Shown: positions 1-36,189 of the stretch, in pieces
Position numbering within the stretch: position 1 is the first letter of the stretch
Layout: each line of letters begins with the position of its first letter
Source: a virus
Length of the DNA: 36,189 nt
Strand: one strand, 5' to 3'
IMG/VR virus record: IMGVR_UViG_3300049043_000005
Span: 1 to 36,189 of that record
The notes under the pieces: generated by a model
The model's input: the letters and a program-made list of their open reading frames with translations, nothing else
Told to the model about the DNA's origin: nothing
Database searches by the model: none
Program-made: the position numbers and the translations under genes

Positions 1-77
1 GGGTCCTTTCTCATTGCATGTTTAGATGCCAATTTGCTGAGCAAGAAGCCAACAAACAGAAGAATACCGTTAAACAT
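1..77 (-). CDS. Truncated small membrane or secreted protein (5' end only)
   Basis: An ATG at 75-77 on the minus strand opens a reading frame that stays open to the window edge, giving 25 codons. The visible residues start MFNGILLFVGFLLSK and then turn basic (KHAMRKDP), so this is an N-terminal hydrophobic helix of about 12 residues, either a membrane anchor or a signal peptide. A promoter box (TAAATTTG, 88-95) lies 10 bases upstream and overlaps the stop codon of the giant virion gene, so this gene probably starts its own transcript. In this position of a phage genome a holin or other lysis or membrane gene is possible, but nothing visible decides it. Confidence 0.45.
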   Translation of the reverse strand, partial: MFNGILLFVGFLLSKLASKHAMRKD

Positions 78-87
78 ATTGCGAGTG

Positions 88-95
88 CAAATTTA
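88..95 (-). promoter_or_regulatory. Bacteroidota-type -7 promoter box
   Basis: The minus strand reads TAAATTTG followed by CAC, matching the TAnnTTTG consensus. It overlaps the stop codon (93-95) of the giant gene and precedes the truncated gene that starts at 77. No clear TTTG was seen at the -33 position, so the call rests on the -7 box and its placement. Confidence 0.4.
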
Positions 96-3000
96 CTTCT
101 CTTCATCTTTTTTTATTTTAGCATACTCTTTGGCAATTCTTATGTTTTGCTCTCTATTTATGTTCCTACCAACAGCTGAAGTGTAATCACCCATATAGTT
201 GTATATCTCTTGGTCGGTCATATTTTGGTCGTAAATGTATAGTATTTTGGCCCTGGCTACGTCATCTGCGGCATACATCAATTCATTATACTGCTGAGGT
301 ATATCTGGTCCTTTTTTCGCTACTGCATTAATTCTGTTTTTGAAGAACTCTGCGTCCTTTTCATCAAGCTTTCTTACTTCAGCCTTTATTGAATCGATAG
401 TTCTATTGTATGTTTCCGCACTTACCTTTTGTTCGTTTAGATTGTAAAGCTTTTCACCCCACTTGTCTGCTTCTTTTTTTAGAAACAATCTTCTGTCATT
501 GCTTTCTATGTTAGCTTTATCGACTTCTTCTCTCTTCCTGTAACTTTTTGTATCTGGGTTTGTTACTCCGACAAATACCTTCGTGGCATCAGCTCCCAAC
601 CTTTCTCCTACACCCTTAGATATATCCTGAACATCTTGAATTTTCATACCATTCGGGCCCTCTAATTCGTATTTCCTAGAAAAAGCGTCAAGTATAGAAT
701 ACGAACCCATAACAATCAGAGAACTATGAGGGCTTGTAATAATTTTTTCTGTAGCTGCTTGCAATCTTTTTGGTCCTAATCCCAATCCTTGTCCGATAGC
801 TTTATAAAAATACGGTACATCTTTATCGAATAAATCCTCGTATTGGGGAGATGGTTTTCCTTGAGAAGTTTGCTTTGCGTAGTCCCTGCTAACAATTTGG
901 TCTCTAAAGGCATCATAATTTGAGCTGTAAGTGTACATAGTTGCGAAAACAGGGACCGAAGTCATTATCTCCTTGTCTAATTTACTGATGTCTTTTGGAA
1001 GATATGAACCTACAGTTTTAAGTGCAATCTTTGAAATGTCATCATTTATCCTTGGTTCACGGTTGTTTTGACTAGCAACGTATGTCTCAGCGCCAATTTC
1101 CAACAAGTTGGCGAAAGCCTGTAGCTGTTGGGTTTTTGCTATCTTTAAGTAATACCTATTACCATCTTTATCTTTAAATGGAGTAAGTATAATCCAGTTC
1201 CTGAATTTTATTTCATCGGATATATCCTCCATATCATCGTCTCCAAGTGATGCATTAAACAGAGCTAAGGCAAAAATGGCTACCGATAACTGAGCTAGCT
1301 TGAGGGCAAACTGTTTAGGGTTGTTTGCTATATAATTTGTAGATACTCTGAATCCTTGAAACGCTGCGTTAAGGTATGGTATGGCGGACTCTCCAGCCTT
1401 AGTCAATTCACCGCCTTGAGAGAAATCTATTATCTCTCTGACCAAAGTAACGGCTTCCTCTATTATAGGCTTTGCTGCTTCGCTATTAATATCTACCCCC
1501 GCCTCTTCAAGCCTCTTCTCAACCAATGACTGAAATATACCTAGCCTTGGAGCTATTTCAGATAGTTCTCCTAGATAGCCCAAGTACTCTCTACCTTTGG
1601 TTAAGACTTCAGAAGCCTTCATACCAAGGCGAGCCATTCTTCTCTGCTGAGCTGAAGATGGATTACCAAGTCCAATACTTTCCTCTCCTTCCGTGGAAAG
1701 AAACTCCATACCGCCTCCAAACTTTATGTAAAGTTTGAACCCACTTGTCATCAGTAATCTTACTCTTAGCACCACGGATGTAGTCCATTCCTAGCTTAAA
1801 CATCGCTATTGGTAGCGGTACGTTATCGTAAAAATCAGTGAACATCAATATATGGGTAAAATCCCTAGGTACGTTCTTGACAACAAACAACGGGTTAAGT
1901 TGAGTTGCCAGCATTTTTAACAGTCTTGCCCCAGTGACTATGCCAATAATATTCTGGGCTTGAGGAGAAAGTAACGCATATCGCTTCATATCATTAAGAG
2001 AGCTGTACAAATCGTTCCTAAGATAAAACTTTTGCTGAACCCCCTGCTTTCTTCCTTTTTGCGTATAGTACACAATTTCGCTGAACCCAGTTTTAGCTGT
2101 TTTAGATATCCAAGAGGCATTGGTTGGAACATCAACTGCTTTCCCCAACTCTACGTGTATCTTGTTTTTAGCCATCCTAGTAAAGGCATTTTTTGCGTAT
2201 ATACGTAGTAAGTACCTCGAATTGAAAAGCATTTCTTTATCACTACCCTCTTTCAGTCTTTGGATTATTGGACCAGTGAACCTATGTTCACTCATCATAT
2301 TTGAATCCATATCTTCAAACATATGCTCAAGGAACACACGAGGCTGATAGTCGAGCCCAGCTAACTGCTCATAAAGCTTTTCGCTTATCATACCTTCTCT
2401 ATACATCTCATCAAGTATTGATGAAAATGCGTCAAAGTACTCGTCGGCTCTTTCATTTAGCTTAGCAAACGCTTCATCTCCCATTTCAGCTTGGAGTCTT
2501 GATAACTCAAGAGATGCGGTTAAACCATCTATGTTTTCTGGATGTGTTGGTGGCTTTGCTTCCGCCATCTTTTTTTGAGCATTTAACGCTTTTCTTAGCG
2601 TCTTATCGTAGGATGGCGTATTAGGCTGAAGATTGTTAAGTTTAGCCATCGCATCATTGTACTCAGCCAATGCATTATCATACCTTTCGGCAAAATTTGC
2701 ATCAATCGTAGATATCCTACGGAGGACAATAATCTTGTCAAGAAGAGTATTTTCCTCTTGGCTAAGCCCTTTATAGATTCTTGACTCCCAAGATTTTACA
2801 AATGCCAATGCCCTTGAAGATGCCCCAGCCTTGTTGACGATTAAGTTTTTCGCTCTTTGCAAGCCAGCTTTAAGAACTTCCGCCTTAATAAGGTGCTGCC
2901 TATCCAACAGTTTGACTATAGCGTTCTTTATCGTAAAAATCGCTTTGTTTGTCTCTCTTTCAATCTTAGACATAGAGTCTAGATAGGCTTTGTCTATGTT

Positions 3001-6000
3001 TCCTGTGTAGCTCTGTGCGTCCAATGCGTCATTAGGGACATTGTCATTAGCGACATTATCATAGATATCAGCGGCCTCTTGTGCCCCCATAAAACGGCTA
3101 GCATCTCTTATGAATTCCGCTCTGTCAACAAACATCGTGACATTCCCATTAACGTCTTTTTCAGAACGACCTAAAAGATAAGCGTAAAGTCTACCTTTAG
3201 TAGTACCTAAAGCCATTCTTTTAACCTTACCGATATCTTTAGCCGACGGCTTTTCAAAAACCCGCCCTGCAGGTTGTACCACCTGTTCAGCTCTAAGCCT
3301 GTCCTCCGACATACTAAAAGGCGTTGCCTTCCTTTCTTCCTTAGACATCAATGCCCTTTTTTCGGCATTTCTGGCCTCTGCCTCCCCAGCAAATAGCATA
3401 TAAACGTCATCAGAATCTATCTCGTTATCAATCAACCTGTTTAATGTGAGCTTTAATCTTCCTAGCTTTTCATAGCTTGATTCGACAAGTTGAACATAGG
3501 TTTTATATTCATTGTAACGAGCAATTGAGCCATAATTATCAAAGTTTGAAAGCTCGCTTGATGACTCTTTGGTCAAGTCATCCAAAGTTTTGCCATACAA
3601 GTCTTCTAGTTTTTCTTTTAGCTCCTTAGACTTAATCAAAGCGGTTTTCCTTAAATCCTCGGTAGCCTCTATGGCATCTTCTAGTAATTTTTTTGCCTGT
3701 TCTGGATTAGCGCCCCAATTCAAATCATCGATGTGCTGAATTGCGTGTTGGACCTCGTGAACTATAGCCAGATAAACTGCATTTGTCCCAGCGTCAATAA
3801 CATTTTTGTCTATCTGTATAATCCTATCAACAGGGTCATAAAGTGTACCTTGCCCATATGGGCCGATAAGCACGTCAACATATTGCAAGGATGGATAGTA
3901 GTCCAACACAGTTTCGTTCTCTTGAGTACGAGGCTCGTCTATAGGTCTTTCGGCTATTAAATCAGCAAGACTTACAATTTCATCGTGAACTATTAAATTA
4001 TTAAGCGCATTGTCAGACAGCTTTAGTGGCTCAAGTTCATATCTCCACACTTCATCAGCCCCACGTTCCCATCCAGTTTGATAATATATTTGCTCTGGGT
4101 TAAGGCCTTTATCCTCTAGCGCAATAGCTCTCTTCATAGATTCACTAGCCCAGGAGGACATCAATTCCAGGTATTTTCCGTCTTCCCCTATTCTCCTAGA
4201 ATTCACAAGCTTTGTGCCGAATCTTTTCCCGCTAATAATCTGGGCTTTAGTTCTTTTAATTGGTTTCTTACCGTCCCTTGACCTTATGTACGAGTCAAGT
4301 GTTTTTGGGGATTCCGCTTTGTTGCCCTCGTCCCAGCTAGACTTATCGGCCTTATCAACCATCCGCTTGAAGTCAATCACATCGCTCATAAAGCTGCCCT
4401 CATCAAGCATCGAATTCTTATCGGTAAAAGCTCTATAGTAATCATTGCTTAGACGCAAAGCCTCGTTTCTAATCTTTGAGTCAATGTTGGGGTCTCTATG
4501 TATTTCATAGAAATAATGACCAAGACCGTCTGGTATTTTCCATCCAAGTCTTTCTTGGACCTTCCTTAAAGAAGCCCTAGCTTCGTCTCTTTTCTATGAG
4601 TTAAACCAAGAAACACCGTCTTTTGCAAGGTATCCCTCTGCCGTCATAACTTGAATTTCGGCTATAAATCCATCAATAATATCAGAGACTTCTATAAGCC
4701 TTTTAGGATATCCTAGTTCTGTGCTTTCGTTAACTCGTCTTTCTTCATTTTTCTTTCGAGGATACTCTTTTTGTATGAGTTCGTATATCTTATTAGCATC
4801 GTCTTCGTTTTCCACAATGATATTAACTCTTGCCCCGTCTCCAAGTTCTTCGGTAGCCCCAAAATACCATCGCAAAGCTTTTACAGCCGCTCTTGATGGC
4901 CTTTTGATAGAGAAAGTGCTAACAAAAGCACCGTCAGCTTTTGACGCAAAAGATTCCGCTATTTCATTTAGTTTTCTGCGAAGAGCATAAAAGAATGTCT
5001 TATTATAAGCAAAGGTTGACTCAATTACTGGCTGGACTTCTTTCCTTATCTCATCAAGACGTTCTTGCTTGTCTTTAGGTAATTTCTTCTTCTGTTCACT
5101 TAGTATAATCTCTTCCTCTCTTAATTTCTTATACTCAGCAATCTTTTTCTCGGTGCTAGTTAAGGTCGTTTTGAACTCTTTAAGAAAGTTATCTCTAGAA
5201 TATCTTCTGATGTCATATCCTTCGTCGTTTTTGTCTTTCGGCTCGTATCCTTTTGGCTTGAATTTGGCTTTTGCCCCTTCGTAGTAGTAGGACTGTCTAA
5301 TCCTAATATTTGCTCTAACATCGACATTGCTTCCGAGTACCTCATTCCATATTTTTTGGAATTCTCTGAGTTGTTGTTCATAGTTTTCTTGTTTTCGTTT
5401 ATAATATTCTTCGTTTGATTCGTCTGCTTTTTGCTCCCATTTACCAAAGGGAAGGTGGATAATAGATATCTTTATTTTCGTTTTTATTGACAGAAAAAGA
5501 ATCGATTAATTTTGACTCGTTAAGAGCCAAAGATAAAGCATTAACCTGCTCGTTCGTCATTTTTTCTTCAAACTCAATAAATATTTGTGGGTAATGGTCC
5601 AGATTACTGCCTTCATCCCTCTCAAAAAAGGGCATATTTATAAGATTATTTTTGTAATCCTCCTCTTTATAGGACCTCTTTTCAATGATAACTGCATCTT
5701 GGTTGTACCTTTCGGCAAACCTAGAAATCATATCAGATATAGCCTGTTCGTTGGATTCTGGGGTAAGTATCAACCTCATATTCAACGAAGGCTCAAAAAT
5801 TTCATTCCAACTGCCAATATAGTTATCACCAAACTGCACAGCCACACCTCTGTGCTTAGCCACCTCATTCTTTATTGTCCTTCTAGCTCCTTCAGTGATT
5901 TCCTGTCCAAGCTCTTCTAACTGTTTTCCATACTTGATTTCATCACTTGTATTCCCTTGTCTAACCGCTTCATCAAATTTTACCGACAAATCCTTAATTT

Positions 6001-9000
6001 CAAATCTCTTCTTTTCGGATACCCTATACTGCACCCTTTCAGTGGTTGCTGGAGTCATCAAAACATCAAGGCTCTCCACGAGCTTAGGTATTGACCCCAA
6101 TGGAGTCATTATCTTCATCTGCTTAACCTTGCGAGGGGAAGGTCTTTCTTGAGCTTCATTTATTGTCTCCGTAGCTTCATTAACAGCTTCCAAATCAATA
6201 ACTTCATCTAGCTGGATTAAATTGTTTGTCGGAGAGTCAATAATGTCAACCATCTCTTGGTCATACTCATCCTCCATCTTACCGTCTTTACGTACTTGAT
6301 TTGGGAGTTGCTTTAATTTTCCTGGCTCTTCCGTGATGATTTTACGCATTGCATCTGAATAGTCAATATCCATAGCAAACTTATTCCTTTTAATTTCTGC
6401 GTAAAGTCTTTTTTCAAAATACCAAAGGACAGCTTGAACATCAGCCACGGTTAAATCATATCCAGCCTTACTAAGCTTTTCCTTAGCTTTATTTGCTGTA
6501 TTAATCATAAACTCTCGCTCTCCAGCCCCCATAGGAGCATCATTTAACTCAGTAAAAGCGTCCTTATAGATAGTATTAGCAGCTTTTTCAATTTCAGTCC
6601 CGTTTTTGAATTTCTTTTTCTTATATGATTGTGCGTACTTAGTCACCTCTTTCAAGACAGTACCTTTTCTTGCAGTAGGGGGATATCTAACCAACTCCCT
6701 AAATCTAGCCAATCCCTTTTCACTTATTGTTGGTATAAGAGTACCTCTATACCTATTGAATGTTCTGGTCCACCACCTATCCATCGTCAGATACTCTTCC
6801 TGACCAGATAGATTGGCGTAAAAAGCTCCAAGCTTAGGACCAAATATTGCAGCGGATACTGGCAACATCATATCTACCTTATAACCCGAACTCTTAGTCT
6901 TTTTCTTGCCATCTTCCTCGCTATCCTCGCCAAAATCGTCTACTTTGTCACCATATTTCTTTTTTATATCTCCATACCTCATCTTCTCTAGAAGAATGTC
7001 ATTTATATTCGTGAGGTCATTTCCATTTTCTTTTAAGATTTTATTTATTTCTCTGACGTTTGCCTTCATTGAGGCATTCCTTGTTCCCCCAAAATTAAAT
7101 TCTTGAGAAACGAATCCATCTTTTAAAAAAGAATTATATAACGATAGTGCATAAGTATAGTTATTTTCTACCTTTTGCCCATCTGACGTTATAGCAACTA
7201 GCATCGTGAATAGATTTCTATCACTTTGTTCTCTCATAGTAGGCATAACTTTAGCTAGCTCATCTAAAGCTTCTCTAAATTTAGGGCCATACCATCCTAC
7301 TGCCGATTTCTCGCCCAAAGCCTCAATTTCAAATATTACTTCATCGACCATATAGTCAGAAATAACATCTGCGGATTTATCGCTAAAATCTTTTAGTGGT
7401 ATCTTCTTATATTTCTTTTTTTGCCTTAACTCAAGAGCTTCGCCTATTTGACGGTTAGTTATTCTTTTAACATCAGGCAACCCAAATTCCGATAAAGACT
7501 CTTCTTTCCTTCGTAATCCAAGGGCGCTCCTACGAACACGTTTATTGCTATCATTAGCCATCTCTCCTGAGATTTCACCAATATCTTCCCCAGAACCAAT
7601 CTTTTTAGACAAGTCGGCTAGCATTTCCAAAAATTGGCCTTGAGTTGGTCTTACATCAATACCAACAAGACCCAACAACTTGGCGAACTGTTCCATAAAC
7701 GTGTCTATAATTCCACGCTTAACTTTGACACTTACGGAGCCATCCGCTATAAGTGACGCTAGTTCTACAACAAACTCTTCTCCAACATCCTCCTTTTCAT
7801 ATTCACCGCCAAACCGTTCAAAATACGCATTTAGAACTGGATTGCTAAGCAAAGACCTGCGTATACCATTGAACAATTTATTTATACCCTCTTGACCAAA
7901 AACAGCGGGAATAACTTCGTGTAATCCTTCGTGGTAGGCGGTATTTGCAAGTAAATGAGGCACAAAAAGAGCAATATTTGTTTTACCTTTCCCGCCACCA
8001 AGATATAGGCCTCTAGATTCATCTACAACTTTTCTTGCTTTTTCTTCAGTATATCGTTTCCCATTTTCATCCAGCCCATAATTCATCAAGTAATCTACAA
8101 GCGACTCCTTTGTATAAAAAAGACCAACATCAATCTTTTTCCCAAGAGCATTGATTGATTTGATGACATTCGTTATAGATTCAGCGGCTCTTGCTGCTTG
8201 TCTTTTACTGCTTTGATTTGTAAAGAAAGTATTAGCAGCGTTCTTGATAAAATCATATAGAGTATCTCTGACGTTTTCAGCGCCCTTTTCGTCTACGTCT
8301 GTAAAAGAATCTGGATTCCTCGCTGGTTGAGACTGTTCTAAGTTATCGGCATTCTGCCTGGCTTGTTCTTTTTCTTGCTCAGACTCTTGAAGAATTCCAC
8401 CTGTTTCAGTCGCTTGAGCGCCTGTTTCATCGAGCTGTACTCCCCAAGTTCTTGCCCTGCAGCGACTTCACTTGATACTTGTTGTTTTTCTTGGCTATCA
8501 TATTTACTTTCTATAGTTTGTATTTTGGCCATATCGGCCTTGATTTGTTCGACAATTGCTTTTTTCCCCTCGGCATATTTAGCTTCCCTAAACGCTTGCA
8601 TATTAGCCACAACAGATTGCTGTAAAGCATAAAGTCTCTTCCTTATCCTCTTGGGAATATTGCCCGTAAAACAGCATATCCTTATCGGCCCTTGATTTCT
8701 GTTCCGCCAGAAGGTCTCTTAATCTCTTTTCAAGATTAATCCTTTCTGGGGAATTAATTGCTAGTCCAGACTTGCTAAGAATCTGATAAATCTGTGCGAT
8801 TTCGGAGTTCATTTCAAGTCTAGTCCTCATACCAGGAATTCGACCTAATACATTAGGGCTTTTAGCTAAAACAAAAGACCCACCACCCATAACTGAGCCA
8901 AGAATTACCGCATCAGCTAATTGATAAGGGTCAAACTTTTTCCCCGCCATAGTCCATTCCATTCCTTGGGTAACAACATCAACGATACCTTCTTCAAACC

Positions 9001-10497
9001 CCTCCTCGACTAAAGCTCTTACGGAGGCTGGTAGGGCACCAAACATAATATCTCCTAGTTCTTTTTTACCAGCCTGTTGGATAGCTCCATATAAACCTCT
9101 CAAAGCATTTCTATCGTAACTAAATATTTTTTCTGTGTAATATTCAGCAAGTCCAGCTACAGTAGCGTAAATTGTTTTTTCAAAGGCATTATATTTTGGG
9201 TCATAGGCTACACGAGTCCAAGCGTCTCCAGCCGCAGAAGTAGCCATCAATCTCAATCCAGTACTTCCAAGAAACGCTGCAGATAAAACCTGAGGAATCA
9301 TTTCTAACGACTCAAGTCCCAGCATACCCAACGCAGCACCATAGTTACCATCATTTATATTCCCAGTTATTCCTTTTTGTATTTCCTCTATTGAATAACC
9401 TGATAAGAACTTCTCTCCAAGAGCGGCACGGTTTTGCTGGTCAATACCCTCCTTAGCAAAATCTGTTAATTCATCCCTTAAAATATTATCGTCCCCAACC
9501 TCAGCGCCACCCCTTAAAGTTTGACCAAGAGCAGCAGCAGTTGCTATAAAGCCGTAAACATTTCTATTAATAAATCTAGACCCCCAATTTGAGTTTTCCG
9601 CTTCTTTTATAGACTCTTCTTTTATTTTTTCAAATATTTCCTCTTGGTATTTTTTTGCTTTACTGCCGACCCAATCTATTGCCTCTAACGATGGATTCCC
9701 ATTAAAATCCTCCCATTCAGGGACATATTCTCCGTATGCTTTTGCTTCTGGGACTAATGCGTCATAGGATTTTTTTACTTGCGGAAAAAGGTCCTTAATT
9801 GCTAGCTGTTTTTCTTTATCAGCAGAAATCAATGCGGCCTGCTTTTCGGATTCCGAAAGAATCAAACGGTCTTTTGTGTAAGGTCCTGGGATTCCCATTC
9901 CGACCATCGGAATTCCCATCTCATAGTTTGGAGTCGATGCTTTTATTTTGTTTTCCTTTTCTTCAGCAGACGCAACTCTGGAAATTGCATCGTAATACCT
10001 ATTATAAGATTCTTCTTTTGGCTCAGTTGTTTCCCATATATAGCCTTTATTTGGGTTTTCTACTTCACCGCCATCAACATCAAGAAGCCCAGCTTCTTTA
10101 CGGCCTTCAATAACCATATTTACTACATCATCAGGAAGACCAGTTTGGTTTGCTGGGTAGAAAAGGCTGTTCCCTTTACACTAAGGGGGTCTCTATATTG
10201 AAACCCAAATTCGTCAGATGTCTTTCTTCTCCTTTCTAATTCAGAAGAAAGGTCTGTAAAGTCGGGAGACAAAACCGATGAAGAATTCGTGGTTTCCCCA
10301 TCTAAAAATGAGCCCAACCTTGGACTTGGTGAAGTATAGCTCGAACTTTTTTTTTTAGAATTGTAATAGGATTCAGCCTCCTTAATGTGAGCTAATCCCC
10401 ATCCAGCTTCTGCTATAGAGCTACCTATGTCTTTAGCAGTTCTCCCTTTGGCTACTGCTTCGTCAATAAACTTTTTTAAAACTGGGTCTAGTGGCAT
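93..10497 (-). CDS. Giant polyvalent virion protein with two metallopeptidase motifs and a RelA/SpoT-like segment (about 3467 aa, indel-broken)
   Basis: Pieces at 10497-10123, 10117-8603, 8610-8338, about 8440-5441, 5450-4594, 4593-1663 and 1775-93 join into one frame. Breaks lie near 10140, 8630, 8440, 5448 and 1750, with an in-frame TAG at 4594-4596. The 10405 nt minus one net insertion gives 3468 codons. Approximate domains: N-terminal virion region (1-800); HEGLH metallopeptidase motif (about 855) with an acidic EEFVVE about 50 residues on; a helical module with GPKLGAFYANLSG and LTMDRWWTRTF; a RelA/SpoT-like stretch (about 1850-1970: GDGARVNIIV, AEIQVMT); a second motif HEVQHAIQH (about 2246), preceded by a TGW...WRYEL signature typical of large polyvalent phage proteins; a C-terminal region with NPLFVVKNVPRDF resembling LPD38. 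Known family: polyvalent proteins co-injected with DNA. Inferred role: largest internal virion protein, last of a three-gene ejection set. ATG at 10497 follows the previous stop closely. Confidence 0.75.
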
Positions 10498-10502
10498 ATA
10501 TT

Positions 10503-11825
10503 TTATTTTGGTGTTCCCCCTTTTGCGTTTACTGCTTTAACTGCCGTTTCCCCAACGGCTTTGTATATGTTTCTTTTTTTCAAGTCTTGTTGCACCGTAG
10601 AATAAGTTGTGCAGTTGTTGGTCTTCCTGTCGTTGACGGGAGGCCGCTAAAGTCTGCCTTAGCCCAAACCAAATTACCTTTTTTATCAAAGGTTAAGTCA
10701 GTTATAGCTAAGTCATTTCCGCCAATCTTGACTGTATAGTTTTGTGGGGCTATAATTACGTTTCCAGAGGCATCAGCTGTAGGTTGCGGAACACCAGTAA
10801 AAAAGGCATCCAATTCGTTCACATCTGCATTTGTCAGTCTCCCAGGTCCATTACCCCCACCACCTCCACCTGATACCTGTTTAGCTGGAACCATATTTTG
10901 AATTTGTGTAGACAATTGCTTTTTATAATCATCTAGCACTGCTTTAAACCTCATTGGGTCGTTAAGTATTATATCTACCTCCTCTTTTGAAGGTGCGCTT
11001 CCTTTTAGTTTATAGGCCCCTCTTGTAGCTATCTCTAATCTTCTATCATTAGCTCCAGGGTCATTCGCCATATCTAAATTATAGTCAAGGTTCTGTAATT
11101 CCTTGTCTATAATCATCTTTGTATTGTATGACTGCGAGGTTCCTGTATCTATTATAGCAGAAGGTCCATAAAGCTTAATAGCGTTCATTGCCCTATTAGT
11201 AATGTCAACGTCTTTTATAAAAGGATTTTCTTTTTCTTACGCCTAGAGAATTTCCTCCAGGACCTTCAGCGACACCAACAGAAAAACCTAGCGATTCTCT
11301 AAGAGGAACTCTGGTTTTCCCATCGGAAGACAAAACAGTTACTACCCCATCAATTACCTGCGGGTCATAATTAAAACTCGTGTAGTCTGCAAGCATCTTA
11401 TCTATATTTGCCCTAGTGCTTTCATCATATGCATTTGGGTTATCTTTTACTTGTTTGTATGCAGTTCTACCTTCTGTAGAAGCAATTACACCTATATTAA
11501 GGGCTTGATTAAAGTCCTGTCGAGCTTGTTTGAATGCTGCCTCAGCCGTTTGGTCTCCAGAAATCGCCCTTTCTCCAAGTTCCTCCAACTGCTTATATGC
11601 CACATCTAAAACAGCTCGCCTGTTTGGGTCTAGCTTAAACGAGTTATCGTAATAGTTACTTTGAGCTTGAGTGAAACCAAGCTCTGAAGACTTTTCTTTT
11701 TTTCTTAATCTAGCTTTTTCTTGAGCTAATTCTTGCGCTTTGGCATAACTCCTCCCCATTTCGGAAGTTTTTGCTCCAAAGTCGGGCAATTGCCATACCG
11801 ATGCGCCTATTACTGGTTGAGCCAT
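10503..11825 (-). CDS. Probable internal virion protein (about 440 aa, indel-broken)
   Basis: Two pieces (11825-11205 and 11188-10580) and a short third-frame tail form one protein. Near 11228 an extra A in an A-run moves the frame, and the corrected text runs GVRKENPFIKDVDITNRAM. Near 10609 one base is missing, and the C-terminus ends YKAVGETAVKAVNAKGGTPK. The 1323 nt give 441 codons. The first 120 residues are charged and helical (KAQELAQEKARLRKKEK), with a glycine run followed by GPGRL near residue 320. No enzyme motif was seen. The start codon overlaps the previous gene's stop (TAATG). It sits between a hydrophobic-ended small virion protein and the giant protein, the same order as T7 genes 14, 15 and 16, so a T7 gp15-like ejection role is inferred by position only. 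Confidence 0.6.
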
Positions 11826-12668
11826 TACTTTTCAAATCTTTTAATAAGAGCCTTTACATAACTGTGAAGCTTAGACTTGTCATCATTTGCTACATACCTC
11901 TTAATGTTCGACATCTGTTTGGGGTTAAAAAATGTACTCACCACCAGTGGCTTCAGCAATCTTTTCCCCATTCTGCATAATATCTATTGGGTTCTTTTTG
12001 TGAGAGAATGGGCCAGGGGTTTTTACAACCATACCCTTTTTTGCCACCCCCGCTTTTATTTTTGCTGCCTCAATATCTGCTAAACCTCCAAGATATCCCT
12101 GTACTGACGAGCCAATTTGACCTATACCAGCCCCAATATTAGCCTGACCGACTGCCCTTTCTCCAGCGGCTCTATTAAGGTCAGTCTGAAATCTTTCCTC
12201 TCTCATAGCAAGCCTGGCTTCTTGAGCCTGTCTTGTCCTTTCATTGGCCGCACCTAAATTCTGGAGAGCTTCAGTCTGTCTTTGTTGCTGAATGTCAGCG
12301 ATGCCTTGAGCCTGTCTCTGTGCTTGCTGAGTAGCTGCACCGATACCTCCAAGCAAAGCCCTACCGCCAGCACCAGATAAAGCCTCTGTAGTCCCAGCCA
12401 ATCCCGCCTTGATGGACTCCATCTGACGGTTCATAATGTCTTGGTTATAGGCATCTTTGTAGGCTTTGTAATACTCTGATGGAGTTCCAGCTATTGGTGC
12501 ATTAAGGTCTGGTGCGCCTTTCCTTATTTGCTCCATATCTTTTTTCGCCCTTTTGGCCTGTACCGCTCCCATAATAGACTGACCAACCCCAGCAAGACCA
12601 CCTATAATAGCTGACCCAGCCAACAAGCCACCTACAACGTATTTCTTCGGATTTTTACGTGATTTCAT
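11825..12668 (-). CDS. Probable internal virion protein with glycine-rich hydrophobic N-terminus (about 280 aa, indel-broken)
   Basis: The main piece (12668-11925) stops at a T-run. Removing one T near 11930-11936 continues the protein as GEYIFNPKQMSNIKRYV and ends at 11825, giving 281 codons. Residues 10-36 (VVGGLLAGSAIIGGLAGVGQ) are a long glycine-rich hydrophobic segment that could insert in a membrane. Residues 85-180 are Ala/Gln/Arg-rich and helical (QQAQRQAQGIADIQQQRQ), a coiled-coil-like region. This pattern resembles T7 gp14 and similar internal virion proteins that form an ejection pore. It is the first of three adjacent candidate ejection genes. Assignment is by composition and position, not by sequence match. 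Confidence 0.6.
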
Positions 12669-12681
12669 AAGTGTAAAGATA

Positions 12682-15600
12682 CTATTCAGTTACTTGTTCG
12701 TTGTGAAGCCTTGACCTAGTCAAGTATACGTTAAATGCGTAGGCCTCTATCGGTGTTGTCAAGCTGTTTGTTAAATCGATGATAAAGAACGGTCCTCTAA
12801 CAGGGTCACCGTCAATAGACGCTTGACTATCAGCCACAAGGATAGTACCAGTTGCTATGGCCATAGTGCTCCCAGATAAGTTCCCAAGAAGTATCGTGTT
12901 GGTCCCAGATGCCTGTATTGTGGCGTAACCAGTGGCTCCATTGTAAATAGTAGTAGTTCCACCACTAGTCAAAGCCCCTATAAAGGAATTCCCGCTAACT
13001 TGGAATGGGGTCGTGATTCTGTTTCCCAATGTCAGAGTAACACCACTAGCCCAAGTCCCCGTTGCTGTAACGTAACCGATAACGGCTCTATTTGATACAG
13101 CGTTTGTCGAAGTTGCGTTAAGCCTTGGGACGTTTGCATAATAAGCGCCCTCTCCTAAGCGATATGTTCCCAGTCGCCACAGTAACGGTATCGCCAAGAT
13201 GCTTGACCACTGACGGTAAACTTAAATGTCCAAGGAGCATTCCCCTCTATGCTGAAAGCCTCAGCTGTCTTGACCATTGAGTTGTTGAATGCAGATATAA
13301 GCTTTACTGAGGATACATTTCCGCTTCCATAGAATTCGTTCCTATTAGCCAAATCGGTATGCCTATACATCTTACCCTCTTTGAACGTATAGAGGTAGTT
13401 GTCAAGATGCTCGTAAGCCTCTGGTTTGAACGAATACCTCGTATTCCACACCTTGTCCTCCATATCGTAGGCAATCGTATCATTAAAAAGGTCACCGCTT
13501 GAGTTTACATTCACATAGGTGATGTCGTACTCCCCGTGCATAGGGTCAATACCGCCAATAGTCTTGTAGGTTCCGCTAGAAGATGCAATGATGAAGCACT
13601 TATCTTGCGTGTAAGCGTCAATCTTTGCCTCGCTGATAGGCTCCAACCCATCTGGCCCAATGCGTACAATCTTGCCAGACCTTACGTCTGAGAAGTATAC
13701 TCTTCCGTTGTAAGACTTAACACTTTCAGGGTTTTGAGTCCCAAAGTCCCCAGCATAAACAGATTGAACTCCAAGTAAATTAGTTGACACGGTTACATTT
13801 GATGTACCGTCAAGGTATTCAATGAGGTTTCTGTTTATCGGGATAAGCGATGATTTAACTTCCTGAAGAACCGTAATGCTGTCTCCGTTGTTCAGCATCT
13901 GCTTAATAGCCCCGTAGGCGTTAGGTAGGTCGACAAAGTTACCTTGACCGCCATTGAATGATGACAGCTTTAATACAGATGAATCTAATGAATAAGGCTC
14001 TGAGTATGTTATTGATGACTTCCTTTTAATCTGTTTTACGTTTAATGACTCCGCATTTGGTCTACCAAAGCCTAGATAATTCGATTCGTAAAAATCGCTA
14101 ACGCTAAGGTCTTCAACATACAATGTAGAATATCTTATATTAAACACATCCGAAGGGTCCACATTAGGCCCTCCACTAACAAACGGATTTAGTTTAATTT
14201 GTCTAGGTCGGCTATAGCAGTCTCCATTGGATGTAACTATTATCGAATCTGTTGTTCCAGTTATGTTCGAGTAATTAAAATCCCAAGTACTATCTATTAA
14301 CGCATTGTTCTGAGTAAAAGTAACTACTAAGTTTCCAGATGTATTAACATACGTAGATTCAACGGTTCTAGTAGCTATAAGTGGAGTATTTGGAGGAGTG
14401 ACCCTTTGGGTAAATTCTATTCTATCTCCAGGGTATATTTGGGTGAACCCAGATGATATTGTGAAAAGGCCATTCAGTGCGACTAGACTTTGAGTGCCAG
14501 CGGAAGTATAAGACCTATCTCTTAAAATTAGTTTTATGATATCTTATTCCTCCAACAGTTGACGAAACGTCTCCATACAACCCTATCTCATTGTATACTG
14601 GCGTATTAACAGACCCTACTGGCCTGTATATTTCTACGATACAATCATTAGGCCACCTAGAGTTATTTGAGGTTATGTCGCTTGATGAAAACAATAAATA
14701 CCCCTCGTCTTTCACAGACATAATCCATCCTATAGCTCTTCCGCCTCCATATGTGGTTGTATTGATTGGAGTGTCTTGTGACGTATAATAATCATAACTT
14801 ATGATATCGAATATATAGTTTCTTGGATAATAAATTTTGCCATTCAATGGGTCGGTATAACTCACTATTCTTAGCTTGTCTCCCTTTGCGAACGAGTAAT
14901 TGAATATTGCTCCCTTTGACTCCTTGTACGAAGAGTCTTGCCCTTCAAGATGCCTCATCGATAAAAATATATTTCTTCCAACAGTGGAAGATGTTGAAGA
15001 GGCCAACATACCTTCGGCTACAGAATACCTATAAGCAAAAGAGTAAGTGCTATATGGAGAATATACTATTTGGTAATTCTTTGCCCAAGATGGCGGCTGA
15101 TTAGATAGCCTAATAATGGCCTTAGAGGGCCCGAATGGAGCGTCTCCTCTTTCGCCTTCAGTTTCGACATAATAGCTATCTAATGGATTTACAGAAGAGC
15201 TTCTATTATAGTTGTCATAATATACCACGCCAAATTTGTGAAATTGGCCAGACTTAAATGTCTTATTATTTACGAACGTTGTGAATACCGTTGACGATGG
15301 ACCTATAAGCTTATAATTATTAAGAGTGCTATTAAAAATTCCTTGGAAGGTTAATCCGCTTGTTGTAGCTATGGAATCTGGAAAACTCCATATAAGAGGA
15401 GGGAATGTTAATGTGTAGTAGGCTGGAGTGCCGTTATTATAAGTTCCGCTTACATCAAGCACTGAATTGGACTGTATATTGAGGGAACTTGTCCTGACAT
15501 CCATTGTTAATATACCACTAGAAATAGTACCGCTTCCTATAGTGACACCTATTGTTCCATTCAGTGAAAAAGTTAATCCGCTAACAGGCTGTCCCTGCCC

Positions 15601-17106
15601 AGTTATTCCAGAAACAGCTAATAAATTTGAATTATTGGAGCTTGTTGTTCCTATGTATGTCCCAGAAATAGCTGAGTTAACTGATGAGGCTAATGCGTTT
15701 AATGTCGCATATCCAGACGGAAGCGATATTGTCTTTTGTATAGGTATATCTATTTCTCCTAGAGTTATTGATGAAGCAATAGCGTACCCAAAATTATAGT
15801 CGGTTGCACTAGGCGGTATGCCTGGGTTATATATCTTTTCAATTAAATACTTACTCGCTTTTAATGATATAGACAGAGGTATGGTTATAGCCTTTCTTGA
15901 AGAAGCTGGGGCCTTATTGAAGTCAAGGCTAATTTTCCAGTTAGTAGATACAGTTCCACCAGTAACCGTTACTCCAGTAACTGTTTCATATGAAGATATT
16001 ATTGACGGTATATTTAATACATCTTCAAAGTTAAATAAAACATTGCCAGAGACTTTGTCTGGTATATCAAAGAATTCCGTGTAATTGCCATAAGACAGCC
16101 TATTCCCAGATATGACTTGAGATTGACTCTTTAATGGGACATTATCGAACAACTTGTTATTTTCATTGTCAGATAGAGGATTAAGTAGGTTTGAATTAAA
16201 AAAACGGACTGAGCCAGTAGAAATTGCTCTATCATTATCTATCTCCCTGAAAAAACAAAAATTTGTTTGATTTTTTGATTTTGAAAAAATCCGTATCTTA
16301 GATACATCGCCTTTAGAGTATTTAAAATAAACATCTATAGCGTTAAACTTTTCGATATACTTTGATTCATCGATTCCATCAAGAACGCTATAAGTGTTTA
16401 TTGATATATCAGAGTGGGGAGATAAAGCCGAAAGCTCGCCATCTTCATATACATACTGATAGGCAAATTGAAAAAAATCTTCTTTTAAGTAGTTAGAATT
16501 TATATTTGAGTCAATGGCTAGCGCTATTGATAATGGCTCCAAAGGAGGGGCCTTAATCGTCGTGATGCTCAACAGTTTCTCATCGTCCGTGTAACCAGTA
16601 GCTCCAGCAGCCTTGTAGGGGTAACCACTAACCCCAGCTGTATTCGCCAGTGCCTTTGTGGCGTTAATCTTCTTGGGGTCTGTAACCCCATCCGTGAAGT
16701 ACAAAAGCGTGTCACCGTTCTCCTTAACGAGGCAATCAGCCTTGACAAAGCCAGTTGCTGTAAACCCAAGAACCGAGTCTCTGTAAACGAGCCTTACAGT
16801 GTTCCTTCGGCTCGTGTACTGATAGATGCTATGGTTGCCACCTGAATTGTGGACAAAGTAGAATATCTCTCCTGTCTGTTTACAAGCTGTTGTACCGATG
16901 ACTGTATTAGTTCCAGGAGGTAAATCATCACCACTTGCATTATAGCTAACGAGTGTATTCCCAAGAGCGTTCTTAATGACCCCTGCGTTACCGCCCTCGT
17001 CATCAGACATCTGCACATTGAGCGCATCAACCATCTCCACTGATTTAACCAGTAGATAGTCGTCGTCTTTATTGAGATACCGAGGTATTAGCTTATCAAT
17101 AGCCAT
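12682..17106 (-). CDS. Large tail protein resembling crAss-like 'stabilization protein' (about 1473 aa, indel-broken)
   Basis: Three frames join here: 17106-14515, about 14520-13155 and 13197-12682. Extra bases near 14520, 13192 and 13160 explain the breaks, and 4425 nt minus three gives 1474 codons. The N-terminus (LIPRYLNKDDDYLLVKSVEMVDALNV, then GNAGVIKN) is the part I recognise: tail stabilization proteins of crAss-like phages open with a similar 'polypeptide of DALN(V/I)..., G(V/I)(I/V)KN' signature. The rest is rich in Ser, Thr and Gly with many beta-strand-like repeats and a segment IGPDGLEPISEAKI that looks like a propeller or sheet module. It follows two connector candidates by 2 bases, fitting a tail tube or nozzle role below the portal. 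The C-terminus runs through an Ig-like region (VTATGTWASGVTLTLGN). Confidence 0.65.
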
Positions 17107-17108
17107 CC

Positions 17109-17921
17109 TTAGAATTTCACGGTTTGCTTGAAGTTCTTCCTGATGGTCTTGAGGGCTTCGGTCATATTGAACGACTTCAGCCTTGCGTTGGCTAGCCTAC
17201 GTTCATTGTAGTACTCCGCCCTTGCACGACTCTTCTCAACAGCTGGGACATTGGACTTGCGTTCAATAATCTTGTAGTAGATGTAGCTCCTTACCGCTGA
17301 TTCAGCGTACAAGTGAACAGAAGGGTTTGCAGAACGTGCCTCGTCTGCGATGTACTCAATGACGACATCGGAGAAGCCTGGGGTGCTTCCAAGCTCAATC
17401 CTGTTTTGGTCGTAGTTCATACGATACTCAGCGACATACTGACCACCACCTACACCGTACAGTGCTCCGTAGGAGTCGTTGTCCCAGAAGTTTCTGAACA
17501 GATAAGTCTCAAACCCGTAAAGGTCTGAGTAGCCAAAACCAGGCCTAGAAGTGTCGTCAACACGCTCATAGAGCCCGTCTTCGCCTTCTACTGGGTTTCC
17601 ACCAGCGTCCTCTACATAAATCTGAGAGATATTAATATTCTTGTTCTCCCCAAGCACGTATACCAAACCGTCCCCACCAACGACCCCAATCTTCACAAGG
17701 TCAACAAAGTCGTCTGGGAGGTCAACGGTCAACAAGTCTGTATTCACAGGCATCTTGAGACTCCTCACAATTTTGAGCATATCAAAGCCTAGCTCACGTA
17801 TTGCTCTCAAGGCATAGTTCCTTACGAGAGTATCTGAAACATCAGCGCAGTAGTCATCCCCAGCAATGCTGAGAACAAAGTCATTGACGATTTGGTCTAC
17901 GGTTACTAAGTTTCTAGCCAT
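17109..17921 (-). CDS. Head-tail connector (ring) protein candidate, 270 aa
   Basis: Intact frame with ATG at 17921, overlapping the stop of the upstream gene by one base, and ending 2 bases before the large tail gene. The N-terminus is helical (LVTVDQIVNDFVLSI, ALRAIRELGFDMLKIV), then a beta-rich middle with LPDDFVDLVKIGVVGGDGLVYVL, and the C-terminus is helical and basic (RARAEYYNERRLANARLK). The layout helical bundle, beta insert, helical tail, together with the motif 'LPDDFVDLVKIGV', is typical of podovirus head-tail adaptor proteins such as T7 gp11 or crAss ring proteins. The order capsid, this pair, then tail protein supports the role. No catalytic motif is present. Family assignment is an inference. 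Confidence 0.55.
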   Translation of the reverse strand: MARNLVTVDQIVNDFVLSIAGDDYCADVSDTLVRNYALRAIRELGFDMLKIVRSLKMPVNTDLLTVDLPDDFVDLVKIGVVGGDGLVYVLGENKNINISQIYVEDAGGNPVEGEDGLYERVDDTSRPGFGYSDLYGFETYLFRNFWDNDSYGALYGVGGGQYVAEYRMNYDQNRIELGSTPGFSDVVIEYIADEARSANPSVHLYAESAVRSYIYYKIIERKSNVPAVEKSRARAEYYNERRLANARLKSFNMTEALKTIRKNFKQTVKF

Positions 17922-18667
17922 TATTGATTAGGTTGTTGACCCTGTGCTGCGTATGCGTATACCTCTGAATCCCTCAAGTTAACCCCCACCATCTTTGCAA
18001 TTTCAATGACAAGCTCAGGGACATAGTGGTTTGGTAGCTCAAAGTCAAAAGAAGAGTCTGGGTTGTAAACCTCTACACCAGACACGGTAATAAAACCAAA
18101 TGTCGGAGGGTTTGTAGACTTTGCCTGAGTAGATAGCGCTGACAAGCTCTCAGGGAGCTTGTAGTAGCGTAGTTTAATCTTCTTGATAGTTGTAGGGTAA
18201 ACCTCAAGAACGTCGCTCACAAGGGCTACAGGACGTGATTCAGTGGGGACAGACAAAGTACTTCTCAGAACATATTCAATCTTAGCCTCATCGTAGATAA
18301 GGTCAATAGGAATGCTTGTTGTCTGGCTTAGGATGAATGTCCCAAAGGTCTTAGCGGAGATGATACGCCCAAGGTCTGCTGGCTTTGCAAAGGTCTGGTC
18401 TGTGCTAGAGGTCTGGTTAATCGTAACCTCTTTGCTGAATCGGGCCAAGTCCTCACGAATCTGCTTCAAAGGGGCGGTTTCACGCTCCCCCGATAGCTGA
18501 CGTGTACGTGCTGCATTGCCTAGTGCAAGCTTCTCGAACAAGCTGTTGTATACGTTGAGCTGAGCAACCCCCGCAAACGAGTTAAAGACCGCTGGGGTGA
18601 TAAAGCCCCTTTGGTCCTTGTTCGCTAAGTTCTTTAGAGTCTTGTATACTGTATCTACGCTAGCCAT
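17921..18667 (-). CDS. Head-tail connector or ring protein candidate, 248 aa
   Basis: Intact frame from an ATG at 18667, the first gene after a strong terminator (18701-18727) and a -7 promoter box (18688-18695). It therefore probably heads its own transcript with the next two genes. The N-terminal half is helical (VDTVYKTLKNLANKDQRGFITPAVFNSFAGVAQLNVYNSLFEKL). The middle is beta-rich with YEAK-like and KLRYYKLPE stretches, and it ends with ELPNHYVPELVIEIAKMVGVNLRD, a helix that often closes phage connector proteins. The stop overlaps the start of the next connector candidate by one base. The position between the capsid block and the tail gene suggests a head-completion protein. I do not recognise the family with certainty. 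Confidence 0.5.
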   Translation of the reverse strand: MASVDTVYKTLKNLANKDQRGFITPAVFNSFAGVAQLNVYNSLFEKLALGNAARTRQLSGERETAPLKQIREDLARFSKEVTINQTSSTDQTFAKPADLGRIISAKTFGTFILSQTTSIPIDLIYDEAKIEYVLRSTLSVPTESRPVALVSDVLEVYPTTIKKIKLRYYKLPESLSALSTQAKSTNPPTFGFITVSGVEVYNPDSSFDFELPNHYVPELVIEIAKMVGVNLRDSEVYAYAAQGQQPNQ

Positions 18668-18687
18668 TCCCTATTTTATCGTAAGTG

Positions 18688-18695
18688 CAAATATA
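18688..18695 (-). promoter_or_regulatory. Bacteroidota-type -7 promoter box after the capsid block
   Basis: The minus strand reads TATATTTG followed by CAC, 20 bases upstream of the ATG at 18667 and just downstream of a T-run terminator. This placement restarts transcription for the connector and tail genes. No clear -33 TTTG is seen because the terminator occupies that stretch. Confidence 0.55.
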
Positions 18696-18700
18696 CCAAC

Positions 18701-18727
18701 AAAAAAGGGGTCCCCGAAGGAACCCCT
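18701..18727 (-). terminator. Rho-independent terminator after the post-capsid gene
   Basis: On the minus strand AGGGGTTCC and GGGACCCCT form a 9-bp stem (one G-U pair) closed by a TTCG tetraloop and followed by six T. It lies between the stop at 18746 and the promoter at 18688-18695. On the plus strand an A-run precedes the same stem, so it acts best for leftward transcripts. Confidence 0.85.
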
Positions 18728-18745
18728 GATTGTAAGCTAGTTAGC

Positions 18746-19575
18746 TTATTGAAACTTTTCGAGTCGCTTTAGGATTTCTTGGTGAACAAGGCTCCCCTTT
18801 TCGCTTAGGCAGAACTTGGTCATCATATCGACCCCATCCTGTCCTACAGGCGTAGCGAGAATCAATCTGTTTGAGTCGGCCCAGAACACCCCGTCTTGGT
18901 TAATCCTAAGGATACCGTTGGAGGCTGCAAGGCTGATAGATGCTCTCATCTTAACGAGAGGATTATCAAACAGTTCGATAAACGCCTTTGGGTTGGACTT
19001 GGCTTCAATCAGAAGCTCCCTACGAATCTCTTGGTTGCGCTGTTCAAGGCTAATACCCAGATACAGGATAACAGGGATAAGCTCGTCAATAGACTTGTCA
19101 CGAATCAATGAGATAGCGTCGTGAATGACAAATTCATCTTGAAGAAGTGTATCTGTCTTTTTTTCGTTGTTAATCTCAAAGAATAAGTTACCACCATTTT
19201 TCACATTGCCTGGATGTGCATCCAAATAATCCTGTAAATTAGGTTGGCTTGGGGGACACCTAAGAGCTTTTCAACAAATACAATATGTGAACGCCTAGCA
19301 TTAGGAGATTGCTTATCCACAAAAATCGATGGCTCGTTTGGACAATATCGTATTGACCTAACAGTATCAAGTTCTTTATCGTATATGGTAATATCCGCTT
19401 GAGATAATTTAAACCATACACCACCTCCATCTACTAGTTGATAAATCTTCTGTTTTCGACCAGTATTCTGTGCGGGTTCTTGCCTGCGTCGAGGCTTAAA
19501 AATTGGGACAGCTTCAATCTGAGCTGCGTCAGGGGCTAGGACCTCGTCCTCCCTCTGGAGTTGTTGTTTTGCCAT
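18746..19575 (-). CDS. Conserved post-capsid phage protein, function unknown (about 276 aa, indel-broken)
   Basis: Two pieces (19575-19201 and 19225-18746) join if one C missing from a C-run near 19254 is restored, giving LLGVPPSQPNLQDYLDAHPGNV and 277 codons. The N-terminal 45 residues are polar and basic (FKPRRRQEP), probably disordered. The core has RSIRYCPNEPSIFVDKQ, NLQDYLDAHPGNVKNGGNLF, a helical stretch around HDAISLIRDKSIDELIP, and a C-terminal part ADSNRLILATPVGQDGVDMMTKF. I recall similar proteins beside capsid genes in marine phages, but no function is known to me. It lies between two terminators, so it may be expressed separately from the capsid gene. A head-associated role is inferred from position only. 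Confidence 0.6.
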
Positions 19576-19618
19576 ATTAAATAGAATTTAGGTTTTTAGA
19601 AAATCTTTTGCTTATTTA

Positions 19619-19643
19619 GGGGGACCCCAAAGGGCCCCCCCTT
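19619..19643 (-). terminator. Hairpin terminator directly after the major capsid gene
   Basis: The minus strand contains GGGGGGCCC, a TTTG loop and GGGTCCCCC, a 9-bp stem with one G-U pair, beginning about 25 bases after the capsid stop at 19668. It is followed by TAAATAAG and not by a pure T-run, so it could be a weaker terminator or an RNA 3'-end stabiliser for the abundant capsid message. Confidence 0.65.
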
Positions 19644-19667
19644 GTCAGCGGTAATCAGTGACTAATG

Positions 19668-21096
19668 CTAACGCTTAATTAACACGTGTCGATTTGCAGC
19701 ACGAGTTACAAGAGAAATCTCGGAACGGTAGTTAAACTGCAGTACGTCGAGCGTTGAGTTGTTGGCTCCGATAAACGAACCAGTCAGCCAGTGCTCCATC
19801 TCACGAGAAACACCGTTGGTTGACTTGTAGTTGATTTCGAGAGGGAACTCACGGTTTCCAGTCTTAGGGTCGACTACGGTTGCCATAGGAATCATCACAC
19901 CAGCAAATCCAACCATTCCAGTGGGAGCTGTGCTAACTTGAGACGTACCAAGCAAAGTAGGCTCGTTCAAGAGCTTCCAATCGTGCTTGTGGAAGGTGTA
20001 ACTACCACGACCAAACGATTTAAACCCAAGTTCAACAGCCATATTTGGATTATTGTTAAATGCACCAAATTGAGTAGACAGACCTGCTGTTAATGATGTG
20101 CCTGAAGTTACAGTTCCTTTAGCTAAAAGGTCATCAATAGCCAAATCTTGCAAACGGTCAACATACAAAGCGTATTCTGGTCCAGCTCGATTACGGTCAA
20201 GGGCGGTAATAATTGCGTCAAAATCAACAAGTTCGTTTAAATAACCGTTTGTAACAAGTCCCCTGTTCTCAAGAGCGCTGAAGTAGCCTTCAGAACCAGA
20301 AATATTTGCAGAGCCGAAACCAGCAGCAGCTGCAGTATTAGCGTTTGTTTGACCAAGAAGCATCATCATTTCACGCTTGTCTGATAAAACGCTGACGAGT
20401 ATCAGCTTCTCCTTTAATAAACCAGCGATAGTCTCCTCCTCCTACGTCAATCCATCCAATGTTTGTTGCTTGAGAACCAGTAACCTTGAAGATTTCTTTG
20501 ATAATCATATAAGCATTTGTACGCTGGATTACGTTTGACTCAAGATATTCGCTGAGGCCTGGTCAGTTCCTTGTCCATATAAGTTACCGACAATAGGTAA
20601 GGTATACGTTACTCCGCTAGTTGGTCCTGTTAAAGTACCATTGGCAAGATTAGAAAGCGTAATGGATGTAGCTCCAGTAGCAGCAACAATAGCACGCTGG
20701 GTGGTCGTTGCCATATCCCATAGAACAACATCATTTGGCCTCAATGGAGCTGTACCGCTAGCATCATTCCATCCAGAAGCGACAGATATTACAATATTAC
20801 CAGATGCTGCGCCAGATGCTGTAGCTGTAAATACAGCGTTTGGATGCAAGCGCTGCTCCTCCCACCAAGTTACTTGGTCAGCGGTTCCAGCGGTTTTAAC
20901 AGCACCAACAAGTTGCAAAAAGCCAGTAATACCTTGGCTTCCATAGGTCTTAACCAGCTGACTGCGAGCGTCAGGCTTGTTGACGGTGTTGATAAAATTA
21001 CCCAGAGAGATATAGGTCTGTGGGCTAAGGGTTCTAAAATACGTTTGGTGTGGTGTTAGTTGTTTGCGTAAATACCGCACCTGATGCGTTTGCCAT
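19668..21096 (-). CDS. Major capsid protein (about 475 aa, indel-broken)
   Basis: Four frame segments form one protein. ATG at 21096 starts MANASGAVFTQTTN. An extra T near 21036-21039 moves to the frame that carries VFRTLSPQTYISLGNFINTV. A missing base near 20550 leads into EYLESNVIQRTNAYMIIKEI. An extra T near 20390 leads to SDKREMMMLLGQTN. The corrected length is 476 codons. The region GGGDYRWFIKGEADTRQR followed by a REMMML helix is what I recognise from major capsid proteins of crAss-like and related Bacteroidota phages (HK97 fold). The middle has an Ala/Gly/Thr-rich insert that may be a surface domain. Gene order scaffold, capsid, hairpin, connectors supports it. The stop is TAG, followed at once by a hairpin, which argues against TAG reassignment. 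Confidence 0.8.
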
Positions 21097-21123
21097 TTGT
21101 TTTTGGGTTTAAGGGTTAAAAGT

Positions 21124-22248
21124 TTAGAGTTTAATCCGCATCATAGAGTCATTTTGACCCATAATGCTTTCAAGCTGTGCTAACAGGGTGTCAGTCTTGA
21201 CCTCCAGGCCCTGCATTAGGAGCGCCTGTTTGTACGTTGGCTACGTTTTGTACAATCTTCCGCTGTCCGTCCGACAGTCCCTGACTATAAACAGCCTTGA
21301 CAATTTCGTCAATGTTGTCTACAACGGTTCTGTGCATACTAAACAGCTCGTGATTCCACTGCCCGTTACCGTCGACGTATTGGTCGAAGAATGAGTCCAG
21401 TTGAGCGTTTTTTGATTTCAAGCTGTTCTTGTAAGCATCGTTTAGACCGAAGGTGAACGTCTTCTCGCCATTAAGCTCAAAGTCAATCCCCTCAAGTGAA
21501 TCTATCTCACTAGACATTTCTTGAAGCCATTGCTCGTCTACAAACGTATTCAGGTTCGTATTCTTGGTATTCTCCCGTTTCGGTTCTAGCCAAGTATCCG
21601 TTCCTGAGATTTTCAATCTCCTGACGAGCTTTATTAGCATCTATCTTGAGCTGAAGCTGTGCCATCTTCTGTTCTTTCTCTTCAAGGAATTCATCTCCAA
21701 TCTTATACTTAGTTTCTATAAGCATAGAGATATCATCTTGAGACAACTCAGGATGCTCTGCAGACATTTGCAACCTAACCAGATTTAAATCATCCATTTC
21801 GGATGGGTTCAACATCTGATAGCGAAACCAGTCTTCAGGGGAGCGCCCTGTGTCACTAACAAATTCAAGGATGGGCAGCAACCGCTCATCGATATTTGTT
21901 TCTTGCGTTTGACCCATTAGAGCTTCAAGTCCAGCACCAAACTTCTCTTCGAGGTACGAGTTGATGAAGTCAATCGTCTCCTCGTCGGAGACACTATCAT
22001 CATAGTACTCACCTTGGTCTTCGTATGACCCCTGCATATATACTGCACTGCTGTCATCCTCAGACTGAGGCTGGAATTCGGTCTGACCTTGAAATTCAGG
22101 GTCTGATGTCAAAGAACTATCACCAGCGTTTGGTTCGGAGCTGGCAGCCGATGGTTCAGTTTGCGGTTCGGGACTTGGTGGAGTGTCGAAGATTTCCGAT
22201 TCCAAGGTCCTTAGCCAAGTTTTCAAGTGGATTGAAGTTTGTTTCCAT
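21124..22248 (-). CDS. Scaffolding-like acidic protein upstream of the capsid gene (about 373 aa, indel-broken)
   Basis: ATG at 22248 gives METNFNPLENLAKDLG. An extra base near 22210 leads into IFDTPPSPEPQTEP, another near 21545 leads to TFVDEQWLQEMSSEID, and a third near 21192 to VKTDTLLAQLESIMGQ. The 1125 nt minus three give 374 codons. Residues 20-75 are low-complexity Ser/Pro/Glu/Asp, residues 75-110 are very acidic, and a long helical region (ISMLIETKYKIGDEFLEEKEQKMAQLQLKIDANKARQEIENLRN) is coiled-coil-like. Acidic disordered N-terminus, central coiled coil and position immediately before the capsid gene are standard for scaffolding proteins. A promoter box (22273-22280) precedes it, so scaffold and capsid may form one transcript that ends at the hairpin at 19619-19643. 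Confidence 0.65.
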
Positions 22249-22272
22249 AAATAATTGAATTACAGTTGGTTG

Positions 22273-22280
22273 CAAAGATA
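22273..22280 (-). promoter_or_regulatory. Bacteroidota-type -7 promoter box before the scaffold and capsid genes
   Basis: The minus strand reads TATCTTTG, 24 bases upstream of the ATG at 22248, in the 41-base gap after the DUF5872-like gene. It would drive the scaffold and capsid transcript. Confidence 0.5.
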
Positions 22281-22289
22281 GTACAAAAA

Positions 22290-23006
22290 CTATCTCCGAT
22301 ATTTGACCACCTTCTTAGCGATTGTTTTGGGTTGAGCAACAAATTGCTTACCCTGTTTTGTTGCCTTCGGCTTTAGCCTTGTTGGTCGCTGCTTTTTCTG
22401 CGGATGACAATGCAGACCAAGCCTTGCGTGGGAGATAGCGACGCTTACCCTCCGACGGCTTACCAGATGAAGTCGTCCAGTCTTGTTTGGTCCACTTGGA
22501 TAAACCTGTCTCCTTCTTGGGACCTTTGTATCCACCTCCAGCTTTCTTGTAGATGGATACCGCAAGCTGCATCGCTCTAGCGCTGTGCTTACCACCCATA
22601 CGCGCCTTGGCTTGAGCCTTGGCTTTCTCCCATAGAGACGGGTTTCGTCTTAGTTGCTACTTTACCACCATCTGCGTACTTCTTCAGCCCCCTCGTATAC
22701 TCTTGGGATTTCGGTGGCATCTTCTTGTCTGCACCTGGACCACCCCAGAAAGCCTTATCGGCCCAATAGGCTGCATCTCATCTTACCTTTAGCAATGTTC
22801 TTAGCGTGACGAGCTTTAAAAGACTTGCGGGCTTCAGGGCTGTAATTGTGCCCCATATTCTGGTCCCCAAAGCGGATAAGCTTTACGTTATCGCCCTCTT
22901 TTGCAAGAACGATACCCTTCTTCGTAGGGTGGCTAGGGGTTTTCTTCGGTCTGTTGACTCCCGCTAAGCCGTGCTTCTTGATAAGGTTCTTAATGCGGTT
23001 ATCCAT
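22290..23006 (-). CDS. DUF5872-like virion-associated basic protein (about 237 aa, indel-broken)
   Basis: Four pieces join after removing three inserted bases: an A near 22786 (restoring GKMSAAYWADKAFWGGPGADKK), a C near 22642 (restoring TKPSLWEKAKAQAKARMGGKHS) and a G near 22351 (restoring NKTGKQFVAQPKTIAKK). The result is 238 codons. The N-terminal 80 residues contain KLIRFGDQNMGHNYSPEARKSFKARH. The centre has a GLKKYADGGKV motif. The C-terminal half (YKKAGGGYKGPKK, LSKWTKQDWTTSSGK, RRYLPRKAWSALSSAEKAAT, GKQFVAQPKTIAKKV) matches, as I remember it, DUF5872, a domain also found in large DNA viruses of eukaryotes and in other phages. It is strongly basic overall and lies next to head genes, so binding to packaged DNA or to the capsid is possible. 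Function is unknown. Confidence 0.6.
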
Positions 23007-23007
23007 C

Positions 23008-23310
23008 TTATTTCAGTTCTGAGACGAAGTATTCGTGGAGTTCTTTGATGCTGTCCTTGAGGTGCTTGTTCTCTTTTTCGAGCTGTTTTACTTTGGCTGA
23101 ACTTGATTTAATCTTTAACCCATCCAGTTTTGCAACAGCTTGCTTGCTATCGAGTTCGTGGATGACGTGCTCAACACGTAGAGCCAATGTGTCGGCTGCT
23201 GTTTTAGTAGTACCACCGCAGCAAGGTTTCTTGGACTTTGCATTTAACGGTTCTTCAACGCAAGAATAAGAGCAAAGGCTTAAACAGATGGAGAGTAAGT
23301 ATTTCATCAT
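23008..23310 (-). CDS. Outer-membrane spanin-like lipoprotein, 100 aa
   Basis: The frame begins with a short basic start and hydrophobic signal peptide (MMKYLLSICLSLCSYSC), with a lipobox-like SYS|C that would leave a lipid-anchored Cys at residue 17. After a polar segment rich in Lys and Cys, residues 45-100 form a coiled coil (KVKQLEKENKHLKDSIKELHEYF). Its ATG overlaps the stop of the preceding gene (23307-23310), and that gene has the matching inner-membrane layout. Together they look like a two-component spanin (o-spanin partner), which would link inner and outer membranes and fuse them at lysis. An alternative is a virion lipoprotein. No homology is claimed, and the call rests on topology and pairing. 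Confidence 0.5.
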   Translation of the reverse strand: MMKYLLSICLSLCSYSCVEEPLNAKSKKPCCGGTTKTAADTLALRVEHVIHELDSKQAVAKLDGLKIKSSSAKVKQLEKENKHLKDSIKELHEYFVSELK

Positions 23311-23558
23311 TGTGCGTTAATAGACTCCAGTTTAATTAAGGCTCTTACTAGCAGGCTATCGCTCACCTTGAGCTTAGTCTCCAACACGCCAACCTTTTGC
23401 TCAAGTATTTCGACCTTCGTTCCACAAGCCTCAATCTGATGCTGGTAGTTGGTCTTGTTATCAAGATACAGATAACCTACACAGATGATGGTAAAGAATA
23501 GCATACCAGCAATGGGTTCCTTGGTAAACTTTTCAAGTACGGCAAGTAGTTCTCTCAT
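23307..23558 (-). CDS. Inner-membrane spanin-like coiled-coil protein, 83 aa
   Basis: Residues 1-15 are amphipathic and basic, residues 16-33 (IAGMLFFTIICVGYLYL) form one membrane helix, and residues 38-83 form a heptad-like coiled coil (KVEILEQKVGVLETKLKVSDSLLVRALIKL). This is the N-in, C-out arrangement of an i-spanin. It overlaps the lipoprotein gene downstream and the fibre-like gene upstream by 4 bases each, so it is tightly coupled in translation. It could also be a holin accessory. The distance of about 11 kb from the endolysin is unusual for a lysis cassette. Confidence 0.5.
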   Translation of the reverse strand: MRELLAVLEKFTKEPIAGMLFFTIICVGYLYLDNKTNYQHQIEACGTKVEILEQKVGVLETKLKVSDSLLVRALIKLESINAQ

Positions 23559-24103
23559 AAGACGTATGCTGCAAATGTTAATGTTTTAATGTCTATGGCG
23601 GTTGGGTCAGTTGAAATTGCATATATCTCAAATAGATTTCCATTACTTGCACTTACGAAAGCCTCACAGGATGCTGTATGAGCGTGGGTTCCCTGAAGAG
23701 TATCCTCCCATAATGATTGAGGTATTTCGACCCCATCTTGAGCAATCCAAAAAGAATACCTTCTGCTGTTTACTCCAGCAAAAGCCAACTGACAGGATAC
23801 CCTTAATTTCGCATTACTTCCCGTATATGTTATCCCGTAATCACTTGTATTAAATACGCTTCCATAGCCTGGACCAGCATCCATAGGTATATCGATTGGT
23901 GATGGGTTAGCATCACTAATCGCAAAAGATGCAGTCATGCTGATATATAAGGACACCATTCCTCGCTCCAATGTCAAAACATTACTGTCAGCAAAATCAC
24001 TAAACAACCCACCAACCCTTGCAGCGGTATTGGCATTTGGGGCCGTTTCATTTTGAACGGTGGCAGACTTTGTTAGTAATTGAGCTCTTGTTTGTACAGC
24101 CAT
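23555..24103 (-). CDS. Fibre or head-decoration protein candidate, 182 aa
   Basis: Intact frame. The N-terminus contains NANTAARVGGLFSDFADSNV, a short linker commonly seen at the attachment end of phage fibre proteins. The rest is beta-rich and resembles a jelly-roll of the C1q/TNF type (YGSVFNTSDYGITYTG, KLRVSCQLAFAGVNSRRYSFWIAQDGVEI, LFEIYAISTDPTAI). Start and stop overlap both neighbours (TAATG upstream, ATGA downstream). It lies between the portal block and the spanin pair. A short trimeric fibre or capsid decoration is inferred. No enzymatic motif was seen. Confidence 0.5.
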   Translation of the reverse strand: MAVQTRAQLLTKSATVQNETAPNANTAARVGGLFSDFADSNVLTLERGMVSLYISMTASFAISDANPSPIDIPMDAGPGYGSVFNTSDYGITYTGSNAKLRVSCQLAFAGVNSRRYSFWIAQDGVEIPQSLWEDTLQGTHAHTASCEAFVSASNGNLFEIYAISTDPTAIDIKTLTFAAYVL

Positions 24104-24297
24104 TATTCGAAGGTTAAGTCAAAGGTGTAATCGAATATACCTGCGGTTACCTGTTGGTCGTAAATAAGATTAAGTGTCCTTTGCGGTTGAAAGTTAAGCG
24201 AATACGTCTCCTGTGCAGGGATAGCAAACCATAGCGGTGGTGGCCCATCTGCTGCGGTTCTAATTATAATCGTAGTTTCAACAGTTGGCTTAATCAT
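24103..24297 (-). CDS. Small hypothetical protein, 64 aa
   Basis: Short frame with ATG at 24297 and a stop that overlaps the next gene's start. The sequence (MIKPTVETTIIIRTAADGPPPLWF, then YSLNFQPQRTLNLIYDQQ) is beta-rich with no charge clusters or membrane helix. It sits one base after the stop of the preceding gene. Tight overlaps and an unbroken frame support a real gene, perhaps a small structural subunit acting with the neighbouring fibre-like protein. Confidence 0.5.
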   Translation of the reverse strand: MIKPTVETTIIIRTAADGPPPLWFAIPAQETYSLNFQPQRTLNLIYDQQVTAGIFDYTFDLTFE

Positions 24298-24298
24298 A

Positions 24299-24675
24299 CT
24301 AAGTTATCGTTACGTCTTCATTGATTAGGAATGTCCCGTACAGCCAAGTTTGCACGAGGCTATCGGATGCCCTTGTGGTTTGAAGGTCATACACATATAG
24401 CCCAGAGTTTACAGCAGCCATTGTAGTGGAGGTTACTGTAACCGTTAGGACACCGCTTGCCGTCCCCGCAAAGACAAAGCCAGTTGCATTTGTTGGATAA
24501 CCGTGCCAGTGGCAGTGTCCGTTTCACGAACCTCCATCTTGTAGGTAAAGGCAGAGCCAGAAACATTGACAACGGAACCAGAGGAGTCCCTGACATTGAC
24601 AACCATCTTGAACGTGTCTCCACGTCTGCAAACAATGTCAACCCTTTGGGCTTGGTCTAGTCGTAATGTGCTCAT
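24299..24675 (-). CDS. Baseplate or fibre-like beta protein (about 125 aa, indel-broken)
   Basis: The first frame runs from the ATG at 24675 to about 24500. One missing base there leads into PTNATGFVFAGTASGVLTVTV and on to the TAG stop at 24299, giving 126 codons. The N-terminus (LRLDQAQRVDIVCRRGDTFKMVVNV, then YKMEVRET) resembles the N-terminal beta-sandwich of upper-baseplate (BppU-like) proteins that bind the tail or head. The C-terminus reads YVYDLQTTRASDSLVQTWLYG. The next gene starts within a few bases of this stop, so TAG is a genuine stop here. A structural role beside the portal is inferred. Confidence 0.5.
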
Positions 24676-24676
24676 T

Positions 24677-27138
24677 TTAAGATGGTTGTGTCATTTCTTG
24701 TTGGCCACCAAAGATACTATTCATAAGCTCTTCATCTGCAGACATCAGCTCCCCCCTCTCACCCTTCCTTTGGCTGATTAGCTTGGATTGCTCAATAGCT
24801 TGAGCCTTGACACGCTCATCCTTAGCCTTCTCCTTCTTGTCTTCGAGCTGTTCTCTAAACATCTTATCACCTTGAGTAATCATATTTCTCATATCCGCTT
24901 CCAATCTAGCTAACTCCATTTTAAGAGCATATTCCGTTTGAAGCAATTGGGCTTTTGCCTGCATTTCCAGTTGAATCTTTTGGGCCTCAAGTTGAGCTTG
25001 AGTCTGCAGCTCTTGAATCTTTGCTTGAGAGGCAACCATAGTGGTTTCTTGGTTGGCCTGTGCTTGCAGTTGACTATTTTGAGCAGCTAATTCGGAATTT
25101 TGCCGAACTCTCTTCTTTCTTCTGACAATTAACAGCATTTCAGCCTGGTCTACATCCTTTAATCTCCTAATAGCTATTGCATCTTCAAGGTCTATTTCCT
25201 TCTGAGCTAATGAGGCCTGAATGTTTGCTTCAAGATAAGCTTCATCTGTCTCATTCATTTCTGTGACCACCTTTACCCCGAAATTGTACATCGGTAAATC
25301 GGCAAAGGATGACAGAACCTCCATATTCGCTTTACCGATAGCATTCTCATATACCCTATAAATAACCGATTCCGTAGGGAGAATCTGAAGACACTTAATG
25401 ATGTCCTCGCAAACCTTCTCTGAACAGAACCATTGAAGAATGAGTAATGTCGTAGGTAGCGTTGTTTGAAGCGTCAATCGCTTGCTGACGAACACCAACC
25501 AAAGCATCGCCTTTCGGTGTAGAACCGTCGACAACCTCGTTAATGCCCGTGGTATCACGAATCATTCGCAGATAGTGGTTATATAAAGCTATAAGCTCAT
25601 TGATGTTCCGAATCTGATTCTCAATAGACCGAATTGGTGGGTTCTGAAAGCCACCCTCTGGATTCTTAGAGCGATAGTAGAACACACCAGTCTGCTCGTA
25701 GATATCTTGAATCTGCAGGGGCTGTAAGTCACCACCTTGACCAAGCTGCACGTTTTCAAGGCCCTCTACGTCAATAATAAGCCCATCAGGCTTGGCTTTA
25801 GCAATAGCTTGCTGAATCTTGAGGTGAGTAATCTGGAGTTGGTCAGCAAAGCCAATCACCGATGAAACCATTGACTTGGGCTGTAGTCTACGCATATTTA
25901 CAGCTACAGCGCTATAGGACATACGTGCCCTTGTAATGTCGTGAACATTCTTTGGCACATTTTTCTTCATCCCGTAAGCAAAAATCATATCGGTTCCAAG
26001 GACGTAAGTGCCCCCGTAAACCGTTGCATAGGACATCTTAAAGGGCTGCCTATCGTACACGCTTTCACGTGGTGGGGTGTACATAGCCCCCTTAAAGTAA
26101 AATCCCACATTACCGAACTTAGACTCCTTGCTCTCGTAGAACACGTTGTCAACGGACATAAACTCAAAGTCAAGCACCTCAACGATGTACTCGTCGTACC
26201 CGTAAATCATACGGTTTGTGTACCTATCGTAGTTTGAATAGCCGATTCTGCCTGGGTTGTTGGAGTATTTGTACTGAACATCCCTAGCAATCTTTTCGTA
26301 CTGCTCCTCAGTTAGCTCATCCCCTGCAATCCTTTTCAGCTCTTGAATGCTGAAGCCTTTTGATATGACCAGCGTAGGTAAGGTCCGCCATATTGGGGTC
26401 CTCTGTATAGGAGTGGACAAAGTAAGCTGGGTCAACATAATTCGTGGTAATCCCGTAATTAGGGTCATTTTCACGCTTTACAACAGCCATACCTAAAGCC
26501 ACAATGTCATTTACGCAACGTCTAAAAACGCCATCGTTAAAATCATTCCATTCAAGAGTTAAGTTTGTAGCAATCTGTGAAGCTATCTCCGCATTGGTCT
26601 TTATGTTGTTTTCAAGGAATATCTCGGCTTCTTCTGGGGTTTCTGGGATGTTATTATCGTCAACTCCAGTATTAACACCAGCCTGATTTGCCATTTGAAT
26701 AAGTTCCTTATTTTGAACTTGAAACTTAACTTTAGCTTTCTGTTTTTCCTTTTCTGAAATAGAAAGTGGGTCAACAGCCTCCACATTAGGGTAGGGCTTG
26801 CGTCCTAGAATCTTGTTAACGACAATGCGAACAAACTTAGGAACGATGGGGACTGGGGACCAGTCGATGTTAATCAAAGAACCATCCCCGTTGTTGGGGT
26901 CCAACGATGTGAGAATCTGCTTGTAGATAGCAACATCTTGGGTTCCGTTGGCGTAATCCCTGTTCCTTTCAAACTCCCCGTATCGCCTAGCAAACGCACT
27001 CTGTGCGTCATCAGTTCTACCCCATTGGCCTTCAATGGCCCTTGCATACTTTAAACCGTACTCTTTGGTCTGCTTCGCCTCTGTCGGAGCTAACGGATTA
27101 GGGAAGTTCCCACTAGGGAAGTTTATATTTTTAGCCAT
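24677..27138 (-). CDS. Portal protein (about 819 aa, indel-broken)
   Basis: Three frames join with one extra base each near 26355 (an A-run, restoring AGHIKGFSIQELKRI) and near 25420 (restoring the run into EKVCEDIIKCLQILP). The 2462 nt minus two give 820 codons. The N-terminal part (ALEDKG-like helices, NGTQDVAIYKQIL, VPIVPKFVRIVVNKILGRK) and the crown or clip regions fit large portal proteins of Bacteroidota podoviruses. The segment IENQIRNINELIALYNHYLRMIRDTTGINEVVDG is the long stem helix that portals share. The last 200 residues form a Gln/Ala/Lys-rich coiled coil (LQTQAQLEAQKIQLEMQAKAQ), a barrel or crown extension. It lies directly after the terminase gene with its own promoter box at 27164-27171. 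Confidence 0.8.
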
Positions 27139-27163
27139 TCCTTTCGATTGGTCAATTTGGCTA

Positions 27164-27171
27164 CAAATATA
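27164..27171 (-). promoter_or_regulatory. Bacteroidota-type -7 promoter box before the portal gene
   Basis: The minus strand reads TATATTTG, 25 bases upstream of the portal ATG (27138) and within the 48-base gap after the terminase stop. It has no good TTTG at -33. Confidence 0.5.
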
Positions 27172-27186
27172 CTCAAAATCCTTTGA

Positions 27187-29316
27187 TTATAAGCGAGTTA
27201 TGGGTTTGTGCTTCCTGAAGAATATTTTCTCTGACAAATCGGCTTTTGGTTTAGCCACTTTGTACTTTTGAGCTGCCAAAAGGGCAAGACCTGAAGATAT
27301 CGTTAAGTCGTACTTGGTCCTGTCGTCCACTTTGAAGTTAATCCAGTCCTCAAGAGTCCTTTCCAGATACATCTTCCCGTAGTTGCCTGAGTCATCGTTG
27401 ATGCCTACGTGCTCGTGGATGTACGACTCAATGGCCTGTGCGTGAGCCTGGATAACATCCTGACTATTAGATGGAATCCCCTTGGTTTTTATATTTGCAT
27501 TACTATGTGGAGCCCTGAGATGTTCTGGTCTGTCAAGGACGAACCCGTCGTAGCCTCGTGCCTCAAAGTATCGGACAATCCCATATTTATTGTTTTCAAT
27601 GAGCAATGGGTATCCGAAGAATACGGCAGCCTGGAGGATGTCCTCATAGAAAATCCTCGCAAGAGGTGGCCTCTCTGCGTATTCGGCAACAAACAGGTTG
27701 GATGGGTGCTCAATATTGAATTTGTTGAATAGGTGACAGGCTCCCTTAGAGCCCCTACCGTCCATCGTATTGTCAATATCGTAGGAGTCAACCCCACCGC
27801 AGCCTATAAGCTCATTCCCTGGATACCACTTCCCGTTCCTCGTTACCTTGTTGTTTCTCAGATGAGCTGGAGGTAGCCAAGAAACCCTCCACTTTCCGTT
27901 CTCGCTAGCAGACCAAACAACCTCGCTGTCCTGTATCCCGTCCTTCCAAACGAAGTTACCCCTAATCACAGGCTCTGGGTAGAGCTCTCTGTTGTACTGC
28001 AACTGCTCGTAAATCTTACCGATGTTGAAGTGCGAAGACTTTGTGGATTCCCTGAATGCCTCGTCGATGGTCCAAGGGAACTGCCTGATAACCTCGTTGA
28101 GCTCGTATCCATCCTTGCTAAGCGCTTTTCTTTCGTTTGACAGGTAAACCTTTGAGCCAGTGTTCACAAAGTCCCCATCCATCGTCCTGATAGCGTGCTT
28201 GGGCTTTTCGATGATAGGCTTACCGTATGGGTCAAAAAAGCCTTCTAAGGCCTCGTAGGCGGGGATAAAGATGCGGTATAGCCCAGACTTCGTCCTACCG
28301 TTTTCGTTGCGTTCTAGAGGGTCTGAGTCGTTGTAGAGCTTACGGAAGTTTGCACCCCCTTTGTCCAACTGGTTAACCGTGCTACCCACTAGAGCCTTAC
28401 CGACAATCTTCTTACCGACAATCAGACAGGTTCTGTGGATTCGCCACACCTCCGTGATGTCCATCGGGTTTTCCCACTTCCCTGCTTCATCCAAATACAA
28501 CAGATGGAGCTTTTCACCGTCGTAGGCGTTTGAGGTTGTGTTTTTCCAGTTGATAACCGTATCCAAGGCTTCTGTCTTACCGATAGTCTTGTTGGTTTTT
28601 GTGATTCTCCTAGCAGGTTCTCTAAAGGCTAGCTCCATCCTTGGGTTGGTTGTACCGTCTTGGATGGGTTTAAAGAAGAACGGATAGCCACGATACATTG
28701 GAAGCACCTTCTTCATAAAGATGTTTTCCTGAGCATCCTTACCTGTCTTGGACATAATACCAAGAACCTTGTTGGAGATGGATGTCCCCTCGTTAACCGT
28801 GATTGCTGAGCTTATATTCGTGTACCCACTACGACGGCATTTAACGTATAGCTGCCCTAAGCATCTAGGGTCCACAAAACAAGCCTTTGCGTGGATAAAT
28901 AGTTTTCTTTGAAACTCAAGGTATCCCCCATAACCAATATCCATCTGGCTCCATTGTAGGAGCATATAGTGGTCCCCTGTTATGTAGGTGGGCTCCCCGT
29001 TGTTGTAGAACCACACCCCGTTTCTGCGCCTTTCAAACTCTTGTTTGATGTAGGGGGAGTATTTATCCTTGAATTCCTTGGGCTGTTGGTTCCACTCGTC
29101 CATCGAGCGAATCTTCTCTAGTTCCCTAGGAACGTCTAATCGTTTCCATTTCTGGTCTTTTTGCGGAAGATTCCGAAATAGAATCTTACTTTTTTCAATC
29201 TGTTTAGGGAGTTGGATGATAAGTTCTGCAATCTCAACGATTTCCCCAGCAGTATCGTCAGGGCAAATGTTGACGACAGGCTCCTTGAAACCTTTGACAT
29301 TCTTTAATCCAGCCAT
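27187..29316 (-). CDS. terL: Terminase large subunit (packaging ATPase and nuclease), 709 aa
   Basis: Intact frame, the longest unbroken gene in the window. The ATPase half has an adenine-binding-like stretch (YMLLQWSQMD), a degenerate Walker A (KCRRSGYTN, about residue 160) and a clear Walker B (LLYLDEAGKWE, about residue 275). The C-terminal nuclease half begins with GCGGVDSYDID (about residue 505), whose Asp residues fit an RNase H-like active site, followed by FGYPLLIENN with the second acidic residue. The Walker A lacking the usual GK(S/T) is common in crAss-like and related terminases. The start overlaps the previous stop (TAATG). It cuts concatemeric DNA and pumps it through the portal encoded next door. 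Confidence 0.9.
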   Translation of the reverse strand: MAGLKNVKGFKEPVVNICPDDTAGEIVEIAELIIQLPKQIEKSKILFRNLPQKDQKWKRLDVPRELEKIRSMDEWNQQPKEFKDKYSPYIKQEFERRRNGVWFYNNGEPTYITGDHYMLLQWSQMDIGYGGYLEFQRKLFIHAKACFVDPRCLGQLYVKCRRSGYTNISSAITVNEGTSISNKVLGIMSKTGKDAQENIFMKKVLPMYRGYPFFFKPIQDGTTNPRMELAFREPARRITKTNKTIGKTEALDTVINWKNTTSNAYDGEKLHLLYLDEAGKWENPMDITEVWRIHRTCLIVGKKIVGKALVGSTVNQLDKGGANFRKLYNDSDPLERNENGRTKSGLYRIFIPAYEALEGFFDPYGKPIIEKPKHAIRTMDGDFVNTGSKVYLSNERKALSKDGYELNEVIRQFPWTIDEAFRESTKSSHFNIGKIYEQLQYNRELYPEPVIRGNFVWKDGIQDSEVVWSASENGKWRVSWLPPAHLRNNKVTRNGKWYPGNELIGCGGVDSYDIDNTMDGRGSKGACHLFNKFNIEHPSNLFVAEYAERPPLARIFYEDILQAAVFFGYPLLIENNKYGIVRYFEARGYDGFVLDRPEHLRAPHSNANIKTKGIPSNSQDVIQAHAQAIESYIHEHVGINDDSGNYGKMYLERTLEDWINFKVDDRTKYDLTISSGLALLAAQKYKVAKPKADLSEKIFFRKHKPITRL

Positions 29317-29609
29317 TACTTAGCGAATTCTTCTGCAAAGCCACTTGAATAGTCGGACTCTTGCTCAAGCTCACCATCCTCCCTCAGTGAGGATATCATC
29401 TCCTCAATCTTCTGCCTCTCTTGCAACAGCTCTCTAGCGTCTGTAACCGTTTGCTTAATCGCAGACAATTCAGCCTTTCTTGCTGCCCCAACAAGCTCCT
29501 GGGGGATAGGCTTACGCACCTCTTCAATAAGATTGGTGATGGCGTGCTCCATCGATGTCAGAAGCTGTTGAGCGGCCTCAATGGTCGAGAACTTAGGCTT
29601 TTTCTGCAT
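29316..29609 (-). CDS. Small helical protein upstream of terL, terminase small subunit candidate (97 aa)
   Basis: A longer frame exists, but the better start is the ATG at 29609 (MQKKPKFSTIEAAQQLL). It lies within the end of the GroES-like gene and avoids the Arg-rich out-of-frame extension. The protein is almost all helix, with a coiled-coil stretch (LVGAARKAELSAIKQTVTDARELLQERQKIEEMI) and an acidic tail. It overlaps the terL start by a TAATG. Position and helical content fit a terminase small subunit, but no helix-turn-helix is obvious. A GroES-operon or scaffold helper is also possible. Confidence 0.45.
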   Translation of the reverse strand: MQKKPKFSTIEAAQQLLTSMEHAITNLIEEVRKPIPQELVGAARKAELSAIKQTVTDARELLQERQKIEEMISSLREDGELEQESDYSSGFAEEFAK

Positions 29610-30180
29610 ACAGAATGTCATCAATACGCATCCTGTAAACGGTTTCCCCTTCGAGCTCCATCTCGTAGTCTGCGTTGTTTGCGAAGTAAACCTTGTCCCC
29701 TTTCTTGATTCCCTCCCTGTCAAGTTCGTCGGATTCGTACAGAATCGTAGCGATATTCTTCTTGACAGATGGTTGTAACAAGATAATCCCGCTATTAGTC
29801 TTCTCCCCTTCCTCCTTCTCAATCCCTACAAACACCCAATCCGAAAAAAGCCTAAGCTGACCGTTCCTCTTGTAGGCATAGGCCTGAGTGCCGTGGCCCC
29901 CTGTCTTGCTGTATCTTACGAGGTACAGGTTCTTACCTATTTCAGCCCTTGCGTCAAGAACGACGTGGTGGTGGAAATAGAGTATGTCCCCGACACGAAC
30001 AGGAGTCTCGTGCTTTAATGGTACTCCAACGACCTCCCCGTAGCAGTATCTGTTCTCGAACTCCCTAAACTTGCTTTCAAGGTAGAACTCCTTTCCAGCC
30101 ATCTTAAAGGTGTCTTTGAACTTCTTTGGTAGCTTAACCAAGAAGTCGTGTACAGGGGTTATCTTAGAATTTGCAGTCAT
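29593..30180 (-). CDS. GroES-like co-chaperonin candidate, 195 aa
   Basis: The ATG at 30180 is preferred over a TTG two codons earlier. Two parts resemble the GroES (Cpn10) fold. The first is residues about 8-80: ITPVHDFLVKLPKKF, then YGEVVGVPLKHETPVRVGDILYF. The second is near the C-terminus: SGIILLQPSVKK, then GIKKGDKVYFANNADYEM and YRMRIDDILYA. These fit the order beta-strand, GII(V/L) loop, V(K/R)xGDxVxF and a final DIL strand found in GroES. Known parallel: T4 gp31 is a phage GroES needed for folding of the capsid protein. Gene order beside terL, and a capsid gene downstream, support a similar role here. At 195 residues it is about twice the usual length, as if the domain is enlarged or duplicated. 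Confidence 0.55.
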   Translation of the reverse strand: MTANSKITPVHDFLVKLPKKFKDTFKMAGKEFYLESKFREFENRYCYGEVVGVPLKHETPVRVGDILYFHHHVVLDARAEIGKNLYLVRYSKTGGHGTQAYAYKRNGQLRLFSDWVFVGIEKEEGEKTNSGIILLQPSVKKNIATILYESDELDREGIKKGDKVYFANNADYEMELEGETVYRMRIDDILYAEKA

Positions 30181-30373
30181 ATTCAACGATTACAGGCATA
30201 TTCTTGATGCTTTTCCAGTGCAAAGTCCCCTCAGTATTCTCAATAAATATCTCAAAGCGGTCCCCTTCGTCGTTTTCAACGATAGCCACTACCTGGCCTC
30301 CACCAGCTGGCATACCGATAAAGTAAGCCATAGCGTCTTTAGGGTTTACACCGATAATAATCTTGCGTATCAT
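30164..30373 (-). CDS. Small conserved phage protein, 69 aa
   Basis: ATG at 30373 with the frame MIRKIIIGVNPKDAMAYFIGMPAGGGQVVAI, ending EYDCKF. It is intact, starts one base after the preceding gene's stop, and overlaps the GroES-like gene start. I recall similar short proteins with 'NPKDAMAY' and an 'ENTEGTLHWKSI' segment in flavobacterial phages, function unknown. It was hidden as the tail of a longer fused frame that runs through an upstream indel. Confidence 0.55.
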   Translation of the reverse strand: MIRKIIIGVNPKDAMAYFIGMPAGGGQVVAIVENDEGDRFEIFIENTEGTLHWKSIKNMPVIVEYDCKF

Positions 30374-30374
30374 A

Positions 30375-30751
30375 TCAATTAAGGTTAATCCAGTCAGAGG
30401 CCGTTGTAGAGCCTTTTTCTGGGGGAGTCTTACGCATAATGCGTTCCTTTCTTCTTTAGCCATCTCACTTGAGTGGGCGTAGTACACGTTGTCTAGAATC
30501 TCCTCTAGCTCATCTTCATCCGTTACATTTGTAGCGTAGAATACGTCAATCTTAGCCTCTTCTTCAGGAAGTGGGTTAATGAGCTTTTCAATCTCGTCTT
30601 GCTCTTCGTTTTCAAAGTCGATGTCTTTGATACCTATTGCGTTCACGTAGAACGAGCCTGGACCAGCCCCGTACTTGATTAGGAGGGCTTGGATTTGGTT
30701 GTTGAGGGACTTGAACTCCTTGGTGAAGTCCTTTACTTGCTTTCTAGTCAT
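30375..30751 (-). CDS. Hypothetical acidic protein, first gene of the leftward late operon (about 125 aa, indel-broken)
   Basis: The start is the ATG at 30751 (MTRKQVKDFTKEFKSLNNQIQ), next to a promoter box. A missing base near 30440 moves the end into RIMRKTPPEKGSTTASDWINLN and a TGA at 30375. The corrected length is 126 codons. It is highly acidic in the middle (DFENEEQDEIEKLINPLPEEE, DEDELEEIL) with a helical N-terminus. No domain is recognised. It shares an overlapping promoter region with the plus-strand gene, so it may be co-regulated with that gene in the opposite direction. Confidence 0.5.
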
Positions 30752-30757
30752 ATGAAT

Positions 30758-30765
30758 TAAATTTG
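30758..30765 (+). promoter_or_regulatory. Bacteroidota-type promoter for the plus-strand gene
   Basis: TAAATTTG matches TAnnTTTG, with TTG at 30737-30739 giving an 18-base spacer close to the expected -33 position. It lies 19 bases upstream of the ATG at 30785. Confidence 0.55.
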
Positions 30766-30767
30766 CA

Positions 30768-30775
30768 CAAATATA
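30768..30775 (-). promoter_or_regulatory. Opposed -7 promoter box for the leftward operon
   Basis: The minus strand reads TATATTTG, facing the plus-strand box across two bases (CA). Together they form a near-perfect dyad TAAATTTG-CA-CAAATATA. Predicted start points overlap, so initiation in one direction may hinder the other. Confidence 0.55.
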
Positions 30776-30784
30776 CTTCAATAA

Positions 30785-31255
30785 ATGGCTACTCATAAAA
30801 CACCCAAACCCAAGAAGCAGGGAACCGTACTCGTCGTAAGAGAATTCAGGAAAGAAGACAGGAGCAAGATTGGGAAGAACTACCTCAAATACCACAAGAT
30901 GGCCTTCCTTGACATTATGAGGAACGAAGACTTGAAGAAGGTGGAGCTTGACGTTTTACTGTTTGTATACGACCTTGAGTTCTTCACTGCTAAGTACGCA
31001 GCTGCACAGCTTGCCTATGACGGTCACATAAACTTCAAGAAGGATGTCCTTGAGCCTTTAAGGAAAAAGGGTATGATTATCAACTACATCAACAACGGAG
31101 ATATCAGCAACGAGGATAGGCAAAGATTCAGAATCCCTCAAGGCCAGAAGTTTAGCATACGCTTTGCGATAACGCAAAGAGCTAGGATGATTGTGCAGAG
31201 GCTCTACAATAAGCTAGAGGGGAAGATACCTATCTTCCTCAATGACGAGAAATAA
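30785..31255 (+). CDS. Small basic winged-helix-like protein, candidate transcription regulator (156 aa)
   Basis: The only convincing plus-strand gene in the window. It has its own promoter box and lies opposite the leftward operon. The N-terminus is basic (THKTPKPKKQGTVLVVREFRKEDRSK). The centre is helical (LKKVELDVLLFVYDLEFFTAKYAAAQLAY), followed by FKKDVLEPLRKKGMIINYI and a beta-like RFAITQRARMIVQRLYNKL. The pattern helix, helix, basic recognition-like helix, then beta hairpin resembles MarR or other winged-helix DNA-binding folds. Being read alone from a promoter that overlaps the late operon promoter, it could switch between early and late expression. It could also be a terminase small subunit. 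The 3' end overlaps the minus-strand small gene by 17 bases. Confidence 0.5.
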   Translation: MATHKTPKPKKQGTVLVVREFRKEDRSKIGKNYLKYHKMAFLDIMRNEDLKKVELDVLLFVYDLEFFTAKYAAAQLAYDGHINFKKDVLEPLRKKGMIINYINNGDISNEDRQRFRIPQGQKFSIRFAITQRARMIVQRLYNKLEGKIPIFLNDEK

Positions 31256-31403
31256 CTTTGAACGGCATCTCCAAGGATGCCCCCTCGTGGGGCTTGAATT
31301 CCCCTTCGTGCTTCATTAAAAAGAATCGTCCACCTTTGTTCATCCAGTGATAGCCCTCTGGGGCCTTCACCATAACCTTATCCGTTTTCTTTTTAGATTT
31401 CAC
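31239..31403 (-). CDS. Small phage protein, 54 aa (GTG start; ATG at 31373 possible)
   Basis: The frame runs from a GTG 2 bases after the tail-fibre stop to a TGA at 31239. The text includes VKAPEGYHWMNKGGRFFLM, then KHEGEFKPHEGASLEMPFKV. I recall short phage proteins with the same run of a GYHWM motif and a 'FKPHxGA' motif, function unknown. Its 3' end overlaps the plus-strand gene tail-to-tail. If the ATG at 31373 is the true start the product is 44 residues. Placed right behind the fibre gene, it may be co-translated with it. Confidence 0.5.
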   Translation of the reverse strand: MKSKKKTDKVMVKAPEGYHWMNKGGRFFLMKHEGEFKPHEGASLEMPFKVISRH

Positions 31404-31405
31404 TT

Positions 31406-32812
31406 TTATTGGATTGTCATATTTTGAAGAGCAGTATTTGTTAACCTAGTCGAGAACAACGAAATCTCATTAATCTTATCGTTTAAGAAATCAAGGCCAT
31501 CTAAACTACTTCCAATATAAATGTTCGATAGAGTTGTTAAAGTAGCAGTGAAAGAGCCGTTTGAAGTAGGTGTCACATTCACTCCATTTACATACATAGC
31601 GCTATCGCTATTCTTGTATCCAACGGCTACCCGTATTGTCCCAGTAGTTGTTGCAGCGGACTGAAAATCCACAAGTCCACCTCCACTTGTCTGAAGCAAA
31701 AACTTGATTTGATTTGTCAATCCATTTCCATATCCAAGGAATAACCTGTTCCCTGATTGCCCTATATCAACGATAGCTCTTTGAGTTGTCCCTAAAAGCT
31801 TCTGAATGTTAATTTCTGCATAAATCGTTCCCTCCGTCTGCCCGATACTCCCGCTGACCGCTCCGCTTACCGAAACCACATCTGCGTTGCGGGTGACTGC
31901 TGCCGTTGTGGTGGGGATGTAGGAGGTGGCTACGGAGCCTGTTTCGAGTTGTGCGCCCCAAACAAAAATACCCGAAACTCCATCTCCCGTTGACCCGACT
32001 CGGATGGTATACTTATTTAAGTTTGTAATTGTTGGGCTTGTCCAAGAAATCCGATACCATCCATTGCCGTAATTTTCTGCTAACGGGCTAATAAATTGTG
32101 CCACGCTACCATTTGTTATCGTGCCATTTGATAAATTGACATCCAAGAATGTCCCTTCAACAGTATTTTCTCTAACCCTAAATCCCGTAAATTCTGCTGA
32201 TTTCGCAAATATAGAAAATCTATAAGCACTACTTGTAACGACTTCTGAGCGATTAAATCCTGATTGATTAGCAACGTTCGGAAGAATTCCGTTGTTCATT
32301 ATTAACTTATCGGCAGTCAAAGTGTTATCAGGTGCGGTAGTTTGATTGCCTGAAATAGAACTATTAACTTTAGCCCAATAAGCATTTGTAAAATCTTCGC
32401 TTTGCTGAACCACATTCTGCGCACTCGGCTCCACAAGCAACGCAGGGCAACCGACCACCCCACCGCTGGCGAAGTAGTCCAAGCGAGGTATTCCGCTCGC
32501 CACCGATTCAATGAAGCCACTCGCATTCACACGGGTTGCCGTATCTAAAGAACGAGTTACATTAAGGTCGCCACTCCCATTTGTGGGGATTTGAGCATAA
32601 AGTTTACCAGATTTAAACCTTGATGGTATTAGTAAAAAGGAAGGGGTCCCAGCGTTTAATGAAGAGTAGTATCTAGCAAAAAGACACTGCCCAACAGCTG
32701 GTTCACTAGCTGTAGCAGAGTCAGTATTTGCTCTACTATTAAATAGCGCCCAATTAATTACTGGTATGCTATTTTTTATAGAAATTGTAGAATTTCCGTA
32801 ATTTAAAGACAT
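31406..32812 (-). CDS. Tail fibre or receptor-binding protein with lectin-like C-terminus, 468 aa
   Basis: Intact frame. Three parts can be seen. Residues 1-130 are a head with IPRLDYFASGGVVGCPALLVEPSAQN. The middle (DNTLTADKL, YRFSIFAKS, WYRISWTSPT, VWGAQLETGSVATSY) is a repeated carbohydrate-binding-like beta sandwich. The C-terminus (GTIYAEINIQKL, IRVAVGYKNSDSAMYVNG, IYIGSSLDG, INEISLFSTRLTN) looks like a concanavalin A or LamG-type domain. The motif run PALLVEPSAQN...WGAQLE is widespread in phage tail proteins, from memory. By eye, two GC-rich patches (about 31830-31960 and 32395-32530) stand out against the AT-rich surroundings. It is likely the adsorption protein, read 4 bases after the gene at 32817. 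Confidence 0.65.
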   Translation of the reverse strand: MSLNYGNSTISIKNSIPVINWALFNSRANTDSATASEPAVGQCLFARYYSSLNAGTPSFLLIPSRFKSGKLYAQIPTNGSGDLNVTRSLDTATRVNASGFIESVASGIPRLDYFASGGVVGCPALLVEPSAQNVVQQSEDFTNAYWAKVNSSISGNQTTAPDNTLTADKLIMNNGILPNVANQSGFNRSEVVTSSAYRFSIFAKSAEFTGFRVRENTVEGTFLDVNLSNGTITNGSVAQFISPLAENYGNGWYRISWTSPTITNLNKYTIRVGSTGDGVSGIFVWGAQLETGSVATSYIPTTTAAVTRNADVVSVSGAVSGSIGQTEGTIYAEINIQKLLGTTQRAIVDIGQSGNRLFLGYGNGLTNQIKFLLQTSGGGLVDFQSAATTTGTIRVAVGYKNSDSAMYVNGVNVTPTSNGSFTATLTTLSNIYIGSSLDGLDFLNDKINEISLFSTRLTNTALQNMTIQ

Positions 32813-32816
32813 AAAG

Positions 32817-33133
32817 TTATATCCTTAAATTACCCCTATCTCTCGATTGGTATCCAATAACTGAACCAGATGTGACTGTAACAGCCCTAATGCCAGCACC
32901 GTTCTTTCCAATAAGAATCATACCTGTATAGAGAGTTTTCCAGACAAATTCCACTCTGATGCCTGCAGTACATCAGTACTATTTTCATCAATCAATACTG
33001 ACAATATACAGGGTTCGTTAACAACTACATAATCAAATAAGTAGCCAGATGATGCTGGTATATTTGAGGTGGAGTCAATGAATCGCATTACTCCATCTCC
33101 TCCTAGCATTTTCCTTGTATCCGATGCTGCCAT
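32817..33133 (-). CDS. Hypothetical small protein (about 105 aa, indel-broken)
   Basis: The first frame (MAASDTRKMLGGDGVMRFIDSTSNI) stops at 32918. Restoring one missing A in an A-run near 32937 continues it as TLYTGMILIGKNGAGIRAV and ends at 32817, giving 106 codons. The text is mostly beta-strand-like (PCILSVLIDENSTDVLQ) with no recognised domain. It ends 4 bases before the tail-fibre ATG and has a promoter box upstream (33155-33162), so it probably heads the fibre transcript. It may be a fibre adaptor or a small head protein. Confidence 0.5.
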
Positions 33134-33154
33134 TTTATAAGTCTTTAGTTTTTA

Positions 33155-33162
33155 CAAAGATA
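33155..33162 (-). promoter_or_regulatory. Bacteroidota-type -7 promoter box before the fibre operon
   Basis: The minus strand reads TATCTTTG, 21 bases upstream of the ATG at 33133. Confidence 0.5.
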
Positions 33163-33163
33163 G

Positions 33164-33397
33164 CTACTTTTTGCTCCTGTTCCGTGAGGAGCTAATCATC
33201 CTACGCTCATCGTGGTCGTAGTCCTTCCCGTCCCCGTTCCCGTAGGTCCCTGCATCCCTGTTCTTCTTGTTGAGGAAAGCCCTGTACTTCTTCCTTTCGC
33301 CTGTGGCGTGGTATTCTGTATCGTAGTTCTTCTTCTTCTCCCTAGCCTCAGGGTTGTCAGCGTAGTACCTAGCCGACTTACTCTTCCTCGCTTTCAT
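33164..33397 (-). CDS. Small basic protein of a recurrent phage family, 77 aa
   Basis: The frame starts at the ATG at 33397 and is very charged (MKARKSKSARYYADNPEAREKKK, then YHATGERKKYRAFLNKKNR, and KDYDHDERRMISSSRNRSKK). I recall near-identical layouts in marine and flavobacterial phages: a 'YYA(D/K)NPEAR' start, a 'GTYGNGDGKD' centre and a final 'NR.KK' end. The short D-Y-D-H stretch is reminiscent of HNH-type metal sites but is too short to claim nuclease activity. Function unknown; DNA or RNA binding is plausible. It starts inside the end of the preceding 49-residue gene. Confidence 0.55.
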   Translation of the reverse strand: MKARKSKSARYYADNPEAREKKKNYDTEYHATGERKKYRAFLNKKNRDAGTYGNGDGKDYDHDERRMISSSRNRSKK

Positions 33398-33527
33398 AGA
33401 AACAAGCCTTCACCATATAGTGAGAGGGCTTCGTGGTGGATTTGGAGACAGCAGCTTCAATCTGTTTTACCGCCTCCTGTAATGAAGGGGCCATCACTTT
33501 AATCATCTGACCACCTTCTTCCTCCAT
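33378..33527 (-). CDS. Small hypothetical protein, 49 aa
   Basis: ATG at 33527 opens a frame of 49 codons ending TAA at 33378. It reads EEEGGQMIKVMAPSLQEAVKQ, then a Ser/Thr/Lys segment, then HYMVKACFYESEEE. It lies in the gap after the Lys-Ala-rich gene and its last 20 bases overlap the next gene's start, a typical coupled arrangement. Two acidic ends and a short helix (SLQEAVKQIEAAVSK) are the only features visible. It was too short for a length-filtered gene search. Confidence 0.45.
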   Translation of the reverse strand: MEEEGGQMIKVMAPSLQEAVKQIEAAVSKSTTKPSHYMVKACFYESEEE

Positions 33528-33555
33528 CTTCCCCCGTAGTTATACTTTTTTGGCT

Positions 33556-34754
33556 TCATTTCTTCTTGGCCTTGAGCTTTGCAACCATCTCCATGAAGGC
33601 CTTCTTCTTATCCATCTTACCACCCATACCATACTCCATTTTGCCACCCCCCATATATGTGAAATTCGTGGTTTCCTTCTTCCTACGAGAAAGTAGTTGT
33701 CGCGGATGCTTCCGTAAGTGTCAAGGTTATACGCAGAGTCATTTTTAGCCTCAACTTTAGGTGATTGATTTCCCCCAGGGTTATACGGAGTCATTCCAGG
33801 AGGAAGCTTTCGTGATTTTTTGGTGTTGGGGTAATTAATCCCAAAACCATCTTTTCTAAAGTAAAGTTTGCCTTCTGGTTTGCCTGATATTTTATCATTC
33901 ATTCTAGTTGGGGTGCTAACCCTAGTATTATCTACGGCTGCTTTCTCAATTTTCCCTCCCTTGGCGTACTTCTTCATCATACCTCCACCCATATACTTCT
34001 TCTTAGACTTCATCATTTTGTTAACCTCTCCTTGTACAGCCTCGTAGTCTGAGCCTAGTTTAGCTTTTCTGTCTGCACCAACACCATAGTCTCCTCTCAT
34101 TACCCTTTTAGCTTTATCTTGAAGAGATTCTGTGGATACAGCCGTGCTTAATTGCTGCTGTAATGCAGTCCTTGCATTTCCTGGGCCAGTTCCTGTAACA
34201 AAATTGCTTGCTGGTGACGATTTAGTTTCCGCTGGCTTTTGATTTGAGGCAGCATTTGCCTCTGCAACCGCCTTTGTAGCGCTAGGACCCTCTTTAGTAG
34301 GGCCAGCTGCTGGTTTTGCGTTTGCCCTATTAGCAATAGCCTGTCTTAGCATATCGGTTGCGTTGCCTTTACCCATACCTCTAATAAAATCACCAGTATT
34401 CTCAGTGACTCCTGGCTTTCCTTCGGCTCTCCTTTCAGCCCTCTTCATACGGTTATAACGGATTCTGTCAACCAGCCCTCCTAATCCTTTTCTTTTCCCC
34501 TCACGTTCAATTGGAGTAACCCCTCTCGATGGCATCAAAGCCGTTTCCGCCCTACTTGCCTCAATAGGTTTCATAGAAGACACTTGCCTTGGTACACCAG
34601 TAACCTTCTCATAGTTCTTTTCTAGCGCTTTTACAGTCTGTTTACCTGACTCACCTTTTAGACCAGTATCATATTCTTTTTTACCAAATTTAAAAGAACG
34701 GTCTCCGCTTGCCCTAGCTTCTGCAAAAGCCTTCCCAAATGGTGTCTTTTTCAT
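33556..34754 (-). CDS. Lys/Ala/Gly-rich protein with MGGG motifs (about 399 aa, indel-broken)
   Basis: The main frame begins with KTPFGKAFAEARASGDRSFKF, a segment I recall from N-termini of other marine phage proteins. The centre is Ala/Pro/Lys-rich and likely disordered. Residues about 240-270 contain KKKYMGGGMMKKYAKGGK. In the printed frame the last 45 residues turn into an unlikely Trp/Arg-rich run. Restoring one missing base near 33685 gives NFTYMGGGKMEYGMGGK and ends AFMEMVAKLKAKKK at 33556, so the second MGGG motif appears in the corrected frame. The corrected length is 400 codons. A promoter box lies at 34775-34782. It may be a minor head or internal protein. No enzymatic motif was seen. 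Confidence 0.55.
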
Positions 34755-34774
34755 ATTTTTATGTTTAGATTGTG

Positions 34775-34782
34775 CAAAGATA
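34775..34782 (-). promoter_or_regulatory. Bacteroidota-type -7 promoter box before the Lys/Ala-rich gene
   Basis: The minus strand reads TATCTTTG followed by CAC, 20 bases upstream of the ATG at 34754 and starting one base after the endolysin stop codon. Confidence 0.5.
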
Positions 34783-34783
34783 G

Positions 34784-35368
34784 TTACTTTTCAATAAGCG
34801 CTAAATACTTGCGTGTCAACTCTTTACGATGAGATAAACCGTTAACACCCCCGTTAATCTTCTTCGTGACAAGGGTTATCGTTTTGTCTGTAGAATCCAC
34901 GCAAAGCTCCCCAATCTTGTTGCGATTCCAGAACCAAACCGCAGACTTCATCGGGTATTCCGTGGAAACCAGGGCGGGATTCTCCAAAACCTTGTTCCCC
35001 GTCTCCTCCTCAAACAGCTTGTAGTTGTTTCTCCCTGTAAGCTGTATATATCCGCGACCTCTAAAGTCCCAACCATCGTTCGGCTTTGTATTCCCCATCC
35101 TGTTCCCGTAAATCTTGTTGGCTATCCTTTGAGGATTCCTCGCATAAATAGCCACATTGTCCTGATTAAAGTGCCTCGGGAAGACCTGAAGCAACCTAGC
35201 CGAAGAATAATTCAAATTCTCCACGGTTTTCGTAAAACCCCCGCTCTCGTGATGGCACTGAGCCAAGAAATGAGCTAACTCAAGAGGAGTCTCAAAGCTA
35301 GATATCACCTCATCAATCTGTTTCAACAGCTGACTAGAGGTTATTTCACCAACCTTCTGATAGTTCAT
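34784..35368 (-). CDS. GH19-family endolysin (chitinase-like muramidase), 194 aa
   Basis: Intact frame with ATG at 35368. Diagnostic GH19 features are in order: CHHESGGF (about residue 40, catalytic Glu in HHESGG), IANKIYGNRMGN (about 82), DGWDFRGRGYIQLTGRNNY (about 100) and INGGVNGLSHR near the C-terminus. No signal peptide or membrane helix is seen, so export would need a holin or similar pore. This family degrades peptidoglycan (or chitin in plants); in phages it is a lysis enzyme. It stands at the right end of the operon with a promoter box that leaves almost no leader (35373-35380), and the spanin-like genes are about 11 kb away. Confidence 0.9.
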   Translation of the reverse strand: MNYQKVGEITSSQLLKQIDEVISSFETPLELAHFLAQCHHESGGFTKTVENLNYSSARLLQVFPRHFNQDNVAIYARNPQRIANKIYGNRMGNTKPNDGWDFRGRGYIQLTGRNNYKLFEEETGNKVLENPALVSTEYPMKSAVWFWNRNKIGELCVDSTDKTITLVTKKINGGVNGLSHRKELTRKYLALIEK

Positions 35369-35372
35369 AGCA

Positions 35373-35380
35373 CAAAGATA
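35373..35380 (-). promoter_or_regulatory. -7 promoter box very close to the endolysin start
   Basis: The minus strand reads TATCTTTG then TGCT and the ATG at 35366-35368. With a usual start site a few bases after the box, the transcript would be nearly leaderless. Confidence 0.45.
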
Positions 35381-35419
35381 TAAACAATCCCAATGTTAAG
35401 AAATAGTTAAGAGTGCCTC

Positions 35420-35450
35420 TTGACTTTATGGATTTTCTGTCGTAACTTTG
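35420..35450 (+). promoter_or_regulatory. Bacteroidota-type promoter at the right end (TTG, 20-base spacer, TAACTTTG)
   Basis: TTG at 35420-35422 and TAACTTTG at 35443-35450 fit the -33 and -7 pattern well. This is the best two-part promoter in the window. It reads rightward into a stretch without a convincing gene. Confidence 0.5.
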
Positions 35451-35455
35451 TCCCT

Positions 35456-35695
35456 GCCAAAGGCAAAAGCGACCAGACAGAAGCGGAGCGTCAGCACACA
35501 GAGCAGAGCAAGACACAAAACCCCAGCGGGAGTGGGGTCTTCACAACCCCCGACCCGCTGCCTGACGAGACAAACACTGAATCCAACAGACCAAACAGCA
35601 AAGCTACTCCGAATAGAGGACACCTGTGCCCAAGAGTGAGCAAGCAAAAAGCGTGTTCTTAGCGATTTCAAGCTGTTTTTGGGTTTTGTTTTTTG
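35456..35695 (+). ncRNA. Candidate structured non-coding RNA
   Basis: Downstream of the promoter at 35420-35450 no frame has gene-like content, yet base pairing is strong and the stretch is GC-richer than its surroundings by eye. CAGCGGG (35524-35530) pairs with CCCGCTG (35554-35560). Inside it GGGGT (35534-35538) pairs with ACCCC (35546-35550) around a 7-base loop. CGTCAG (35489-35494) pairs with CTGACG (35562-35567) outside. The run GTTTTTGGGTTTTGTTTTTT (35675-35694) could end the transcript. The frame on the opposite strand (35797-35426) has an odd Arg/Cys/Val-rich text and no gene-like context. No known RNA family is recognised. Exact ends are uncertain. Confidence 0.35.
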
Positions 35696-35744
35696 TAGTT
35701 TTATGCTACTTTTAGCTTTGTTTTTTTGAATTCGGTGATTCAAT

Positions 35745-35771
35745 TCCCCAAAAAGATAGCTTATTTGGGGA
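35745..35771. repeat. Inverted repeat in the gene-free right end
   Basis: TCCCCAAA (35745-35752) and TTTGGGGA (35764-35771) form an 8-bp dyad around an 11-base loop. It could be an operator, an RNA hairpin or part of an origin. Confidence 0.4.
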
Positions 35772-35842
35772 GAGACCAAAACAACAGCTCGAATCATAGT
35801 AGCCTAGCCAGCTCTAAGCTGACCAAACCGATACAAACAGCT

Positions 35843-35871
35843 TGTTTACAGTGCCACCGATACTGTAAACA
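35843..35871. repeat. Inverted repeat (10-bp arms) in the gene-free right end
   Basis: TGTTTACAGT (35843-35852) and ACTGTAAACA (35862-35871) are perfect reverse complements around GCCACCGAT. No T-run follows, so a protein-binding site is as likely as a terminator. Confidence 0.5.
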
Positions 35872-35898
35872 CACCCCCCTGAAGGAAATAGTACGCAA

Positions 35899-35921
35899 AA
35901 AGTAGCGTTTTTCGCTACTTT
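35899..35921. repeat. Inverted repeat with T-run, possible terminator
   Basis: AAAGTAGCG (35899-35907) and CGCTACTTT (35913-35921) pair around TTTTT. On the minus strand the stem runs into TTTTTGC, so leftward transcripts could end here. Confidence 0.45.
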
Positions 35922-36174
35922 GTGCAAAAAGTTACTTATTAGCATAGGAGTTCTAAGTACCCTGGGGATTATAATAGAATGCACACGACACGAACCGCAA
36001 CCCGAAACCGATTCCGAACCCCTACCCCTCTGAAAACCAATGAGTTAGCCCAAAAGTTTCAGCGTTTCTCTCTGATGGTAAGTCGGTTAGGTGAGGTAGG
36101 TGGCTGAGGGCGGTGGTGGTTGAGAGGGTAAGTGGCTGAGGGTCAGGAGGTTGGGGGGTAGGTTGGCTTACATC
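35922..36174. other. Gene-free stretch with G-rich plus strand
   Basis: No frame here looks coding. The plus strand becomes G-rich from about 36070, with GTGGCTGAGGG twice (36100-36110 and 36132-36142) and a GGGGGG run near 36153. It may form G-quadruplexes, or it may be poorly read sequence near the end of a long read. A true phage terminus cannot be told from a broken molecule here. Confidence 0.35.
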
Positions 36175-36189
36175 AGCAATACGTAACTG
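36175..36189. other. Probable sequencing adapter remnant (Oxford Nanopore ligation adapter)
   Basis: The last 15 bases, AGCAATACGTAACTG, equal the reverse complement of CAGTTACGTATTGCT, the end of the nanopore ligation adapter as I remember it. A 15-base match at the exact end is very unlikely by chance. These bases are not phage DNA and mark where the read ended. Confidence 0.9.

Follow-up and report, generated by a model that had tools for sequence, protein, structure and literature searches.

The analysed window is the whole 36,189-nucleotide stretch of the viral record IMGVR_UViG_3300049043_000005, and nearly 30% of it, on the minus strand between positions 93 and 10497, is given over to a gene for a giant protein. 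As recorded, this region (10536 down to 93) consists of seven overlapping stop-to-stop frames; read from an ATG at 10497 to a stop at 93, it comprises approximately 3,467 codons. We searched with the pieces individually; unbroken copies are present in relatives. In contig L001 (IMGVR_UViG_3300020204_002343) the same protein is read without interruption for 3,174 residues, a lower bound as the frame reaches the contig end, and in contig L003/L009 the C-terminal 1,105 residues lie in one frame. Apart from two whole-module differences, the window and L001 are 90-96% identical in DNA over their common parts, and the substitutions between them are mainly synonymous: dN/dS is 0.06 in the C-terminal piece, 0.12 in the RelA-like piece, 0.22 and 0.28 in the next two, and 0.44 and 0.56 in the N-terminal pieces, the value of 0.56 coming from the shortest piece, of only 60 codons. 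Of the six pieces compared, five thus have ratios between 0.06 and 0.44, and all six lie below 1. Frame breaks are found throughout the window; the portal, major capsid and other virion genes (24677-27138, 19668-21080, 18746-19575, 21191-22226 and 12682-17106) are split here and intact in relatives. Because genes broken across the window are whole elsewhere, the breaks are most simply explained as errors of the record, which as a whole seems to carry indel errors. On this sequence evidence the seven frame pieces are one gene. The intact relatives cover the protein from about position 9306 onward, so that the first ~400 residues (10497 to ~9306) are assigned by continuity of the frame. An earlier note on this DNA had joined the pieces into one text of about 3,467 residues, a reading that the single frame in L001 and the dN/dS values below 1 bear out; it had also asked whether better DNA would resolve into several separate genes, and the opposite is found, the L001 region being one frame.

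The gene sits among virion genes. Terminase, portal and head or other virion-structural genes are followed by a first-slot gene (11925..12668, minus strand; ~300 residues in relatives), a second-slot gene (10580..11825, minus strand; 430-650 residues in relatives, split in the window, its layout taken from relatives) and then the giant. A scan of viral contigs using aligned first-slot sequences recovered 80 loci; at 56 of these a frame of 900 residues or more lies downstream, and nearly all of the 56 share the layout of a ~300-residue protein, a 430-650-residue protein and a giant. The giants at these loci range from 1,744 to more than 2,984 residues, with 3,347 in one contig (L106). The position of the three-gene cluster resembles that of T7 gp14/15/16. 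The C-terminal third of the giant gave zero matches in 32 terminase-related contigs, and the giants in these contigs were therefore located by position instead. The best available evidence that would place a third-slot protein in the virion is the record annotation of Cellulophaga phage phi18:3 gp123 (1,935 aa), a third-slot homologue, as structural by experimental MS/MS. This protein is homologous to phi46:3 gp120, and phi46:3 gp120 and gp121 match the C-terminal part of the window giant; the MS/MS homologue is thus tied to our protein by its slot and by way of the phi46:3 proteins, and neither the RelA module nor zincin 2 contributes to the link. As for the host, a search of a genome collection returned one 4.5-kb Bacteroidetes contig, which gives only a hint.

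The conserved frame of the giant consists of an N-terminal helical core, a zincin and an LPD38-like C-terminus (all features of the giant are on the minus strand). The core (8603..10117, with EEGFEEGI at 8984-9007) was found by iterated HMM search to be common to ~20 other giants, and the same type of search matched zincin 1 (7541..8443, HEGLH at 7919-7933) in 27 giants. Further along the protein an LPD23 domain (4030..4143; PF18838, E 1.1e-8, 35.1 bits against a cut-off of 27) is followed by zincin 2 (3259..4029, HEVQH at 3745-3759 with GExEARNAE downstream), which the window giant has in common with L110, L112 and Pseudomonas phage AF gp16. Among 46 giants, 33 contain an HExxH motif, for which chance predicts ~0.01 per giant, and the other 13 have none. 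The C-terminal backbone (93..3207) is homologous to phi46:3 gp120/gp121 and to CDS0069 of Maribacter phage Panino; it contains, at 762-1241, an LPD38-like match (PF18857) of 26 bits (E 1.1e-5), slightly below the gathering cut-off of 27, and LPD38 scores 126.8 bits on the giant of a distant relative (G004). The two different HExxH motifs and the LPD38-like C-terminus that the earlier note had read from the letters are therefore both recovered, the latter with homologous C-termini in other phages.

Two observations on these homologues deserve mention in their own right. Panino CDS0069 (L006:13331-18820) is labelled a tRNA methyltransferase yet shares the C-terminal backbone of the giant, and is probably misannotated. 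A 140-residue stretch of phi46:3 gp120 (residues 588-727) is 81% identical to part of phi14:2 (NC_021806, 52155-52571); the former is the third-slot protein of a member of the Pachyviridae and its phi14:2 counterpart a structural protein of a 100-kb Cellulophaga phage, which suggests module transfer between distant phages.

Between the two zincins lie two further enzyme-like modules. The putative RelA/SpoT-like synthetase module (4504..5505, spanning two frame pieces, with GDGAR at 4828-4842, EIQVM at 4645-4659 and GHYFYE at 4504-4521) matches Tas1/Apk1 (PDB 6ox6) in a profile comparison with an E value of 1.4e-5 over profile positions 147-331; Pfam RelA_SpoT gives E 0.0026 on the giant, below its cut-off. 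The RelA/SpoT-like segment proposed earlier thus has an independent profile match behind it. The ATP-site residues listed for Apk1 are R, K, E, Q and N (PMC12691689), and, assuming a 21-residue numbering offset, four of the five appear to be kept in the window (R330, probably K353, E382 and Q384) while N370 is replaced. A predicted structure of the stretch covering the RelA-like module, LPD23 and zincin 2 reached a pLDDT of 54, with VIA rows consisting of long helices; this model was set aside as too poor, and the RelA assignment accordingly rests on sequence.

The second of these, exchangeable module A (6233..7513), is a DUF7178 module. DUF7178 is matched in 7 of 11 module members (best E 1.8e-7), the window's own match being weak (E 0.066). 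Its model (pLDDT 69) aligned in VIA-align with Z scores of 7.1-9.6 to nine structures with HhH-GPD/glycosylase folds, the next row falling to 3.9; these included the queuosine-salvage protein Qng1/DUF2419, the phage thymidine-modifying enzyme PUGT and the 8-oxoguanine glycosylase AGOG. Foldseek found no significant match for the model in the PDB, a sequence search of the PDB gave nothing convincing, and among viral models the matches were to other phage polyvalent proteins. Since the Foldseek comparison was not significant, the glycosylase-like fold, which we regard as predicted, is called from VIA-align and its sharp drop in Z.

Module A is also one of two places at which the window and L001 differ by a clean module event inside the otherwise 90-96% identical background. 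In the first event the window's DUF7178 module is swapped for an unrelated module in L001; in the second, L001 carries an extra GNAT-like module, flanked by an exact 21-bp direct repeat, at a cassette site that is empty in the window (3208..3267, KDIGKVKRMAL) and holds a third, different sequence in L009. An independent trio shows the same behaviour at one site, where L151 has another module, L156 none and L158 a GNAT-like module, and further close pairs also differ by whole inserts. Pfam scans of the swapped modules gave only weak GNAT matches, below cut-off, and the designation GNAT-like thus reflects a motif together with these matches. Between close phages, whole modules are thus gained, lost or replaced at fixed sites, and the giant behaves as an evolving cargo platform; turnover of this kind among phages more than 90% identical suggests fast selection on injected cargo.

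The definition of polyvalent proteins goes back to Iyer et al. 2017 (PMC5512222), who proposed their processing by zincins and listed RelA/SpoT, GNAT and LPD38 modules among their domains. The window giant joins several disparate domains in one polypeptide (LPD23, two HExxH modules, a RelA-like module and DUF7178), and since the defining features of the class that sequence can address are present, it is a polyvalent protein in the sense of these authors and belongs to a known class. We favor the reading, to which we give a probability of roughly 0.82, that it is a large polyvalent virion protein, last in a set of three of ejection type, and most likely enters the cell with the DNA, carrying several enzyme modules. 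Both parts of what the earlier note had proposed, one giant polyvalent-type protein and its position as third member of an ejection-type cluster, find support here, the former in the module content, the slot and the single frame in L001 and the latter in the layout of relatives. The giant would be ejected into the host along with the phage DNA, where its cargo might act on defence or host physiology as the earlier note suggested, and the embedded zincin or zincins may cut it into separate enzymes inside the cell; the RelA/SpoT-like module might act on nucleotide pools through alarmone synthesis, and the predicted glycosylase-like module on modified nucleic acid. A highly improbable alternative is that several distinct genes lie end to end at this locus. 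The seven frame pieces in the window and the annotation of the homologous region of Cellulophaga phage phi46:3 as gp120 and gp121 would fit it, but frame breaks occur elsewhere in the window too, and the single frames of relatives (at least 3,174 residues in L001, 3,347 in L106 and 1,935 in phi18:3 gp123) already contradict it. One could also suppose that the giant is mainly a structural ejection protein, forming a DNA channel like T7 gp16, with enzyme-like modules that have decayed or serve in assembly only. The slot would be as expected for such a protein, and the 13 giants that lack HExxH and the replacement of N370 point the same way; HExxH in the other 33 giants, the retained R, E and Q of the synthetase site, the dN/dS of 0.12 in the RelA piece and the repeated gain of whole modules argue against it, and we consider it quite unlikely.

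Several giants repeat a short peptide of their own at module borders, where it may be a processing site: V[KR][RQ]x[ASK] in the window and L001, PKRQ in L110 and L150, FS[VLT]D in G002, [RK]xQ[ILM][DE] in L127, L151 and L158, and ESRKF in G004. One scenario, which we hold to be doubtful, is that the repeated short peptide, different from phage to phage, labels the borders between modules, that it is cut by the embedded zincin post-injection and that imported modules gain the linker of the recipient. It draws on the recovery of linkers in a few giants by an unsupervised motif search (best z 5.1 and 6.4), on sites that lie closer to module edges than random (p 0.00025; p<5e-5 for motifs picked by eye, the motifs having been chosen partly in this way after the sequences were viewed), on synonymous codon differences between copies and on the occurrence of different linkers on the same module in different phages (L127 versus G002). 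These observations speak against the alternative that the peptides match by chance or were left behind by recombination rather than being processing sites, but we nonetheless regard that alternative as probable: in an unbiased edge-against-edge test none of 42 giants reached p<0.05 (Fisher p 0.79), simple repeat counts fell mostly within those of shuffles, and a matched linker was significant at both edges in only two insertion events, one of which is the exact 21-bp DNA repeat, as recombination would leave. Given the null edge test and the two two-edge events, linkers as a general feature of giants were rejected. A literature search on linkers in polyvalent proteins returned nothing of relevance, and the word 'linker' is absent from the main text of PMC5512222. 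Were the scenario of phage-specific cut sites true, it would describe a phage polyprotein system in which cut sites and protease co-evolve and module borders double as cassette exchange points; and should the linkers prove to be processing sites, peptide mapping could directly test zincin cleavage of polyvalent proteins as already proposed in the literature.

With regard to known systems, T7 gp16 is comparable in occupying the third of three slots and is likened to the window giant by position alone. Closer counterparts are phi18:3 gp123, phi46:3 gp120/gp121 and Panino CDS0069, which occupy the same third slot, those of phi46:3 and Panino with a C-terminal backbone homologous to the window's; they differ from the window giant in being ~1,400-1,900 residues long, and an iterated HMM search found no RelA or zincin-2 module in phi46:3 or Panino. 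Pseudomonas phage AF gp16 and the 3,125-residue giant of Limnohabitans phage DC33 are also giants in a virion cluster; the former has LPD23/zincin 2 in common with the window and the latter a DUF7178-type module, and similarity beyond those modules was not found in these searches. DC33 (L109, PQ492659) is filed under Inoviridae despite its 39 kb and its giant, and this taxonomy looks wrong. As a separate observation, residues 1255-1363 of the G002 giant (L106:3374-13414) form a RadC/JAB domain (E 5e-9) in a phage giant, and Iyer et al. (PMC5512222) list RadC solely among the polyvalent proteins that conjugative elements encode. The likeness to Tas1/Apk1, a type VI secretion (p)ppApp synthetase, lies in an aligned module with R, E, Q and probably K kept; the difference is that the window's putative synthetase module is embedded in a phage virion protein and has N370 replaced. 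The polyvalent proteins of Iyer et al. 2017 are alike in being giant, multidomain and virion-linked, with zincin, LPD and RelA/SpoT domains, and GNAT modules were already described there. To that picture the present analysis adds the gain and replacement of modules between near-identical phages (more than 90% identity), and the presence of a Tas1-like module and a DUF7178 module of predicted glycosylase fold in the third slot.

What the first reader, a model, noticed from the sequence alone, without database searches (positions are those of the whole stretch)
4490..5030. RelA/SpoT-like segment inside a virion protein
Around residues 1850-1970 the text KRPSRAAVKALRWYFG, GDGARVNIIV, a GYPKRLIEV stretch and AEIQVMT follows the order of alarmone synthetase motifs (Asp/Arg loop, GY, E(I/V)Q.T). 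The Glu of EIQ is kept but the usual Asp position near the Arg is shifted. It may be an active or decayed nucleotide pyrophosphokinase-like domain or a look-alike. Delivering such an enzyme at infection would be a way to rewire the host stringent response.
Basis: inference. Interest (0 to 1): 0.7.

Follow-up and report, generated by a model that had tools for sequence, protein, structure and literature searches.

The report
Alarmone-synthetase-like domain in phage polyprotein
A giant protein of uncultured phages that probably infect Bacteroidota carries a real, conserved enzyme domain of the RelA/SpoT family, closest to toxins that drain a bacterium's ATP by making the alarmone (p)ppApp, so these phages probably deliver a metabolic shut-down enzyme into their host; what it acts on is still unknown.

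Summary
Window 4414-5034 (minus strand) encodes a domain whose closest solved relative is Tas1/Apk1, the (p)ppApp-making type VI effector. The evidence: profile E = 8.6e-11; AlphaFold2 pLDDT 88.5; structural Z 14.7 to 17.3 over 190 residues, against 11.5 or less for other RelA/SpoT proteins. Pfam sees it only below cut-off, and misses most relatives. I found 28 relatives in other viral contigs and two in bacterial MAGs. All catalytic positions are invariant in the 28 aligned viral rows, and dN/dS is about 0.06. The Asp of DGAR is not shifted: it sits in the canonical Asp column, with Arg at +3 as in Tas1 and phage RelA/SpoT proteins. The acceptor-nucleotide loop is unusual (GYPKRL instead of GYxSxH or GYSGxN), so the product cannot be called from sequence. 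The domain is a module of ~3000-aa polyvalent proteins and recurs in scaffolds otherwise unrelated. The window copy is broken by frame breaks and one TAG; relatives are intact. RelA/SpoT in phage polyvalent proteins was described in 2017, so this is a new variant of a known kind. Activity, packaging and delivery are inferred.

The parts
4414..5034 (-). RelA/SpoT (Apk1/Tas1-like) pyrophosphokinase domain, equivalent to residues 39-245 of the L002 model
   Evidence: Profile A2 vs PDB: Tas1 E=8.6e-11; VIA Z=14.7, 190 aligned; PF04607 sub-threshold at 4636-4857. Coordinates transferred from L002.
4879..4908 (-). ATP-donor motif IKRPSRAAVK (K82, R86, K90 invariant in 28 relatives)
4828..4839 (-). 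DGAR: catalytic Asp (D104) and Arg (R107), DxxR form of the toxin/phage class
4696..4713 (-). Acceptor loop GYPKRL: stacking Tyr kept, Asn/His of other families replaced
4651..4659 (-). EIQ: catalytic Glu (E164) and Gln (Q166)
4492..4521 (-). GHYFYEIHRD, the C-terminal GHxxYExxR motif shared with Tas1
4594..4596 (-). In-frame TAG inside the domain of the window copy; intact copies exist in relatives
5035..6090 (-). N-terminal partner module (~310 aa) that accompanies the domain in part of the family; a frame break lies near 5440-5480 (approximate limits)
93..10117 (-). Giant polyvalent-protein gene (several frames in this record) that contains the domain
3745..3759 (-). HEVQH zincin motif, downstream peptidase-like region of the same protein
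   Evidence: PF04298 weak
7919..7933 (-). HEGLH zincin motif, upstream peptidase-like region of the same protein
4030..4143 (-). LPD23, large polyvalent protein associated domain 23
   Evidence: 35.2 bits, over cut-off
762..1241 (-). LPD38, large polyvalent protein associated domain 38 (just below cut-off)
   Evidence: 26.1 bits

Best explanation
The segment is a pyrophosphokinase domain of the RelA/SpoT superfamily, nearest to the Apk1/Tas1 toxin-type branch, carried as an exchangeable module in a ~3000-residue polyvalent protein of phages that probably infect Bacteroidota. It would bind ATP-Mg through K82/R86/K90/R107 and D104/E164/Q166, stack an acceptor base on Y147, and transfer pyrophosphate to its 3'-OH. 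Most likely the acceptor is a purine nucleotide, giving (p)ppApp-type products. The protein is probably packaged in the virion and enters the cell with the DNA; where a zincin domain is present it may free the module by self-cleavage. The enzyme would then drain purine nucleotides or block host growth early in infection. Shown here: fold, catalytic residues, purifying selection, polyvalent context, module exchange. Inferred: activity, product, packaging, injection, timing.
For: Profile of 28 relatives against PDB: Tas1 E=8.6e-11, aligned over the whole synthetase domain, with no other RelA/SpoT protein listed. AlphaFold2 model pLDDT 88.5, pTM 0.84. Foldseek against PDB puts 6ox6 first, E=3.9e-7, TM 0.72 on the target. 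VIA Z=14.7, 190 residues, 3.3 A; in the 620-residue cassette model Z=17.3, 2.9 A, next RelA/SpoT rows 11.5 or less. 12 of 12 catalytic or signature positions invariant in 28 rows (42-55% identity to L002); dN/dS 0.04-0.11 in five pairs, 0.06 for window against L002. One clade, support 98/98. LPD23 and LPD38 neighbours. Across scaffold groups, homology outside the domain falls to 0-3% in the extreme pairs (L002 with L028 and L031).
Against: Acceptor loop GYPKRL and EIQV(M/I) lack both the GYxSxH/IR signature of (p)ppGpp synthetases and the GxN signature of (p)ppApp synthetases (PMC12226406), so the acceptor is open. No neighbouring hydrolase of the HD_4 type was found in 15 records, unlike Apk2 loci. 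No direct evidence of packaging. The window's own copy has a TAG and frame breaks.
Confidence: 0.72

Rival explanations
1. [quoted passage not shown]
For: The acceptor loop has replaced the nucleotide-reading residues and gained invariant basic residues (K149, R137) in all 28 rows. CapRel is among the next structural matches (Z 11.5). Phages of this type might benefit from tRNA-directed shut-off (inference).
Against: Sequence and fold are clearly closer to Tas1/Apk1 (Z 17.3; E=8.6e-11). No test of tRNA binding was possible.
Confidence: 0.15
2. A true (p)ppGpp synthetase that imitates the host stringent response early in infection.
For: Member of the superfamily. Some Apk1-like exported enzymes make only (p)ppGpp (VpEAS and AaEAS, PMC12691689), so nearness to Apk1 does not fix the base. 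The invariant Glu at loop position +7 (E153) could in principle read guanine (inference).
Against: Lacks the GYxSxH and EIQIRT residues tied to guanosine acceptors (PMC12226406).
Confidence: 0.2
3. A catalytically dead remnant kept as a structural or binding part of the virion protein.
For: The window copy has a stop and frame breaks.
Against: Every catalytic position is invariant in 28 relatives and selection is strong. L002 and the other giant genes inspected are open. Conserved head genes of this record are broken too (portal and phrog_14478 split over two ORFs), which points to sequence errors.
Confidence: 0.06
4. A look-alike with a different fold.
For: Pfam score is below cut-off and most relatives give no PF04607 match.
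Against: Model, fold searches and profile all agree on RelA/SpoT.
Confidence: 0.02

Closest known systems
Tas1/Apk1, type VI secretion effector, (p)ppApp synthetase (PDB 6ox6)
   Same: Whole-domain fold and sequence match; DxxR, GY, EIQ and GHxxYExxR motifs; probably delivered into a bacterium
   Different: 25% identity; acceptor Asn (N370) replaced, loop GYPKRL; in a phage polyvalent protein, not a PAAR effector; no cognate immunity gene identified
Apk2, MuF-fused (p)ppApp synthetase of temperate phages (PMC12226406)
   Same: Phage-encoded toxin-type synthetase linked to head proteins
   Different: Apk2 is the C-terminal domain of a MuF protein with iapK and aph1 immunity genes; here it is internal in a ~3000-aa protein and no HD_4 hydrolase was found
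RelA/SpoT domains of polyvalent proteins (Iyer et al. 2017, PMC5512222)
   Same: Same architectural idea: RelA/SpoT next to LPD domains and peptidases in giant phage proteins
   Different: Described there from spirochaete and epsilonproteobacterial (pro)phages. The present family is one clade (98/98) apart from another giant-protein class found here, L051-L056, with GYGDVLINV and EIQIN
Canonical Rel/RelA/SpoT and small alarmone synthetases
   Same: Core fold, Asp column, GY, E-Q
   Different: Arg at D+3 not D+5; no HD or regulatory domains; guanosine signature absent

Membership tests
RelA/SpoT (RSH) synthetase superfamily | Synthetase fold of the Pol-beta nucleotidyltransferase type | tested here: met
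RelA/SpoT (RSH) synthetase superfamily | Catalytic Asp, ATP-binding Lys/Arg, stacking Tyr, Glu-x-Gln | tested here: met
   K82, R86, K90, D104, R107, Y147, E164, Q166 invariant in 28 rows
RelA/SpoT (RSH) synthetase superfamily | PF04607 above gathering cut-off | tested here: not met
   19-21 bits against 27; most relatives give no match. Known phage RelA/SpoT phiN3 also scores below it (23 bits), so this is a limit of the model rather than of the domain
RelA/SpoT (RSH) synthetase superfamily | 3'-pyrophosphokinase activity | not testable with these tools
   Needs enzymology
Apk adenosine 3'-pyrophosphokinases (Apk1/Apk2) | Closest in sequence and fold to Tas1/Apk1, DxxR form | tested here: met
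Apk adenosine 3'-pyrophosphokinases (Apk1/Apk2) | GxN acceptor signature at syn3 (GYSGxN) | tested here: not met
   GYPKRL in the window family; so it is not filed as an Apk, only as Apk1-like
Apk2 MuF toxins | MuF N-terminal domain and adjacent Aph1-type hydrolase | tested here: not met
   No MuF match reported in the giant proteins scanned; no HD_4 in 15 records
Polyvalent proteins (Iyer 2017) | Giant multidomain phage protein with LPD domains and peptidase | tested here: met
   LPD23 over cut-off, LPD38 near it; HExxH motifs; ORFs of roughly 2500-3850 aa in most relatives
Polyvalent proteins (Iyer 2017) | Packaged in the virion and injected | not testable with these tools
   Only indirect: downstream of head genes; a phi46:3 homologue of another part is annotated 'virion structural protein'

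The most novel reading that the evidence does not exclude
A separate clade of virion-delivered pyrophosphokinases whose acceptor is new (a tRNA end, another RNA or an unusual nucleotide), read by an invariant GYPKRLIE-type loop, exchanged as a cassette between unrelated giant proteins of phages of Bacteroidota.
Probability: 0.2. Interest if true: 0.72.

Novelty: new variant of a known kind. Interest (0 to 1): 0.48.

Why it matters
Alarmone-type synthetases are known as interbacterial toxins, MuF phage toxins and anti-phage defences. A conserved clade inside giant phage proteins would be an offensive use by phages at the start of infection. It is hidden from current annotation (Pfam below cut-off; no meaningful match in PHROGs, NCBIfam or PADLOC), so its frequency is underestimated. 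Its changed acceptor loop is a clean natural test of how these enzymes choose between A, G and tRNA acceptors.

Tried and rejected
(1) Recoded stops: reading TAG or TGA as sense does not restore one frame over the gene; frame breaks plus broken head genes and an intact relative point to sequence errors. (2) 'Decayed domain': rejected for the family. (3) Single-protein searches: phages tblastn no match and PDB phmmer no significant match; they needed the family profile. (4) A hydrolase or immunity partner: HD_4 absent in 15 records; other immunity types were not looked for. (5) Whether close relatives of the same scaffold lack the domain: the scan with the C-terminal part gave only four loci, none informative. 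(6) Bacterial homologues: 1 of 395 Bacteroidota genomes, plus a second MAG, truncated. (7) N-terminal partner module: no Pfam family; its fold was barely tested because the synthetase filled the list. (8) Weak Pfam matches to SidC_N and eRF1_1 were discarded: small, sub-threshold pieces, not repeated in the relatives. (9) Helical N-terminal profile matches to Hsp70 and apolipoprotein fragments are coiled-helix noise.

Full report
Where it lies. The window is a 36,189-base virus record. Its minus strand holds head genes (terminase, portal, virion structural proteins, GroES-like) and, downstream of them, a ~10 kb gene region from ~10117 to 93. The terminase is closest to Flavobacterium elemo-type, Cellulophaga and uncultured phages (40-48% identity), so a Bacteroidota host is likely (inference). 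In the window the large gene is split by frame breaks and a TAG. A relative about 95% identical in most of the DNA, L002 (20 kb contig), has it as one open frame of 3174 codons. The portal and another head gene of the window are also split over two ORFs with consecutive matches to one family, so sequence errors are the likeliest cause.

The observation. PF04607 (RelA_SpoT) matches at 4636-4857 with E = 7.1e-6 for this record and 0.0016 against all Pfam, under its cut-off of 27 bits.

Relatives. Scans of viral contigs gave 28 loci with the domain, 42-55% identical to L002. The giant ORFs around it were open in the 17 loci inspected, about 2480 to 3850 aa where the locus holds the whole gene. 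Genome contigs gave two MAGs: a 448-aa ORF in a Chitinophagales MAG and a truncated one in an Ignavibacteriales MAG. Only 1 of 395 Bacteroidota genomes had it, the MAG already known. No isolate phage in the annotated collection matched the window's domain. Known libraries are nearly blind to it.

Fold. A profile of the relatives against PDB sequences gives Tas1 (6ox6) at E = 8.6e-11 across the whole synthetase domain, and no other RelA/SpoT protein. The AlphaFold2 model of L002 residues has pLDDT 88.5 and pTM 0.84. Foldseek puts Tas1 first (E = 3.9e-7, TM 0.72 on the target). VIA-align gives Z 14.7 over 190 residues at 3.3 A, then SpoT, Rel, CapRel and small alarmone synthetases at 8-10.5. The 620-residue cassette model repeats this: Tas1 Z 17.3, 2.9 A. 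Viral-structure matches include a phage 'Tas1', 'RelA/SpoT' proteins and polyvalent proteins.

Catalytic positions. Numbering by the L002 model, K82, R86, K90, D104, R107, R137, Y147, E164, Q166, H211, Y214 and E215 are all invariant in 28 rows (naive hypergeometric P about 1e-8, which ignores relatedness). dN/dS is 0.06 between the window and L002 over the core and 0.04-0.11 in five other pairs. In an alignment with a canonical Rel, an Azospirillum plasmid protein, a gut-phage protein and phiN3, the D of DGAR lies in the canonical Asp column and the Arg sits at D+3. The same D/R spacing holds in SaEAS (D121/R124, PMC12691689).

Acceptor side. Published signatures are SxH at syn3 in (p)ppGpp synthetases and GxN in (p)ppApp synthetases (PMC12226406). 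The window family has GYPKRL (GYPKKL in one) and EIQV(M/I)T or close variants, matching neither. Swapping such motifs did not convert Apk2 in that paper, so motifs alone do not decide specificity. I lean to (p)ppApp because of nearness to Apk1, with tRNA and (p)ppGpp as live rivals; some Apk1-like exported enzymes do make (p)ppGpp (PMC12691689).

Context and mobility. The protein has LPD23 and LPD38 matches, and several relatives carry HExxH motifs. The giant proteins fall into several scaffold groups. Between L002 and the main group only ~10% outside the domain is alike, essentially the ~310-aa N-terminal partner; with L028 it is 0% and with L031 3%. The synthetase therefore behaves as an exchangeable module. 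The window and L002 also differ by a swapped segment and by a segment present only in L002. A tree separates the family (98/98) from a second class of RelA-like domains in giant phage proteins, L051-L056; several outgroup branches are long and the rooting is unsure.

Literature. RelA/SpoT domains in polyvalent proteins and MuF proteins were reported in 2017, with the suggestion that they shut down or alter host transcription and translation (PMC5512222). MuF (p)ppApp synthetases are biochemically proven (PMC12226406). I found no report of this family in the held library, which lacks most subscription papers.

Verdict. A real, conserved RelA/SpoT-type module, new as a subfamily, in a known kind of phage protein. 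Shown: fold, residues, selection, modular context. Not shown: activity, product, packaging, injection.

Noticed in passing
24677-26474 and 13155-17106, minus strand: Portal and a virion structural protein (phrog_14478) are each split over two ORFs with consecutive profile matches, a sign of sequence errors throughout the record.
   Followed up: partly
L002 aa ~1942-2126 (absent from window near 3190-3243): L002 carries a segment that reads like a GNAT acetyltransferase and that the window lacks; a different segment is swapped at window 7541-6238. L016 also has a weak GNAT match.
   Followed up: partly
L051-L056: Another set of giant phage ORFs (2861-3400 aa in four checked) with a different RelA-like domain (DLLR, GYGDVLINV, EIQIN, GHxLYE).
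   Followed up: partly
window 5035-6090; L002 aa 976-1292: N-terminal partner module of unknown function (FEPSxNM, YxQDA motifs) that travels with the synthetase in most of the family; could be a regulator or inhibitor in cis.
   Followed up: partly
L046:2854-3573 (Azospirillum oryzae plasmid): Stand-alone 239-aa Tas1-like protein annotated hypothetical, next to an ABC transporter operon.
   Followed up: no
L036:7680-9023: Chitinophagales MAG has a 448-aa ORF with the phage-type domain among ordinary chromosomal genes; phage remnant or captured toxin.
   Followed up: partly
window 1-12000 against 12001-36189: The polyvalent-gene region has lower GC (~0.39-0.40) than most of the structural-gene region (mostly 0.42-0.47).
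   Followed up: no
29593-30186, minus strand: GroES-like co-chaperonin between terminase and other genes (phrog_13932).
   Followed up: no
L032 against L002: Order of homologous blocks is permuted between the two giant proteins, as expected from domain shuffling.
   Followed up: no
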